This document shows, one piece after another, positions 1-48,618 of a stretch of DNA of 48,618 bases. The notes beneath the pieces are model-generated. The model had not been told where the DNA came from and ran no database searches. It saw only the letters and a program-made list of their open reading frames with translations. How positions within the stretch are numbered: the stretch's first letter is position 1; each line of letters begins with the position of its first letter. The translations under genes and the position numbers were made by a program. The stretch covers positions 1 to 48,618 of the IMG/VR virus record IMGVR_UViG_3300031977_001417, one strand, 5' to 3'. This DNA comes from a virus.

Positions 1-198
1 TAAATGTGAACAAACTTTTGGTGTTAAAAGATCTGATAGCTTGTATTGCCTAACTGCAAGGTCCAATCTATCGTACATATAGATTGCTTGAGGATCAAAT
101 ATTCCTTCCTTTACGGGGCGAAGATAACCTCTAATATATGCTTCATAAGGAAGTTTTGTATCGCTGTAAACATGATTAACATAACCAAGTGCGCCCAT
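1..198 (-). CDS. Partial gene of unknown function (N-terminal 66 residues)
   Basis: An ATG at 198-196 opens a reading frame that runs off the left edge with no stop. It begins MGALGYVNHVYSDTKLPYEA. The ribosome site GGAG lies seven bases upstream, inside the last codons of the oxygenase gene, and only one base separates that gene's stop from this start, so the two are translationally coupled. I do not recognise the product. The visible part has no signal peptide or membrane segment. Position in a phage operon is the only other clue. Confidence 0.6.
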   Translation of the reverse strand, partial: MGALGYVNHVYSDTKLPYEAYIRGYLRPVKEGIFDPQAIYMYDRLDLAVRQYKLSDLLTPKVCSHL

Positions 199-199
199 T

Positions 200-937
200 T
201 TATCTCCTACTCGCTATATCATATGGCTCTTGAGCTTCTTTATCGTACCAATACAAACTTCTGTGCGGACGATCGTTTGGTTTGTATTGTGCGTCACTAT
301 AATAATAGAATAGCCTAAACGTTGTCCTATGCACTCCAGCAGGACAATTAATCGGCTTCGGGTATCCGTGAAAACCTCTCGGACTATAATCCCATATAAT
401 TACACTATTATGTATACATGGAAATTCTTTGACAGGTTTTTCTTTCATGTTGTCCCAAAACTCTAAAGCACCATTCCACTCTGGATCCCAATCTGGTGTT
501 AGGTAAACGATTAAGGAACCGGCTCTGTGAAGTTTTAGTTTATCATTCCAATTGAAATCTGAATGTACTTGTAAGGAATCACCATTGTAGCTCTTTGAGT
601 AACCTGCTCCTACAATGTAAGGATCTCCCATAATGCCGTCCATTCCTGTCAGTGTGGAGATCCATTCAAGTCCTAAACTGCTGTGCATCTCATTTACAAA
701 TTGAGAAGCAACTGGTAGATGCTCTAGAACTTTACACTCTTTCATATGACTACCTTTTCTGTCAAAGGTTGTCCACAAAGAATCGTCTGCAGTGCATGCT
801 TCCTTGTACATAGCATCTGCTAAATCTTTTGATAAAAAGTCATTCAAATATACATGTGGTACCGGCATCTCTGTTGAGTACTCATCATGTAAGCGCCCTG
901 CGTCGTGCCTAAGGCGAATATCTTTAATTATATCCAA
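200..937 (-). CDS. 2OG-Fe(II) oxygenase
   Basis: This 245-residue protein carries the facial triad of 2-oxoglutarate/Fe(II) dioxygenases: H125-x-D127 in the segment VHSDFNW, a distal histidine at H190 (RGFHGYPKP), and an arginine near 204 (HRTTFRLF) placed to bind the 2-oxoglutarate carboxylate. Such enzymes hydroxylate proteins, nucleic acids or small molecules; the substrate here cannot be read from sequence. It is one of three proteins of this fold in the window (see 9272-9853 and the degenerate 15710-16246). It follows the EF-hand gene by eight bases and probably shares its late transcript. Related enzymes are frequent in marine T4-like phages. Confidence 0.88.
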   Translation of the reverse strand: MDIIKDIRLRHDAGRLHDEYSTEMPVPHVYLNDFLSKDLADAMYKEACTADDSLWTTFDRKGSHMKECKVLEHLPVASQFVNEMHSSLGLEWISTLTGMDGIMGDPYIVGAGYSKSYNGDSLQVHSDFNWNDKLKLHRAGSLIVYLTPDWDPEWNGALEFWDNMKEKPVKEFPCIHNSVIIWDYSPRGFHGYPKPINCPAGVHRTTFRLFYYYSDAQYKPNDRPHRSLYWYDKEAQEPYDIASRR

Positions 938-945
938 TCAATTAC

Positions 946-1275
946 CTATTTTTTTGTAAACGCTTGTGCACCAAAAAACGCTGCCACAATACCTGCAACT
1001 GCGACAAAATATGTTGGTGCCATATCGCCTAATGTTTCTTGAGCTTGGTCTAATCCTGCTACTGATGCAATCACCACAGCAAAAGGATAAAGTAACATAC
1101 CAAATAGTGCGAACCATGCCATGCTTCTCTGAGAGTCTCGCATTGCATCTTGGTCCTCAAGCTCCTTCCTCTTGAATTCCATAAACATTTTATGTTCTTC
1201 GGCGTCGACTTTGCCGTCACCGTTGCTATCAGCAGGATGGAAATTAGACGAAGCTTTCTTTTCTTCTTCTGACAT
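946..1275 (-). CDS. EF-hand membrane protein, two transmembrane helices
   Basis: The 109-residue product has one canonical 12-residue EF-hand loop at residues 16-27 (D16, N18, D20, G21, K22, D24, E27), which by family rules binds calcium. Two hydrophobic helices follow at about 50-74 and 87-106, then a short Lys-Lys tail. The ATG at 1275 has a strong AGGAGG site, and a TATAAATA late promoter lies about 30 bases upstream, so late expression is likely. Two helices plus late timing would fit a class II holin or another envelope protein; calcium gating is only an idea. No homologue with a proven role is known to me. Confidence 0.8.
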   Translation of the reverse strand: MSEEEKKASSNFHPADSNGDGKVDAEEHKMFMEFKRKELEDQDAMRDSQRSMAWFALFGMLLYPFAVVIASVAGLDQAQETLGDMAPTYFVAVAGIVAAFFGAQAFTKK

Positions 1276-1300
1276 AATTAGCCCTCCTATTGAAGTCTAA

Positions 1301-2044
1301 CTATTTATAACTATATTTCCTCATGTGTTCAACAAAGTCTTGTCTTGTCCAATCTGTTCTTGTTAATTTTCCAAAAGGAATATAACCTATAGCCAATTTA
1401 GGATCATGGAAGGCATACGGCATTTTATCTTTCATTTTTTTGTATGTTTGCTGAGCTTTTTCCATCCAAGCTGCTTCCTGCTCATCTGTTACATCATCTC
1501 CTAACCAAATAAAGAAATCTGATCTAGCCCAATACTGTGGAACAATTTGATTTGCTGGAAGATGATGATCCATACTCTCTACAATTTCTGCAAAATGTTT
1601 TCCTACATGCGTGTAACCCATATAAAGATGTCCAAACTGTCTTTTAATTGTAAATCTGGTATAAACATCTTCTGGAAGACGATATGTCGTTTTTCCGTTG
1701 ATGTATCCCCACCTATCAGGTTGTCCTTTTTTAGCAAGTTCATACATATGAATCTTTTCGTTCATTTCAACTAACTTTGCTTTATCCATATGGTTTGCAT
1801 GATCGTGCCACTGAACAAAGTTTGAGTGTAGATGATTGAGAAGACTTGCATCCATTATCATGTGAGTGGCAATATTTAAATCTAAACGGAGAGTGTTAAT
1901 TTCATTCTTAAGTTTTTCAGCATCTAAATCTAACCAAAAGAATTCATTCTCAGGTTTAACATCGTTCTTTACAAACTCTGCGTGCCTTTGTGAAAAAGCA
2001 TCATCATAAATGTCAAAATCTACTTCATTAAAAGTTAATTTCAT
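1301..2044 (-). CDS. Conserved phage hypothetical protein
   Basis: A 247-residue soluble protein beginning MKLTFNEVDFDIYDDAF. I chose the ATG at 2044 over an alternative start 60 bases upstream, which would lie deep in gene 41; this start overlaps gene 41 by only 17 bases and is preceded by GGAG. The middle is rich in His and aromatic residues (HLHSNFVQWHDHANHMD), which could bind metal, but no known motif is clear. Its last codons contain the TATAAATA late promoter of the EF-hand gene. Function unknown; position after helicase gene 41 makes a DNA-metabolism role possible but unproven. Confidence 0.7.
   Translation of the reverse strand: MKLTFNEVDFDIYDDAFSQRHAEFVKNDVKPENEFFWLDLDAEKLKNEINTLRLDLNIATHMIMDASLLNHLHSNFVQWHDHANHMDKAKLVEMNEKIHMYELAKKGQPDRWGYINGKTTYRLPEDVYTRFTIKRQFGHLYMGYTHVGKHFAEIVESMDHHLPANQIVPQYWARSDFFIWLGDDVTDEQEAAWMEKAQQTYKKMKDKMPYAFHDPKLAIGYIPFGKLTRTDWTRQDFVEHMRKYSYK
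1303..1310 (-). promoter_or_regulatory. Late promoter TATAAATA before the EF-hand gene
   Basis: A perfect T4-type late box on the minus strand, about 30 bases before the EF-hand ATG. It overlaps the end of the upstream coding region (Tyr-Lys-stop codons). gp55 (34023-34583) is the expected sigma factor. Confidence 0.7.
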
Positions 2045-3404
2045 CGTACTTACCAGCTCCAAATCTGCCTTTATCAAATACAGGTCCTTGATCTTCTTCT
2101 TCACCTGTATCTTGTAACCCTGCTTGAGGATCTTCTATATCATAGAGCTTCATTCTAGCTCTGTCTACTCCAACCATAAAGCGTTTGTTTCTTGTAGGAT
2201 CACTGTAACGGTTTTTTAATTGTTTTACCATTACCTGTCCAAGTTTTTCTATGTCCTCAGTACTTATAAGAGCAAACATCAAGTCTGCTGTAGCAGGCAA
2301 ACCAAAAGACTCTGAGGTGTCTGTCAGTTCTACATCACTACTATTGTATCCGCCTCTTGTTGTTTGTGTAGCAGTTACTAAAGGAAGATCAAACTCTACA
2401 GCAAGTCCTCTAAGTTCTTCTGCGATTGCCTTAATAATCGTGTAACTATTTGCTGACGTACCCGCCCTATACCTGCTAGAAGAGCAAATATTGAGATAGT
2501 CCACAAAAATAATATCCGGATCAAAGTTTCTTTTAAGTCGTAGTTCATTTAACAGGGCCTTAAAGTGTCCAGCATTAGCAGACGCTGTAGGATATTCTTT
2601 AATAATAAGTCTGCCATTAATTTTTTCGTTTATTTTTTTAATTCTATCATCAAACATTGTCTTAGGAAGTTCTTTCAACTGCTGTATCGGAATGTTCATA
2701 AGATTAGCATCGATACGTTCAGCAATTCTTTCTTCAGACATTTCTAATGTTATGTATAAGACGTTTTTGCCTTGTGAGATACAATTAGCTGCCATATGAC
2801 ACATAAACAAAGACTTACCAACACCAGTACCTGCTAGCGCTACGTTAAGTGTTTTGTTTATTAGACCGCCTTCTGTAATCTCATTAAACATCTCAAGATC
2901 AAAAGGCATTTTTTCTTCTTGCCTGTGATAGAACTCAAAACGTTCATCAGCATTCTCAATGTAGTCGTGTCCTATGTTAGTGTCGAACCCAACCGCAAGA
3001 GCATCGGATAGGATAGCAGGAAGCGCAGATGTAGGTTTGTCTTTGTCTTTGCCATCAATAATACCAATGCTTTCCATAACTGCAAGATAAAGAGCTTTAT
3101 CTTTACAAAACTTTTCTGTCTCATTCAGTAACCATTCTTTGTTTGTTTTTTCTGTAGATAGATTTTTAAGTACATCTTCTATCTCAGTTAGTTCTGCCTC
3201 ACTTACCTTTCTATCTTCCTGTACTGCAATAACCAAGGCATTTTTATCGGGAGTAGAATTATATTTTACAACATGCTTTTCAATTTTTTCAAACAGAATT
3301 TTTTCACCAGGATTAAAGAAATACTCCGCCTTAAGAAAAGGAATAACCTTTCGTGTGTACTCCTCATCATTGCAAAGTTCTGCTAAAATAATTCTTTCAA
3401 TCAT
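2028..3404 (-). CDS. 41: Replicative DNA helicase (T4 gp41, DnaB family)
   Basis: The 458-residue protein has the DnaB/gp41 layout: a helical N-terminal domain (1 to about 150) and a RecA-like motor domain. The Walker A motif is AGTGVGKS with core residues 192-198, followed by a Walker B segment (IIFVDYLNI) and a DnaB-type motif with Gln (TATQTTRGG). It unwinds DNA 5' to 3' on the lagging strand as a hexamer and works with primase and gp43. Its ATG overlaps the stop of the small zinc protein gene by one base (TAATG), with AAGGA upstream. Length is close to T4 gp41 (475 residues). Confidence 0.95.
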   Translation of the reverse strand: MIERIILAELCNDEEYTRKVIPFLKAEYFFNPGEKILFEKIEKHVVKYNSTPDKNALVIAVQEDRKVSEAELTEIEDVLKNLSTEKTNKEWLLNETEKFCKDKALYLAVMESIGIIDGKDKDKPTSALPAILSDALAVGFDTNIGHDYIENADERFEFYHRQEEKMPFDLEMFNEITEGGLINKTLNVALAGTGVGKSLFMCHMAANCISQGKNVLYITLEMSEERIAERIDANLMNIPIQQLKELPKTMFDDRIKKINEKINGRLIIKEYPTASANAGHFKALLNELRLKRNFDPDIIFVDYLNICSSSRYRAGTSANSYTIIKAIAEELRGLAVEFDLPLVTATQTTRGGYNSSDVELTDTSESFGLPATADLMFALISTEDIEKLGQVMVKQLKNRYSDPTRNKRFMVGVDRARMKLYDIEDPQAGLQDTGEEEDQGPVFDKGRFGAGKYDEINF

Positions 3405-3589
3405 TATAATAAGTCCTTAGTGTACTCTCCATAAATTTCACTTATACAGTTTTCACACAAATACAATTCTTCTGTATCTGTGTGGAAACAAATTGCTTTA
3501 TCACCTTGCCAAATAGTTATCTGGCATTTATCACATACGCCTTCAGGCTTCTTCGTATGCTTTGTCGATGTCTTCTTCAGAAACTTCAT
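3404..3589 (-). CDS. Small zinc-ribbon-like protein
   Basis: A protein of about 61 residues lies between uvsX and gene 41, overlapping uvsX by 47 bases and gene 41 by one. It contains CDKC and CENC about 24 residues apart, the spacing of a four-cysteine zinc ribbon, plus an extra Cys between them. The start is uncertain: the ATG at 3589 lacks a clear ribosome site, and another ATG lies 21 bases upstream. Zinc ribbons of this size often bind nucleic acid or a partner protein. The neighbours suggest a role in recombination or replication. Confidence 0.6.
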   Translation of the reverse strand: MKFLKKTSTKHTKKPEGVCDKCQITIWQGDKAICFHTDTEELYLCENCISEIYGEYTKDLL

Positions 3590-4616
3590 CTTTAAAAATA
3601 CCTGCCTCACTAGAAATTAAATACCTATTTTCAATCCACTTACTAAAGGACTCGTCTTTCAAAATAGGCAACCAAAAATCCTTAGTGTAGGTATCGCTGG
3701 CTCTAACTTTAGGATCAACTGCTTCACCTGTAGACATGTCTACTCTCTGATACCAACCATTAGAAGGTTTAATTACATGTCCGGACTCTAGTGCAATGTC
3801 TAACAAACCAGACCATTTACTAATACCACCTTCAAAGGAAACTTCTACAGGGATTTTAGACTTCTCTCTAACATAACGAGACTTTTCAACATTAATAATA
3901 AAGTTATAACCTACTAGATCCTTACCTGTCTTTTCTTGCTGTCTACCAATAATGTAAATGTTGTCGGCACTGTAGTAAATACCTGTACCACCAGATACAA
4001 CATCTTTCGGAAACAAACCAATCTCTTTATATGTATGGTTAACTACCACAGCAGGAATGTCTTTAATAGTTAGATGAGGTGTAATCATTCTAAACAACGA
4101 CTTTAATCCTTTAGCCCTTGTCATGTCTGCTACACTCTTACCTTCTAGAGCATCCTCTACTTCTTTTTTACTTGCCAAGTTACCAACAGAGTCAACAATA
4201 ATCATCACATGATCGCCTCTCTCAATACCATTTAACTGAGACATGCTATCATGCTTTAACTGCTCAATGTCAGTAATAGGTGTATGAACAACTCTATCTG
4301 TATCAATACCAAAACTATTAAAATAGCTCTGAGGAGCACCAAACTCCGAATCATAAAACAAAACGACACCATCGTCATATTTGTCTAAGTATGCTTTAGC
4401 CAACATCATAGCAAAAGCAGTTTTAAAGTGCTTACTAGGACCTGCAAAAACAGTTAGTCCAGGTGTAAGTCCGCCATCTAGTCTACCACTCAACGCAACG
4501 TTAAGTGCGGGAACAGGTGTCTGAATCAAGTCTTTAGAAGTAAAAAACTTAGACTGTGTTAGTATCTCCGATTCCTTAATTGTAGAGTTCTTTTTTAGTT
4601 TATCAATTAAACTCAT
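3543..4616 (-). CDS. uvsX: UvsX recombinase (RecA-like)
   Basis: A 357-residue RecA/UvsX ATPase. Walker A is GPSKHFKT at residues 59-66, matching T4 UvsX, and Walker B is VMIIVDSVG. It polymerises on single-stranded DNA and catalyses strand exchange in recombination-dependent replication with UvsY, UvsW and gp46/47, all present in this window. The ATG at 4616 (MSLIDKLKK) has AAGGAG seven bases upstream; a longer frame to 4652 lacks such a site. A sigma70-type promoter at 4726-4755, inside the end of the upstream dehydrogenase gene, should drive it together with gene 41. Confidence 0.96.
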   Translation of the reverse strand: MSLIDKLKKNSTIKESEILTQSKFFTSKDLIQTPVPALNVALSGRLDGGLTPGLTVFAGPSKHFKTAFAMMLAKAYLDKYDDGVVLFYDSEFGAPQSYFNSFGIDTDRVVHTPITDIEQLKHDSMSQLNGIERGDHVMIIVDSVGNLASKKEVEDALEGKSVADMTRAKGLKSLFRMITPHLTIKDIPAVVVNHTYKEIGLFPKDVVSGGTGIYYSADNIYIIGRQQEKTGKDLVGYNFIINVEKSRYVREKSKIPVEVSFEGGISKWSGLLDIALESGHVIKPSNGWYQRVDMSTGEAVDPKVRASDTYTKDFWLPILKDESFSKWIENRYLISSEAGIFKDEVSEEDIDKAYEEA

Positions 4617-4626
4617 AATATTCTCC

Positions 4627-5415
4627 TTACTGAAAATGAGCATGGGCAGCATCTAAAAATGTCCCAATCTCTCTTATTTTACGAATCATGTTTGCCTTAA
4701 TAGCATCATCCATTATATTATATTCATTATAACATAAAGTACTCATGTGTGTCAAGTCTTTTGGCAAACATTTTCCTCCAAAACCTAATTTACCGTCTGG
4801 GCCAGGTACTTGCCAGTGTGTACCACCAATTACTTTATCTCGACTAAGCATGCCTGTTAGGATGTCATAATCAATATCTAGTTTATCACAAATTTCTTTA
4901 AACTCGTTTGCTAGTGCTACTCTCATAGCTAAAGCACTATTACGAGCCATTTTATACATCGACGCCTGCTTGGCACCTACAAAAATTGTATCTCCTTTGT
5001 TTAGTGAGCAAGTTTTGAGGTACAATGGTTCACACCAAACATGTTCTCCACCAATGATAATAGGTAACTCTTTATCGTCTACATCCTCTTTCCAATGCTT
5101 CTCTCTTAAAAACTCAGGCATAATAATTGCCTCTGGGAATTGTTCTACTTGATCAGGACCAATAGTGCTTCTAATAACAACACGCCCTTTATCTTTCCAT
5201 TCTTCGTAGACTTCCTTAAGAGTGGCAATACTTAATTTTTTTGTTCCACTATCTAAATCAGTTGGTACACATAAAAAGATATAGTCATAAAGACTCTCTT
5301 TTGCAGTATACCCTTGTGCTGGATCATGAATGTCGATATCGAAATTGAGAGCCTCTCTAAAGAGATACTGTGTCGCTTTGCCGACAAATCCATAACCCAC
5401 TATTAATGTTTTCAC
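4627..5415 (-). CDS. UDP-glucose/GDP-mannose dehydrogenase-like protein, short form
   Basis: The 262-residue protein starts with a Rossmann NAD-binding motif (GYGFVGKA, residues 7-14) and ends near the dehydrogenase active-site signature GFGGKCLPKDL with its catalytic cysteine. These define the nucleotide-sugar 6-dehydrogenase family, which oxidises UDP-glucose to UDP-glucuronate. Typical members have about 400-450 residues and a C-terminal UDP-binding domain. That domain is missing here, so either a partner supplies it or the substrate differs. The GTG start at 5415 overlaps gene 43 by four bases with GGAGG upstream. It may belong functionally with the sugar genes at 27297-29057. Confidence 0.85.
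   Translation of the reverse strand: MKTLIVGYGFVGKATQYLFREALNFDIDIHDPAQGYTAKESLYDYIFLCVPTDLDSGTKKLSIATLKEVYEEWKDKGRVVIRSTIGPDQVEQFPEAIIMPEFLREKHWKEDVDDKELPIIIGGEHVWCEPLYLKTCSLNKGDTIFVGAKQASMYKMARNSALAMRVALANEFKEICDKLDIDYDILTGMLSRDKVIGGTHWQVPGPDGKLGFGGKCLPKDLTHMSTLCYNEYNIMDDAIKANMIRKIREIGTFLDAAHAHFQ
4726..4755 (-). promoter_or_regulatory. Sigma70-type promoter for uvsX-41
   Basis: TTGACA and TATAAT on the minus strand with 18 bases between, inside the 3' end of the dehydrogenase gene. It lies about 110 bases before the uvsX start. Confidence 0.7.
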
Positions 5416-7910
5416 GAAAATAAATCCTCCAATGTTGCTTGTGGTTCGGTATTCCAGCCCAGGCTCTTAATGATAGTTTCCATAGGTTCTATAAACGCTT
5501 TCTGGAACATCATATCATAATCAATGTACTTGTGTACACCGAACTCTACGGGCAACGTACCTATAAATGCCATAACGTTTTCTTTTACTACGTTAGGCTC
5601 TTTTAAATATATAAATTTAATCTTATCACCTTCTTTAATGTCCTCATACTTATGGGCAACCTTGTTCTCTTTCAGATAGTAATTGTAAAGTAAACTACCT
5701 CGAACATGCATCGGCGTACCTTTTTCATAGATATGAGAAACACTTCTATACTTTGCCAGGTTGTTACACCCACGAGGGAAGGCAATCTCCTCAGGGCTCT
5801 TGTTTTTAAATTCGGCTTTTGTTTCTTCTATAAACTTATGTAAAGCATTTTCATCCTGTGTAAGAGAGATACGAACTGCTTCTTTTAGGCTATTACGAAC
5901 GCAACCAGGTGTAGAGGAACGAACAATTTCTAAACCCATAACCTTTAGTTTAGGTTCCTTGTATCTTACACCTTCGTTATCATATACATTCATAGCGTAA
6001 CGTTTTTTAGCAACCCAGATACATTTGTCTGCGATTGCCTCACGTTTAAAGAACAGCTTGTGTTCAAAAGCATTTGTATAGTTAGCAAGACTACGCATTG
6101 CTTTATCAATACAGGGCTCTATCTGTTCAGTACCAACCTTGTCTAAAATGTCAATAACTTTGTCTTTAGATTTGTTAGCAAAAAACTTATCTACAAGAGG
6201 CTTTAGAGTAATATAACAAGAGTCTGTGTCAGAATAGAAACTGTACATTTCGTTTTCAGTATCACATATCTTGTTTATAAACTTATCAAGTGCAGTAGCA
6301 GTTTGCCTAATAATGTATTGTCCTGTTAGTGTAATGCCTTCTGCGATACGATCATCATAATAACGAAAGTACTCGTTAGCCATGGCACCATATAAGGAGT
6401 TAAGTTGAATCTTACGAGCCATCTGGAAGTTATTAAACTTGGAAATATCTTTTAGATACTTCTTGTCTCCAGTCTCCTCATATTTGTTCTGAGCATTAAT
6501 CATTAGACGCTTATACTTTTGCCTGTCATCAAAAAACTTACTAACAATTTCTGGAAAGTAACCCATTCGTGTGCGTGTAAAACAATAACCATTAGCAGTC
6601 ATTGCATAGTCTTCTTTATGCAACTCGGACAAGTCATTTGTTTTATTAAGCAAACTATCTACAGTTACGTCATATGTTTGTCCAGGAACAAGAGTCTCAG
6701 GAGACATATTATACTGCATAATAATGGAAGGGTACAGTGAAGTAGCGTCAAAAGATGCAACCCACTCGTACTGTCCAGGGACAGGCTCTTGTACAAAAGC
6801 ACCTGCAATAGTTCTTGCTGGACGACTGGGCTTTTGGTGTATTACGACATGTTGATCGATCAAGTGGTTGTACAACAAACAGTCCCAAGTTCTAACAGAA
6901 GAAAAGACATCTTGATAGTTACACTTAGCGTCGTATGCCATAGTAAGACAAAGTTCAATCAACTTCATTTTGTCTTCCAACTCATCGACAAGAACAGTAT
7001 CAATAATGTTATACTCTACAAACAAGTTCCAATCATTTTCGTAAAACTCCTTAAAAGTATCAAAAGGATTGTCTAGTTTTTTATGTCCTAGTTCTACTTC
7101 GGCAATGTAATCTAGTTTGTAGGACTCTTGTGCAGTGTAGGTAAACTTTTTATACAAGTCCAAATAGTCTAACTGTGCAACACCTTGAATGTCGTATGTA
7201 GTTTGTTCTCTGCCTTGTATGTTAATCACACGACGAGATACCAAACCAAAAGGAGAATACATCTTTTTATGATCATCACCTAAAAGTCTATCAGTACGAG
7301 CAACAAGATAAGGAATATCAAACAGAGAGGAGTTCCAACCTGTTATAACATCCGGACAATTTTCTTTCCACCAGTCCATAAACTTAAACAACAAGGCACG
7401 TTCAGTATCACACTGAATGTAATTCACGTTTAAGTGTTCTGTATGTACAGTGGGTGTAAATGATCCTACACCAAATGTAGTAATATCTTTTGTAAAATTA
7501 TTTTGTAGAGTAATCAGTAAAACTTCTTCAACAGGATTATCTACTTGGGGGAAACCATTCTCAGAACTTGTCTCGATATCGATAGAGTAGATGCCAATGT
7601 GTTCTGCACTCCATTGCACTTCTCCGGGATACTGTTCTGTTAGATATTGATATCCCCATTGTGTTTGTCCAAAGATAGGAAAGTTAGATACTTCTTTGTA
7701 CCTATCTACAAACTCGGTTGCTTCTTTATTTGTGTCAAAAACTATGGGGGAGATTTTTTCTCCGAACATGCTTTTGTAGTCGGAGGGCTTTTCGGATCTA
7801 ACGTATAGGGTAGGACTAAAGTCGTGCCTTGCGTTAAAGCGTTTGCCATTACGAACACCACGGACATGTATTTTATTGCCATAGTGTTTAGCGTAAGTAT
7901 AAAAGTTCAT
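5412..7910 (-). CDS. 43: DNA polymerase (T4 gp43, family B)
   Basis: An 832-residue family B polymerase. The 3'-5' exonuclease motifs are DIETS (111-115), NSSLFDIPYL (193-202) and YNIIDTVLVDEL (300-311). Polymerase motif A is DATSLYPSI (388-396), motif B is the KIQLNSLYGA region (about 500-509), and motif C is the catalytic DTDS (561-564). It copies phage DNA with clamp gp45. The C-terminus is ATLEDLFS, the position where T4-like polymerases carry a clamp-binding tail. A perfect consensus promoter lies at 7938-7966, and GTGGAG precedes the ATG. No intein or intron is present. Confidence 0.98.
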   Translation of the reverse strand: MNFYTYAKHYGNKIHVRGVRNGKRFNARHDFSPTLYVRSEKPSDYKSMFGEKISPIVFDTNKEATEFVDRYKEVSNFPIFGQTQWGYQYLTEQYPGEVQWSAEHIGIYSIDIETSSENGFPQVDNPVEEVLLITLQNNFTKDITTFGVGSFTPTVHTEHLNVNYIQCDTERALLFKFMDWWKENCPDVITGWNSSLFDIPYLVARTDRLLGDDHKKMYSPFGLVSRRVINIQGREQTTYDIQGVAQLDYLDLYKKFTYTAQESYKLDYIAEVELGHKKLDNPFDTFKEFYENDWNLFVEYNIIDTVLVDELEDKMKLIELCLTMAYDAKCNYQDVFSSVRTWDCLLYNHLIDQHVVIHQKPSRPARTIAGAFVQEPVPGQYEWVASFDATSLYPSIIMQYNMSPETLVPGQTYDVTVDSLLNKTNDLSELHKEDYAMTANGYCFTRTRMGYFPEIVSKFFDDRQKYKRLMINAQNKYEETGDKKYLKDISKFNNFQMARKIQLNSLYGAMANEYFRYYDDRIAEGITLTGQYIIRQTATALDKFINKICDTENEMYSFYSDTDSCYITLKPLVDKFFANKSKDKVIDILDKVGTEQIEPCIDKAMRSLANYTNAFEHKLFFKREAIADKCIWVAKKRYAMNVYDNEGVRYKEPKLKVMGLEIVRSSTPGCVRNSLKEAVRISLTQDENALHKFIEETKAEFKNKSPEEIAFPRGCNNLAKYRSVSHIYEKGTPMHVRGSLLYNYYLKENKVAHKYEDIKEGDKIKFIYLKEPNVVKENVMAFIGTLPVEFGVHKYIDYDMMFQKAFIEPMETIIKSLGWNTEPQATLEDLFS

Positions 7911-7937
7911 GTAGACTCCACCTCAAGTTAGAACCAT

Positions 7938-7966
7938 ATTATACACTCTTGTGGAGTGAATGTCAA
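7938..7966 (-). promoter_or_regulatory. Perfect sigma70 promoter for gene 43
   Basis: TTGACA, 17 bases, TATAAT in the gap before gene 43. The spacer contains the inverted repeat CACTC/GAGTG. Transcript start would be about 20 bases before the ATG. Confidence 0.88.
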
Positions 7967-7977
7967 GAACTATTTTG

Positions 7978-8391
7978 TTAAATGTCGCCTAATAGTTCGT
8001 AGTTTCTTAAATGTGCTTCTGCAATTTCTTCTTTGGATTGCCCAAAGTAAGGTACACCAATATGTTCCCGTATCATAATATCTTTTACGCTAACAGATCT
8101 ATCCTCTTTTGAGTCGTACACGATAAACTCTCCAAGTATTCTACCGTATTTCCCTGCTTCGTCTTTTTTAGTTCGTAGCACGGACTGCTTTCCAAGAATG
8201 TCTTTGAGGAATTGTTTTGCGTACAGTCCGTATTTCTTTTCGACTTTATTACGGGTTCTACTTTCCGGTGTGTCGATACCATAGAGACGAACGCGCTCAT
8301 TGCGGACCCATATACCAAATCCGAGATCGATATCCACATCTACTGTATCTCCGTCTACTACTCTAACAATATTACATCTGTACTCGTACAT
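7978..8391 (-). CDS. Staphylococcal nuclease-like (thermonuclease) protein
   Basis: A 137-residue SNase domain with the family's calcium and catalytic residues in place: DGDT (13-16), R35 and D40 in RVRLYGIDTPE, E43, and R84 in KYGRILGEF. These enzymes cut DNA or RNA with calcium. There is no signal peptide, so it acts in the cytoplasm, perhaps degrading host nucleic acid or taking part in repair. The ATG lies two bases after the stop of the Sm-like gene, so the two are coupled. Gene 43 follows behind its own promoter. Confidence 0.9.
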   Translation of the reverse strand: MYEYRCNIVRVVDGDTVDVDIDLGFGIWVRNERVRLYGIDTPESRTRNKVEKKYGLYAKQFLKDILGKQSVLRTKKDEAGKYGRILGEFIVYDSKEDRSVSVKDIMIREHIGVPYFGQSKEEIAEAHLRNYELLGDI

Positions 8392-8393
8392 TG

Positions 8394-8726
8394 TTAGCCT
8401 TTAAGAAGTTTTTTAGTGTCTAATTTATTGTCAGGGACAACTAATCCAGAACCAAATCTAGTACTGTACTCGTTCCTAAGCCCAGCTTCAGGGCTGTAAA
8501 TTGAAACAATGTGTTGTGGCATAATGGGCACTTGGTGCCCCTCTGCAAATGGTGCATACGGAACAAGGCCGACGGCATACTCGTTAGGGTTTTCCTGCTT
8601 TGGCATCATAACCACCAACATAGGTTTATTCACTAGGATAAACTCTTTGCCTTCAACATCAATCTCTTTAATGTCTCCAATAATATCTTCACCTGATACC
8701 AATTTTAAAATACGCACGTCGGCCAT
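8394..8726 (-). CDS. Sm-like (LSm-type) small beta protein
   Basis: A 110-residue protein beginning MADVRILKLVSGEDIIGDIKE, a pattern reminiscent of the Sm1 strand arrangement (short strand, Gly-Glu turn, next strand). It shows the same layout as the protein at 34662-35093 and is probably a paralogue. Sm-like proteins form rings that bind RNA, so a role in RNA handling is conceivable; this is inference from pattern only. The ATG has AGGAG upstream. It sits between hsp20 and the nuclease gene in a compact operon. Confidence 0.6.
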   Translation of the reverse strand: MADVRILKLVSGEDIIGDIKEIDVEGKEFILVNKPMLVVMMPKQENPNEYAVGLVPYAPFAEGHQVPIMPQHIVSIYSPEAGLRNEYSTRFGSGLVVPDNKLDTKKLLKG

Positions 8727-8738
8727 GTTTACTCCTAA

Positions 8739-9182
8739 TTATTTAACTTTGATTTCTTTTGCTTTCTTCTCTTCTGGAATAACTCTTTTGAGTGAGATGA
8801 GAAGCATACCGTCTTCAAATTTAGCACCGTCAACTACCACATCATCTGTTAGTGCAAATGATCTAGTAAAGTTTCTTGCGCCGATTCCTTTGTGTACAAA
8901 CTCGCGCTTATCTTCTCCGCGATCCTGAACACCCTGTACAATCAGCTTGTTTCCGTTATGTGGGACATGGTTAATATTAAACTCGTCCTTACGGAATCCT
9001 GCTGCTGCAATTTCGATAACGAATGATTCGTCATCTTGTTTTACAATGTTATAGGGTGGATAATTTTGTGCAATGTCTGAAACATTAGCAATATTATCTA
9101 GTACCCTATCAAATCCCACCGTGAAAGGTGTGATGTCGTTTAGAAAATCAGCCATTGTGGCTGTAGTATATCGTCTTACCAT
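8739..9182 (-). CDS. hsp20: Small heat shock protein (Hsp20/alpha-crystallin)
   Basis: The 147-residue protein has an alpha-crystallin domain (about residues 40-140). It shows the conserved pattern PPYNIVKQDDESFVIEIA, the AAGFRKDEF segment, and a final-strand motif with Gly-Met-Leu (EDGMLLISLKR). Hsp20 proteins hold unfolding proteins in an ATP-independent manner, and such genes are standard in marine T4-like phages, where they are thought to help virion or enzyme folding. The ATG at 9182 has GAGG upstream. The 89-base leader contains a GAAA-tetraloop hairpin at 9221-9239 that could regulate it. Confidence 0.93.
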   Translation of the reverse strand: MVRRYTTATMADFLNDITPFTVGFDRVLDNIANVSDIAQNYPPYNIVKQDDESFVIEIAAAGFRKDEFNINHVPHNGNKLIVQGVQDRGEDKREFVHKGIGARNFTRSFALTDDVVVDGAKFEDGMLLISLKRVIPEEKKAKEIKVK

Positions 9183-9220
9183 TTTGCTTTCCTCCTATAA
9201 TTTTAGCAAGGTTAGATTTC

Positions 9221-9239
9221 GAGGCCCTTTCGGCACCTC
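9221..9239 (-). other. GAAA-loop hairpin in the hsp20 leader
   Basis: On the minus strand GAGGTGCC and GGGCCTC can pair around a GAAA loop with one bulged base. No T tract follows, so it is not a standard terminator. It lies about 30 bases before the hsp20 ribosome site. Confidence 0.4.
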
Positions 9240-9271
9240 ATTAATATGTATAATAGTTAGCTCAGTTTTTT

Positions 9272-9853
9272 CTATTTAAATGTAGATTCTCTAAACCAAA
9301 TATTACACGCCCATTTAACGCCCATCCCCACAGGATCTCCTCCGTGTTTGGACCAAGGATGTCTGACAGTTCCGCCATTAAAAGTATTTTGGAATACCAC
9401 CATACGCCCTTGTTTAGCGTCAATAGTTCTTTTCAATTCAGGGAAGGTTGTTCCTCCTCCTGACATTGGTGTGTTCAAATATATCAATGCTGTTAATACC
9501 CGTTGTCCGCCTCTAGCTTCTTGTTCAGGCATGTGCTTCAACTCAAATGTATCAAAATGGGGCTGATACTCTTGTGTTTGATCGTAACTAATTACCTGCA
9601 TTGCCTCACCCCATTCCACAGGCATGCCCACTATAGCACAAACTCTGCGGTATACTTTATCAACCAGCACATCTTCACCCTTAGCTATAAAATGAAAATT
9701 GCCAGTTCTCGATGCGTGTAAACCATCATTCTCGTCTGACATAACAGTTGCTCTTGTCATGTGAGGCTCGGCGAGTTTAATTATATGTTCACATTCTTCC
9801 GAGGTAAGAATGCTATCTCGGAAACACACCAAGGGGTGAATATTAATCAGCAT
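9272..9853 (-). CDS. Prolyl 4-hydroxylase-like 2OG-Fe(II) oxygenase
   Basis: A 193-residue protein of the prolyl 4-hydroxylase catalytic-domain type. The iron ligands are H99-x-D101 (YQPHFDTF) and H170 (RHPWSKHGGDPV), and K180 in GVKWACNIWFRE is the 2-oxoglutarate-binding lysine typical of this family. The protein substrate is unknown; phage proteins or host EF-Tu-like targets are possible. It lies six bases after regA with no strong ribosome site, so translation probably depends on regA. All catalytic residues are intact, in contrast to the protein at 15710-16246. Confidence 0.92.
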   Translation of the reverse strand: MLINIHPLVCFRDSILTSEECEHIIKLAEPHMTRATVMSDENDGLHASRTGNFHFIAKGEDVLVDKVYRRVCAIVGMPVEWGEAMQVISYDQTQEYQPHFDTFELKHMPEQEARGGQRVLTALIYLNTPMSGGGTTFPELKRTIDAKQGRMVVFQNTFNGGTVRHPWSKHGGDPVGMGVKWACNIWFRESTFK

Positions 9854-9859
9854 ATAGTT

Positions 9860-10279
9860 TTAGTATTTCTTTCCAATATTATATTTAGGAACAAGATTCC
9901 AATCATGTTTATCTTTAAACGCTATAATCTTAATCTGACTTAAAGGAGCACAATCTAGTTCTCCCTCTTGTAAAATTTTAATAAGTCCCCACTCTTGAAG
10001 TAATCTTGCAATAGTATTTCTTCTTTGTAAGTCATTATCAGTCATGTCTGTTTGTTTGCCATCAAGTGCGAACAGTTCTTTAAAATGCGTAATAAAGTAT
10101 CTACCCTTTTTATGCAGGATATGACAGGATTGATATAGAACCTGATCCTTTCTAGATGCCACACCGATTCGGGATAAAGTTTCCTTTACCTTTAAAAAAT
10201 CGTCTGGTGTACTAAGCTGTACCTCTAGTGGCTCGTAGCCTGGAAAGCTAATACCAAAGAAATTATCTTTGTCATTCAT
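9860..10279 (-). CDS. regA: RegA translational repressor
   Basis: The 139-residue protein matches T4 RegA closely in the stretch KVKETLSRIGVASRKDQ followed by VLYQSCHILHKKG. It also has the late segment RLLQEWGLIKIL and an ending of WNLVPKYNIGKKY. RegA binds ribosome-binding regions of early mRNAs and blocks their translation, including its own. Here, as in T4, it lies just downstream of gene 62. Among nested ATGs I chose 10279, the only one in frame with the long reading frame. Confidence 0.95.
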   Translation of the reverse strand: MNDKDNFFGISFPGYEPLEVQLSTPDDFLKVKETLSRIGVASRKDQVLYQSCHILHKKGRYFITHFKELFALDGKQTDMTDNDLQRRNTIARLLQEWGLIKILQEGELDCAPLSQIKIIAFKDKHDWNLVPKYNIGKKY

Positions 10280-10323
10280 TCATTTTACCTTATTATTATA
10301 TTCCATAATATGGACAATAATAT

Positions 10324-10779
10324 TTATAACTTTCCGCCTTTAGATCTTTGTTCTATTCTCCGTATCTCTTCCAACTGTTCGTCAGTTAAAATACGCAGAG
10401 CCTCTTTAGCTTTATTAAAGCTGTACCCGAAATACTTTTGTATTAGTTCGAGATTCTCTTCTTCACTCTTTAGCCATTTACCATAGCGTTTGCCTTTTCT
10501 TACCACCGTCTGTAGAAAGTCATATTGCATTTTCTTATCAAGATGTGGACGTGAGTTCATTTCATTAGATGCAATTACTGTATCAGGATTAAAACCCAAC
10601 CCACGATTAACGATAAAAGGATTGTATTCGTTCTCAGTCCTCTCATCAATAATTAAATTCTGTTTTGTAAAATTAATGCTGTTAACAAAGTCAAAAGGAG
10701 AAATCTTAGCAAGTTTTTCTGTAAACTCTTCTTCTTTAATCTCTTCAACTGCAGGGCCGAAGCCTTCTAAAATGCTCAT
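10324..10779 (-). CDS. 62: Clamp loader small subunit (T4 gp62)
   Basis: A 151-residue protein carrying the gp62 hallmark KGKRYGKWLK near residues 94-103, plus a helical C-terminus (NKAKEALRILTDEQLEEI). With gp44 it forms the clamp loader that places gp45 on DNA using ATP. It is shorter than T4 gp62 (187 residues). AAGGA precedes the ATG, and the gene overlaps the upstream radical SAM gene by four bases (ATGA). In T4, genes 44 and 62 are adjacent; here a radical SAM gene and a 39-codon gene separate them. Confidence 0.88.
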   Translation of the reverse strand: MSILEGFGPAVEEIKEEEFTEKLAKISPFDFVNSINFTKQNLIIDERTENEYNPFIVNRGLGFNPDTVIASNEMNSRPHLDKKMQYDFLQTVVRKGKRYGKWLKSEEENLELIQKYFGYSFNKAKEALRILTDEQLEEIRRIEQRSKGGKL

Positions 10780-11876
10780 AATATTTCCTTAACAAATAGA
10801 CTATCTATCAGTCTATCATTACCACCTTGTTTACCGCATTGTATCCAACATTGGTTAATAGTTTTATTTTCCCAACTGTTACTATACATGTCTAGTGCTC
10901 CATTGTCAAGCACTTCTTGTAAACTATAGTGATACAAATTATTTCTATTTCCTATAGCTGCCTGCACATGTCTCACTTCTGTAGCTTCTTCTATGTAAGC
11001 AGGTCCGTACATTTTGTTACCTACAAAGCAACAAGGCTGTACACGCCCTAAATGATCTATGTACACCTCGCACATCTGTGTCTCATGCTGAGGGGGTTGG
11101 TGCATTCTAAAAGAGTTACAATCAATGCAACCATTTCTTTCTTCTACAATAGGCAATGGTGCTTCATAGCCTAGTGGATAAGGTACATACGGATCTTTAT
11201 TTGAATCTTCATAGTGATTAATCACATAGTCTAATTCAAAGTTTCTATCATACACCGGCATACCAATACCGTCTACACCAAAAGGATTTTTCAATCTAAA
11301 GTCTACACCTAAACTTTCTGCTATTTGTCTAGCCTCATCTATTTGATGATTGTTATGTGCAAATCTTAAAAAGTCCCACGCTGTATTGGCGCCTGTAGAG
11401 GCAAATGCTTTTAAGTTTGCAAATGCCTTCTCCCATTTAACTTGTCTGCGATATAGGTGATTTGTATCTCTTAATCCGTCTAATGAGAAAACAACCTCTC
11501 GCTGTACACCATCTATTGATGTAGCTGCCGCTAAAGTGTTACCTAAGTCAGTGAAAAACTTCTCGCCTCGAAGTCCTCCGTTTGTATTAATTTGTATTTG
11601 TCCTGGGCTGTGTTCACAAATGTACTGTAAAATTTCTACCAAGTCTTTACATGTAATTGGATCTCCATGTGTACCACAAATGATCCAATTTTTAATTTTA
11701 GAAAGTGCGTCGGGGCTAAACCAAGACATAAAATCCTCTATAGTAATATCCCTTTGCTGTAGTTCGGGATCTACTAATGGAGAATTTCTCAAGTAACGGG
11801 GACAGCCCGGACAAGCAGCGTTACAACGACTGCTCAGTTCAAGATGAACCGCATTTAGTTTAGCGTAGGACCACAC
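10776..11876 (-). CDS. Radical SAM protein with SPASM-like C-terminal domain
   Basis: A 366-residue enzyme with the radical SAM cluster motif C18-x3-C22-x2-C25 (SSRCNAACPGCP), followed by a partial TIM-barrel. The C-terminal third has C250-x2-C253, C269, C282-C283 (MCEVYIDHLGRVQPCC) and C343-x3-C347, the spacing of an auxiliary-cluster SPASM or twitch domain. SPASM enzymes usually modify peptides or proteins. The GTG start directly follows the stop of a 39-codon basic peptide gene, and the stop overlaps gene 62 by four bases. It is embedded in the clamp-loader operon. The substrate is unknown. Confidence 0.88.
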   Translation of the reverse strand: MWSYAKLNAVHLELSSRCNAACPGCPRYLRNSPLVDPELQQRDITIEDFMSWFSPDALSKIKNWIICGTHGDPITCKDLVEILQYICEHSPGQIQINTNGGLRGEKFFTDLGNTLAAATSIDGVQREVVFSLDGLRDTNHLYRRQVKWEKAFANLKAFASTGANTAWDFLRFAHNNHQIDEARQIAESLGVDFRLKNPFGVDGIGMPVYDRNFELDYVINHYEDSNKDPYVPYPLGYEAPLPIVEERNGCIDCNSFRMHQPPQHETQMCEVYIDHLGRVQPCCFVGNKMYGPAYIEEATEVRHVQAAIGNRNNLYHYSLQEVLDNGALDMYSNSWENKTINQCWIQCGKQGGNDRLIDSLFVKEIL

Positions 11877-11996
11877 TTACTTTTTTTCTTCTTTTTCAGA
11901 CGGAAAAGTCTTATTAATTACTCGTGTGAGCCTTCCACGTTTCATAAATTTGTGGATTGCTTTCATTTTTCTTTTTAGTGTTTTTCTTACTTTCAT
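11877..11996 (-). CDS. 39-residue highly basic peptide
   Basis: A short gene encoding MKVRKTLKRK, then MKAIHKFMKR and GRLTRVINKT, then FPSEKEEKK. About two fifths of its residues are Lys or Arg, clustered in the first 25, and the tail is charged. The ATG overlaps the stop of gene 44 in an ATGA, and the stop TAA is followed immediately by the GTG of the SPASM radical SAM gene. This tight packing on both sides argues that it is translated. It may bind nucleic acid, or it may be a substrate of the neighbouring SPASM enzyme; both are inference. It contains no cysteine. Confidence 0.65.
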   Translation of the reverse strand: MKVRKTLKRKMKAIHKFMKRGRLTRVINKTFPSEKEEKK

Positions 11997-12937
11997 TTAA
12001 ACTCTACATTTGCCATAATTTCAGTTAGACAGGCTGTAAGATTAATTTCTTGATCAGCCACAAACGCTGCCTTATACTGATAGTCCGCAATTAGCAATAC
12101 TAACTGTGGAACAGATCTAACCTCAGGCAAAAGAGTATCATAGATGAATCTAAAAATGCCTTGTGGATCAGTATCAACATTGTTGGCAACCCACTGTCGC
12201 ATTTTCTTCCACTCTTTGTCTTTCAAAGAGGCAATTAACTCTTTAGAATTAATCTCTGCAAAGTTACTGAGAATACCTTCGTCAATAATACCCGAAGCCG
12301 AGTAACGTTGTAGTTCATTTATAACTCTACGATAGTCAGGAAAGTATTTCATCAAAAGTTCTGCTAGAACTTTGTCCTTATACTCAATACCTTCTGCCTG
12401 TAGTATGTGTTGCATACGTCTCATAAATGAGGCAGCAAGTGTTTGTTTGTCTCCTTTATGAGACGCAAATTCGATTACTGTAGTCCTAGAATGCAAAGGA
12501 CTAATAATACGATTTTTGTAGTTACAGGTAAAAATAAATCGACAGTTCTCTGAGAACGTTTCGATAAAAGCACGCAAAGCAGGCTGTACACTATCTTTGT
12601 TTAGATAGTCAGCCTCATCAATAATTACGACTTTTGTTTTACCCTCAAAACTAATAGCACTAGCAAACTCTTTAATCTTAGTTCGTAGTGTATCAATTTG
12701 TCGCCCTTCATCAGAGCCATTAATAATGATATAATCACATCCTAGCTGCTCACATAATGCTCGGGCAACTGTAGTCTTACCTGTGCCAGCAGAGCCACAA
12801 AGGAGAAGATTAGGTACCTCTCCCTTGTCCAAGAATTGTGTAAACATATCCTTGATGCTGTTCGGTAGGACACAATCATCAATTTTTCGCGGACGATATT
12901 TTTCCACCCACAAAAACTGTTCACTTCTTGTATCCAT
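11993..12937 (-). CDS. 44: Clamp loader ATPase subunit (T4 gp44, RFC-like)
   Basis: A 314-residue AAA+ protein. Walker A GSAGTGKT spans residues 48-55 and Walker B VVIIDEAD ends at residue 110. A sensor segment (FIFTCNYKNRI) and the arginine-finger-type motif LHSRT follow. It uses ATP to open and load the gp45 clamp with gp62. A GGAG site precedes the ATG. The gene overlaps the 39-codon peptide gene by four bases. The length matches T4 gp44 (319 residues). Confidence 0.96.
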   Translation of the reverse strand: MDTRSEQFLWVEKYRPRKIDDCVLPNSIKDMFTQFLDKGEVPNLLLCGSAGTGKTTVARALCEQLGCDYIIINGSDEGRQIDTLRTKIKEFASAISFEGKTKVVIIDEADYLNKDSVQPALRAFIETFSENCRFIFTCNYKNRIISPLHSRTTVIEFASHKGDKQTLAASFMRRMQHILQAEGIEYKDKVLAELLMKYFPDYRRVINELQRYSASGIIDEGILSNFAEINSKELIASLKDKEWKKMRQWVANNVDTDPQGIFRFIYDTLLPEVRSVPQLVLLIADYQYKAAFVADQEINLTACLTEIMANVEFK

Positions 12938-12976
12938 ATTTTACTCCATAATATAATAATAAACTCTTGTAGAGTT

Positions 12977-13555
12977 TTAGCCACCAAATTTTTCTTTAAC
13001 GTCAGTAGAGTCTGAAAGATTGAGATTAATGTGGCGTCCTCCTTTGCAGTACTCTAGTACTACTTCGGGTTTAGATGCCTCATAGGGATCTTCCTCTGCA
13101 TTAGACATCTTACCTTCTTCTTCAAATACCTTCTCTACTCGCATGTTATCAATAACAGCCGCGTATCTCCATGAGCGAATGCCAAAGCCTAAGTTATCTT
13201 TAGCTACCAACATACCCATGGCATGTGTAAATTGTGCTGAGCCGTCTGGAATCATTTTTACATTTTTAATTCCAAGGTCCTTCGCCCAAGCATTCATTAC
13301 AAAGGTATCGTTTACAGACAAACAGTAAATCTCATCAATGCCATTAGCAATGAACTCTCTGTACAATTCATCATATCCTGGTAGTTGATATGTTGAACAT
13401 GTCGGTGTAAACGCACCAGGTAAAGCAAAAAGTACTACACGTTTTCCTCCAAAGAGTTCTTGAGTAGTATTGTTTCGCCATACCATTTCTTCTCCTTCTC
13501 GAATACGAGTCGGAAATTCTAAATGGGGGATCTGTGTCCCTTCAATTTTATTCAT
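12977..13555 (-). CDS. Peroxiredoxin (Prx5-like)
   Basis: A 192-residue thioredoxin-fold protein with the peroxidatic motif PGAFTPTC (C53), typical of Prx5 or AhpC/TSA-type peroxiredoxins that reduce hydrogen peroxide and organic peroxides. The core (LYREFIANGIDEIYCLSVND) and the segment FVMNAWAKDLGI also match Prx5. The C-terminal 30 residues extend past the usual fold and include one more Cys in LEYCKGG. It overlaps the sulfotransferase gene by eight bases, with GAGGTG upstream of its ATG. A peroxide-defence enzyme between clamp and clamp-loader genes is unusual. The glutaredoxin at 23892-24125 could be an electron donor. Confidence 0.92.
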   Translation of the reverse strand: MNKIEGTQIPHLEFPTRIREGEEMVWRNNTTQELFGGKRVVLFALPGAFTPTCSTYQLPGYDELYREFIANGIDEIYCLSVNDTFVMNAWAKDLGIKNVKMIPDGSAQFTHAMGMLVAKDNLGFGIRSWRYAAVIDNMRVEKVFEEEGKMSNAEEDPYEASKPEVVLEYCKGGRHINLNLSDSTDVKEKFGG

Positions 13556-14144
13556 AAGTCACCTCATTATATAAACTTACATCTTCTCTATAAAAAATTC
13601 TTAACTGATCCCATACATCAGTTTTTCTGTACTCTAACCAATCTTTTGCCTTTTGTGCATGCTTGCTAACGGCATTAACTGGTTTGTGATTGGGACGTAA
13701 ACCAAGATACTTTGTCCACTTTTTTGTAAATAGTTCGTCATCTAGATTAAAGAAGATGCAATTACTTTTATCTAACCCATCTAAATAATCTACTTGTCTA
13801 TTTGTATGTTCGTCTTGTTCAAAGAGTGTTGCCTGTTGTTTATAAAACAATACAAAGTCTTGCAACGATGTAATATCTACGTGGCCTTTGCCACGCCTAG
13901 ACCAATTATGTACTGTAGCCGACTTCCATCTTTCCCAAGGATCTCTCAAAATAACAACACCAGTAAATCCTTTTTCTTGTGAAAAGTGTTTCACAATTTC
14001 TGTGTGGGATCGATTCAACCAGCCATGTTCTGATGTACCCCACCAGTCTTTCTTTCTCAAAGTTTTAATAGCAAATTGAGAAGCGTTTTTTGGAATATCA
14101 ATCCAAAAGTGTCGGGTTTTATCGTCCACCCAACAACCCCCCAT
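13548..14144 (-). CDS. Sulfotransferase family protein
   Basis: A protein of about 198 residues with the two PAPS-binding features of sulfotransferases: a 5'-phosphosulfate-type loop (WIDIPKNASQFAIKTL, near residues 14-29) and a 3'-phosphate segment (VVILRDPWERWKSA). It probably transfers sulfate from PAPS to a sugar or another acceptor. I chose the ATG at 14144 because GGAG lies upstream; a TTG at 14195 would add 17 residues but lacks a good site and overlaps the previous gene. Surface-sugar modification is the likeliest role, given the sugar genes elsewhere. Confidence 0.8.
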   Translation of the reverse strand: MGGCWVDDKTRHFWIDIPKNASQFAIKTLRKKDWWGTSEHGWLNRSHTEIVKHFSQEKGFTGVVILRDPWERWKSATVHNWSRRGKGHVDITSLQDFVLFYKQQATLFEQDEHTNRQVDYLDGLDKSNCIFFNLDDELFTKKWTKYLGLRPNHKPVNAVSKHAQKAKDWLEYRKTDVWDQLRIFYREDVSLYNEVTYE

Positions 14145-14178
14145 GGCTTCTCCAATGAGGGGTTTACCAAAGATTATA

Positions 14179-14352
14179 TTACTCTGAGTCTGCAAAAGGA
14201 TCTAGATCCGCATTTAAAATTTGTCTAATTGTAGACAATGCTTTTCCATGTCTTGTGAAGATAAACTCTACACAATCTCCATCTTTACATACTTCTAGAA
14301 CCCAGCCGTTACCGACTTGTCTAAGAGTAAAACTTAATTTTCCATCATCCAT
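14179..14352 (-). CDS. Small conserved-looking protein of unknown function
   Basis: A 57-residue protein beginning MDDGKLSFTLRQVGNGWVLE. Its pattern of alternating hydrophobic residues suggests a small beta sheet followed by a helix (GKALSTIRQILNAD). The ATG at 14352 lies one base after the stop of gene 45, and the GGAGG in the last codons of gene 45 is its ribosome site. A TTG start further upstream is less likely. Two Cys flank an Asp-Gly turn (VCKDGDC). Tight coupling to the clamp gene suggests a small partner of the replisome, but this is a guess. Confidence 0.65.
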   Translation of the reverse strand: MDDGKLSFTLRQVGNGWVLEVCKDGDCVEFIFTRHGKALSTIRQILNADLDPFADSE

Positions 14353-14353
14353 A

Positions 14354-15016
14354 TTAGCCTCCAATTTCTGATGAACGTTCGAGTGCCAACCAATACTTAA
14401 GATCGTTTTTCTTGTTCTGGAAGAACATAAACTTCTTAGTAGATAGTGTAACAGAATAACTGCCAGGCACTACCTTTAGATTCTCAATCGACAAACGACA
14501 GTCAAATGTTAGATTCGTGTCACCAATAACTTGCTTAAAGCTGTTACTCTTAGGTGTACTCGGATCTCCTACAGTAAGGATTACCTTACCATCTTTACCT
14601 ACTACACTGAACATCGGTGCTCCGGTAATAGCCGCTGCCTTCATAATTGTATTCAAGTCCTCAGAAGACAAGTCAAAGGTATAATAATCATCTACCTCAA
14701 TAGTCTTGTCTGGGGCGGAAACAATAATGCCAGGATCAGCATAAAAATATTCAAACTCACTGGTGCCTTTTGTTACTGTTAGAGACTCGTCTCCAAACTC
14801 AACATCAGTATCTTCCATAAGAGTAAGAAGTGCTAGCAAACTATTTAGATCATAGATTGCAAATTCTTTATCAAAGGTATCTTCTACCGTTGCGCGAGCA
14901 AAGATGTTCTTTCCAGTACTAATAGTAGAAAGGACATTGCCTTGCCGCACAAGGATATTAGAATTGATAGTAGCGAAGTTCTTTAGAACCTCGAGGGTGT
15001 TTTTGTTAATCTTCAT
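14354..15016 (-). CDS. 45: Sliding clamp (T4 gp45)
   Basis: A 220-residue PCNA-like clamp subunit (T4 gp45 has 228). The start MKINKNTLEVLKNFATINSN and the domain pattern with FTIY/DLNSLLALL and a second DLSSEDLNTIMKAA helix fit gp45. The trimer encircles DNA, tethers gp43, and in T4 also activates late transcription with gp55. The ATG at 15016 has GGAG seven bases upstream; a TTG 12 bases earlier is unlikely. A sigma70-type promoter lies at 15044-15071. Confidence 0.93.
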   Translation of the reverse strand: MKINKNTLEVLKNFATINSNILVRQGNVLSTISTGKNIFARATVEDTFDKEFAIYDLNSLLALLTLMEDTDVEFGDESLTVTKGTSEFEYFYADPGIIVSAPDKTIEVDDYYTFDLSSEDLNTIMKAAAITGAPMFSVVGKDGKVILTVGDPSTPKSNSFKQVIGDTNLTFDCRLSIENLKVVPGSYSVTLSTKKFMFFQNKKNDLKYWLALERSSEIGG

Positions 15017-15043
15017 AATATACTCCAAGTATTAAGTCTGCTT

Positions 15044-15071
15044 ATTATACAGACTTCATTTCAAAAGTCAA
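15044..15071 (-). promoter_or_regulatory. Sigma70-type promoter for gene 45
   Basis: TTGACT, 16 bases, TATAAT about 30 bases before the gene 45 ATG, in a 65-base gap. Confidence 0.8.
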
Positions 15072-15081
15072 GTGTTTTTTG

Positions 15082-15414
15082 TTAAATAGATAAAACTTCT
15101 TCGCCGTTAACAATGTATGTCATTGTAATGCCGGCAGCTGTACATCTTGCCTTTAAACCTTCAATAATATCAAAGCCACCATCAGCTTGGATACCAGTCA
15201 TGTATGCGTTCCAATCATCTGCTGTTGCGGCAGTGAAAAGAGTTTCCATGGTCAAGCCATCTTCACTAAGTTGATAGGTAACAGAAATGTTGTTGTCAAC
15301 AAGTGCAAGTCTTCGTGATGTATCCCATTCCTCTTGTACTGCGTTTTCATCAGCAGTAGGAAACTCTACATCGGCGGAAGGCCTTACATATTTTACGTTA
15401 ACTTCATGTGCCAT
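15082..15414 (-). CDS. Hypothetical protein under a late promoter
   Basis: A 110-residue acidic protein beginning MAHEVNVKYVRPSADVEFPT. It has no signal peptide, membrane segment or recognisable motif. The ATG has GGAG upstream, and a TATAAATA late promoter lies at 15455-15462, about 40 bases before the start. Because its promoter is of late type although it sits between DUF3310-like and clamp genes, a virion or assembly role is plausible. No family assigned. Confidence 0.7.
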   Translation of the reverse strand: MAHEVNVKYVRPSADVEFPTADENAVQEEWDTSRRLALVDNNISVTYQLSEDGLTMETLFTAATADDWNAYMTGIQADGGFDIIEGLKARCTAAGITMTYIVNGEEVLSI

Positions 15415-15453
15415 TTTATTTTTTCTCCTAAGGGTGAGTTAAGTTTCTGTCCT

Positions 15454-15726
15454 TTATTTATAATTTTCGTCATGTTCATTCAGAGCTAAAAGTGCATAAT
15501 GTAGGATTTTAAACAGATCCTTTCTATTGTATCCATCCTTTTTACCATAGCGCTGTGCATACTTTAATACATTGCCTAGGAAAAATCCCATGCCATGTCC
15601 ACAATCCATAATAAACTCTGAGGATTGAAACTTTGCTTTACTGTAATGCTGTTCGTATGTGGCATCTACATACTCTTTTAATTCTTTAATTAACGCTTCT
15701 TCGTTAAACTTATAATGCTTTTTCAT
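15454..15726 (-). CDS. DUF3310/SaV-like small phage protein
   Basis: A 90-residue protein. Its second half has the signature of the DUF3310 (SaV-like) family: NVLKYAQRYGKKDGYNRKDL followed by FKILHYALLALNE. Members are common in phages and were linked to nucleotide metabolism by annotation only. The ATG at 15726 follows AGGATTAAGA and overlaps the oxygenase-like gene by 17 bases. Its stop codon region carries the late promoter of the next gene. Confidence 0.7.
   Translation of the reverse strand: MKKHYKFNEEALIKELKEYVDATYEQHYSKAKFQSSEFIMDCGHGMGFFLGNVLKYAQRYGKKDGYNRKDLFKILHYALLALNEHDENYK
15455..15462 (-). promoter_or_regulatory. Late promoter TATAAATA before 15082-15414
   Basis: A perfect late box about 40 bases upstream of the ATG at 15414, overlapping the end of the DUF3310-like gene. 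It separates this small gene from the surrounding early replication genes. Confidence 0.7.
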
Positions 15727-16246
15727 TCTTAATCCTAATATAACAAAACAATACATACTGATCTTGCTTGCTTGCGTTTACTCTGTAGGCATATTGCCAT
15801 GTACATGGTGCTACTGTAACTTTACCTTGTACTTGACATGCCTGTGCGCCAGCTTGTGGAAACTGTACACCACCATCTTCTACAGTGTTTAAATGTATCA
15901 TGATAACGAGCCTTCTTCGTGCGGCCCCAAAGTTATCAAAAAACAATTCTTGTCCTGCATCACCAACCTTTTTTATGACACATGATTCTATTTCACAGTC
16001 CTGAGGTTTTAATGCTTCAATCACATTGTCTGGCACTAAGGCACAATAGTCTCCAAACGCTTTAACGAATGCTTTTTTAGCAAGTTTTGTTAAAGCACCG
16101 TCAGTACACTCATACCATTCAGCGTTTTTAAATTCAACCTTCCGGCTTTGTTGTTGTTCGTCCTCACAAAAAGAAACGAACTCGGCGCAATCCTTTGCGC
16201 CGAGCTCGCCGTCCAGGTAAAGTATGTAATTAGAAAGTGGAGTCAT
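15710..16246 (-). CDS. Degenerate 2OG-Fe(II) oxygenase-fold protein
   Basis: A protein of about 178 residues whose middle and end follow a phage 2OG oxygenase template: ELFFDNFGAARRRLVIMIHL, then EDGGVQFP, a small-residue turn, and TWQYAYRVNAS. In active relatives the first ligand pair reads H-x-D-N-F and the distal ligand sits in a Y-V-H-R-type segment. Here these positions are F102-F-D104 and Y154, so both iron-binding histidines are missing. It is probably non-catalytic or uses another metal site. The start at 16246 overlaps cobS by 17 bases; 16255 is an alternative. Confidence 0.65.
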   Translation of the reverse strand: MTPLSNYILYLDGELGAKDCAEFVSFCEDEQQQSRKVEFKNAEWYECTDGALTKLAKKAFVKAFGDYCALVPDNVIEALKPQDCEIESCVIKKVGDAGQELFFDNFGAARRRLVIMIHLNTVEDGGVQFPQAGAQACQVQGKVTVAPCTWQYAYRVNASKQDQYVLFCYIRIKNEKAL

Positions 16247-17420
16247 CAAATCCATCTTCCTCATCTTCACTGGACTGGTTGGTGCCTTCGTGGGTGAGGT
16301 CCACTCCAGCATCTACCTTACTATACAAGTCAATGAATGCTTGTTTAGTGTCGGTATCAAAACGGTTAACACAGAGCTCAATAGCCTTGAGCTTATCACC
16401 GAACATTGCGAATGCGTTCACAATGTGTTCAAGTCGGCGTGTGCTAACCAACTCGTCAATGGCACCTTCGTAAAAAGTCTTACGGATGACTTCGGACCAT
16501 GTGACCAGGTTTGTCGCAAACTCTTCATCTGTGCAGTTTGCCTTAGCCATCTTATTGAGAATGATTTTCTTCTCTGTGGCTGCTGTAGGGTACTCCTGCT
16601 CTACCGTAACGGCGAATCGCTCCAGGAATGCTTCGTCCAGTAGCTGAGCGCTAATGAACTTACCATCATCCGATCCTCGGCCCTTTGTATTAGCAGTGGC
16701 AACCACTGTAAAGCCGGGAGCAGGAGTAACGGTTTCGCCGGTTTTCTTGTTGAAGTACGCTTTACCTTCAAGGATGGCCTGGAGACACATCAACTTGTTG
16801 GATCCGCGGTCTACTTCATCAAGAATAAGAACCGCGCCACGTTTCATGGCGGTGAGGACCGGTCCTTCTCGATACACGACATTACCGTCAACTAGTGTAT
16901 TGCCACCGATCAAATCGTCCTCATCGGTTTCAATACTAATGTTTACACGAATGGCCTCTCGCTTGAGGTTCGCACAAACTTGTTCTACCATTGTAGTTTT
17001 ACCGTTACCGGACAAACCACTGATAAAAATTGGGTAAAACATACCGGACTGAAGCACCTTCTTCAAGTCTCGGTAAAAGCCAAAGGGTACAAAAGTATCG
17101 TCTTTGGCAGGAATTAGGTTCTCGATATCCACGTTTAACTTTGCCTGGGTTACAACCTTGGCAGCTTCGGACTCTATAACCATCACTGGCTCTTTAGGAG
17201 TCAAAGGCACCACGTTGGCATTGCCTTGGTACATTGCGACACTATACTTGCCTCGCTGTACCCGTGCTGTTTCGTCTTTCAAAAGCCAGTGCGGGAAGGG
17301 GTGTCCTAGTTCTGCCGCAGTATCAATAATTTCTTGTCGCGTTAAAAAGCGTCCATCGGTTGTTGCACTCTTAAGAGAGTTGATGAGCTCTTCTTTTTGC
17401 ACTTGGGTTGTCTTAGTCAT
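16230..17420 (-). CDS. cobS: CobS-like AAA+ ATPase
   Basis: A 396-residue MoxR/CobS-type AAA+ ATPase with Walker A GLSGNGKT (135-142), Walker B LILDEVD (198-204) and an arginine-finger region (EAFLERFAV). In bacteria CobS with CobT and CobN inserts cobalt into the corrin ring of vitamin B12. Phage CobS is widespread in marine T4-like phages, but its real role is unsettled. A sigma70-type promoter lies at 17466-17494, nearly identical to the one before the cobT-like gene. The gene looks richer in G+C than its neighbours (28 of 60 bases in 16381-16440, against 13 of 60 in 28201-28260). Confidence 0.93.
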   Translation of the reverse strand: MTKTTQVQKEELINSLKSATTDGRFLTRQEIIDTAAELGHPFPHWLLKDETARVQRGKYSVAMYQGNANVVPLTPKEPVMVIESEAAKVVTQAKLNVDIENLIPAKDDTFVPFGFYRDLKKVLQSGMFYPIFISGLSGNGKTTMVEQVCANLKREAIRVNISIETDEDDLIGGNTLVDGNVVYREGPVLTAMKRGAVLILDEVDRGSNKLMCLQAILEGKAYFNKKTGETVTPAPGFTVVATANTKGRGSDDGKFISAQLLDEAFLERFAVTVEQEYPTAATEKKIILNKMAKANCTDEEFATNLVTWSEVIRKTFYEGAIDELVSTRRLEHIVNAFAMFGDKLKAIELCVNRFDTDTKQAFIDLYSKVDAGVDLTHEGTNQSSEDEEDGFDDSTF

Positions 17421-17456
17421 AATCTATATCCTCACTATATGATCAATTTCTCAGTT

Positions 17457-17481
17457 TATGCGTATATTATAGCACCTATTT
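17457..17481 (-). repeat. 25-base promoter repeat, copy 1 (before cobS)
   Basis: Identical over 25 bases to 19781-19805. The copy covers the -10 box and flanks of the cobS promoter. Confidence 0.9.
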
Positions 17482-17494
17482 AGGGAAAAGTCAA
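17466..17494 (-). promoter_or_regulatory. Sigma70-type promoter for cobS
   Basis: TTGACT, 17 bases, TATAAT about 45 bases before cobS, in the 123-base gap between cobT-like and cobS. Its -10 region and flank are repeated exactly before the cobT-like gene. Confidence 0.85.
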
Positions 17495-17543
17495 GCACTT
17501 TTTTGCCTTTTTTTAAAGTTTCTTTTCCTTTCATATCAAGCAC

Positions 17544-19751
17544 TTAGGCAACCATATCCATAAACTTGGCTAGGAACACTCGGTTCTGCACCTTGTCTTT
17601 GTTGAAATTACGGAAGCCTCGGAGCAAATCGCCTTTGCTGTTGGACTTGACTTCTAGTTCAGTGTTCTCAATTTTGAGGCTCTTACCACCTTTGAGTATG
17701 AAGCGCTTGTCGAATGCCTGAGTAGCGTCCACAACCACAACACCAGTCTTGCGCTGCTTGCTAACGATTGCTTCACGTTCGCTCCAACCCATGTTACTCC
17801 ACTCGCTAATTTCTTGTTCAAGCGTTCGGGCGGACCATTGATCAGCAATGAAGTAATTAATAACTTTGCCACCAACAATCTGACGGTACAGTTCAATCAT
17901 ACCCATTGCATCTTTTGTACCACTGTAGGCGTAAATATCAGTTGGTACCGTTACCATAACGTTGCCTTGACGGAACACTGCACGTTCTTGGGTTCCCCGG
18001 GTACTAGTAGGGTATTGATACTCTTCACTTTGAAGGGACTCAACGTGATCAGTTGCACCGCCGTCAGTAAGGAAGATGCTGTTAACAATCTCCACGTTAT
18101 TGTCTTTACGAAACTTTCGAGCAACCTCAATAGCAAATGGTATGCTATTGTTAAGAGGAGTACCTGCTAAGTCATAGTGTTTGTTCTTAATCTCTACATA
18201 GTCGCCAGTCTCACCTCGTGAGTAGCGAGCTTCAATTGAGTATTTGAACATCAACAAGTGCTTGTAGGCTTCGTTCATCTGACGCTTGTTAAACAAAGAG
18301 GAGCCTAAGTGGCGGAAGGAGATATCCTGTACCCACATCTCACCAATGGCACCTTTATGTTTCATGGTTTCTTCTTCGTAACGAGCGGTTGTAAAACCGT
18401 AAACTTCAAAAGGAATGTTTACCTTACGGCAGAACATCATGAGCGTAATAAGTTGGTCAATGGTACCAGGCATGTTACGGAACATGCTGCCTGACATGTC
18501 TAAGTAAAGTAGCATGCCGTGGTTCTTACCTTCTGGGATCAACATGGACTGCTTGAACAAGTCCTCTGTCAACTTGTAAGCCCACAGCTTGTTCTCATTC
18601 AAGTCACCGGTCTTAGACACCTTTGCCTTGTTAAGTACCTGTGCCTTACGCTTCATTTCGAACTGCTGAGCCATCTGGTTGATAGTAGAGCGGTTGTCAC
18701 GAATAAAGTCGCCAACAAGCTGATTAGCCAGTGGCTCTAGCGATTGGCCTTCTTTAGAACGGTAATAGTAGGCAAACGAAGTATCAATACCTGAGTACAT
18801 AGTCTTGGCAGGAACAATTAAGTCCTTCCAGTTTGGCAGTCGAGGAATGTCAAAGTAGCGGTTAACTTTGTTGTCCTCGCTGAGAAGCTTGTCTTCGTTC
18901 TCACGAAATGCCTCGTCAGTAATTGAGTGTCCGCCTTCGTTGTCCATCCACTCTTTAAGTGGTTCGGCAATGTCGCCTTCGCCTTCTTCAAAATCGTCGT
19001 CTTCCGTCTCTTTGTCTTCTTCCTCAGCGTCCGATTGCTGGTTAGAAACGGGAGCTTGTCCTTCTAATTCTTCTGTTTCTTCTTCAGGCTTTTCGTAACC
19101 TTCTGAGGACATGGACTCACCAAATTCAAAGTCGTTGTCTTCGTCATCTTCGTCTGACTCTTCGGGAGTATAACCTAACTCCTCTGCCATTTTTTCTGCT
19201 TCTTCTTGAGAATGTCCGTAAAGTTCTTCGCCTAGGGCAACTACATCGTCCCAAGTCTGAAGATCATATACCTTGTTAACAAGGAGCTGTTCATCAGCGC
19301 TGAACTGAATGTTAAGGAAGCTACCAACCTTAAAGTGTAGGTTGATGCGATCAATAAGGGGGAGGGTGTTAACGTCTATACCTTTAACACCAAAAAAATC
19401 TTTTTCAAATAGTTCTTTGTACCCGGCATAAAAGCTCTTAACCAAGCCTGGGTAACGTTGCTTCGTCATACGTTCTTGACGAGCGTCTTCTAATACATTA
19501 AGGAAGGACTTAATCTGAGGATTGGCTTTAACATTATCGTGCCAGCCTTCTTCGGGAGTTTCTAGAGCGTGTCCTACTTCGTGTCCAATAAGCAAGTCGT
19601 ATACTGCGGGGGACATCTCTTTCCACATAGGGAGGATGAGTTTGCGGGATTTAAGATCGAACATGGCAGTAGGCACCTTCTGATGCTCTACTGTCAAGTT
19701 CTCAGTAGCCAAACACTTGGCTAGGATCGATTTGGATTCAATTACTTGCAT
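17544..19751 (-). CDS. CobT-like protein: HExxH metallopeptidase motif plus VWA domain
   Basis: A 735-residue three-part protein. The N-terminal domain has HEVGH at 57-61 inside LLIGHEVGHALETPEEGWHD, with a later acidic ED segment (LEDARQERM), the look of a zinc metallopeptidase. A very acidic linker spans about 195-262. The C-terminal half is a von Willebrand A domain with the MIDAS motif D418-x-S420-x-S422 (LYLDMSGSM). VWA proteins pair with MoxR/CobS AAA+ ATPases, so this protein and CobS probably form one chaperone-like machine; it is the CobT equivalent. A promoter lies at 19790-19818. Confidence 0.88.
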   Translation of the reverse strand: MQVIESKSILAKCLATENLTVEHQKVPTAMFDLKSRKLILPMWKEMSPAVYDLLIGHEVGHALETPEEGWHDNVKANPQIKSFLNVLEDARQERMTKQRYPGLVKSFYAGYKELFEKDFFGVKGIDVNTLPLIDRINLHFKVGSFLNIQFSADEQLLVNKVYDLQTWDDVVALGEELYGHSQEEAEKMAEELGYTPEESDEDDEDNDFEFGESMSSEGYEKPEEETEELEGQAPVSNQQSDAEEEDKETEDDDFEEGEGDIAEPLKEWMDNEGGHSITDEAFRENEDKLLSEDNKVNRYFDIPRLPNWKDLIVPAKTMYSGIDTSFAYYYRSKEGQSLEPLANQLVGDFIRDNRSTINQMAQQFEMKRKAQVLNKAKVSKTGDLNENKLWAYKLTEDLFKQSMLIPEGKNHGMLLYLDMSGSMFRNMPGTIDQLITLMMFCRKVNIPFEVYGFTTARYEEETMKHKGAIGEMWVQDISFRHLGSSLFNKRQMNEAYKHLLMFKYSIEARYSRGETGDYVEIKNKHYDLAGTPLNNSIPFAIEVARKFRKDNNVEIVNSIFLTDGGATDHVESLQSEEYQYPTSTRGTQERAVFRQGNVMVTVPTDIYAYSGTKDAMGMIELYRQIVGGKVINYFIADQWSARTLEQEISEWSNMGWSEREAIVSKQRKTGVVVVDATQAFDKRFILKGGKSLKIENTELEVKSNSKGDLLRGFRNFNKDKVQNRVFLAKFMDMVA

Positions 19752-19780
19752 TTACGAAGTCCTCACTTACTTCTTCATTT

Positions 19781-19805
19781 TATGCGTATATTATAGCACC
19801 TATTT
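19781..19805 (-). repeat. 25-base promoter repeat, copy 2 (before the cobT-like gene)
   Basis: Identical over 25 bases to 17457-17481. The copy covers the -10 box and flanks of the cobT-like promoter. Confidence 0.9.
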
Positions 19806-19818
19806 CAGTAAAAGTCAA
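19790..19818 (-). promoter_or_regulatory. Sigma70-type promoter for the CobT-like gene
   Basis: TTGACT, 17 bases, TATAAT about 40 bases before the cobT-like ATG. The -10 region is the second copy of a 25-base direct repeat. Confidence 0.85.
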
Positions 19819-19863
19819 GCATTATTTCAAAGTTTCTTTCCTTTGAAATCAATAACTTACAAA

Positions 19864-20256
19864 TTATCTACGCTTCCACTCTTCGATTCGGGCTCTTGAA
19901 CAGCCGTCATAGCCACGATATCGTGTATCACATCGTCCAAATCCCATTCCAGGGGTGTTTGGATTGTACAGTGGAAACCCGCGTCTGTCGAGCTCGTACA
20001 CTCTATTGTTCTCAATGATTGTGATGTGTGCATTGGGAACGTTGCGGTTATAATGATAGTGGTTGTAATAATCATAATGATCATTATAGTGCTCATGCCT
20101 ATGGCGTCTTGAGTGTCCTCTATGATCATGATTATCAATCACCTTACCTAAGATGATACCACCAATAACTCCAGCAACGACATCGCTAGTATCAGCAGCC
20201 TGTGCTGATGTTGACATAAGTGCTGTTGCTGTTACTGCAATTAAAAGTTTTTTCAT
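19864..20256 (-). CDS. Exported histidine-rich protein
   Basis: A 130-residue protein with a clear Sec signal peptide (MKKLLIAVTATALMSTSAQA, cleaved after residue 20). A short glycine-rich hydrophobic stretch follows (VVAGVIGGIILGKVI, 26-40), then nine histidines within residues 43-68, mixed with Asp, Arg and Tyr. Two cysteines near the end (109, 119) could form a disulfide. It should reside in the periplasm or outer membrane and could bind Zn, Ni, Co or Cu. It lies directly downstream of the TonB-dependent receptor gene. Upstream are both a sigma70-like promoter (20282-20310) and a late TATAAATA box (20275-20282), with GGAG before the ATG. Confidence 0.8.
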   Translation of the reverse strand: MKKLLIAVTATALMSTSAQAADTSDVVAGVIGGIILGKVIDNHDHRGHSRRHRHEHYNDHYDYYNHYHYNRNVPNAHITIIENNRVYELDRRGFPLYNPNTPGMGFGRCDTRYRGYDGCSRARIEEWKRR

Positions 20257-20274
20257 AACTTTCTCCTTACTTTA

Positions 20275-20282
20275 TATTTATA
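20275..20282 (-). promoter_or_regulatory. Late promoter TATAAATA before the His-rich gene
   Basis: A perfect late box 18 bases before the ATG at 20256, partly overlapping the sigma70-type -10 at 20282-20287. Early and late expression of the same gene is possible. Confidence 0.55.
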
Positions 20283-20310
20283 TTATGGACTCTTTTTAGT
20301 TAGAAGTCAA
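20282..20310 (-). promoter_or_regulatory. Sigma70-like promoter for the His-rich gene
   Basis: TTGACT, 17 bases, CATAAT (one mismatch in the -10) upstream of the exported His-rich protein. Confidence 0.6.
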
Positions 20311-20341
20311 GCATTTTTTTAACTTTTTTTATTGTTAATAA

Positions 20342-21847
20342 TCAATACTTTAGGTTATACCCTACATGATATTCAATGCCACCAAGGGGATAGCCGTTTT
20401 GGATCTCATATTTCTCATCGGTAATGTTGGTAATTGAAGCAAACATTCCATTGAATTCGTAGCTGACATCTACTGTAGTTACCCATTGATTGCTGCTTAC
20501 CTGAGCAGTTAAATCTTTCCACTGTGCAGTTATACTACCCATCCAAGGAGATACCATTTGTTGATCACTATCAGTATACCCTACCATGACATTTACATTT
20601 GCATCGCCCAAATTATAATTGTCCATAAATCTTACACCGCTTGTAGAATACCCTCCAGTGTTTTCAAATTGATTGAAATCAAAATTGTATGTGATGCCTT
20701 CGTTAAAATTATATGCAAAGGCTGTAACAGGTCCTAATGAAACATCGATGCCGTAGGACTCTTCAGCATCTAAATTGTTATTTGACATGACGTATGCGTC
20801 TCCATATTGTTCATATAATGTTGGTTCTCTGTATGCCGATCCAATAGCAACATCTACACCAGTGAGTACGGGAACCATAAATCCTACTCTGGCTGCTACA
20901 TTAGTTCCATCTGTTCTAAAGGAAAAACCATCGTACTCAGCATAAGCTTCTATTCTTTCTCTGGTTTGTCCTGCAAATTTTTCAGCGTTTATTGTGGCAC
21001 CATATAGTAAATCGCCGTATTCATTTCTTGCGTCGCCGTAAAATCTTTCTGACTTGCTCTTATATCCATTACCCTCATTTGGAAAGTTTGCATTGTTAAA
21101 ACTATATCCTAAGGTTAGATTATCATTATTATAAGATAGTGTACCTCGTTCCCCCTCTTGTTTACAATCATTAGACCAAAGAGACATATTAAATTCTAAT
21201 TCTGATACCTGAGTAAGGGTAGGCTGATAACATCTGTCGTAGTCGTATGAATAATCAGTGTACACTATATTAAAGTTATTGTATTTTCCACGGAAGGTAT
21301 AGTTTTTGTATCTGTCTTTTTCTTCGTTGTCTGATCTTACTGAATCATTTTTAGCATCAAAAGCTGTAAATGAAACTCCTAGTTCGTTAGATACATGTAG
21401 TAGTCTACTTCTTGATCCATATCGAAATACTAATCTGTCATCAAATGTATCTTCAATGAACACTGTCCCTGCAAGAGATCCAGATCCATAAATGGTAGAG
21501 TTTCCACCGTGTACTACTTTTATCTTTTCTGAACCAGTAGGAATGTCATGAGCAAAATCATACCAACCAGTTCCAGAGTCGTTTACAGGAATACCATTGC
21601 GGTATATTTGAGAGTGGATAGTTTGTTGTCCGCGTTCACGAAAACCAGCAAACCCACCGTAGCCACCTTGTGTATATTGCATCGCGGGTTGAAGCATTTC
21701 TGATATTGTCAGATCTAGTTCAGGCTCTGCTTGTAGTTCTGTTATTGGTGCACTAGTTACTACAATCTCTTGAAGTTCTTCTGCAAAAATATTGTTAGTG
21801 AAGTATAAAAATAATACTAATAAATTAATCCGTACGCAATGCACCAT
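20342..21847 (-). CDS. TonB-dependent outer-membrane receptor
   Basis: A 501-residue protein with every landmark of a TonB-dependent receptor. A signal peptide ends near A22. A TonB box (EIVVTS, 27-32) follows, then a plug domain (about 35-135) with YRNGIPVND and the motif VVHGGNSTIYGSGSLAGTVF. A beta-barrel of alternating aromatic strands ends in the aromatic residue Tyr (GGIEYHVGYNLKY). Such receptors import ferric siderophores, cobalamin, haem or glycans using TonB energy. It is shorter than BtuB (about 594 residues mature) but has plug and barrel. Flanking genes are phage genes on the same strand. The start overlaps a small ORF by 31 bases. Confidence 0.9.
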   Translation of the reverse strand: MVHCVRINLLVLFLYFTNNIFAEELQEIVVTSAPITELQAEPELDLTISEMLQPAMQYTQGGYGGFAGFRERGQQTIHSQIYRNGIPVNDSGTGWYDFAHDIPTGSEKIKVVHGGNSTIYGSGSLAGTVFIEDTFDDRLVFRYGSRSRLLHVSNELGVSFTAFDAKNDSVRSDNEEKDRYKNYTFRGKYNNFNIVYTDYSYDYDRCYQPTLTQVSELEFNMSLWSNDCKQEGERGTLSYNNDNLTLGYSFNNANFPNEGNGYKSKSERFYGDARNEYGDLLYGATINAEKFAGQTRERIEAYAEYDGFSFRTDGTNVAARVGFMVPVLTGVDVAIGSAYREPTLYEQYGDAYVMSNNNLDAEESYGIDVSLGPVTAFAYNFNEGITYNFDFNQFENTGGYSTSGVRFMDNYNLGDANVNVMVGYTDSDQQMVSPWMGSITAQWKDLTAQVSSNQWVTTVDVSYEFNGMFASITNITDEKYEIQNGYPLGGIEYHVGYNLKY

Positions 21848-21975
21848 AGTTCTAATCCCATTTTATATAAGGCCCACAATGTTATAAGAGCTACAGCTCC
21901 TCCTAACACATGAGCAACACCATTAGATATAGTCTTCGTATGCGTCTCCTTTATCGAAGTCTTCCACAAGTTCAT
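21817..21975 (-). CDS. Possible small membrane protein overlapping lysin and receptor genes
   Basis: A frame of up to 52 residues (MNLWKTSIKETHTK start) whose last 30 residues are strongly hydrophobic (AHVLGGAVALITLWALYKMG and ELWCIAYGLIY), suggesting one or two membrane helices. It overlaps the M15 lysin gene at its start and the receptor gene at its end. No good ribosome site precedes this ATG; a GTG just downstream of the lysin stop could be used instead. A holin or small envelope peptide next to a lysin gene would make sense. Evidence is weak, and the frame could be chance. Confidence 0.35.
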   Translation of the reverse strand: MNLWKTSIKETHTKTISNGVAHVLGGAVALITLWALYKMGLELWCIAYGLIY

Positions 21976-22423
21976 ATCTGGTCTTTTTTCCATCTTTAAA
22001 GGCAATTAATTTTGCCCCTCTATTTTTTCCATCTGCTCTAACAGATGCATGTACCCAGCCTGAGTTTGCACCTTCTGCTGGATTGTAAAATTCTAAAATT
22101 ACTTGATCGAATTCACAATGTTCTGTGATCCAATCAGCAAGTACTTTGTTTGGTACTCCATCAATTTCCATATCAACAGCTTGTCCGTTACAATGCTGTG
22201 AAGTTTTAGAGCCTCCAACTGCTTTGTTTAGCTCAGGAGATCTGTAACCGCTGTTAATACGAACAGGCTTACCGAATGCCTCTCTTACTGGCTGACAAAT
22301 TTTTTCCACCACATACTTAAGGCTTTCCATGTGTTCGCCCTGTGGTGTATTGTCAATACCTAACCTAGATGCTGTTGCGCTCCTGGTAAATTCTTTTAGC
22401 TGAAAGTTTTCGCTTAGCTGCAT
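21923..22423 (-). CDS. M15-family peptidase, probable endolysin
   Basis: A 166-residue M15 (VanY/D-Ala-D-Ala carboxypeptidase-like) domain. The zinc motif is SQHCNGQAVDME (H-x3-G-x2-x-D form), with the second half-site in GWVHASV, and RINSGYRSPELNKAVGG precedes it as in the family. It cleaves peptidoglycan cross-links and is the best lysin candidate in the window. The ATG has AAGGA eight bases upstream and overlaps the ClpP-like gene by 59 bases. It likely shares the late transcript starting at 23374-23381. Confidence 0.9.
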   Translation of the reverse strand: MQLSENFQLKEFTRSATASRLGIDNTPQGEHMESLKYVVEKICQPVREAFGKPVRINSGYRSPELNKAVGGSKTSQHCNGQAVDMEIDGVPNKVLADWITEHCEFDQVILEFYNPAEGANSGWVHASVRADGKNRGAKLIAFKDGKKTRYELVEDFDKGDAYEDYI

Positions 22424-22997
22424 TTCTTGTTCCTTTTTTCGACGCTGCGTTTCTTTTTTCTAATCTTTTAGCAACCTCTGGTGCGTCTAACCAAAAGTCT
22501 TTTCCTTCGATGACTTCTTTAATCTCTTGTTTTGTTAAGAAGCCTTCGTAAATAGTATTTAGTAGTCTATTTGCCCAAGCATGTTCTGCAAGAGCTTTTG
22601 CAATTAGTTCGTTACCTTTGCCCCAATTACCTGCTGAGTAATTGTGAATTAAAAACTGAGAGTGATCTGAAATTTCACACATGTCGGCAGCTAAGAAAAT
22701 AAATGTTGCTGCTGACATACATGCACCTTCAATAGATGCTACTACTGTACCATTACACTCTGCAATTGATCGCAATAACTGAATAGTAGTCATAACATCA
22801 CCACCATAACAGTTAATGTGAATATGAATAATGTCCTGTTCCCCTGCTGATCTAATTAACTGATTCCAGCTAATATAGTCTTTTGGAGATTGAATTATAT
22901 CATTTAAATATAAGTCAAAAATTCTACCAGTTGTTCTTTCATATACTCCGGTATGATTATTTAAATCAACCGAACCGTCATTAGATTGTTTCATCAT
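22365..22997 (-). CDS. ClpP-like serine protease (S14 family)
   Basis: A protein of about 210 residues with the ClpP core: INCYGGDVMTTIQLLRSI, nucleophile S95 in GACMSAATFIFLA, H118 in SQFLIHNYSAG, and D167 in GKDFWLDAPEVA. The catalytic triad looks complete. ClpP-like enzymes occur in marine T4-like phages; they may process proteins or recruit host Clp chaperones. A Lys/Arg-rich tail (178-210) overlaps the lysin gene. The start at 22997 (two adjacent ATGs) overlaps the upstream gene by 17 bases and has only a weak ribosome site; a TTG at 23027 is possible. Confidence 0.85.
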   Translation of the reverse strand: MMKQSNDGSVDLNNHTGVYERTTGRIFDLYLNDIIQSPKDYISWNQLIRSAGEQDIIHIHINCYGGDVMTTIQLLRSIAECNGTVVASIEGACMSAATFIFLAADMCEISDHSQFLIHNYSAGNWGKGNELIAKALAEHAWANRLLNTIYEGFLTKQEIKEVIEGKDFWLDAPEVAKRLEKRNAASKKGTRNAAKRKLSAKRIYQERNSI

Positions 22998-23355
22998 AGT
23001 ATCTAGTAACCGCCTTAATCTTTTCAATTTGTTTATCGATAACAGCCGTTCTATTTGGCCAATGGATGTATTCTTTTTCCGGATTTTTTTGTAAGTTATA
23101 AAGTAACGGTAGAATTAAATCTTCTACTTGTTTTAATTTTGTTGCAACGTCTTGTTGAACTAGTTGACGGTGCTCACTAATCATAGATGAGGAATCAGCA
23201 GAAAGAACTAACGACTCTAGTCTAGCTAGTTTGTCCAAAATTACTTCTAACTGTGCGTCATCTACTTGTGCAACAACCTGAGTCGGCTCTGAGGGTGTTA
23301 CGTTAAGTGGTTCGTCGACTGCGGTAAAACCAAAGTCAAAAAGATCGTCTGACAT
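22981..23355 (-). CDS. Hypothetical protein with C-terminal helical motif
   Basis: A 124-residue protein with an acidic, Pro-rich start (MSDDLFDFGFTAVDEPLNVT), a probable coiled coil (about 35-90), and an end containing NLQKNPEKEYIHWPNR and IDKQIEKIKAVTRYYD. I recall this ending from other T4-like marine phages, but I know no function. The ATG has AGGAG upstream, and a TATAAATA late promoter lies at 23374-23381. It heads a late unit with the ClpP-like protease and lysin. Confidence 0.7.
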   Translation of the reverse strand: MSDDLFDFGFTAVDEPLNVTPSEPTQVVAQVDDAQLEVILDKLARLESLVLSADSSSMISEHRQLVQQDVATKLKQVEDLILPLLYNLQKNPEKEYIHWPNRTAVIDKQIEKIKAVTRYYDETI

Positions 23356-23368
23356 AATTGCTCCTTTA

Positions 23369-23902
23369 TTACTTATTTATACCAGTGCGACGCTGGATTC
23401 TTTTAACTTTTTTTTGTAATGCTTTAAGAGCTCTGTCTAGTTTAAACTTGGTTACTCTTTGTGTGAAGTTAAATCCTAACATGTGATCATATTCATGTAG
23501 TGCAATCCTAGCAGCTACGTCTTTAAACTTCTCAATAACTTCTTTACCTTCTGAATCGTAATAACGTATAGTGCATTCTTCTGGACGTCTAATAATTAAC
23601 CACAAACCAGGAAGTGATAGACAACCTTCTTTAATAGAGGTTGTTTCCTTGCTAACATCAATAACCATAGGATTGAATAAACATCTTTTAAATTCTGCTT
23701 CTGCAATTTCCATACAGAAAACTTTCATATCTAATCCCATTTGATTTGCTGACAAACCAACACCTCTAAACTCTCTCATTTTTTCATAGAGAGCTTCTTC
23801 AACTTCTTTAGCGTTGTTTTCTTCAAAATTAAATTCTGTAGGAGGACGCCTAAGAGACTCGTCGCCAAAAGGTACAAGTTGTAATGCTTCTTTATTCAGC
23901 AT
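23369..23902 (-). CDS. def: Peptide deformylase
   Basis: A 177-residue deformylase with all three family motifs: GVGLSANQ (47-54), EGCLSLP (92-98, metal ligand C94) and HEYDH (136-140, two His ligands and the catalytic Glu). It removes N-formyl groups from new proteins. Phage versions in cyanophages and pelagiphages are thought to favour processing of phage-important proteins. The C-terminal Lys-rich helix is longer than in minimal phage forms. The last codons include the TATAAATA late promoter of the next gene. It overlaps glutaredoxin by 11 bases. Confidence 0.96.
   Translation of the reverse strand: MLNKEALQLVPFGDESLRRPPTEFNFEENNAKEVEEALYEKMREFRGVGLSANQMGLDMKVFCMEIAEAEFKRCLFNPMVIDVSKETTSIKEGCLSLPGLWLIIRRPEECTIRYYDSEGKEVIEKFKDVAARIALHEYDHMLGFNFTQRVTKFKLDRALKALQKKVKRIQRRTGINK
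23374..23381 (-). promoter_or_regulatory. Late promoter TATAAATA of the ClpP-like/lysin unit
   Basis: A perfect late box overlapping the last codons of peptide deformylase, 18 bases before the ATG at 23355 with AGGAG between. It should give late mRNA for the hypothetical protein, the ClpP-like protease, the M15 lysin and perhaps the TonB-dependent receptor. Confidence 0.7.
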
Positions 23903-24125
23903 CTAAAAAGTCTCTAAAGTCGGAGTATCCTCCAACATGTCTTGATTCTTCACCCACTACAATTTGTGGAAAGGTTCTAGCACCAGGAAACTTTTCTGCA
24001 AATTCTTCCATTGTATAATCAGCATCTAATAAAAGGTACTCGTAATCAAATCCTTTAATATTGCACATTGCTTTTGCTTGTTCACAAACACCACAACGAG
24101 TCTTTCCGTAAATTTTTACTTTCAT
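23892..24125 (-). CDS. Glutaredoxin
   Basis: A 77-residue glutaredoxin with active site C11-G-V-C14, a cis-proline region (ARTFPQIVV), and the glutathione-binding GGYSDF segment. It reduces disulfides, for example in ribonucleotide reductase or the phage peroxiredoxin. The gene overlaps gene 46 by four bases and peptide deformylase by 11. In T4 the equivalent is NrdC. The window contains no ribonucleotide reductase, so its partner must be elsewhere or in the host. Confidence 0.93.
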   Translation of the reverse strand: MKVKIYGKTRCGVCEQAKAMCNIKGFDYEYLLLDADYTMEEFAEKFPGARTFPQIVVGEESRHVGGYSDFRDFLDAE

Positions 24126-25792
24126 GTCATCACCGAATAGTTTTGTTTCTTATCAAATTTAATAACACTTCTGAATTTGTCAAATAGTTGATCACCTTTA
24201 TGACTAATAACAAAGACGTGAGTGTCATCACCAATCGTACTCAATAGTTGCATTACATAATCTGTTCCGTTGTTATCTAACGAACTATCAAACACTTCAT
24301 CTAGTAACAAAAGATTAGTACTAGCGCTGTTTTTCATTTTAGCAATCGTTCTCCATGTAAACAACAATGCTAAATCGATACGCTGTTTTTCTCCTTCACT
24401 AAAAGATGCATAACTAAATTTATCTCTATGCCTGGACTTAATTGTTTCTTTAAACGTTTCGTCCAAATCAAACTGTACGAAAAAGTCCATGGCACTTAGG
24501 TATTTATTAACCAACTTATTAATAGCAGGCAAATATTGTCGAATAATTTTTGTTTTAATACCAGAGTCTTTCAACAAAGAGCTTGCAATATCATAATACG
24601 TTTTTTCTTCGTTTAGATCTGACTTCTCACCTACCTTTTTAAGTGCAGCTTTAGCAAGTGTTTTTAACTTATCCTGTTCTTTGCTAATGTCTCCAACTTC
24701 ATTTTGTGTGGAGTCTACCTCTAAATGTAAACGTTGTAGCAATCTCTGATCGGAAATAATTTGAGATTGTTGTTCATTAATAAAGTCTGAGAGCTCTAAA
24801 TATTTGTCGTATGTTGCATCTACCTCGGCAACCTTTGTCTCCAAGTCGTTTAAAGCAGTTTCTAGTTCACTTACTTTATCTTTTTTGTCCTTTGTCATTG
24901 ACTCTTTAAAGTCATGTGGTATACCTTGTTTACAGGTAGGACAGTCTTCGTTGTTGTGATAAAACTCTAGTTCCGCTTCTGTGTCTTTAAGTTTTCTTCC
25001 GACTGTTGATCGAAGTTCGGCAAGTTGATCTTTCTTTTCTGTGACATTTCCCAATGCGTCTTTCTTCTCGATTGTTGTCTCGATAACTGCCGTGACATCA
25101 TTAACCTTCTGCGTAAGCTCATTTATTTCCTCTTGCAGTTTTTGGACACGCTTCTTTTTATCGCCTTCCAATGTATGTATATATTGTTCTTGTATGTTTG
25201 CCTTTTCTCTTGCAAGTTCTAACTCGCCCTGCAAGAATCTAAGACGTTCTTTCAAGTCGTCTTGTTTTTGTTTTAGAACATTATTCATAGACGTAAAGAT
25301 TTGAATGTCTAAAATGTCCTCAATAATTTCCCTTCTAATGTTAGGTGTTAACTGCATAAAAGGAGTAAAAGAAGCGCTACCTAAAAGACAAATTTGTGTA
25401 AATGACTTATAGTTTAGTTTTAGAATACCTTCTTCCAATACTTTCTGAAAGTCTCTTACATTAGCATTTTCATTTATCTTTTGTCCGTTTTGTATAATTT
25501 CAAATACAGCAGGAATAGCACCTCGCCTAACTAGGTATTTGTTTTTACCAATATCAAACTCTACCTCTACCATTAGTTTCTTTCTATTAATAGAATTAAT
25601 TAGCTGAGGTTTAGATACGTTTCTAAAAGGCTTATTAAACAAAACGTAGGTAATAGCATCTAACAATGTAGATTTACCACTACCGTTTTCTCCAACAATA
25701 AGCGTATTGGGGCTTCTATCTAATTTTATCTCTGTAAAAGAGTTTCCGGTAGATAGAAAATTCTTCCACCGAATAGTTTTAAAATAAATCAT
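24122..25792 (-). CDS. 46: Recombination nuclease ATPase subunit (T4 gp46, Rad50/SbcC-like)
   Basis: A 556-residue SMC-like ATPase: Walker A GENGSGKS (34-41), a long coiled coil with a CPTC zinc hook (C284, C287), the ABC signature SFSEGEKQRIDLAL, and Walker B LLLLDEVFD. With gp47 it resects DNA ends for UvsX-dependent recombination and helps degrade host DNA. Length matches T4 gp46 (560). Its ATG overlaps gene 47 by four bases and its stop overlaps glutaredoxin by four. Confidence 0.97.
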   Translation of the reverse strand: MIYFKTIRWKNFLSTGNSFTEIKLDRSPNTLIVGENGSGKSTLLDAITYVLFNKPFRNVSKPQLINSINRKKLMVEVEFDIGKNKYLVRRGAIPAVFEIIQNGQKINENANVRDFQKVLEEGILKLNYKSFTQICLLGSASFTPFMQLTPNIRREIIEDILDIQIFTSMNNVLKQKQDDLKERLRFLQGELELAREKANIQEQYIHTLEGDKKKRVQKLQEEINELTQKVNDVTAVIETTIEKKDALGNVTEKKDQLAELRSTVGRKLKDTEAELEFYHNNEDCPTCKQGIPHDFKESMTKDKKDKVSELETALNDLETKVAEVDATYDKYLELSDFINEQQSQIISDQRLLQRLHLEVDSTQNEVGDISKEQDKLKTLAKAALKKVGEKSDLNEEKTYYDIASSLLKDSGIKTKIIRQYLPAINKLVNKYLSAMDFFVQFDLDETFKETIKSRHRDKFSYASFSEGEKQRIDLALLFTWRTIAKMKNSASTNLLLLDEVFDSSLDNNGTDYVMQLLSTIGDDTHVFVISHKGDQLFDKFRSVIKFDKKQNYSVMT

Positions 25793-26844
25793 ACAAAGTC
25801 CTGTGCTTCTACATATAAGTTCTGTAAAAGCGCTTTTAGTCTCTCTTTATTTAAATCTGTTTCAACACTATCCACATACTCTTTAAGTAGGGACATGGTG
25901 TCCTCAATGTTCATATCTTCGCCAATAGCTTCATCTTCAAACTCTGAAAAGTCTTCTAGTATTTTTAGTTCAACTAGATTACAAGCATACAATTTATCCA
26001 CAAAGGTATCAAACTTTGTAAAGTCTGTTTTCTTTGTTACGACTAATTTAACACATGTATTTTTAATAGAGTCAAAGTTAAAGTTATCTGCAATGCAATC
26101 ATTATCTGTATCATTATAGTACAGTTTATGAAACATTTTAAAGGGATTGTTTACATACTCTAGGGTTTCTTTTTTCGTATCAAAGACTGCGAATCCTCTC
26201 GGGTCCTCAAAATCCGCCCAAGTGATTTCGTAAGGGTTTCCCATATATGTAATATTGCCACGGCTATGCCTATGATGAAAATGCCCACTAACCACAAGGT
26301 TAAAACCCCCAAACAAAGAAGGATCCATACCATGAGCGTTAGGTATTCCACGATACATGTCGTAACCCGAGAACTCAAAATGTCCGAAACAAATTTTTGA
26401 GTCTGTGTCTTTAATGTGGTTAGTACATCTTTCATAATTCTCTCCACATATCCACGGCATCATTAAAACTTTTGTGCCGTCAAAATTTAAATCTGTTGGC
26501 TCTTCTACTAGTGTAATATTTTTATACTCTGTTAGAAGAAGCTCTGGCGAATTTACTTCATTAGTGTTCTTAAAATATGTATCATGATTGCCTGGAATCA
26601 TGTACACATCAATATCTCTTTTTTCTAATTCATCAAAGAAATATTCTTTACAAGACTTTAGAGTGTTATAGTTAATATACTTTCTGCGATCAAAAGTATC
26701 TCCTAAGTCTAATACAGTCTTAATGCCTCTTTTTTCTAGTTCAGGAAAGAAACATTCAGTGTAAAACTTTCTAAAGTAATTGTCGAAGTGTAAGGAATCA
26801 CTTCTTGCACCGAAGTGCAAGTCAGTAATTAAGGCAATTTTCAT
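25789..26844 (-). CDS. 47: Recombination nuclease subunit (T4 gp47, Mre11/SbcD-like)
   Basis: A 351-residue metallophosphoesterase with the Mre11 metal-binding motifs in order: D8-x-H10 (ITDLHFGARSD), LGDTFDRR, PGNHDTY and GHFHHRHS. It provides the nuclease activity of the gp46/47 complex. T4 gp47 has 339 residues. The gene starts five bases after queD and overlaps gene 46 by four. The consensus promoter at 27764-27792 probably drives the set from the nucleotidyltransferase gene through 46. Confidence 0.97.
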   Translation of the reverse strand: MKIALITDLHFGARSDSLHFDNYFRKFYTECFFPELEKRGIKTVLDLGDTFDRRKYINYNTLKSCKEYFFDELEKRDIDVYMIPGNHDTYFKNTNEVNSPELLLTEYKNITLVEEPTDLNFDGTKVLMMPWICGENYERCTNHIKDTDSKICFGHFEFSGYDMYRGIPNAHGMDPSLFGGFNLVVSGHFHHRHSRGNITYMGNPYEITWADFEDPRGFAVFDTKKETLEYVNNPFKMFHKLYYNDTDNDCIADNFNFDSIKNTCVKLVVTKKTDFTKFDTFVDKLYACNLVELKILEDFSEFEDEAIGEDMNIEDTMSLLKEYVDSVETDLNKERLKALLQNLYVEAQDFV

Positions 26845-26849
26845 AGTGC

Positions 26850-27296
26850 TTATACCTCATAGATACCAGAGTTAGCACCGTGTTCACTTACCTCACAAGA
26901 TACACAAAAGCATCTGCCGTTAGTTATTTCTTTTACTAGGGCATCAGCATACCAAAAAGCATGTTCTGCAAACTTCTCGCAGCCTACACCATTAAGTACA
27001 ATAACTTTAGCAAGTCCTTTTTCTTCTAGTTCTAAAAAATCTTTCATTGCAGGATCATCTTTGTCAACAACAAGAGTATGATCAAACATATCTTTTAGCC
27101 ATTGTTTTAGAGGCTTTAGTCCTCCAAAGTCAACTACCCAATTTTTGTCGTCAAGGGCGTGTGTACCAAACTTAAAACTAAATGAGAGTGCATAACCATG
27201 TAGTAAAGAACAATGACTATGCTTAGCATTAGGTTGTCTAAAGACACAAGAAAGTCCTTCGTTATGTCCGTATGTTTTTGTTGAAAAGTTTTTCAT
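26850..27296 (-). CDS. queD: QueD-like 6-carboxytetrahydropterin synthase
   Basis: A 148-residue T-fold enzyme of the PTPS/QueD family. Visible hallmarks are the zinc-site segment around HSHCSLLHGYAL, WVVDFGGLK, MFDHTLVV, the catalytic-type C106-E (GCEKFAEHAF) and EVSEHGANSGIYE. QueD converts dihydroneopterin triphosphate to carboxytetrahydropterin, step two of 7-deazaguanine synthesis, between FolE (31792-32496) and QueE (33082-33969). Its ATG directly follows the stop of the nucleotidyltransferase gene, with GGGAG upstream. Confidence 0.9.
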   Translation of the reverse strand: MKNFSTKTYGHNEGLSCVFRQPNAKHSHCSLLHGYALSFSFKFGTHALDDKNWVVDFGGLKPLKQWLKDMFDHTLVVDKDDPAMKDFLELEEKGLAKVIVLNGVGCEKFAEHAFWYADALVKEITNGRCFCVSCEVSEHGANSGIYEV

Positions 27297-27731
27297 TTAC
27301 TGCTCCCATTTCTGTAGAATCCAACTAGAACTGTTTGCCTTGTGAGAACCACCAACACCAAATAAGAATGTTACTTGTGGGGCAGACATTTCCGGGATAT
27401 TTTCTTTTGTTCGATCACCACCATTCATAAAAATAAATTCTAGTTCTGTATCATGATCAAAATAAATTTGTTTCGTTTTACTTATAAGGTTAAGGGCAGT
27501 GTTGTCGTCATCATTAAAAGATAAAACTTGATCAACACCTACAATGTTACTAACAATAGTAGCACGTTCTCCCCAAGGCATAAAGTACTTGCCTTTCTTT
27601 CGCTCCAACCATTCGTCAGAGTTAACACCTACAACAAGAACATCGCATAGTTCTTTTGCATGTTTAATATAGTGAATGTGTCCACTGTGGATAGGATCAA
27701 ACCCACCAGAGATGATACCAACTTTAAGCAC
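27297..27731 (-). CDS. Cytidylyltransferase-like nucleotidyltransferase (HldE C-domain type)
   Basis: A 144-residue nucleotidyltransferase with the HxGH motif (GGFDPIHSGHIHYI, H15 and H18), VVGVNSDEW and a later ERATIVSNI segment. This is the fold of heptose-phosphate adenylyltransferase and glycerol-phosphate cytidylyltransferase, which activate sugars for LPS or capsule. The specific sugar cannot be read. The GTG start has GGAG upstream and overlaps the glycosyltransferase by eight bases. It lies with a glycosyltransferase and a mannose-phosphate cupin, so surface-sugar building is likely. Confidence 0.85.
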   Translation of the reverse strand: MLKVGIISGGFDPIHSGHIHYIKHAKELCDVLVVGVNSDEWLERKKGKYFMPWGERATIVSNIVGVDQVLSFNDDDNTALNLISKTKQIYFDHDTELEFIFMNGGDRTKENIPEMSAPQVTFLFGVGGSHKANSSSWILQKWEQ

Positions 27732-28698
27732 TAAACCACTCCTCTAGGCAATTATTGTCTATAATTATACACTCGTTTTCATGTTCTGTCAATGCCTTAT
27801 CTACTAAAAGACAGCTTTCTTCAAAACTGTTAAACAGATGCTTATCACTGTATAGTTCTGGGTAAACAAGCCTGTTAGGTACTACTGGTGTACAACCTAA
27901 ATATGCTGCCTCACCAATACCAAAGCCAAAGTTTTCTTGTAGTGCGTAACTAACAACAACCTTAGCTCTTCCTAGCAAGTCGTAGTATTCTTCTTTACTA
28001 AGATTCTGCTCTTGTGTTTTTACAAACTCTATATCCATAAGCGGATTATTTTTCTTTGTAATTCTTTCTAGTTCATCAAACAACCAAGGTTGCTTTTCAT
28101 CACACAAGCGCCCATTAAATACTACAATGTCTTCTTTATCTTTTCCTGCGTGCTTATCCAATCCACTAAAGTCAATAGGCAAGCCTGTAACTACTAGTTT
28201 TTCTGGATTTACAAATCTCTTTTTAATAATATCATTTTTAATAAAGTTACTGGCACAATACACTTTGTCTGAGATATCAAAGATAATATCTTCAAAGTTT
28301 TTAGCCCAACGTTCTAAGTCTCTAACAAAGTCAGTGTCTGTAAAACTACCTGCGTGTATTACACCTGTAATTTTAGCATCCACTTTATGAAAGTAATTCA
28401 TATATGGAATAGATTCAATACCAGGGAACCAAATATCACTAAAGAAAAATCTGTCGCCATCATTAATCACATTGTTTTCGTATAACTCTGCAATAAGAGC
28501 CATTTGTAAACTTTTAAATTTAGATGTAAAAGCGGCATTTAAGAAACAACCCTCAGGCAATGAGGGTTTATCATCAATAGGAACAACCTTAATATACTCT
28601 ATATTATTTTCTTCAAGGTAGTTTGTAATGTCTCTGTCCATGTGAACAGTATATCTGCCTTCAATATGTTCTAGTGGAACATAAATTATTTTACTCAT
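27724..28698 (-). CDS. Glycosyltransferase, GT-B fold (family 4-like)
   Basis: A 324-residue GT-B glycosyltransferase. The N-terminal acceptor domain (1 to about 165) leads to a donor domain with DIVVFNGRLCDEKQP and the family 4-type segment VVSYALQENFGFGIGEAAYL, which holds the E-x7-E nucleotide-sugar site, then GCTPVVPNRLVYPELY. Donor and acceptor are unknown. It overlaps the cupin gene by one base (TAATG). The 3' end contains a perfect sigma70 promoter for the following operon. A role in host-surface or DNA glycosylation is possible. Confidence 0.85.
   Translation of the reverse strand: MSKIIYVPLEHIEGRYTVHMDRDITNYLEENNIEYIKVVPIDDKPSLPEGCFLNAAFTSKFKSLQMALIAELYENNVINDGDRFFFSDIWFPGIESIPYMNYFHKVDAKITGVIHAGSFTDTDFVRDLERWAKNFEDIIFDISDKVYCASNFIKNDIIKKRFVNPEKLVVTGLPIDFSGLDKHAGKDKEDIVVFNGRLCDEKQPWLFDELERITKKNNPLMDIEFVKTQEQNLSKEEYYDLLGRAKVVVSYALQENFGFGIGEAAYLGCTPVVPNRLVYPELYSDKHLFNSFEESCLLVDKALTEHENECIIIDNNCLEEWFSA
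27764..27792 (-). promoter_or_regulatory. Perfect sigma70 promoter inside the glycosyltransferase 3' end
   Basis: TTGACA, 17 bases, TATAAT within codons near the end of the glycosyltransferase. It should drive the nucleotidyltransferase, queD, 47, 46 and following genes. Confidence 0.75.
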
Positions 28699-29057
28699 TA
28701 AATTCTCCCATAATCATCATCAAGGCGTTCGATATCATCTTCATCACAAACTCCTAATTGAACTTCACAAAAAACAAGAGGCTCTTTATCATCATTAGTA
28801 ATTCGATGAATGTCCATCTTGTCAATAAAAATTGTATCCCCTCTCATTACTCGCCATTCGTTTCCGTTTAACTCCATAATGCCTTCACCGGAAATAATAA
28901 TCCAATGTTCTTCTCTGTTCTTATGACGTTGTCTACTTAACCTACAACCAGGGTTTACTTTGATTGTTTTAGTTTTAAACAAGTCACCTTCGTCAATATT
29001 GTGGAATGTTCCCCAAGGACGAATTTCATATTCAACAAGCCTAGCTTCATTCGGCAT
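28698..29057 (-). CDS. Cupin of the mannose-6-phosphate isomerase type II family
   Basis: A 119-residue stand-alone cupin that follows the C-terminal domain of ManC-type enzymes. It has RPWGTF, KVNPGCRLSRQRHKNREEHW (metal-site His and Glu), then SGEGIMELNG, DIHRITND and a final DDIERLDDDYGRI. The family interconverts mannose-6-phosphate and fructose-6-phosphate; alone it may isomerise or bind a related sugar. It overlaps the upstream T-fold gene by 11 bases. It fits the neighbouring sugar genes. Confidence 0.88.
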   Translation of the reverse strand: MPNEARLVEYEIRPWGTFHNIDEGDLFKTKTIKVNPGCRLSRQRHKNREEHWIIISGEGIMELNGNEWRVMRGDTIFIDKMDIHRITNDDKEPLVFCEVQLGVCDEDDIERLDDDYGRI

Positions 29058-29478
29058 AGCTTAGAATTGCTCCATTTTCATTATCTTCATACACTTCTAC
29101 GATAATGTTCCTGTTAGGATATTTCCCAGAGATAACAGCAATTAATTCTTCTGCTATCATTTCACAGGACTTATAATCAAGTTCTAAAACACTTGAATTT
29201 GAAGGCCCTACAGGATAATTCATTTCAAATCCCATTTGTTCCTTCTGTACTGTATACAGTCTTTGTAACCAACGTTTAAACTGAATAAACTCAATATCTC
29301 TATCATTATGATTAACGTCAATAGTTACATAAAAATGAAAGATATGCCTATGGGGATAACCTAGAAAAGATACATCGTCCCAACCGCCTGTTGCTAGATT
29401 AGGATCTGTTAAGGCTGCAGGATATTTGTGTACACCTTCTTGTTGAAAAGATACTTTAATTTGTCTTTTAATTTGCAT
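29047..29478 (-). CDS. Divergent T-fold (QueD/PTPS-like) protein
   Basis: A 143-residue protein that I align to QueD by motif order. HRHIFHFYVTIDV (H43, H45) corresponds to the HGH-type metal segment, DIEFIQFKRWL (61-71) to the DFxxLK segment, CEMIAEEL (C105-E106) to CEKFAEHA of the phage QueD, and E128-V-x-E131-x3-N135-x2-I138 to EVSEHGANSGI. It may be a second, altered pterin enzyme in the 7-deazaguanine pathway; function is inferred. The ATG at 29478 has GGAG upstream. A promoter with TATACT lies at 29646-29674 in the previous gene. Confidence 0.65.
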   Translation of the reverse strand: MQIKRQIKVSFQQEGVHKYPAALTDPNLATGGWDDVSFLGYPHRHIFHFYVTIDVNHNDRDIEFIQFKRWLQRLYTVQKEQMGFEMNYPVGPSNSSVLELDYKSCEMIAEELIAVISGKYPNRNIIVEVYEDNENGAILSYAE

Positions 29479-30010
29479 AAAACCACTCCGGTGTTTCTCT
29501 GTTTGTCCACTTAGCAAAACCTGCTTTGTATTTTCTGTAATAAGCACGATATGCCTCTACTACACTCTCCTGTTTTACATCATCTGGCATCGCTTGTGGT
29601 ACAGGTGTCCCAGGAACATTAGGAATGTTCTTAGGAGGAGTCTTTAGTATACACTCTAATTTAGTTTTTGTCAAGTGTGTTTTACCATAACGATGTGTGT
29701 ACTCTTTACACAGGCTCAACCATGCTTTATAGAGCTCGTTGTAGTTTTCTACTGATTCGCGAACCCACTTTGCCGTTGGATGGTTGATATGAGATGCTTT
29801 GTACAAAATATTTTCTAGTTCTGGATCTTCCATACGCCAACGCTTAATGCTTCGATTGTTAGCAGTTTTGTCAATATACATGTCGCCATCTAATACACGA
29901 TGTGCTGTACAAAGAAGTTGAGTATACTCTGTAGGCATCTTAACAGCATGCTTATCTAAATGATATTTTGATGCTTCGTCAATATCCCAGGCTAGTTTAA
30001 AATAGTTCAT
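29468..30010 (-). CDS. Conserved phage protein of unknown function
   Basis: A 180-residue soluble protein. Readable features are KHAVKMPTEYTQLLCTAHRV near the start, INHPTAKWVRESVENYNELY in the middle, and LCKEYTHRYGKTHL, ending in TNRETPEWFYAN. I have seen this KM-E-QLL / HP-W / EY-RY-K-H pattern in several phage proteins, some annotated as pyrimidine-dimer glycosylase-like, but I cannot support a catalytic site. The ATG overlaps the DpdA-like gene by four bases, so it may work with base modification or repair. Confidence 0.6.
   Translation of the reverse strand: MNYFKLAWDIDEASKYHLDKHAVKMPTEYTQLLCTAHRVLDGDMYIDKTANNRSIKRWRMEDPELENILYKASHINHPTAKWVRESVENYNELYKAWLSLCKEYTHRYGKTHLTKTKLECILKTPPKNIPNVPGTPVPQAMPDDVKQESVVEAYRAYYRKYKAGFAKWTNRETPEWFYAN
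29646..29674 (-). promoter_or_regulatory. Probable sigma70 promoter for the T-fold/cupin/sugar unit
   Basis: TTGACA, 17 bases, TATACT inside the 29468-30010 gene, about 165 bases before the T-fold gene. Confidence 0.5.
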
Positions 30011-31269
30011 GCGAACAAGTCCTCCAATGATGCTGGTGCCTCGTCTCTAACAGGGGCGGATTTCATACTACCGCCTAAGTGTGGACTATTGTACCAGTAA
30101 TTAAACGAATCTAGATCTTTTACATTGTACAGATTTCTGTACTCATGTTCTAGTCCAATTTTTCGTGCAAATTCTAACACATTGTCTGGATTTGTCAAGA
30201 GTTTTTCTACATGTTTAGTAAAATTACCAATACTCTTAAAGATAAATGCTGTTCTAATCTTAATCCATAAGTTAAGATCTGTATGTTCTTCTAGCCATGT
30301 TGTAGCGTTTGTATTTAAAATCTTATGGAATTCTTTTACACTAACAGGGATATCAATAACCTCAGACAAGTCGTTGTAGAACTGTCTATAATAGTCGTCA
30401 AAGTCTCTGCTAAATTTTGTTGTACCTTCTCCCATATAGTACAAGCCTGTTTCTACAGCTCTAGAGTGTGTAGTGCTGTCATAAGATACTACCACATCTT
30501 TATATGTTTCGTTTTGTAGGAAAATTAAATAAGGAAGCATTCTTCGTACAGAGCCTACTCCAAGAACGTGTACATGTAGTTTGCCGTTCTCATCTCGAAT
30601 AGGTGTTTGACTAGCAGTAAAGGCACGCTGTACATCTTCTAAGTTACCTGTTCCAAGTGCAGCCGCTGCCATAGCAATACCGCCTAGTTTTTTGTGCTTC
30701 TCTTGTGGTACTTCTTCTAGAATTTTTTCTGCCCACTTCATGTAAGTAGGAAAGTCATTGCCTTGTAAAATTACAAAAGGTTTACAATTACTGTCAAACT
30801 TGTCAAAGATCTCAAATTGTCTTTTAATGTTTCTGCCTGTAATACTAGCACATTCTTCAAAGCCTTCACGGTTAAAGAAACGCCCTTTTACATCATTTCT
30901 ATCTGAACGATCGCCAACAAGTGTAACAGGGATTTCGTCAAAACACATTCCAACGTCTGCCCACTTTGCTTGGTTCTCATAAACTTTATCTTTTAGTTCG
31001 TCCGTTAGTTGTTTGCCTTGTGTAACAACCTGTAGTCCGCCTGAGTCTGCATGAATATATTTACAGCTGTCTCTATATGCTTGAAACTTTTCTCCAAAGC
31101 CAGACTCTGTACAAGCATTATACAACATGGAAAAATCGTGCGAGTGTTTGTCCTGCACGATATCTTTCATTAACTTATTAACGGTGTAAACATTTTCTGG
31201 ATCGTTAATAATTTTTGGATTTGTCAGACGCATATAAGATGTGCCTGAGACAACATATTCTAATTTCAT
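30007..31269 (-). CDS. dpdA: DpdA-like DNA 7-deazaguanine transglycosylase (TGT family)
   Basis: A 420-residue TGT-fold protein. The substrate-binding Asp motif is HADSGGLQ (D75), the barrel turn is LGGIAMAAAALG, LGVGS lies near 236-240, and the probable nucleophile is D264 in SYDSTTHSR. The zinc-binding CxCxxC of tRNA-guanine transglycosylases is absent, as in phage DpdA enzymes that exchange guanine in DNA for a deazaguanine. FolE, QueD and QueE nearby supply the base. The C-terminus ASLEDLFA resembles that of gp43. It overlaps dexA by four bases. Confidence 0.85.
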   Translation of the reverse strand: MKLEYVVSGTSYMRLTNPKIINDPENVYTVNKLMKDIVQDKHSHDFSMLYNACTESGFGEKFQAYRDSCKYIHADSGGLQVVTQGKQLTDELKDKVYENQAKWADVGMCFDEIPVTLVGDRSDRNDVKGRFFNREGFEECASITGRNIKRQFEIFDKFDSNCKPFVILQGNDFPTYMKWAEKILEEVPQEKHKKLGGIAMAAAALGTGNLEDVQRAFTASQTPIRDENGKLHVHVLGVGSVRRMLPYLIFLQNETYKDVVVSYDSTTHSRAVETGLYYMGEGTTKFSRDFDDYYRQFYNDLSEVIDIPVSVKEFHKILNTNATTWLEEHTDLNLWIKIRTAFIFKSIGNFTKHVEKLLTNPDNVLEFARKIGLEHEYRNLYNVKDLDSFNYWYNSPHLGGSMKSAPVRDEAPASLEDLFA

Positions 31270-31805
31270 GATCTTAATATTTCCAATAATACTTTTGCCT
31301 CTGCCATTGCGTCGTGTAGGGCATTATGATTAATACCTGTTTTTTCTACTTTACGCCCTAGTACATTTGTCAATGTTCGCAAACAATATATGTCCCAAAA
31401 CTTCCAAGGAAACTTAGCGTTACTTGGACGATTAGCAGTCCAGCCAGACTGAATAAAAGCGTTTTCTAAAATAACAACATCAAAGTTAGCACCATTTCCC
31501 CAAATAGGAATGGAGTCCTCTCCATAAAATTTTACAAACTTATCTAGAGCTTCATCTAATGGCACAGGATTTTTTTGCCACGACTCTCTGGCTTCAGCAG
31601 GTTGTTGTTGCCACCACTCTACAGTATCTTTATCAACGTGCATACCAACATCTTTACATGTAATGGGATCAACATTAATAAAAAACTCGCCAACGATGCC
31701 GTCGTTTATAGTAAACGCAACAGCACCAATGCTAGTAATAACTGCATTAGAACGAGTACTTAGAGTTTCTAAGTCAACAATAACTTGTCTTTTAGAAGGA
31801 TCCAT
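31266..31805 (-). CDS. DexA-like 3'-5' exonuclease (DEDDh)
   Basis: A 179-residue RNase T/DnaQ-fold exonuclease with D11-x-E13 (VDLETLST), the central IWGNGANFDVVIL and the final HNALHDAMAEA (DEDDh His and Asp). The VEWWQQQPAEARESW segment recalls T4 DexA (EWWKNQSPEAR). It degrades single-stranded DNA or RNA from the 3' end; T4 DexA is dispensable. AGGA precedes the ATG, which overlaps folE by 14 bases. Confidence 0.9.
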   Translation of the reverse strand: MDPSKRQVIVDLETLSTRSNAVITSIGAVAFTINDGIVGEFFINVDPITCKDVGMHVDKDTVEWWQQQPAEARESWQKNPVPLDEALDKFVKFYGEDSIPIWGNGANFDVVILENAFIQSGWTANRPSNAKFPWKFWDIYCLRTLTNVLGRKVEKTGINHNALHDAMAEAKVLLEILRS

Positions 31806-32496
31806 TGCCTAGTTCCTGTAGCTGTATGTTGTGCATAAATTCATTTTTAAGTGCTTTATCAGACTGTAGAAGTCCTTTTAATACTGTAGTTTGTGTAGAG
31901 CTATTAGAGGATCTAATGCCTCTGTTTTCACAACAACCATGTCGTGCTCTAATGTAAACACCTACTGCCTTAGACTCTGTTAGCTTTTCAATTTCTTTAG
32001 CAATCATTTCGGTAAGTTCTTCTTGTAGGTGTCCGCGAGCTGCTAAGTGTTGTGCGACTCTTGTGTATTTAGATAAGCCAATAACTTTTTGTCCAGGCAT
32101 ACAAGCGATATAACAAACACCTTGTACTGGCTGATGATGATGAGAACACATACTCTTAATGTCAGAACGAATAACAATTAGTTGTTCGTATTCATCTTCG
32201 TTAGGAAAAGATGTAACTGTGGGTGGCTTTTCATATCTGCCTCCCATAATTTCTAATACATACATTTTTGCTAAACGTCTAGCAGTGTCTTTACTGTTAG
32301 GATCATTTTCAGTATCAATAACTAGAGATTCTAAAACACCCTGAAACTTTTGTTGTAGTTCGTTAATTAACATGTCTTGTTCCCAGCTCTCAATATGATC
32401 TGAGATGTTATCACATGCAAAGAAACGAACACCTCTTTTCTTAAGGCGTTCTGCGATTTCCTGACTTACAGGTTTGTTTTCGTTTTCATTCATCAT
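31792..32496 (-). CDS. folE: GTP cyclohydrolase I (FolE)
   Basis: A 234-residue FolE with zinc ligands C117, H120 (MCSHHHQPVQG) and C188 (RHGCCENRG), plus GLSKYTRVAQ and LQEELT. It makes dihydroneopterin triphosphate from GTP, the entry to folate and 7-deazaguanine synthesis. With QueD and QueE in the window, the latter use is likely. The start at 32496 (ATGATG) shares one base with the stop of the phosphoribosyltransferase gene and follows GGGAG. A consensus promoter lies at 32532-32560. Confidence 0.95.
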   Translation of the reverse strand: MMNENENKPVSQEIAERLKKRGVRFFACDNISDHIESWEQDMLINELQQKFQGVLESLVIDTENDPNSKDTARRLAKMYVLEIMGGRYEKPPTVTSFPNEDEYEQLIVIRSDIKSMCSHHHQPVQGVCYIACMPGQKVIGLSKYTRVAQHLAARGHLQEELTEMIAKEIEKLTESKAVGVYIRARHGCCENRGIRSSNSSTQTTVLKGLLQSDKALKNEFMHNIQLQELGNGSF

Positions 32497-32924
32497 TACT
32501 TCTCCCACGGGAATATTAACCAATTGGGTACATTATACATAAACTCCCCACAAATGTCAAGTGTTATTTCTTCTTTTTTGTTAAAAAGAGCACCATATTT
32601 TGCGGCAGGGCATATATCATACAAGTCTAAGTATGTTTGTCCACTGTCTATCATATCATCAAATATTAAAATGTCTGGCTCATTGTTATGTATCAGAGAT
32701 TCAACATCATGATATTTTTCTAAGTCTCTTGTTTGCCATGTAATAGGCACCATTGGTATATCAAGTTTATTAGATAACATTACTGCGGGTATAAGTCCTC
32801 CTCTAGCAATGCCAATTATTTTTTTAACAGGAAAGTCAATATTATCTGCTACTCGTTGTACAAGAGTATCTATGTCTTGCCAAGTCAGATCTATATTGCC
32901 ATTTTCATCAAGTGTATAGTTCAA
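32496..32924 (-). CDS. Purine-type phosphoribosyltransferase
   Basis: A 142-residue type I phosphoribosyltransferase with the PRPP-binding motif ILIFDDMIDSGQTY (about 85-98) and the IGIARGGLIPAVMLS loop. It resembles bacterial Gpt (xanthine-guanine) more than longer Hpt proteins. It converts a free base plus PRPP to a nucleotide, so it could salvage guanine released when a transglycosylase swaps bases in DNA. The start is TTG, overlapping the upstream stop (TTGA), with GGAGGAG five bases before it. Confidence 0.85.
   Translation of the reverse strand: MNYTLDENGNIDLTWQDIDTLVQRVADNIDFPVKKIIGIARGGLIPAVMLSNKLDIPMVPITWQTRDLEKYHDVESLIHNNEPDILIFDDMIDSGQTYLDLYDICPAAKYGALFNKKEEITLDICGEFMYNVPNWLIFPWEK
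32532..32560 (-). promoter_or_regulatory. Perfect sigma70 promoter for folE
   Basis: TTGACA, 17 bases, TATAAT inside the 3' end of the phosphoribosyltransferase gene, about 35 bases before folE. Confidence 0.75.
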
Positions 32925-33079
32925 AGCTCCTCCAGAATACCTAGCACTTCAGCTAGTGCTAACATTAGTCCAGCGACAACAAAATTTCCCATTACCAAAA
33001 AGCCAGCTGCGACAAATCTAAAGCCGCTTTTTATTAGGCTAATCCAGAAGTGAGTATTTCTTTTATCACGTTCTTGCAT
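32921..33079 (-). CDS. Small two-helix membrane protein
   Basis: A 52-residue gene fills the gap between queE and the phosphoribosyltransferase. The product starts MQERDKRNTHFWISLIKSGF and continues with hydrophobic segments (RFVAAGFLVMGNFVVAGLML, then ALAEVLGILEEL), probably two short membrane helices. The ATG lies two bases after the queE stop and the final TGA overlaps the next start, so it fits the operon exactly. Its last codons encode the GGAGG site of the next gene. Function unknown; a small envelope protein or holin-like peptide is possible. Confidence 0.7.
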   Translation of the reverse strand: MQERDKRNTHFWISLIKSGFRFVAAGFLVMGNFVVAGLMLALAEVLGILEEL

Positions 33080-33081
33080 AA

Positions 33082-33969
33082 TTACGTTCCAATTTGGTTA
33101 CCAAATACATAAGCATGATTACGAGTGGCAACCTTGTATCCTCGTTTCATAGCTTCGACACAAATGTCTGCTACCTCTTCTTGTTCTTCTTTTGTAGCAC
33201 CAACTGGCATAATCCAAATATCCGGCACAGTCATTTCTGCAAATGAACAATACTCTTGAACTTGACGCACATAACCTTCTATTTCTTTCCAGCTCTCATC
33301 TGTGCCGTTACAAACAAATTTAAGACAGCCAGTGCTAGTTGTATTAAAAATGTAAGACATAAAATTATCAACATCTACTTTTCCAACCTCGCCAGCAGTG
33401 TGTAGTGTTTTAGGACTAATAGCCCAATGCCAACGAATGCCCATCTCTGCTAAGTATATGTTAATAAAGTCTTGCAAGTCTTTGTTTAGTTTTTTTGTGC
33501 CATTTGTTTCTACTGTAATAATCTTAGGCACATTACCGCGAATAAGAAACTCATTAACCATAGCCTTCATCTGTCTTTGTTGTAGCATAGGTTCGCCACC
33601 TGTAAAGGCTAACATGTTTTCTTGTTTTGTAATAGGGTGTGTAAATTTACCATAAGGAAGAAGCTCTTCAAGTTTATTACATGCCTCTTCTGGATTTGTA
33701 TCTTGTGCAAGATGTTTATACTTCATTGACCAAGAGTATGAGGAGTCACAACCATATTCCCATACAGGAAGATCCTCTACTTGTTTAACATTAATTAAAT
33801 CGTAGTCTTTATATGGTAGTTTCCAAGTATCTGGATCTGAGGGTTTAGTTTGTCCAAAGCCATTACACTCTAGGTTACAACCAAAGAATCTAATCCATAC
33901 CGTTGGCGTACCAGCCAGTTCAGCCTCGCCTTGGAACGAATAAAACATTTCAGAATAACGTATCTTCAC
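33082..33969 (-). CDS. queE: QueE-like 7-carboxy-7-deazaguanine synthase
   Basis: A 295-residue radical SAM protein starting like QueE (FYSFQGEAELAGTPTVWIRF). The cluster cysteines are C31-x3-C35, and C74 (YGCDSS) is the likely third ligand, so about 38 residues separate the second and third Cys, a longer form of the known QueE loop variation. TGGEP (123-127) and a later VETNGT follow. It converts carboxytetrahydropterin to CDG, the base precursor. A sigma70-type promoter lies at 34006-34033 inside the end of gene 55. Confidence 0.9.
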   Translation of the reverse strand: MKIRYSEMFYSFQGEAELAGTPTVWIRFFGCNLECNGFGQTKPSDPDTWKLPYKDYDLINVKQVEDLPVWEYGCDSSYSWSMKYKHLAQDTNPEEACNKLEELLPYGKFTHPITKQENMLAFTGGEPMLQQRQMKAMVNEFLIRGNVPKIITVETNGTKKLNKDLQDFINIYLAEMGIRWHWAISPKTLHTAGEVGKVDVDNFMSYIFNTTSTGCLKFVCNGTDESWKEIEGYVRQVQEYCSFAEMTVPDIWIMPVGATKEEQEEVADICVEAMKRGYKVATRNHAYVFGNQIGT

Positions 33970-34005
33970 AATTAAGTTCTCACAATCATTACGAATTATG
34001 CTGCT

Positions 34006-34033
34006 ATTATAACAGCTTTTTTCTAAATGTCAA
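34006..34033 (-). promoter_or_regulatory. Sigma70 promoter for queE
   Basis: TTGACA, 16 bases, TATAAT. The -35 lies in the last codons of gene 55 and the -10 in the 53-base gap before queE. Confidence 0.8.
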
Positions 34034-34583
34034 GCCCTTCTGATGATTTCTTTTCATCAAAATACTTGGGGCGTCTCTTGGGGGGTTTCTTGTATTGATC
34101 CATTTTGGCTGCTTCCCTAGCATTGTTGTCTAGTTGTTCTCGCATCCATGTAACAAACTCGTTACTACCTTGTTCTCCCTCGTTTAAGTCCTCTAAAATA
34201 GCTTCCAAGTCTACTGACTGCAGATACTTCATTTTAGTTTCTTGATGTTTCTTTTCCTTTTGTATCCTTCTCAAGAAGGCATAGTATGTAATTTGTGTAA
34301 AGTACGCAAAAGGATTTTTGGACTTGTCGGGATCAAAGTTGTGAATGTATGTTAGACAGTTTTCAATGCCATCTAAAACCATCTCTTCTCTGAAGGTATA
34401 GTTAATAAAATTAGATCTGTATGCAAGGTGGTTAGCGATTTTAATAAAACACTCTCCCAAATATTGCGTTACAGGTGGGCGCTCATCCCCAGCAGCCTCT
34501 GCCTCATTACAGAGCTTTTTATACTCTGAAATTTTAGCATAGAACTCTTTGTTGTCTATGTAGTGAGCCGGTTTCTTTTCCAT
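34023..34583 (-). CDS. 55: Late-transcription sigma factor (T4 gp55)
   Basis: A 186-residue gp55: the region-2-like core reads GECFIKIANHLAYRSNFINY, then REEMVLDGIENCL, then KNPFAYFTQITYYAFLRRIQ, nearly the T4 sequence pattern. It recruits host RNA polymerase to TATAAATA promoters, many of which I see here, with the gp45 clamp as activator. The C-terminus is basic (KKPPKRRPKYFDEKK). GGAG precedes the ATG. Upstream is an odd intergenic region with an opposite-strand promoter. Confidence 0.96.
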   Translation of the reverse strand: MEKKPAHYIDNKEFYAKISEYKKLCNEAEAAGDERPPVTQYLGECFIKIANHLAYRSNFINYTFREEMVLDGIENCLTYIHNFDPDKSKNPFAYFTQITYYAFLRRIQKEKKHQETKMKYLQSVDLEAILEDLNEGEQGSNEFVTWMREQLDNNAREAAKMDQYKKPPKRRPKYFDEKKSSEGLDI

Positions 34584-34610
34584 GTTTACTCCATTATAAA
34601 AATTTTCTGC

Positions 34611-34639
34611 TTGACAACCGTTTAAAAAGGTTGTATAAT
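34611..34639 (+). promoter_or_regulatory. Perfect sigma70 promoter on the opposite strand
   Basis: TTGACA (34611-34616), 17 bases, TATAAT (34634-34639) on the plus strand, where I find no gene. The inverted repeat ACAACC/GGTTGT (34614-34619, 34629-34634) spans the spacer, and the perfect hairpin CGCTA-TG-TAGCG (34641-34652) starts near the expected transcript start. It would make RNA antisense to the Sm-like gene. Confidence 0.7.
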
Positions 34640-34661
34640 TCGCTATGTAGCGTTTAAAGGA

Positions 34662-35093
34662 TCAATGTATTGTTTCTTTATCATTGTTACCATGTAACAT
34701 AGCTTCTCTTAACCACTCCTCCTCTTCTGGAGTTAATTTTTGATCATATTCATCACCAGCACTAACTGGATCATAATCATCAATAAAATCTCCTGAAAAA
34801 GATGTTTCTTTCTTATAACAATTATCTACCATGCTCTGAAAAGAGCGATAAAACTTCTCAGACAAACTGTAGGTTGTCATAACATTTATACTTTCAAAAT
34901 TCACTTCTCTGTCATCTGTCATTGTCATATAAGGGCGTATTAGATTTGTTTCTCCAATAGGCATACCTGTTTCACTAGGCAAAGTTTGAACAATAATTTC
35001 AAAAGGATATGTAATTTTGACTATATCCTCATTTTGTTCAAATATTCCAACAAGAGTCGTATTATTAATTAATTTAATTACTCTAAGTTCCAC
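34662..35093 (-). CDS. Sm-like small protein with acidic tail
   Basis: A 143-residue protein beginning MELRVIKLINNTTLVGIFEQ and continuing in beta-rich pattern to about residue 95, then an acidic tail with the helix PEEEEWLREAML. Its first 90 residues follow the same order as the 8394-8726 protein (KL-turn-VG/IG strand, PFEIIVQ strand, PY turn, INVMTTYS strand), so I take them as paralogues of Sm-like fold. The GTG start overlaps uvsW by 11 bases, with AGGAT upstream. Function unknown; RNA binding is possible. Confidence 0.6.
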   Translation of the reverse strand: MELRVIKLINNTTLVGIFEQNEDIVKITYPFEIIVQTLPSETGMPIGETNLIRPYMTMTDDREVNFESINVMTTYSLSEKFYRSFQSMVDNCYKKETSFSGDFIDDYDPVSAGDEYDQKLTPEEEEWLREAMLHGNNDKETIH

Positions 35094-36567
35094 TAGCGTC
35101 TATCCTAACTAATTTATAATCAAATTTTTCTTCGCTGTAGATCTTAATGCGCTCAATCATATGTTGTAGCGTATAGTTCTTTTTACTCTTGTAAGACAAA
35201 TCATCGCCAATATCAAATAAATTGCATGTTGTTTTGTTATCACCCTTTCTTAGTCCTCTACCTATACTCTGTAGATTTCTTATTCTAGACTTACTCGGAG
35301 ATGCGAATACAACATTATGTAAGTTCCTTATATTTATACCTGTTGAAAATGTACCATACGAAGCAATAATTATAGCATCTTTTTCTTGTTCTGTCAATGC
35401 TCTGATTTCTTCTCTTTGCTCTGTATCAGTACCCCCATAAACAAAAAACACTTTTCTGTTATCTTTTACACTCTTTTCTATCATTTCATGTAGTATTTTG
35501 CCGTGTTTTTCTACATATTGGAACAAGACTAGTGTATTACCCTCTTGTGTAATAGAAACGTTTTTAATTACTTCGTTGCGTTTTGGATTAGATACTAACC
35601 AATCCATCTCTTCTTGATATGAGAAGTCTTTAACTAACTTCTTTTCTTGATCACTATAGTCTAATACAAGTCCAATAATTTTTAAATTGGCTACCTGTTT
35701 AGAGTCCATTAGTTTTTTAGTTGTTGTAACTTTAAAAACGGAACCAAAGATGCCTTCTAATACTAACTTGTGCGTCTTGGTTCCGTCTAACGTGCCGGTT
35801 GTACCTATTCTATAAGGTGTGTTTTCACACTTATCTAAAATGGTTGTTAATGACTTTGCCTTAAACTGATGTGCTTCGTCGCCATAAACTACATCAAATT
35901 TCTCAAACCACGATTTAGGAAACTTGTAAATAGATTGCCAAGTGCTAATCGTTACCGGAAATTCGTTTGACTTTTCTTTACCGCCATATATTCTATGACA
36001 GTTTTCTGATACAGACCACGCATTCTCAGACGCATAGTCTGCAAAATCTCCATACATCTGTTCAACCAACGAAGTCGTAGGTACAATAATTAATTGCTTT
36101 CTTCCTAGCTGTTGGTGATAACGAACCAGGGAATATATAATGAGAGACTTACCTGAAGCAGTGGGAGACAAAAGGAGGCTCCTACCTCTATTAATTGCTT
36201 CTGCGATTCCGTCAAGTTGATAGTCTCTAACTTCAATATCTTGTCCATTACTTTTTAAATTTAACTCCTTTGTTAAGTTTTTAATGTATTCAATTGATAC
36301 AGGATTACCTATATCGGTTATTTGTTCGTCTAATTTGTACTCTAGAGTTTTACAAAACTCTCTCAAGTACGGTAAAAGCCCAACATAAAGAGTCTTAGTG
36401 TAGATGTTAAATAGTCTAACTTTTCCATCCCACATGCGACTCTTATAGAGAGGCATAAACTTAGCACCCGGTACTTCAAATGTAAAGTAGTCGCTAAGCT
36501 CTTGAGCGATACCTGGATCGGTGTCGACAAGCAGATGTACTTCGTTTTTCTTTTTAACTGTAATCAC
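35083..36567 (-). CDS. uvsW: UvsW RNA-DNA and DNA helicase
   Basis: A 494-residue superfamily 2 helicase with Walker A TASGKS, the DEAH box (VVYGDEAHQFKA), GTTGTLDG, and the C-terminal motifs ASYGTFSTGINI and SIGRGLRKG. T4 UvsW drives branch migration, dissolves R-loops and shifts origin-dependent to recombination-dependent replication. The N-terminal domain (1 to about 110) fits UvsW. The GTG start shares one base with the uvsY stop (TAGTG). Inside the gene, at 35369-35397, is a consensus promoter for the next genes. Confidence 0.96.
   Translation of the reverse strand: MITVKKKNEVHLLVDTDPGIAQELSDYFTFEVPGAKFMPLYKSRMWDGKVRLFNIYTKTLYVGLLPYLREFCKTLEYKLDEQITDIGNPVSIEYIKNLTKELNLKSNGQDIEVRDYQLDGIAEAINRGRSLLLSPTASGKSLIIYSLVRYHQQLGRKQLIIVPTTSLVEQMYGDFADYASENAWSVSENCHRIYGGKEKSNEFPVTISTWQSIYKFPKSWFEKFDVVYGDEAHQFKAKSLTTILDKCENTPYRIGTTGTLDGTKTHKLVLEGIFGSVFKVTTTKKLMDSKQVANLKIIGLVLDYSDQEKKLVKDFSYQEEMDWLVSNPKRNEVIKNVSITQEGNTLVLFQYVEKHGKILHEMIEKSVKDNRKVFFVYGGTDTEQREEIRALTEQEKDAIIIASYGTFSTGINIRNLHNVVFASPSKSRIRNLQSIGRGLRKGDNKTTCNLFDIGDDLSYKSKKNYTLQHMIERIKIYSEEKFDYKLVRIDASGT
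35369..35397 (-). promoter_or_regulatory. Perfect sigma70 promoter inside uvsW
   Basis: TTGACA, 17 bases, TATAAT within uvsW, about 275 bases before the Sm-like gene and upstream of gene 55. It could give early or middle expression of the late sigma factor. Confidence 0.6.
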
Positions 36568-37007
36568 TACATTAAACCGTTAGTAAACTTTGTCCATTCG
36601 ATTGCGTTTTTAATATCCCATGTCCTACTATTTAGTGCCTTCATAACTGTCTCACAAAATAGCAAACATGCCCGTGAGTACTCAAGTCTCTCAGATAGTT
36701 TAATGACATCTGGATCACTGTCTAAGTACTCCTGCATTTCGTTTTTTAGAGGTTGGTTACCCAAAAACTGCTCCCAACCTAAATCGTCAAGCTCTTGTTT
36801 ACTAAGCTCGCCTCGAAAGTATCTCCACTTTAACCGCCTGAGGGTTAGGAGATTCGATTCGTATTTTCTGTTCTGTAGTTTTAGCGTAGTTAAATAATTC
36901 AAATACTTTGAATGCAACTCTGCTGTCTTGATTGCTGCCGAGCCCAAGTTTAGCTCATCTATAATACAATCTGTTTTCCACTCAGATTGCAAATCATCAA
37001 GTTTCAT
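36567..37007 (-). CDS. uvsY: UvsY recombination mediator
   Basis: A 146-residue helical protein matching T4 UvsY (137 residues) in outline. It begins MKLDDLQSEWKTDCIIDE, then has HSKYLNYLTTLKLQNRKYES, the basic RLKWRYFRGELS, DPDVIKLSERLEY, and CETVMKALNSRTWDIKNAIE. UvsY loads UvsX on gp32-covered DNA. CTAGGAG precedes the ATG and a sigma70-type promoter lies at 37038-37065. uvsY-uvsW adjacency is typical of T4-like phages. Confidence 0.93.
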   Translation of the reverse strand: MKLDDLQSEWKTDCIIDELNLGSAAIKTAELHSKYLNYLTTLKLQNRKYESNLLTLRRLKWRYFRGELSKQELDDLGWEQFLGNQPLKNEMQEYLDSDPDVIKLSERLEYSRACLLFCETVMKALNSRTWDIKNAIEWTKFTNGLM

Positions 37008-37037
37008 AATATACTCCTAGAGTCATAACAAAATACA

Positions 37038-37065
37038 ATTATACACTATTATGTGTATATGTCAA
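37038..37065 (-). promoter_or_regulatory. Sigma70 promoter for uvsY-uvsW
   Basis: TTGACA, 16 bases, TATAAT in the gap before uvsY, about 30 bases from its ATG. The spacer holds the inverted repeat TACAC/GTGTA. Confidence 0.85.
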
Positions 37066-37081
37066 GTACTTTTTTTGTAAA

Positions 37082-37666
37082 TTAAACTATTGTTTCTACA
37101 ACAAACTGCTTATATCTAAATGTAGCTAAGGCTTGAAAATAGTCAGTTGAGCTAAGTTCAAACTCCATACCACTTAGTGCCACAGGAAAAGCATCCTGAA
37201 ACACTACCTTAGATTGGGGATTGTTATTTGAATCCAATATAAACAAAGTCGCATCGCTCTTCTCTAGTAGAGCGCGCATTCGTGTTAACTGTACACCAGG
37301 AGGGTTTCTATAATTCTGTTTATCTATAAAATTCTTATACTCTTTATGATCCTCAGGAAACCCTAATCCCCGCATCCAGTTATATAATTCTAAATAGTTT
37401 TCTAAATTTTCTTGAATAAGAAATCTGATATTAAGTTCACCAAATTGTAACTTCTCACCTGGTTCTGAGTAGTCAACAAGAGGGGTGTTAACAGTAGCAA
37501 ATCCCAATGTCATATCTGGTATGTTTGCAGACTGACAGAAATACGCAACATTCGGAAGTGAGTGTACTTGAAACTTAAAACCATTTGGTCGTAAGTAATC
37601 TAATTCTGATGGATTTTTTCCATCAAAAGTTGCTTCCGAAATACTGAGTATGGGATCTAATGCCAT
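37082..37666 (-). CDS. Tail-tube-fold structural protein
   Basis: A 194-residue protein with the pattern of tail tube proteins. RPNGFKFQVHSLPNVAYFCQ near the start, SANIPDMTL, a YSEPGEKLQFGELNIRFLI strand pair, LYNWMRGLGFPED and a final FELSSTDYFQALATFRYKQF parallel gp19 (SYSIMVTGAALP, REVKLAGERIFDPW, AWMEGMNG, EEFTVTFQYQHYEV). T4 gp48 and gp54 share this fold at the base of the tube, so it may be such an initiator. It overlaps the small basic gene by one base. Confidence 0.7.
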   Translation of the reverse strand: MALDPILSISEATFDGKNPSELDYLRPNGFKFQVHSLPNVAYFCQSANIPDMTLGFATVNTPLVDYSEPGEKLQFGELNIRFLIQENLENYLELYNWMRGLGFPEDHKEYKNFIDKQNYRNPPGVQLTRMRALLEKSDATLFILDSNNNPQSKVVFQDAFPVALSGMEFELSSTDYFQALATFRYKQFVVETIV

Positions 37667-37809
37667 TACCTACCTTGTCCTCTATATTTTTTAAAACTAG
37701 CTTTTTTGCTTTTGTTCATGCTACTCATTTTAATATTACCTCTACCAATAGAGGTTTTCTTATTCACTTTTTGAATAACTACTTTATTGTCTTTCCATGA
37801 TCTTGCCAT
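37666..37809 (-). CDS. 47-residue basic protein
   Basis: A small gene missed by length cut-offs. It starts MARSWKDNKVVIQKVNKKTS, continues with IGRGNIKMSSMNKSKKASFK and ends KYRGQGR. It is rich in Lys, Ser and Arg with no hydrophobic core, so probably unstructured and nucleic-acid or partner binding. GGAG sits seven bases before the ATG, and the stop shares one base with the next start (TAATG). A TATAAATA box lies at 37826-37833. Function unknown. Confidence 0.7.
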   Translation of the reverse strand: MARSWKDNKVVIQKVNKKTSIGRGNIKMSSMNKSKKASFKKYRGQGR

Positions 37810-37825
37810 TCTATTACTCCACTAT

Positions 37826-37833
37826 TATTTATA
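37826..37833 (-). promoter_or_regulatory. Late promoter TATAAATA before the small basic and tail-tube-like genes
   Basis: A perfect box overlapping the iscA stop, 16 bases before the small gene's ATG at 37809. The leader would be only about 10 bases, so the main product may be the tail-tube-like protein downstream. Confidence 0.5.
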
Positions 37834-38149
37834 ATTGAAAATTAACACTGACTCCACAACCACATGATGCAGTTTCTTTAGGATTGATATATTTAAAAAA
37901 AGAATTCAATCCCTCTTTTACATAGTCTAAAGTCATTCCCTCAATAAAAGGAATAGACTCTTGATCTATACAAAACTGAAACTTGCCAAAATCTAATATG
38001 GTGTCGCTGTCAGTAGCCACATCAGACCTAAACACATATTCAAAACCAGCACAACCCCCACCAGTAACACCGAGTCGTATACAAGATATGTTTTCGGTTT
38101 CGTTAAGTGTGAGAATCTGTTGAATGGCTTCATTAGTAATGTTAATCAT
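37829..38149 (-). CDS. iscA: A-type iron-sulfur carrier (IscA/ErpA/HesB)
   Basis: A 106-residue A-type carrier with the three conserved cysteines C33 (GGGCAGFEY), C96 and C98 (ASCGCGVS). It transfers Fe-S clusters to client proteins; the window has clients such as the two radical SAM enzymes. It overlaps iscU by eight bases, so both are made together. Single HesB-like genes are common in cyanophages. Confidence 0.95.
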   Translation of the reverse strand: MINITNEAIQQILTLNETENISCIRLGVTGGGCAGFEYVFRSDVATDSDTILDFGKFQFCIDQESIPFIEGMTLDYVKEGLNSFFKYINPKETASCGCGVSVNFQL

Positions 38150-38585
38150 GTTTAGTCATTTTTTCTAACCAGGTTTCGTTGCGCCCAGCTTTTTTCTCTT
38201 CCCAGTCTTGTATGGCTCTTTTAATACTGTCCTCTGCAAGAACTGAGCAATGTATCTTAATAGCAGGTAACTCTAACGCCTCTGCTATTTCTCTATCTTT
38301 TATTTCTTTTGCTTCTTCAATAGTTTTGCCAATTAACATTTCAACAAACATAGAAGAAGATGCAATTGCACTACCACAACCATATGTTTTAAACTTTACG
38401 TCAACAATAGTTTCTGTTTCCGGATTTAATTTAAGATCTAGTTTCATAACATCACCACATGCAGGCGCACCTGTCATGCCTGTTGCAACATTTGGATCAT
38501 TTGGATCAAAACGCCCAACACCATGTTCATGAGGGTTATTTGTAACCTTCTCAAACCTGTCTAAAACTTTTTGTGAGTATGCCAT
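38142..38585 (-). CDS. iscU: Iron-sulfur scaffold protein IscU
   Basis: A 147-residue IscU with cluster cysteines C43 (GAPACGD), C70 (YGCGSA) and C113, and the HscA-recognition-type motif LPAIKIHCSVLAEDS. It assembles Fe-S clusters from host IscS sulfur and passes them on. The C-terminus is extended (WEEKKAGRNETWLEKMTKHD). A TATAAATA box ends only five bases before its ATG, directly after the terminator of the lipoprotein unit, so it is the first gene of a new unit. Confidence 0.95.
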   Translation of the reverse strand: MAYSQKVLDRFEKVTNNPHEHGVGRFDPNDPNVATGMTGAPACGDVMKLDLKLNPETETIVDVKFKTYGCGSAIASSSMFVEMLIGKTIEEAKEIKDREIAEALELPAIKIHCSVLAEDSIKRAIQDWEEKKAGRNETWLEKMTKHD

Positions 38586-38590
38586 ACCCT

Positions 38591-38598
38591 TATTTATA
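38591..38598 (-). promoter_or_regulatory. Late-type box TATAAATA directly before iscU
   Basis: A perfect box ending five bases before the iscU ATG, just after the terminator at 38603-38626. A transcript starting here would be nearly leaderless. Either iscU is expressed as such or the box serves downstream genes. Confidence 0.45.
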
Positions 38599-38602
38599 AG
38601 AC

Positions 38603-38626
38603 AAAAAAAGCCCCTTTCGAGGCTTT
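38603..38626 (-). terminator. Intrinsic terminator of the repeat-lipoprotein unit
   Basis: On the minus strand an 8-bp stem (AAAGCCTC with GGGGCTTT, one U-G pair) closes a GAAA tetraloop and runs into a T tract. It lies 20 bases after the lipoprotein stop. Confidence 0.88.
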
Positions 38627-38645
38627 ATAAAATTAATTTAAACTA

Positions 38646-39548
38646 TTATGGTGTTGCTGGAGGGTTTAACGTAGCATTAATTGTTGCCTGTAAATCAGCA
38701 ATAATTTGAGCATAGTTTGTAGATTGTTCACCTAACAAATTCATACCAGTTGTACCTACTGTACCAACAGCATCAATACCGTGTGTACCTAAGTTAGTAA
38801 GGTGTGTCATACCCTCACTTCCTGTTAAGTAAATTCCTTCCATACCCCACTTTGCAGTAGATGTAATAGAATCAAATCCAGCAGTTGCTACTGCGCCGAC
38901 ACTAGTCATGCCAAACTGTCCCATCTCATTGAGATTGTCCATACCAGTTGTTGCTACGCTATCAACAGTTGAAAAGCCATAGCCTGCAATAGTTGTGGTA
39001 GTATCAAACCCTGTATTTGCTACTGCTACAGTCTGATCTCCTGCAGTATTAAGTGCATTAAATCCTGCCAGTGCAACATCAACTGTGGCAGTACCGCCAG
39101 CAGCTGCAGCGCCAGCCCACGAACTACCTAAGTTAGTTACCATGTTTTGGTTACCTAACTGAATTGCTTCGTTGGTAGCAAAACTAGCCATCTGCACTTC
39201 CATTGCATTGTCGCTAGCGTTCATTGAAACAGCGGCATTAAGTGCTCCTAATCCTAATGTTCCAATCGTAGGTGTTAAAACTTGAGCCCACTTTAGCGCA
39301 TTACTCTCGATGTACTGAGGTGTAACTGTGGGTGTTTGTGATAGTGCGATTGCCATAGTAGCCGCTGTTGCAGCGCCAGGCTCGCCCGATTGTGCCATTT
39401 GTGCCAGTGCTTGATATCTAGCAGCGGCAATCATTGTTTGTGCATCTTGCGATGCCTTAACTGCAGCATAGTATTCCTGAGCAGAATTACTAGCACATGC
39501 AGTTTGAACAAACAACATTGGCAATAGTAAAAGTAACTTCAATTTCAT
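38646..39548 (-). CDS. Exported lipoprotein-like protein with nine 11-residue repeats
   Basis: A 300-residue Ala/Gly/Thr-rich protein. A signal peptide (MKLKLLLLLPMLFVQTACAS) with Cys at 18 suggests a lipoprotein, though the lipobox is imperfect. Residues 179-277 are nine tandem 11-residue units, each starting x-G-(F/M/I), for example TGFDTTTTIAG, YGFSTVDSVAT and TGMDNLNEMGQ. Eleven-residue periodicity fits hendecad coiled coils or an amphipathic rod. No homologue is known to me. AGGAG precedes the ATG at 39548. It has its own promoter (39609-39637) and terminator (38603-38626). Confidence 0.8.
   Translation of the reverse strand: MKLKLLLLLPMLFVQTACASNSAQEYYAAVKASQDAQTMIAAARYQALAQMAQSGEPGAATAATMAIALSQTPTVTPQYIESNALKWAQVLTPTIGTLGLGALNAAVSMNASDNAMEVQMASFATNEAIQLGNQNMVTNLGSSWAGAAAAGGTATVDVALAGFNALNTAGDQTVAVANTGFDTTTTIAGYGFSTVDSVATTGMDNLNEMGQFGMTSVGAVATAGFDSITSTAKWGMEGIYLTGSEGMTHLTNLGTHGIDAVGTVGTTGMNLLGEQSTNYAQIIADLQATINATLNPPATP
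38718..39012 (-). repeat. Nine tandem 33-base coding units (11-residue repeats)
   Basis: These encode residues 179-277 of the lipoprotein-like protein. Units are conserved in protein pattern (x-G-F/M/I at positions 1-3) more than in DNA, so they look old rather than freshly duplicated. Read on the minus strand from about 39014 to 38718. Confidence 0.75.
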
Positions 39549-39608
39549 AATATCTCCTAGGATAATCAATTAATCGATTATGATGCAAGACGCACCATAA
39601 CTATACTT

Positions 39609-39637
39609 ATTATAATAAACCTAGAATAATATGTCAA
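39609..39637 (-). promoter_or_regulatory. Perfect sigma70 promoter of the repeat-lipoprotein unit
   Basis: TTGACA, 17 bases, TATAAT between the gene 23 terminator and the lipoprotein ATG (about 60 bases). Confidence 0.85.
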
Positions 39638-39652
39638 TTGTAAATAGTTGGC

Positions 39653-39679
39653 AAAAAAAGGGGGAGCTAATGCTCCCCC
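39653..39679 (-). terminator. Intrinsic terminator after gene 23
   Basis: On the minus strand GGGGGAGC pairs with GCTCCCCC around a 4-base loop, followed by seven T. It lies about 30 bases after the gene 23 stop. Confidence 0.93.
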
Positions 39680-39683
39680 CAAG

Positions 39684-39699
39684 TTCCATTAAAATGGAA
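39684..39699 (-). other. Second hairpin between gene 23 and its terminator
   Basis: The 7-bp inverted repeat TTCCATT/AATGGAA with a two-base loop precedes the main terminator hairpin. It may stabilise the 3' end of gene 23 mRNA. Confidence 0.5.
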
Positions 39700-39710
39700 T
39701 CTTATTATGA

Positions 39711-40976
39711 TTACATTAAGTTTGTAACTTTAACGCTTCTGTAGTACTGGTTTCTGTCTGCAGTAAAGTTATCTGCGTCAGTGTTACCAGATCCGTCAAC
39801 TACGAATGGGTTAGCAATCATGCCGTAACGTGTCTTAAAGCCGATTTTAGGCTGGAAGGTGTTAGGATCAATCGCTCTAACCATTTGTAGAGGAACGTAA
39901 GGACAGTAGAAAAGACCAGCGTCATAAGCACTTGAACCTTTGTATCCTGCTACGTAGAACTGGCTAGCAGCTCCAGTGTTAGCTGAATAAGGATCAATGT
40001 AGACTCTGTATCTACCGTTTAGTACACCAGCAAATGTGTTGCCTGTGTCGTCTACGTTTAGGTTAGTTGAAAGTGCTGGAGCGTAATCAAGTACACCAGA
40101 CATAGCTAGTGCAGATGCAACGTCTGCGGAACAGATAATGAAGTTACCTTTCCCTCTACGTGTATCTTGTGCAATTACGTTAGCGTCTCTTTCGATGTTG
40201 AAAAGTAGACCTTTGAAACGTTCTACTGACCATCTACCGTTGGAATCAACGTCTAGGTCAAAAGTACCAGGTGTAGCTGTAGAAGCTGAACCGGTTTTAG
40301 CTACTTTGTAGATTGTTCTAATTACTTCTCTGTTGATCTCAGCTAGGATTTCCTGTGAAAGGATGTTAGCCAATTCGCCTTCTGCGTCTAGGCCATGGAT
40401 CGCTTTAAGGTCCTGAGCTAATTCAACGGTGTATTCTGCTTTTAGCGCTCTTGACTTAGCTGTAACAGTTGTCTTCTCGATTGAGAAAGCCATCTCGTTA
40501 AGTGTAGTAGAGTCACCAAAACCTTCTGCTGTAGAAGTAGAAACACCATTACCTGTTGTGTAAGCACCATCAACAGGGTTGCTGCCAGCGTGTGTACCAG
40601 CACCTGAGAAGTCAGTATCGGCTTCGTTAAATAGTGCTTCAGTACCTGTTTGGCTGCTGTAGTGTGATTTCATGGCAAAAATAAGGCCTGTTGGTCCAGT
40701 CATTGGCTGAACACCACAAACATCATAAGCCATAAGGTTTGGCAATGCACGTCTAACTAGGCTGATCAAAATAGGATCATAGTTGTCGATGCTTGCGCCT
40801 GTTGCGTTAGCATGTGTTGCTTCGAATAGAGCAGCTTTTTCTTCACGAAGAGCTTTCTCCTGGTTTTCGAGAACAACGGTGGTTACAGCACGCTTGTACG
40901 GATCTTGAATCTCTGAGAGATCAGGATGCGCTAAAACGGGCTCCCACTTTTTTTGTAGTTCTTCTGAAAGATACAT
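39711..40976 (-). CDS. 23: Major capsid protein (T4 gp23)
   Basis: A 421-residue gp23 with the marine T4-like signature NYDPILISLVRRALPNLMAY followed by DVCGVQPMTGPTGLIFAM. The N-terminal scaffold-binding part ends in LFEATH, which fits the (L/I)xE cut rule of the T4 prohead protease after E52. It forms the hexameric head shell. AAGGAG precedes the ATG; a TATAAATA box lies at 41021-41028. A strong terminator follows. Gene 24 is not in the window. Confidence 0.98.
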   Translation of the reverse strand: MYLSEELQKKWEPVLAHPDLSEIQDPYKRAVTTVVLENQEKALREEKAALFEATHANATGASIDNYDPILISLVRRALPNLMAYDVCGVQPMTGPTGLIFAMKSHYSSQTGTEALFNEADTDFSGAGTHAGSNPVDGAYTTGNGVSTSTAEGFGDSTTLNEMAFSIEKTTVTAKSRALKAEYTVELAQDLKAIHGLDAEGELANILSQEILAEINREVIRTIYKVAKTGSASTATPGTFDLDVDSNGRWSVERFKGLLFNIERDANVIAQDTRRGKGNFIICSADVASALAMSGVLDYAPALSTNLNVDDTGNTFAGVLNGRYRVYIDPYSANTGAASQFYVAGYKGSSAYDAGLFYCPYVPLQMVRAIDPNTFQPKIGFKTRYGMIANPFVVDGSGNTDADNFTADRNQYYRSVKVTNLM

Positions 40977-41020
40977 TTAAGTTTCTCCTTGTTGTATTAC
41001 AGTTATTAAGTAACTTTAAT

Positions 41021-41028
41021 TATTTATA
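41021..41028 (-). promoter_or_regulatory. Late promoter TATAAATA of gene 23
   Basis: A perfect late box 44 bases before the gene 23 ATG, in an AT-rich gap. Together with the terminator at 39653-39679 it makes gene 23 a separate high-level unit. Confidence 0.8.
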
Positions 41029-41041
41029 ATTTATTAAATTT

Positions 41042-42235
41042 TTAAAACTTAGAAGCTCTAGAAATAGCTGTTGCATATCTAGACATCACTGAGTTTTCGT
41101 TAAGAGCGGAACCTTCTACTCTGTCTTCAAGTTTGTCGTCATCTGAAGCCACTGCCTTAGGGAAGTAGTTTTCTTTAACAACGATTAGCTTTTGTCTATA
41201 CATTTCTTCGCTACCGAAGGAAATGTCTTCTACTAGTGTAGCAAATTTTTCAGTTTCCGTTGAGGCTAAGTCTTCGCAAACTTCCGCGAAAACTTTCTCT
41301 TTCTTGAGTTGTTCTGCTTCACTGTATAGATTAACGTTTTGAGATGCTTGCTCGTCTAACTTCTCTTTCAAGTCGTCGATTTGAGCTTGCATTTCAGCTA
41401 GTACATCATACTTCTCTTCAGGTACTTCAATATAGTGCTCTGTGAACACTTGTTGCATACCTTTAATGAAGGACTCTGTAATTTCTGATCTCAAGCCGCT
41501 TTCAATTGCTAGCTCGTTCTCTTTCATCCAGTTCTCAGTAACGTAACTAAGATACTTGTCGATGTTTTCTACTAGCTCTTCTTTTGTTTCTTCAAAAGCT
41601 GCGTTTGCTTGCTCTACTAGGTCTGCTTCAATTGCTTCTACTTCGCTAGTAACTCTTGATGTAACAATGGCTTCGAAAATGTTCGCTGCTTTAACTTTAA
41701 ACTCCTCTGTGAGGTGTTCTTCGTCTGCAAATAAAGCTTCTAAATCGGATTCAAAAAGCACTTCGTCTTCTGATTCGTCTTCCTCAGTTAGCTCTTCTTC
41801 AGCATCAACTTCTGATTCGTCTTCAACAAGCTCTTCAACTTGATCTTCTTCGTCAGATGCCTCAACCTCAGCATTTTCGTCTTCTAAAATAACCTCTTCC
41901 TCTTCAGTCTCTTCAACTTCTTCTTGATGAACGTTACCTTTAGAAGATGCTTGTGCAACTACGTTGCGAGGATCTTCTTTGTCATCGAAGTTAGGAGCCT
42001 GGCCGGCGCCTTGGCCAGCAGGTAGAGTGTTGTCCTTTGAAGCTTTAGATGATGCTGCTTTTCCAACCTCAGATGTTAAACCACCTTCCTTGTTGCCAGT
42101 ACCACTTAGGTCTTGCATTTCAGGATTTGGATTTGAATCACCTTGAGTTGGGTTAGTAGCGTCACCTTGATTCTTATCTAGAGGACGGTTTGCTGCCCCC
42201 TCCATAAGTTCTCTAATTTTGGTTTCTACACCCAT
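41042..42235 (-). CDS. 22: Prohead core scaffold protein (T4 gp22)
   Basis: A 397-residue, very acidic, largely helical protein placed between genes 21 and 23 as in T4. The first 100 residues are Asn/Gly/Pro-rich, then a long Glu/Asp-rich stretch (about 108-170), then coiled-coil segments such as EMQAQIDDLKEKLDEQASQN. The scaffold fills the prohead and is destroyed by gp21. Marine T4-like gp22 proteins are longer and more acidic than T4 gp22 (269 residues). Late promoter at 42288-42295; GGGAG before the ATG. Confidence 0.88.
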   Translation of the reverse strand: MGVETKIRELMEGAANRPLDKNQGDATNPTQGDSNPNPEMQDLSGTGNKEGGLTSEVGKAASSKASKDNTLPAGQGAGQAPNFDDKEDPRNVVAQASSKGNVHQEEVEETEEEEVILEDENAEVEASDEEDQVEELVEDESEVDAEEELTEEDESEDEVLFESDLEALFADEEHLTEEFKVKAANIFEAIVTSRVTSEVEAIEADLVEQANAAFEETKEELVENIDKYLSYVTENWMKENELAIESGLRSEITESFIKGMQQVFTEHYIEVPEEKYDVLAEMQAQIDDLKEKLDEQASQNVNLYSEAEQLKKEKVFAEVCEDLASTETEKFATLVEDISFGSEEMYRQKLIVVKENYFPKAVASDDDKLEDRVEGSALNENSVMSRYATAISRASKF

Positions 42236-42287
42236 GTTATTCTCCCTTTTACGGTTTTAATTAATATACAAATCTTGTAATGTATAA

Positions 42288-42295
42288 TATTTATA
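42288..42295 (-). promoter_or_regulatory. Late promoter TATAAATA of gene 22
   Basis: A perfect late box 52 bases before the gene 22 ATG, in the AT-rich gap after gene 21. Confidence 0.75.
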
Positions 42296-42300
42296 TTTAT

Positions 42301-42960
42301 TTAAATTTTGGACAATTTCGTTAGAAATCTTTCAAAAACTTCTAATTTTGCTTCAGCTAACTCTCTTGATTTAGCCTTTGAAATAACAGCTTTATGCTCT
42401 GCGATATCTTTTTCTTGGAAAATACCGTCTACAAATACCCATTCTTTGCCTTCCATAATGCCTTGAACATAAGCATCAGGAGCTGAAGGATCAGCTACAA
42501 TATCAGCAGCTGTAGCAAGCATAAAGTCGTCTTGTACTTCATTAATACCATTTTTCTCTTTAAGAGATCCTAAACCTCTAGAGCTAACACCTAAGTTAGC
42601 ACCTTCATCAATAAGTTCTCTTACAATACGTCCCATTGGAGTATCTAAAATTTTTGCCTTACCAATAAAGTTATTGCCATCTTCTTTTAATCCGACAATC
42701 ATGTGCGACACTCTATCAAGATTAATAGTTGGTCCGTCAGGATGGCCTAGCTCGCCGTAGGCACGTTTCTTATCAATGTTCTCTTTGGTATAACGCAAAA
42801 CTTCCTTTTGCATAATTTCCTTAGGATACATACGGCCATTTCTATTGGTAATGTCTGCTTGTAAAAAAGGCCCTTCAATGAAGTAGCTCTTTTTACCTGT
42901 CTCCTCGTTGAGCTCAGTTAAAAAACTAACCTGCTCAGTTGTCTCTGTAATAAGTTTCAT
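42301..42960 (-). CDS. 21: Prohead core protease (T4 gp21)
   Basis: A 219-residue herpes-assemblin-type serine protease. It has EGPFLQADITNRNGRMYPKE at the start, catalytic H73 in YGELGHPDG, a serine pair in GVSSRGLG (126-127), and DIVADPSAPDAYV. It cleaves scaffold and head proteins at (L/I)xE sites during maturation. The gene starts one base after the preceding stop. Length matches T4 gp21 (212). Confidence 0.95.
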   Translation of the reverse strand: MKLITETTEQVSFLTELNEETGKKSYFIEGPFLQADITNRNGRMYPKEIMQKEVLRYTKENIDKKRAYGELGHPDGPTINLDRVSHMIVGLKEDGNNFIGKAKILDTPMGRIVRELIDEGANLGVSSRGLGSLKEKNGINEVQDDFMLATAADIVADPSAPDAYVQGIMEGKEWVFVDGIFQEKDIAEHKAVISKAKSRELAEAKLEVFERFLTKLSKI

Positions 42961-42961
42961 A

Positions 42962-43351
42962 TTAACCTAAACTCCCTAAGGCGTCTTGATGTTGTTGTGG
43001 ACCAAATCCGCCTACTTTGTTTAACTCAATCCAACATTGTGCATCACCACCGACAATACTAATGTCGATGTCTGCTTGATTCTCTGTGTTCTCTACCCAC
43101 CCGTACCAGTCTGTCCAACCATTTCCGGTTACTTGCATTATCTTTACACTGTTTCTAGAAATAGAAAGAGTTGCACCTGTTGCGCAAGTCCAATGTACTC
43201 TGGTGATATTTACTGTCGGTGTAGAGGCGGTTTCTGTTGCCTTTTTTAAGTCAACATCTAGATCAATAGTGCCACTGTCCCCGCCAGTTCCGCTGACGCG
43301 CACGACGGCCTGGACTTGTGTCAACTTTAAATTAGAACTAGCGAATGCCAT
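42962..43351 (-). CDS. Hypothetical beta-rich protein in the head gene cluster
   Basis: A 129-residue protein beginning MAFASSNLKLTQVQAVVRVS. Alternating polar and hydrophobic residues with WYGWVENT and DIDISIVGG suggest a compact beta sandwich, and two Cys are present. CGGAG precedes the ATG. Position between the prohead core genes and gene 21 suggests a small head or decoration protein; similar small genes occur at this point in marine T4-like phages, but I know no function. Confidence 0.7.
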   Translation of the reverse strand: MAFASSNLKLTQVQAVVRVSGTGGDSGTIDLDVDLKKATETASTPTVNITRVHWTCATGATLSISRNSVKIMQVTGNGWTDWYGWVENTENQADIDISIVGGDAQCWIELNKVGGFGPQQHQDALGSLG

Positions 43352-43373
43352 CTATTTTCTCCGTTAAATTAGT

Positions 43374-43676
43374 TTACTTCTTTTTCTTGTGATTGCCGTG
43401 TGAGCCTTCTTCTAATACTTCTACATTAGGATCGCTAACTTCGACAGTCTCAATGCCATGTTCAAACATGACTTTATACCATGCAACATTACCATTTTCA
43501 TCAGGTTCAGCATGCTCACCAATTACTGGTGTGCCTTCTTGCCATTCTTTATGAAAGATTTTAGAAGCGCACATGTGAGCGTCTCCGGGTAAAGAACCTT
43601 TCTCTACTCCATCAACTGGGGCTTCGGCGATGTCTTCCACTTCAACGCCTTCTCTAAACTGCTTAAATGTTTTCAT
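43374..43676 (-). CDS. Small head-cluster protein with possible prohead protease site
   Basis: A 100-residue acidic protein. It begins MKTFKQFREGVEVEDIAEAP; DIAE-A fits the (L/I)xE-(A/G) cut rule of the T4 prohead protease, so residues 1-17 may be a head-targeting propeptide. It ends in four lysines. AGGAG precedes the ATG at 43676, which overlaps gene 67 by 14 bases. It takes the position of T4 gene 68 (prohead core), but similarity to gp68 is not evident. Confidence 0.65.
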   Translation of the reverse strand: MKTFKQFREGVEVEDIAEAPVDGVEKGSLPGDAHMCASKIFHKEWQEGTPVIGEHAEPDENGNVAWYKVMFEHGIETVEVSDPNVEVLEEGSHGNHKKKK

Positions 43677-43929
43677 CGGTTTCTCCTGTTTCGACTGATT
43701 CAGGCTCCGCTGCAGGATCAACCTCTAAAACGTGTTCTTCTCCGTCCGCCAATCCCATTGCCTGTAAATCTGGGTTTTTAAAAACAGAACTAGCTAACTC
43801 TGATTTGTAATCGTTTACCGCTACGTTAACTCTGTCCTGCATAATTAAATTAAATCTGTCCTGAACCTCACTAGCTTTTCCACTAGCAATACTGTCCATC
43901 ATATCTTTAATCGCTTGTTGTTGGTCCAT
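43663..43929 (-). CDS. 67: Prohead core protein (T4 gp67-like)
   Basis: An 88-residue protein with a helical first half (QAIKDMMDSIASGKASEVQD, then RFNLIMQDRVNVAV) and an acidic end (EEHVLEVDPAAEPESVETGE). This resembles the helix-plus-acidic-tail plan of T4 gp67, which follows gene 20. The start at 43929 (MDQQQAIKD) has GGAG upstream and overlaps gene 20 by 23 bases; a start 21 bases earlier lacks such a site. Confidence rests on position and pattern. Confidence 0.75.
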   Translation of the reverse strand: MDQQQAIKDMMDSIASGKASEVQDRFNLIMQDRVNVAVNDYKSELASSVFKNPDLQAMGLADGEEHVLEVDPAAEPESVETGETDENI

Positions 43930-45424
43930 CTTCTTCTCCTTCTTGAGCATCTTGCATTGGAGTCTCTAATTGAATCTCCATATTAATTTGCTCTAGTTCT
44001 TCATCTGTTAATCTTAAAATTTGTTTTTGTACATAGTTTTTACTAAATAATGTACCAATATAACCTGATACACCGTTTAATACTTCTACTCTACTTCTAA
44101 GAATCTCTTGTTCTTTAGACTCTGTATAGTAAGCATCTGAAGCAAACTCGTAAATAATATCATCACGAATCTTTCTCCAGTCATCTTCAGTAACAACATT
44201 CTTTAGTAAAAGCTGTGTCTTTAATAAGTCATCAAAAACATAACTAAACTTTCTTCTTAACTTAGCTACAAACTTTGTAAATTTAAGTTCGTCTCTATTA
44301 ATCTCTGCGGCTCTACCAAAGTTAAGTCCCGCCTGTTGTTCTAATCTACTTACAGGTACATTTAAAGACTGGTATAATTTCTTCTGAAAATACTCTACGT
44401 CTTCAATCTGCCCTAAGTTCTGTCCTGCTGGCAGCGTATCAATTGCAGTACCTGTACCGCCTGATCTACGTGGAAGCCAAAAGTCCTCCAACATAGACAT
44501 AAATTTCTTATCATCACGGATCTCTCCTGTGCTTGCATCGTAAACTAATTTATTACGATACCGATCCATGATATCTTTTAAATACTGTTCTGCTTTGTTG
44601 GTTGGTAAATCGCCAACATCAACATAAAAAATTCTTCTTTCTGGAGCTCTTGTAATACGATAAATTACTACCGCATTCTCCATCATTCTAAGTTGGTTGG
44701 CTGGACGAATCGCTTTGTGTAAATATGAAAGCGCATAACCTTTGTCTTGGTCCACCAACCCACTTGGTGCATACGTTATAGCATCTTTCGTTATCTTCAA
44801 AGCCTGATCGTTTTGAGGAGGCTTAATTTGTCCGGGCTTATTACTAATTCCTTTGTCGTTGAAGATAAAATATTCTTCTACTGACTTTACGAAGTTAACA
44901 CCTTGTTGGTTCTTCTCCTTCTTAACTTCCCGAACTTTTGTAATCTTTCTAGGGTCAATGTAACGTATGTCTTTAATACCGTCCCTAGGTTTTTCGGTAT
45001 CAATAACCTTGTGGAAGTACATCCTTCCATCAATATACCATCTTCTAAAATAATCTTGAGCTCTATTTTTAAAATCTAAAAGCTCTGTAACTGTCTCAAA
45101 CTCATCAAAAATTTGTCTTTTGACATTTTGACTAAGTTGTACATTATCTAAATTCAGTTTAACTGGGTCTTCATCATCCAAGTTACTAACCGCATCATTA
45201 ACAATGTCTTCAATAGCGGTATCGACATCAGCCATCATAGCAATGTCTCTATACCTTTTAATGATCTCTGCCTCACTATTAGCGACGCCTTCGAGATCAA
45301 GATAAGTTCCGTAGTAGCCTCCTGCACGGATACTTTCTACGGAACCCTCATCGGAAGGAGCCACAAAGGATTTCTCACTTTGTGGCTTCTCCACTCGGCT
45401 GATATTAAACCCAAAAATTTGCAT
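43907..45424 (-). CDS. 20: Portal protein (T4 gp20)
   Basis: A 505-residue portal vertex protein. Hallmarks include MENAVVIYRITRAPERRIFY, VDVGDLPTNKAEQYL, DFWLPRRSGGTGTAIDTLPA and LEQQAGLNFGRAAEINRDEL. Twelve copies form the DNA entry channel and nucleate prohead assembly. Length is near T4 gp20 (524). It starts 28 bases after gene 19 and overlaps gene 67. The N-terminus (MQIFGFNISR) is typical. Confidence 0.97.
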   Translation of the reverse strand: MQIFGFNISRVEKPQSEKSFVAPSDEGSVESIRAGGYYGTYLDLEGVANSEAEIIKRYRDIAMMADVDTAIEDIVNDAVSNLDDEDPVKLNLDNVQLSQNVKRQIFDEFETVTELLDFKNRAQDYFRRWYIDGRMYFHKVIDTEKPRDGIKDIRYIDPRKITKVREVKKEKNQQGVNFVKSVEEYFIFNDKGISNKPGQIKPPQNDQALKITKDAITYAPSGLVDQDKGYALSYLHKAIRPANQLRMMENAVVIYRITRAPERRIFYVDVGDLPTNKAEQYLKDIMDRYRNKLVYDASTGEIRDDKKFMSMLEDFWLPRRSGGTGTAIDTLPAGQNLGQIEDVEYFQKKLYQSLNVPVSRLEQQAGLNFGRAAEINRDELKFTKFVAKLRRKFSYVFDDLLKTQLLLKNVVTEDDWRKIRDDIIYEFASDAYYTESKEQEILRSRVEVLNGVSGYIGTLFSKNYVQKQILRLTDEELEQINMEIQLETPMQDAQEGEEDGPTTSD

Positions 45425-45452
45425 AATTTAACCTAATTGTTATCCCAAAAAC

Positions 45453-45968
45453 TTAAGCTACTTCGTAGTGCTGGTATTGGAATGTCACCGTAAATTCTTC
45501 AATAATGTCGTTCTGTGCGTACTGTAGAGCAATTTCTGACATCTGGATTGGAAAAGCATTTCTAATAGTGTATGTACCGCCAGGTAACGTATCACTATTT
45601 CTATCTAAATGCTTAACAATCAAGTCTGTTTGATATTCGGAAGGAGTTAATACACCTTCGTTATCAATCTTGCCATTCATGCCTTCCATCCATGCTTCAA
45701 AAGCTTGTCTGAGAGTTTGACTTGTGTCATTGACAATAGTAATTGTCCATGGATCAAAAATTCTCTCACCAGCTAGTTTTACTTCCCTACCTCTGTACTG
45801 AAGAATAGCTGGGTTAACTGTTGAAGCTGGCAGTGCGGCTCCAGTTACCATAATTGAATAAGACGGATCGACACCAGTGACGTAACCAGGAAATGATAGT
45901 AACACTTCAAACTGATTAGGTCTAGCACCACCTGCGCCAAGTCGGGCCTTAAAATCTTCGATATTCAT
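45453..45968 (-). CDS. 19: Tail tube protein (T4 gp19)
   Basis: A 171-residue tail tube monomer (T4 gp19: 163). Readable features are NQFEVLLSFPGYV near the start, MVTGAALPASTVNPAILQYR, the tube-strand segment REVKLAGERIFDPWTITIVN, AWMEGMNG and a final beta segment EEFTVTFQYQHYEV. It polymerises inside the sheath. AGGAG precedes the ATG and a TATAAATA box lies at 45998-46005. Confidence 0.96.
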   Translation of the reverse strand: MNIEDFKARLGAGGARPNQFEVLLSFPGYVTGVDPSYSIMVTGAALPASTVNPAILQYRGREVKLAGERIFDPWTITIVNDTSQTLRQAFEAWMEGMNGKIDNEGVLTPSEYQTDLIVKHLDRNSDTLPGGTYTIRNAFPIQMSEIALQYAQNDIIEEFTVTFQYQHYEVA

Positions 45969-45997
45969 TTATATCTCCTAATGTTTACTTTATTAAT

Positions 45998-46005
45998 TAT
46001 TTATA
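45998..46005 (-). promoter_or_regulatory. Late promoter TATAAATA of gene 19
   Basis: A perfect late box 29 bases before the gene 19 ATG, in the short gap after gene 18. Confidence 0.78.
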
Positions 46006-46009
46006 ACCC

Positions 46010-47686
46010 TTAAGCGCCAACTTCTTCAAAAGATACGCCAGTTCTTGTAGCGATGAAGTTAAGCTGAATAAAGTTAATTGCCTTAGCTGGCTTTAAGAAG
46101 ATATCGGCAACAAATTCGTTTCTGTCGATAACTTCTGGTGTGTTGTTATTTTCATTACACACTACCTTAAAGTCATATAAACCTTTTCTTGCTTGTACAT
46201 CTCTCAAGAATGGTTCTACTAGAGCTGTAAATTGTGCTCTTGTAAACGCATCGTTGAATTCAAACAGCTGGAATTTAGCTGCTGTAGCAATTGCTTTTTC
46301 TAGGACAATGAATAGTCTTCTAACGTTGATTCTATCAAACGCTGAAGGCTTGTCTAACATTGTTTTGTCGCCTAGTAATACAATGCCTGAGCCTGTAATA
46401 CCTGCGATTGGGTTAACCCCTGCTTTATAAAGCGTGTCTCTATCAGTTTTTCTGGGTGAGTACGCCATTTTAACAGCATTCTTAATATGTCCTCTGTTAA
46501 AACCAGCAGGCGACCACCATGGGTCGTTGGTTAAGTCTGTCTGTACACAAAGTCCTGCAACGTCTCCGTTACAAGGAATCCATCTGTATACATCGTTGTA
46601 TCTATCGTACATATACTTCCAACCACTGTCCATTACGGAGTAAGATGTAGTTGAGTATGAGTTTCTTGTAGTTACAATGTCTGCTGCTTCTTGTCCTGCG
46701 TTGTTAACAACGTCTGTCTTCTGTGGGGACAAAAATACCATGCAATCTTTTCTTACAGTTGCAATGTTGTCCTGCACATACTTACCAACAGTAACACTGT
46801 GGCCAGCAAGGAATAGAAGTGAAACGTCAACTTCTTCGTCGTTACCGAATTTTGCGTAACCTGTCTGAAGATCGCCGTCTGTTGGGCTGTCGTTTGCTCC
46901 GCCCTGTAAAGATACAGTAGCCTTAGTTGGATCTGTAACTGCGCTCATAAGTGTAAATGTAACACCAGAAGCATCTGAGCCCCAGTTTACATGTCCACCA
47001 ATGTGGTCTGTCCACCAAATGTACAATGACTGAAAGTTTAATACGTTTTTGTAGTAGTTGCTTTCGCCTGTAGATGTAACAGCATTTGCTGCCTTAGAAA
47101 CGCCAGCAAATCTTTCTAGAATTGTTCCTGCAGTACCAGTAAATAGACCGTCTTCATCAATAACAATAATGTGCATCTCGTCTTGAGATCCACCAGCATT
47201 GCTAACTGATGCGGTTGTGCTTGGTGCAGCATCAAATTCTTGCTTGTATGCCCAAGAACTAAAGTCTGATGAATCGGCCATGGATACTTTTAAGGAATTA
47301 CCTAAAGCACCTGGATATTTAGCAGCCCACGTTCCGTTGGCACCCGCTCCCGCGGAATGATTGTTTAAGTAATCAACTTCGTTTGTGATAAGCACGCCTG
47401 CGTCAGTACCAGCATTTAAAGCGCTTGTTCCTACGACACGGACAACCTGTAGGTTGTTTCCGTATGCTAAGAAAGAAGCGGCTGAAAACCAGTCTTCGGC
47501 CACGTCATTATCAGGCAAACCAAAAGTTCTTCTTAAGTTATTCTCTGAATCAATAGTTCGAATCTCGTCAGCGGGGCCCCACTTAAAGTCTCCTACAAAA
47601 CCAGCATTTGTGGTTGCGACTGCAGGTACGACTAAAGTCAAATCCCTTTCTGTTACGAGAACGCCTGGTGATAGCTGAAAAGCCAT
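46010..47686 (-). CDS. 18: Contractile tail sheath protein (T4 gp18)
   Basis: A 558-residue sheath protein. It begins LSPGVLVTERDLTLVVPAVA and contains GFVGDFKWGPADE, later NPIAGITGSGIVLLGDKTML, INVRRLFIVLEKAIATAAKF and a C-terminal hinge strand (FIQLNFIATRTGVSFEEVGA). It forms the contractile outer tail. T4 gp18 has 659 residues; the marine form lacks part of the protruding domain. GAGGAG precedes the ATG, with a late promoter at 47737-47744 and a hairpin in the leader. Confidence 0.97.
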   Translation of the reverse strand: MAFQLSPGVLVTERDLTLVVPAVATTNAGFVGDFKWGPADEIRTIDSENNLRRTFGLPDNDVAEDWFSAASFLAYGNNLQVVRVVGTSALNAGTDAGVLITNEVDYLNNHSAGAGANGTWAAKYPGALGNSLKVSMADSSDFSSWAYKQEFDAAPSTTASVSNAGGSQDEMHIIVIDEDGLFTGTAGTILERFAGVSKAANAVTSTGESNYYKNVLNFQSLYIWWTDHIGGHVNWGSDASGVTFTLMSAVTDPTKATVSLQGGANDSPTDGDLQTGYAKFGNDEEVDVSLLFLAGHSVTVGKYVQDNIATVRKDCMVFLSPQKTDVVNNAGQEAADIVTTRNSYSTTSYSVMDSGWKYMYDRYNDVYRWIPCNGDVAGLCVQTDLTNDPWWSPAGFNRGHIKNAVKMAYSPRKTDRDTLYKAGVNPIAGITGSGIVLLGDKTMLDKPSAFDRINVRRLFIVLEKAIATAAKFQLFEFNDAFTRAQFTALVEPFLRDVQARKGLYDFKVVCNENNNTPEVIDRNEFVADIFLKPAKAINFIQLNFIATRTGVSFEEVGA

Positions 47687-47708
47687 GTTTTTCTCCTCGA
47701 TTTAATTA

Positions 47709-47733
47709 AAATGATACAAGTTGTTTATCATTT
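47709..47733 (-). other. Hairpin in the gene 18 leader
   Basis: An 8-bp inverted repeat (AAATGATA/TATCATTT) with a nine-base loop lies between the late promoter and the gene 18 ribosome site. It could stabilise sheath mRNA or weakly terminate gene 17 mRNA. Confidence 0.45.
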
Positions 47734-47736
47734 AAT

Positions 47737-47744
47737 TATTTATA
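47737..47744 (-). promoter_or_regulatory. Late promoter TATAAATA of gene 18
   Basis: A perfect late box 50 bases before the gene 18 ATG, in the gap after gene 17. A hairpin (47709-47733) follows in the leader. Confidence 0.78.
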
Positions 47745-47748
47745 AAAA

Positions 47749-48618
47749 TTAAAATTTAAGTCCTAGTTCTTTAACTTTCTTCTGAAAGTCATCATCTAAT
47801 ATCCAATAATCACCATCGATAACTTCTCCTTCTGGCTCGTCAGTTCCCTTTCGAACAATAAAAGGAGTTAAATTTTCTTTAATATGTGCCATTTGTTTGT
47901 TATACAAACCGTCTCTGGTATTAATGTCAGTCAATTCTTTAAAGAAAGTATTAGTTGACAACCAACCAAACAACACCATACACATTACTAAATCATCATG
48001 ATACCCTTCGTCTGCTTGATAAGTATTACCTTTTTCTACAAAAGTGGATATCTCATGTATAGTTTCTGCATCAAAACAGAGTAACTTCTGTTCCTCCATC
48101 AAACTTTTAAAACTAAAACACCCCTGTCTTTTAACTTGCTTAGAAGTACTTACACCACGTCTAGTAACTTTACCAAACCCTGGTGATACATACTGTCTAT
48201 TTTTTTCAGTGACAGTACTAAAAATATTGTCGTATTCTATCTCCTCATGCAAAATGTCAACGACTTGTTGCCCTATGTCATTAGTTTCAATCAAGACATA
48301 AGCATTGTTATAATCCTCACCTAACTTTGCTACAACGTTAGGGTATAACATCGGAGCAATTTTATTATCTCTATATGTTGCTACTACTTTATAAGGCATT
48401 TCAGTTATATCAAATACAACACAGGCTGAATAATCTCCGCCTATACCTCTAGCAGTATCTACTGTAATTACATAGTATTTATGATCTTCAGGTTTTTCAT
48501 ATACCTTCAAAGAGTCGTTATCAAAGATCGGCTCTTTAGAACTTAACGCTCCAATGGTTCTAGCGTTAATAAGAGTATTAGATGAACCTAAAAACTCACA
48601 TAAAACTTCCTGGTTATA
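47749..48618 (-). CDS. 17: Large terminase (T4 gp17), C-terminal part, truncated by the window
   Basis: The frame is open from the right edge; 289 residues are visible. It starts within the gp17 motif QEVLCEFLGSSNTLI and continues into the RNase H-like nuclease domain: VDTARGIGGDYSACVVFD, an acidic LIETNDIGQQ, and YHDDLVMCMVLFGWL. This domain cuts concatemeric DNA during packaging; the ATPase domain lies outside the window. The visible start at 48510 (TTG) is not the true start. The tail (DDDFQKKVKELGLKF) is intact. Confidence 0.95.
   Translation of the reverse strand, partial: YNQEVLCEFLGSSNTLINARTIGALSSKEPIFDNDSLKVYEKPEDHKYYVITVDTARGIGGDYSACVVFDITEMPYKVVATYRDNKIAPMLYPNVVAKLGEDYNNAYVLIETNDIGQQVVDILHEEIEYDNIFSTVTEKNRQYVSPGFGKVTRRGVSTSKQVKRQGCFSFKSLMEEQKLLCFDAETIHEISTFVEKGNTYQADEGYHDDLVMCMVLFGWLSTNTFFKELTDINTRDGLYNKQMAHIKENLTPFIVRKGTDEPEGEVIDGDYWILDDDFQKKVKELGLKF

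Follow-up and report, generated by a model that had tools for sequence, protein, structure and literature searches.

A gene for a BtuB-like TonB-dependent receptor in a T4-like phage contig and its viral relatives

The receptor gene and its neighbourhood

The stretch of DNA analysed here, referred to as the window, is a 48,618-base IMG/VR record with a T4-like gene set that includes DNA polymerase, UvsX, a helicase, clamp, clamp loader, gp46/47, a DexA-like exonuclease and UvsW in addition to gp23, gp22, gp20 and gp18. By its sequence the contig belongs to a T4-like phage, whose gp23 is 70% identical to that of Methylophilales phage Melnitz and 69% identical to that of Pelagibacter phage HTVC008M. 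An uninterrupted ORF at positions 20342–21847, on the minus strand like all other window features given below, starts with ATG and encodes 501 amino acids. The reading frame itself, Pfam, and profile and fold comparisons identify it as a gene for a BtuB-like TonB-dependent receptor. The preliminary description had proposed a TonB-dependent outer-membrane receptor encoded by a T4-like phage, and this is borne out by the profile matches, the predicted fold and about 250 viral relatives.

The protein begins with a probable signal peptide (residues 1–22, MVHCVRINLLVLFLYFTNNIFA; 21782–21847), read from the sequence and modelled as a helix at residues 5–15. This short hydrophobic leader is directly followed by a TonB box, EIVVTS (residues 27–32; 21752–21769), which is conserved in the family, and by a plug domain (residues 34–133; 21449–21748) that is supported by Pfam, alignment and model and carries the family signature GWYDFAHD at residues 94–101. 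The Pfam Plug profile PF07715 matches residues 46–128 with E=1.5e-9 and 38.7 bits (cut-off 23.9). Residues 138–500 (20348–21436) form a 22-stranded barrel in the AlphaFold2 model. Within this region DNEEKD (residues 173–178; 21314–21331) lies in and beside loop L2 according to the model and an alignment with BtuB, while D204 and an invariant Cys pair, C206 to C228, surround loop L3 (21164–21238). In a Pfam search of the receptor with E values up to 1 the plug was the only match and no barrel model (PF00593 type) was found, so that the barrel assignment depends on the predicted structure; a Pfam barrel match is a profile criterion and no defining structural feature of TonB-dependent receptors. 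No PHROGs family matches the protein and a phmmer search of PDB sequences with the single receptor sequence gave no match either, which makes it remote from described sequences.

The gene order in the window is lysin, small ORF, receptor and His-rich protein, placed between ClpP and cobT. The flanks noted from the outset, a lysin gene and cobT/cobS-like genes, are confirmed: an M15-type endolysin gene (21923–22423; Pfam, PHROG) lies upstream and cobT- and cobS-like genes of the T4 family lie downstream (17544–19751, PHROG 459; 16230–17420, an AAA gene matched by Pfam and PHROG 249); the cobT-like gene is common in T4-like cyanophages and pelagiphages. Between lysin and receptor, and overlapping both, is a small ORF with a TTG start and one apparent membrane segment (21817–22005); an internal Met start is possible, and the ORF could be a holin or part of a spanin. 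Directly downstream of the receptor, a gene at 19864–20256 encodes a secreted-looking His-rich protein of 130 aa, possibly a metal-binding periplasmic protein. A promoter-like site precedes it at 20275–20310, defined by pattern only, in which a sigma-70-like TTGACT with TAATAT overlaps the T4-late-like TATAAATA. Neither pattern was seen upstream of the receptor in a pattern search, and the receptor may be transcribed together with the lysin gene. The window also contains a QueE-like radical-SAM gene (33082–33969) and a second, weak radical-SAM match (10776–11876).

The same lysin-receptor-His-rich-cobT-cobS order is present, at 69–94% identity, in contigs from two other metagenome assemblies (L002 and L003), and the junctions in the window are therefore real. 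The small ORF is 71% identical in these two contigs. Copies of the His-rich protein are 69–78% identical and, among the viral loci tested, confined to the window, L002 and L003; it was thus discarded as a general partner of the receptor. In HTVC008M three hypothetical genes separate gp46 from cobT and no receptor is annotated there. The closest long metagenomic relative of the window phage (G789, gp23 82% identical) has the order gp47-gp46-PDF-hypothetical-ClpP-(1.1 kb)-cobT-cobS. Its lysin gene lies at another place, and a plug domain was not detected in any part of the 171-kb contig. The receptor cassette, missing from the closest long relatives of the window phage, is accessory in this lineage related to Melnitz and HTVC008M. 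The adjacent cobT and cobS genes were rejected as evidence for a link to B12, since HTVC008M and G789 have both without the receptor.

A family found in viruses

The search for the gene in related phages, suggested in the preliminary description, gave far more than the two matching loci. Relatives were encoded by 29 IMG/VR contigs with one protein as query, then by 167 and finally by at least 249 with alignments, although some of these contigs could share their origin. Complete copies have about 490–670 aa; in all 32 contigs checked the open frame contains no stop, and PF07715 was found in the contigs of 32/32 relatives. In independent assemblies the receptor gene has phage genes on either side, and the family is carried by many T4-like phages, several of which are relatives of marine isolates. 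Most relatives belong to a second T4-like lineage with the order gp32-UvsX-UvsY-AAA protein-receptor-UvsW, while the window copy forms a divergent branch of the family tree with those of L002 and L004. Considering only uvsW loci with at least 1 kb of upstream sequence, the receptor is the gene immediately upstream of uvsW in 65 of 71 and is absent from six, which makes the gene near-core in the second lineage. One of the receptor-less contigs (L316) has no plug domain across its 89 kb. Another receptor-less uvsW locus has, upstream of its AAA gene, a small His-rich ORF whose product looks secreted (L307:299–631). In several relatives a phage AdoMet synthetase gene recurs near the receptor, for example a few genes further downstream at L013:14409–15515.

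The sequence features recognized in the window protein hold across the family. A simple rule assigns a leader-like N terminus to 83/95 non-redundant members, in line with the signal peptide initially proposed. An equivalent of the TonB box is present in every one of the 92 rows whose 5′ end is complete (88 by pattern, 4 by eye); together with the Pfam match above cut-off this confirms the box and plug first read from a single sequence. The gene is under purifying selection, with a median dN/dS of 0.14 and a maximum of 0.26 over 40 pairs.

Cellular homologues are distant. Searching about 85,000 species genomes for the two best-conserved motifs of the family yielded 28 pattern matches, none of them a relative. 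A broader scan returned at least 64 cellular receptors, the best of which by E-value, among the matches listed, shows an identity of only about 27%, and this over just part of the protein, so that no donor lineage can be named. The cellular receptors listed score at most 100 bits against the family profile, whereas viral rows reach at least 389 bits on a similar profile except for one fragment of 113 aa that is truncated by the end of its contig. No single match exceeded 64.6 bits when 369 gammaproteobacterial and 385 alphaproteobacterial genomes were searched with a profile. In a tree of 63 phage and 40 cellular sequences the split between phage and cellular branches has a support of 100, although it is a quick tree in which long branches join at that split. 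On these comparisons the family is a virus-only clade within the collections sampled. With three members as queries, INPHARED phage records gave no convincing match; the weak ones (E about 0.005–1) were to Salmonella contigs, one unannotated Salmonella phage record, one human-gut record and btuB of Acinetobacter records.

Phages normally exploit TonB-dependent receptors and seldom encode them. That such a gene is unusual for a phage, and that the closest long relatives of the window phage do not have it, might be taken to indicate a host gene fragment, an assembly chimera or a gene acquired recently and without function. This explanation can hardly be maintained. A chimera or contaminating host fragment is excluded by the identical junctions in two other assemblies and by the roughly 250 viral relatives, which form a single clade apart from cellular homologues with no cellular member found in the collections sampled, and a dN/dS of about 0.14 argues against a non-functional gene.

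Predicted fold and relationship to BtuB

In an earlier AlphaFold model, built on 13 sequences, the plug was of poor quality, and we therefore used a model based on 58 family sequences. With a mean pLDDT of 86.0 and a pTM of 0.84 it has a confident plug and exactly 22 barrel strands, an architecture that remains a prediction in the absence of a solved structure. A small hairpin in loop L3 lies between the two invariant cysteines, and C206 and C228 are predicted to form a probable extracellular disulphide enclosing it. The proposal of an intact barrel with a C-terminal aromatic residue is upheld as far as the 22 modelled strands are concerned, but there is no Pfam barrel match and the last residue is aromatic in just 53/95 non-redundant members (an aromatic residue is among the last three in 91/95).

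Comparison with known receptors, as originally suggested, places BtuB first. In a Foldseek search of solved structures the first 14 matches are all BtuB, headed by the BtuB:TonB complex 2gsk (E=9e-20, TMq 0.71). The family profile against PDB sequences likewise finds E. coli BtuB with 4e-22 and next PhuR with 1.6e-4. An almost full-length alignment links one relative (L044) with E. coli BtuB (24.8% over 605 columns, E=4e-16), identity to this protein being about 25% at best. BtuB is thus the best solved relative in sequence as well as in modelled fold. All 25 members tested match the NCBIfam model TIGR01779 (TonB-B12), with a best E-value of 3.8e-21. The curated cut-off of this model is 599.7 bits, and L094 with 43.7 bits is far below it; a best E-value of 3.8e-21 is also far off. 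As none of the 25 has been shown to attain this equivalog cut-off, we use the label BtuB-like without implying a demonstrated BtuB.

The acidic motif near L2 bears on the question of the ligand. The first D, the N and the last D of DNEEKD in the window protein are the counterparts of BtuB D193, N194 and D195, which align with D (48/49), N (49/49) and D (49/49) in the family. We take D193 and D195 to be calcium-cage aspartates of BtuB; the residue numbers that we assume for the cage (D179, D193, D195, D230, D241) were each verified as Asp in the BtuB sequence. At the family positions aligned with D179, D230 and D241 there is no conserved Asp; other invariant Asp residues of the receptor (202, 204) lie nearby. 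The work that we can cite for the cage supports only 'five aspartates', describing two Ca ions in a five-aspartate cage and loops L2–L5 as key to B12 binding (PMC7360065). GWYDFAHD in the plug is the other invariant patch of the family. A cobalamin riboswitch was not detected at the Rfam gathering score in the window or in four relatives, but BtuB does not strictly require one upstream.

Possible function and comparison with known systems

We favour the reading that the gene encodes a phage BtuB-type TonB-dependent transporter which imports a scarce ligand, most likely a corrinoid, by means of the host TonB, and we would give it a probability slightly above one half. The receptor would be exported during infection through its leader and inserted in the host outer membrane, where host TonB-ExbBD would energise it through its TonB box. 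No TonB gene was found in 21 receptor-bearing phage contigs, and a host partner is therefore needed. Uptake of the scarce ligand might in this way be maintained or raised while host receptors are no longer made, and the ligand would be handed on to the host inner-membrane system. The benefit could lie in the methionine/SAM supply of the host or, in some of these phages, in B12-binding radical-SAM enzymes. Export, expression during infection, TonB coupling, transport, the identity of the ligand and the benefit to the phage are all inferred. Cobalamin or another corrinoid is the most likely ligand and our best guess, in the absence of any binding or uptake data.

B12-binding domains score above cut-off in only 5 of 33 records, and the window record is not among them. 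Radical-SAM proteins of about 620 aa with such domains are encoded in some receptor-bearing phages, at L281:279–2129, L282:1486–3342 and L284:62–1930; none above cut-off was detected in HTVC008M, Melnitz, G789 or G790. A B12-dependent (class II) ribonucleotide reductase was considered as a rationale and dismissed, as NrdA is always accompanied by NrdB (14/14 contigs bearing NrdA). The contigs L004–L007 (G001, G009, G030, G031) encode a 599-aa large chain of ribonucleotide reductase and, close to it, NrdB, a pair resembling that of Melnitz, in which the large chain is annotated 'vitamin B12-dependent' despite the adjoining small chain.

The receptor could also be a TonB-powered importer of a different ligand, such as heme, a ferric siderophore, a cofactor like PQQ, or a metal, BtuB being merely its nearest solved relative. 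TonB-dependent receptors are known to switch ligand within subfamilies. Heme-receptor models match 12–16 of the 25 members tested, albeit more weakly (best 2.3e-9), the conserved His, Trp and Tyr of GWYDFAHD could contact a different ligand, and the low identity to E. coli BtuB leaves room for such a change. The secreted-looking His-rich protein adjoining the receptor in the window would fit as well, but its restriction to three contigs weakens this point, and BtuB is far ahead of all other receptors in sequence and first in fold. We consider a different ligand rather unlikely, without being able to dismiss it.

Of the two functions suggested in the preliminary description, the evidence favours nutrient uptake over superinfection exclusion, given the conserved TonB box, plug and ligand-side loops, the low dN/dS and BtuB as the nearest family. 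A role in receptor warfare would mean that the phage protein replaces or crowds out a host receptor against superinfection, or draws off competing phages or colicin-like toxins as a decoy. Both BtuB and FhuA are classic receptors for phages and colicins, and the fold matches in the PDB include FhuA bound to T5 pb5. The location of the gene within a uvsX-uvsY-uvsW block in the second lineage would, by inference, be compatible with expression before lysis. An arms-race surface is expected to be hypervariable, whereas the mean top-residue frequency is higher in the extracellular loops (0.57) than in the periplasmic turns (0.36) and similar to that of the strands (0.53); moreover, the TonB box and the plug are retained although they would be dispensable for a decoy. 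We therefore judge this role improbable.

For the family as a whole, the TonB-powered uptake that we prefer leads to a broader proposal, which we hold with about even confidence: a virus-specific BtuB-like clade with its own plug signature and disulphide, near-core in one T4-like lineage and present also in the lineage related to Melnitz and HTVC008M, through which phages control vitamin import by way of host TonB. Given a virus-only family that is almost constantly present in one lineage, infected cells probably have a virus-installed nutrient gate. Phage metabolic genes are mostly intracellular enzymes, and a near-constant outer-membrane transporter would mean that the virus rebuilds the surface gate for a scarce nutrient. 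The usual picture of phages exploiting TonB receptors is reversed when a phage encodes one. B12 is limiting for many plankton, and its uptake by infected cells could thus affect vitamin flux. The family also provides clean, testable proteins for studying vitamin acquisition by virocells and receptor-based competition between phages.

Two phage-encoded TonB-dependent receptors are mentioned in the open-access literature searched, but a BtuB-like, virus-specific and near-core family seems to be unreported there. The marine megaphage Mar_Mega_1 encodes a SusC-like TonB-dependent receptor proposed for carbohydrate (PMC9723777), which like the present one has been suggested to raise uptake in infection. 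The sole strong full-length match among predicted viral structures (BFVD) is A0A8D9FQQ5, a SusC-like receptor named SusC from an uncultured marine phage, perhaps the Mar_Mega_1 protein itself. The SusC-type viral receptor belongs to another family and is larger (805 residues in the BFVD model); with 10% identity and a TMq of 0.52, neither size nor sequence allows the window protein to be classed as SusC-type. In pelagiphage Skadi a gene is annotated 'TonB-dependent receptor protein' (PMC10504331), and this annotation is the common point; the Skadi gene sits among virion genes and was taken by its authors as a hint to the adsorption receptor. Cellular BtuB-like receptors (from Afifella marina, L191, Desulfuromonadales, L225, and others) have a homologous plug and barrel but fall into a separate clade. 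With E. coli BtuB (2gsk, 1nqh) the phage receptor shares a TonB box after the leader, a plug and 22-strand barrel that can be aligned over nearly the full length, the D-N-D motif near L2 and a similar C-terminal segment ending with conserved E, Y and G. BtuB is longer (614 aa versus 501 aa in the window protein), the N terminus of the plug of the phage receptor is shorter by about 14 residues, and three of the five Ca-cage aspartates are not conserved at the aligned positions, while the invariant L3 Cys pair and the plug signature are absent from BtuB.

Follow-up and report, generated by a model that had tools for sequence, protein, structure and literature searches.

The gene at positions 38646–39548 (minus strand) of the window, i.e., of the whole 48,618-nucleotide stretch analyzed here, encodes a repeat lipoprotein that is probably a hitherto undescribed auxiliary in disrupting the cell envelope. 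We assign a probability of about 45% to the reading that it is an outer-membrane lipoprotein that aids lysis or the breach of the outer membrane and, by the features tested, is neither an o-spanin nor a u-spanin. A lysis auxiliary is the most likely role because members of the family ride with endolysin, holin, and spanin genes, and it is preferred because it fits both late expression near lysozyme and spanins and early expression as a stand-alone gene, whereas superinfection exclusion fits early expression only. Among the observations that count against it are the early-class promoter in the window, which is unusual for a lysis gene, and the low confidence of the domain models. In the open-access literature, no description of the family was seen among the matches listed. 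Outer-membrane breach by abundant marine phages is largely unassigned, and this widespread family, linked to lysis genes in dissimilar phages and present as a single copy in eight out of eight virus records searched, would provide a concrete candidate.

The source is a marine T4-like phage, a virus of bacteria, represented by one virus record 48,618 bases long. Its major capsid protein gp23 has 70% identity to gp23 of Methylophilales phage Melnitz and 69% to that of Pelagibacter phage HTVC008M, and PHROG matches among the neighbors comprise the portal, head protease, scaffold, tail tube, UvsY, and helicase families. The lipoprotein gene (300 aa; ATG at 39548, stop codon 38646–38648) directly follows the gene for gp23 (39711–40976, minus strand; phrog_138, E 1.1e-159) and precedes a gene for a NifU-like Fe-S scaffold protein (38142–38585, minus strand; phrog_8429, E 6e-27).

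Export signal, N-terminal domain, and relatives

The window protein has a basic start, a Leu-rich stretch, and Cys18. Residues 1–17 (MKLKLLLLLPMLFVQTA; 39498–39548, minus strand) form the Leu-rich signal peptide with the top Kyte–Doolittle window, and Cys18 (39495–39497, minus strand), the presumed lipidation site and the sole Cys of the protein, is followed by Ala at +2. The lipoprotein-type N-terminus proposed from the sequence alone is borne out by the relatives: Cys18 is invariant in all 49 rows of alignment A3 (48 of 52 trimmed homologues plus the window protein), and residue +2 is Ala, Thr, or Gly, never Asp, in 53 out of 53 distinct N-termini. The lipobox of the window protein, V-Q-T-A-C, is non-canonical at −3, where Gln is atypical, and a signal-peptidase-I site, ACA/S, is a possible alternative when the window sequence is judged alone; the Pfam model LPAM_1 matches one out of 18 family members. 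The protein is thus predicted to be exported and is probably lipid-anchored; we infer lipidation at Cys18 and an outer-membrane location.

Scans of IMG/VR for the long, repeat-containing form yielded 33 loci and then the best 80 of 86. The most distant relative, L102, lacks 11-mers; used as a query, it gave 22 loci, and a short-form profile search of viral contigs gave 150, of which the best 80 were kept. The conserved N-terminal domain (residues 18–135; 39144–39497, minus strand) is common to these short-form phage lipoproteins: hhalign matches the long-form alignment A3 to the short-form alignment A4 with a probability of 99.3 and an E-value of 8.2e-21 across 116 columns spanning the signal peptide and the N-domain. 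The short forms (L102, L106–L205) have AFVGIAGKIQAP and a variable tail after the domain, with no 11-mers. Owing to this homology with repeat-less forms, the 11-mer rod is best read as a putative addition to a widespread phage lipoprotein domain.

No curated family gave a convincing match. For the window protein, Pfam gave only DUF3619 at E 0.51 (best among members 0.014), PHROGs gave no match at E ≤ 1, a profile search of the PDB gave no chain at E ≤ 10, and PADLOC gave no known defense model; a PADLOC match of L010 to GajA (E 0.0054, a short stretch) and a single weak match to a toxin-subunit model among the 25 NCBIfam families listed were judged to be chance. The named-phage collection gave no relative beyond one chance match at E 1, with low-complexity masking suspected; Ala/Thr/Gly-rich queries yield almost nothing at E ≤ 10, and zero matches at this threshold from a 293-aa query suggest that the low-complexity filter masks much of the protein, which makes this absence weak evidence. 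Foldseek found an unnamed viral protein, A0A516LWI0, with 30% identity over 267 columns, which shows that at least one relative has been deposited. No relative came up in two scans covering bacterial and archaeal genomes.

In NCBIfam, Lpp/OprI alanine-zipper lipoproteins are matched by 15 of the 54 members of A5, a hand-picked set of sequences (best E 5.2e-5); these matches are weak and are mixed with many other lipoprotein families, which probably share only the signal peptide. Together with the Ala-rich helical composition of an outer-membrane-type lipoprotein, early expression, and the growth of the rod in whole units, they would suit a structural brace that, similarly to Lpp, keeps the outer membrane placed or spaced during remodeling and does not break it. 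Unlike Lpp/OprI lipoproteins, the protein is phage-borne and its rod spacing is 11 and not 7. We consider such a brace clearly unlikely, given that the matches are weak, that the window protein has no C-terminal Lys for wall attachment (it ends in NPPATP), and that relatives are located in lysis cassettes.

The rod of 11-residue units

Residues 179–277 (38718–39014, minus strand) comprise nine 11-residue units: TGFDTTTTIAG, YGFSTVDSVAT, TGMDNLNEMGQ, FGMTSVGAVAT, AGFDSITSTAK, WGMEGIYLTGS, EGMTHLTNLGT, HGIDAVGTVGT, and TGMNLLGEQST. As the sequence-only reading had noted, Gly occupies position 2 in nine out of nine units and Phe, Met, or Ile position 3 (F/F/M/M/F/M/M/I/M in unit order). Self-matches peak at lags of 11 (z 5.4), 22 (z 5.6), and 33 (z 4.5), and nine in-phase Gly at any period of 5–30 occurred in none of 20,000 shuffles of residues 150–290, the best being eight, twice. 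The repeats had been described as perfect, which holds for the spacing and not for the sequence: mean identity between units is 26% at the protein and 43% at the DNA level. With such identities, and with Tandem Repeats Finder reporting nothing on the repeat region, the repeat is an old, protein-level one; to judge from its sequence, it is held by selection on spacing, not by recent duplication.

The same regularity is seen among relatives. The consensus over ~205 distinct units is G-[FM]-T-T-[VIL]-x-x-[VI]-[AG]-T-[AT] (five of the 52 distinct proteins, having no anchor or being too short, were left out of the unit-position profile), and 207 distinct units, the window included, contain no Pro, no Cys, and only seven Lys and one Arg vs. 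102 Asp and 86 Glu. Two anchors lying outside the repeat are separated by a distance equal to 5 modulo 11 in 20 out of 23 measurable distinct proteins, and hence these 20 relatives differ by whole 11-residue units. The claimed hendecad periodicity is thereby upheld; the break of period in homologues, which had been named as evidence against it, is seen in three of the 23, and the short forms are repeat-less. Among 54 distinct clustered sequences, which include fragments and members poor in repeats, the longest in-phase Gly run ranges from 1 to 13 with mode 6. The C-terminal tail of the window protein (residues 278–300; 38649–38717, minus strand) lacks the C-x8/9-C ending that is found in 39 of 55 distinct relatives, some of them truncated.

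AlphaFold2 applied to A3 (mean pLDDT 65, pTM 0.26) places the repeats within a single helix, residues 154–294, with pLDDT mostly 80–92 from residue 200, in agreement with the long helical rod envisaged earlier; pLDDT is below 50 for residues 77–137, and the N-domain, modeled separately from 54 sequences, reached only 61. The rise of a helix is 1.5 angstrom per residue, and the modeled 141-residue helix would be ~21 nm long. If the unit is numbered from Gly as in the consensus, its non-polar positions are 1 (Gly), 2 (Phe/Met), 5 and 8 (Val/Ile/Leu), and 9 (Ala/Gly, some Ser). On an 11/3 helix, positions 8, 1, 5, 9, and 2 line up in a single non-polar stripe in which Gly/Ala alternates with the large residues of 8, 5, and 2, and the spacing 5, 8, 9, 12 is the hendecad pattern 3-1-3-4. 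A hendecad coiled coil is possible in terms of residue pattern, and the non-polar positions fit a straight stripe on the 11/3 helix; however, the strongest hydrophobic harmonic in 37 proteins is 4/11 (131 degrees), exceeding 3/11 (98 degrees), and we have toned down the plain hendecad reading for this reason. The right-handed coiled coil proposed from the sequence alone is at most possible.

An undecad coiled coil is known in tetrabrachion. NadA is likewise reported to have an 11-residue repeat on an envelope-anchored stalk (PMC6191539). Unlike these undecad coiled coils, the repeat lipoprotein has Gly in every unit and Ala/Gly mid-stripe, and its oligomer is putative.

Eleven-residue periods are also typical of amphipathic 11/3 helices lying on membranes, as in alpha-synuclein, apolipoproteins, and perilipin 4, and the rod might similarly coat the inner leaflet of the outer membrane. 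Its non-polar arc on an 11/3 helix, estimated by hand from position frequencies, spans ~131 degrees, and perilipins also have 11-mer repeats whose number varies between members (PMC5889406). Unlike in perilipin 4 and alpha-synuclein, the polar face here is acidic and nearly Lys-free (eight Lys/Arg vs. 188 Asp/Glu in the 207 distinct units); when the net charge per 33-mer of Plin4 was changed from +1 to −1, lipid droplets were no longer bound unless hydrophobicity was increased as well (PMC5889406). The acidic, Lys-poor face makes a membrane-lying helix very unlikely.

Association with lysis genes

The ORFs around 80 long-form loci were clustered, the clusters being named from a PHROG scan of one representative each. 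The common block consists of a transcription-regulator-like gene, the lipoprotein, a small unnamed protein, phrog_455, a cytidyltransferase, and a GH24-type lysozyme, with Rz-like (phrog_739) and Rz1-like (phrog_812) spanins ~3 kb upstream and the lysozyme ~2.4 kb downstream of the lipoprotein. In the retrieved flanks of the long-form loci (best 80 of 86), lysozyme is seen in 42, the Rz-like gene in 33, and the Rz1-like gene in 34 out of 80; 58 have a GH24 lysozyme or an Rz/Rz1-like spanin, and 22, including the nearest relatives of the window, have no recognized lysis gene in these flanks. The window, a 48.6-kb fragment, contains no lysozyme, spanin, or common-block gene.

As many loci are near-copies and counts overstate their independence, the arrangements weigh more than the counts. 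The lysozyme ORF overlaps the lipoprotein start by ATGA in L008 and L039; the order Rz–Rz1–lipoprotein, with a gap of ~20 bp, is found in L096 and L098; the lysozyme faces the lipoprotein from the other strand at ~40 bp in L080 and at ~0.8 kb in L036 and L040, and lies 2.2 kb upstream on the other strand in L091; finally, the spanins are downstream of the lipoprotein in L067–L071. By our estimate, the chance of a random gene falling within 3 kb of one lysozyme gene in a 160-kb genome is a few percent.

The short forms behave similarly. A recognized endolysin of the GH24, GH19, or phrog_315 type is present in 43 out of 77 short-form loci and lies at most 2.2 kb downstream in 41 of the 60 having at least 2.7 kb downstream, and the holin family phrog_3427 is also present around them. 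Neighborhood evidence of this kind is guilt by association; it supports lysis among the roles offered by the sequence-only reading, and nothing was found in support of adhesion, another of them.

A second, unrelated small lipoprotein-like gene, with a signal ending in GC, directly follows the lysozyme in L081 (9782–10150); such a gene is present in 21 out of 80 long-form loci (best 80 of 86) and has no PHROG match. The gene just ahead of phrog_455 in Melnitz, HTVC008M, or C48C1 was considered as a counterpart of the lipoprotein and rejected on reading those proteins. In Phage C48C1 (Kyanoviridae), a lipoprotein-like ORF annotated as hypothetical (L208, 1664–3085) has two CxxCH heme motifs and presumably resembles a di-heme cytochrome c peroxidase.

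An early-class gene within a late block

In the window, the lipoprotein gene forms a transcription unit of its own. An intrinsic-terminator-like hairpin (GGGGGGAGCATTAGCTCCCCC followed by a T run; 39659–39680, minus strand) separates it from gp23, a perfect sigma-70 promoter, TTGACA-N17-TATAAT (39609–39637, minus strand), lies with its outer end 68 bp ahead of the listed TTG start and 89 bp ahead of the ATG, and a second terminator-like hairpin (38607–38626, minus strand) lies just 3′ of the stop codon. Nine perfect sigma-70 sites occur in the window vs. 0.06 expected, and several of them are 37–68 bp upstream of non-structural genes, e.g., UvsY and the 5412–7910 gene. The T4-late type TATAAATA is found at −52 to −60 of gp23 (~52 bp ahead of the gene), scaffold, and sheath. 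With this promoter amid TATAAATA genes, the lipoprotein gene is of the early promoter class, while the block around it is late. The 12 late-type TATAAATA sites in the window (4.5 expected), together with the sigma-70 sites, make a readable early/late map.

The arrangement is retained in some relatives. L038 has a terminator, TTTACA-17-TACAAT with an extended −10, the gene, and a terminator; L037 has the promoter, the gene, and a 3′ terminator, with an extra ORF between the gp23 terminator and the promoter; and L046, also beside gp23, has a promoter matching at 11 out of 12 positions and a terminator after the gene. The gp23-side hairpin also follows gp23 in L038 and, ahead of the inserted ORF, in L037, and a different hairpin occupies the same 3′ place in L038, L037, and L046. 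Neither Melnitz nor HTVC008M has a counterpart in the interval from gp23 to the next tail gene. T4-like phages are lytic. The lipoprotein gene looks like a moron-type insert: absent from the same place in these two phages, it has its own promoter and terminator in the window and L038, similarly to morons, a likeness drawn by sequence only. Most relatives are apparently late genes, with TATAAATA within 80 bp in 25 out of 51 distinct homologue upstream regions (mean 0.3 and maximum 3 in the resampled null). Decoration of the capsid, suggested by the position beside gp23, was ruled out by the signal peptide and the early promoter.

Some phages make envelope proteins that exclude superinfecting phages, e.g., Llp of T5 and Imm and Sp of T4. 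An early-made envelope lipoprotein could act in this way, masking the receptor or blocking entry of the DNA of a second phage, and it is the early-type promoter that keeps superinfection exclusion in play: the site is one of the nine perfect ones, of the class that also precedes UvsY and the 5412–7910 gene, the unit is flanked by terminators of its own (a feature retained in L038 and in the more distant relative L046, again beside gp23), and no lysis gene adjoins it in the window. For receptor blocking, proposed from the sequence alone, this promoter is the sole support, and the T4-late promoter in 25 of the 51 homologue upstream regions would act too late for exclusion. Relatives also share operons with lysozyme or spanins, and, to our knowledge, the known exclusion lipoproteins are small and have no such repeat. 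On the whole, we regard exclusion as unlikely.

The genes that follow might suggest yet another role, that of a helper in Fe-S or iron handling. The NifU-like gene is followed by a gene for a small protein (37829–38149, minus strand; phrog_17776, E 1.7e-23, an unnamed PHROG of unknown function), which, from its Cys motifs, we take to be an IscA/SufA-type Fe-S carrier; a NifU-like gene is also found near the lipoprotein in L007/L038, L008/L039, and L041, and this phage also codes for a TonB-receptor-like protein. In the window, however, the two units are divided by a terminator, NifU is missing from the vicinity in most relatives, and no metal-binding motif was seen in the lipoprotein, which makes such a role highly improbable.

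The NifU-like and probable IscA-type genes (37829–38585, minus strand) sit between gp23 and a tail tube-like gene of a T4-like phage. The product of 20342–21847 (minus strand; 501 aa) has a signal peptide, a TonB-box-like EIVVTS, a plug domain (PF07715, E 1.5e-9), and a C-terminal Tyr, features by which it is classified as a TonB-dependent-receptor-like outer-membrane protein. It has 29 relatives in viral contigs, three of them on contigs that also carry the repeat lipoprotein, and a SusC-type receptor of a marine megaphage has already been published (PMC9723777). A redoxin (peroxiredoxin-like; 12977–13555, minus strand), a 2OG-Fe(II) oxygenase (9272–9853, minus strand), and a weak match to a 4Fe-4S single cluster domain (33082–33969, minus strand) suggest an iron and redox theme in this phage.

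Comparison with spanins and proposed mechanism

Similarly to o-spanins such as lambda Rz1 and T4 PseT.2, the repeat lipoprotein is a phage protein of the outer-membrane type, with a lipoprotein signal peptide and a lipobox; its relatives are located in lysis cassettes, and in L096 and L098 it comes immediately after the Rz–Rz1 pair. Unlike them, it is far longer and has a repeat rod; in the window, it has no i-spanin partner and its neighbors are gp23 and the NifU-like gene, and in L096 and L098 an Rz1-like gene already stands between. PHROG spanin families gave no meaningful match, one out of 18 members hitting the Rz-like spanin phrog_1275 at E 0.17. As many loci have a separate Rz/Rz1 pair, the lipoprotein is not needed as an o-spanin there.

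In potentially reaching across the periplasm as a single lipoprotein, it resembles u-spanins such as T1 gp11, the features compared being those given in PMC6139136. Unlike u-spanins, it is predicted to be helical and not beta-rich, and it has no C-terminal transmembrane segment: the Kyte–Doolittle maximum past residue 20 is 1.28 (residue 90), and the C-terminus is polar. Having failed the place and similarity expected of an o-spanin and the C-terminal membrane segment of a u-spanin, it is filed in neither class. The short-form phage lipoproteins share with it the homologous N-domain and the lysis-cassette neighbors.

Under the preferred reading of a lysis auxiliary, the protein would be exported, cleaved, and presumably lipidated at Cys18, and the lipid would hold it on the periplasmic face of the outer membrane. 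The conserved Ala-rich helical domain would lie near the membrane, and beyond it would come the rod of helical 11-mers. Through the non-polar stripe of this rod (Gly, Phe/Met, Val/Ile/Leu, Val/Ile, Ala/Gly), copies could pack laterally in a putative oligomer. Its step in lysis would be an auxiliary one, the outer membrane being weakened or crossed once endolysin has cut the wall. Many relatives would be switched on late, near lysis genes; in the window phage and its near relatives, the gene would have been relocated to a site after gp23, where it forms a unit of its own under an early sigma-70 promoter. Such an arrangement may be tolerable for a protein that has no effect before the wall has been cut.

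A bolder version would make the family a third kind of lysis lipoprotein beside o- and u-spanins, an outer-membrane rod built in whole 11-residue steps that self-assembles via its Gly/Ala-centered stripe, acts on the outer membrane after the endolysin, and was re-wired from late to early expression in one marine T4-like lineage; we consider this version doubtful. The rod runs up to 13 units in the relatives seen, and its strict 11-residue steps offer a natural test of whether rod length matters, while the change of promoter class leads to a clean prediction on timing.

The authors of the Melnitz paper note no lysin-like gene other than gp67 in that phage and suggest a curli pore as the means of timing lysis (PMC9004378). 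A gene for CsgG was found in one of the eight records searched, at a contig end. This record is that of L046, where a CsgG-type curli pore gene (G008:C1:73567–73917) shares its contig with the lipoprotein gene next to gp23; it brings to mind the CsgGF pores known from Melnitz-like phages.
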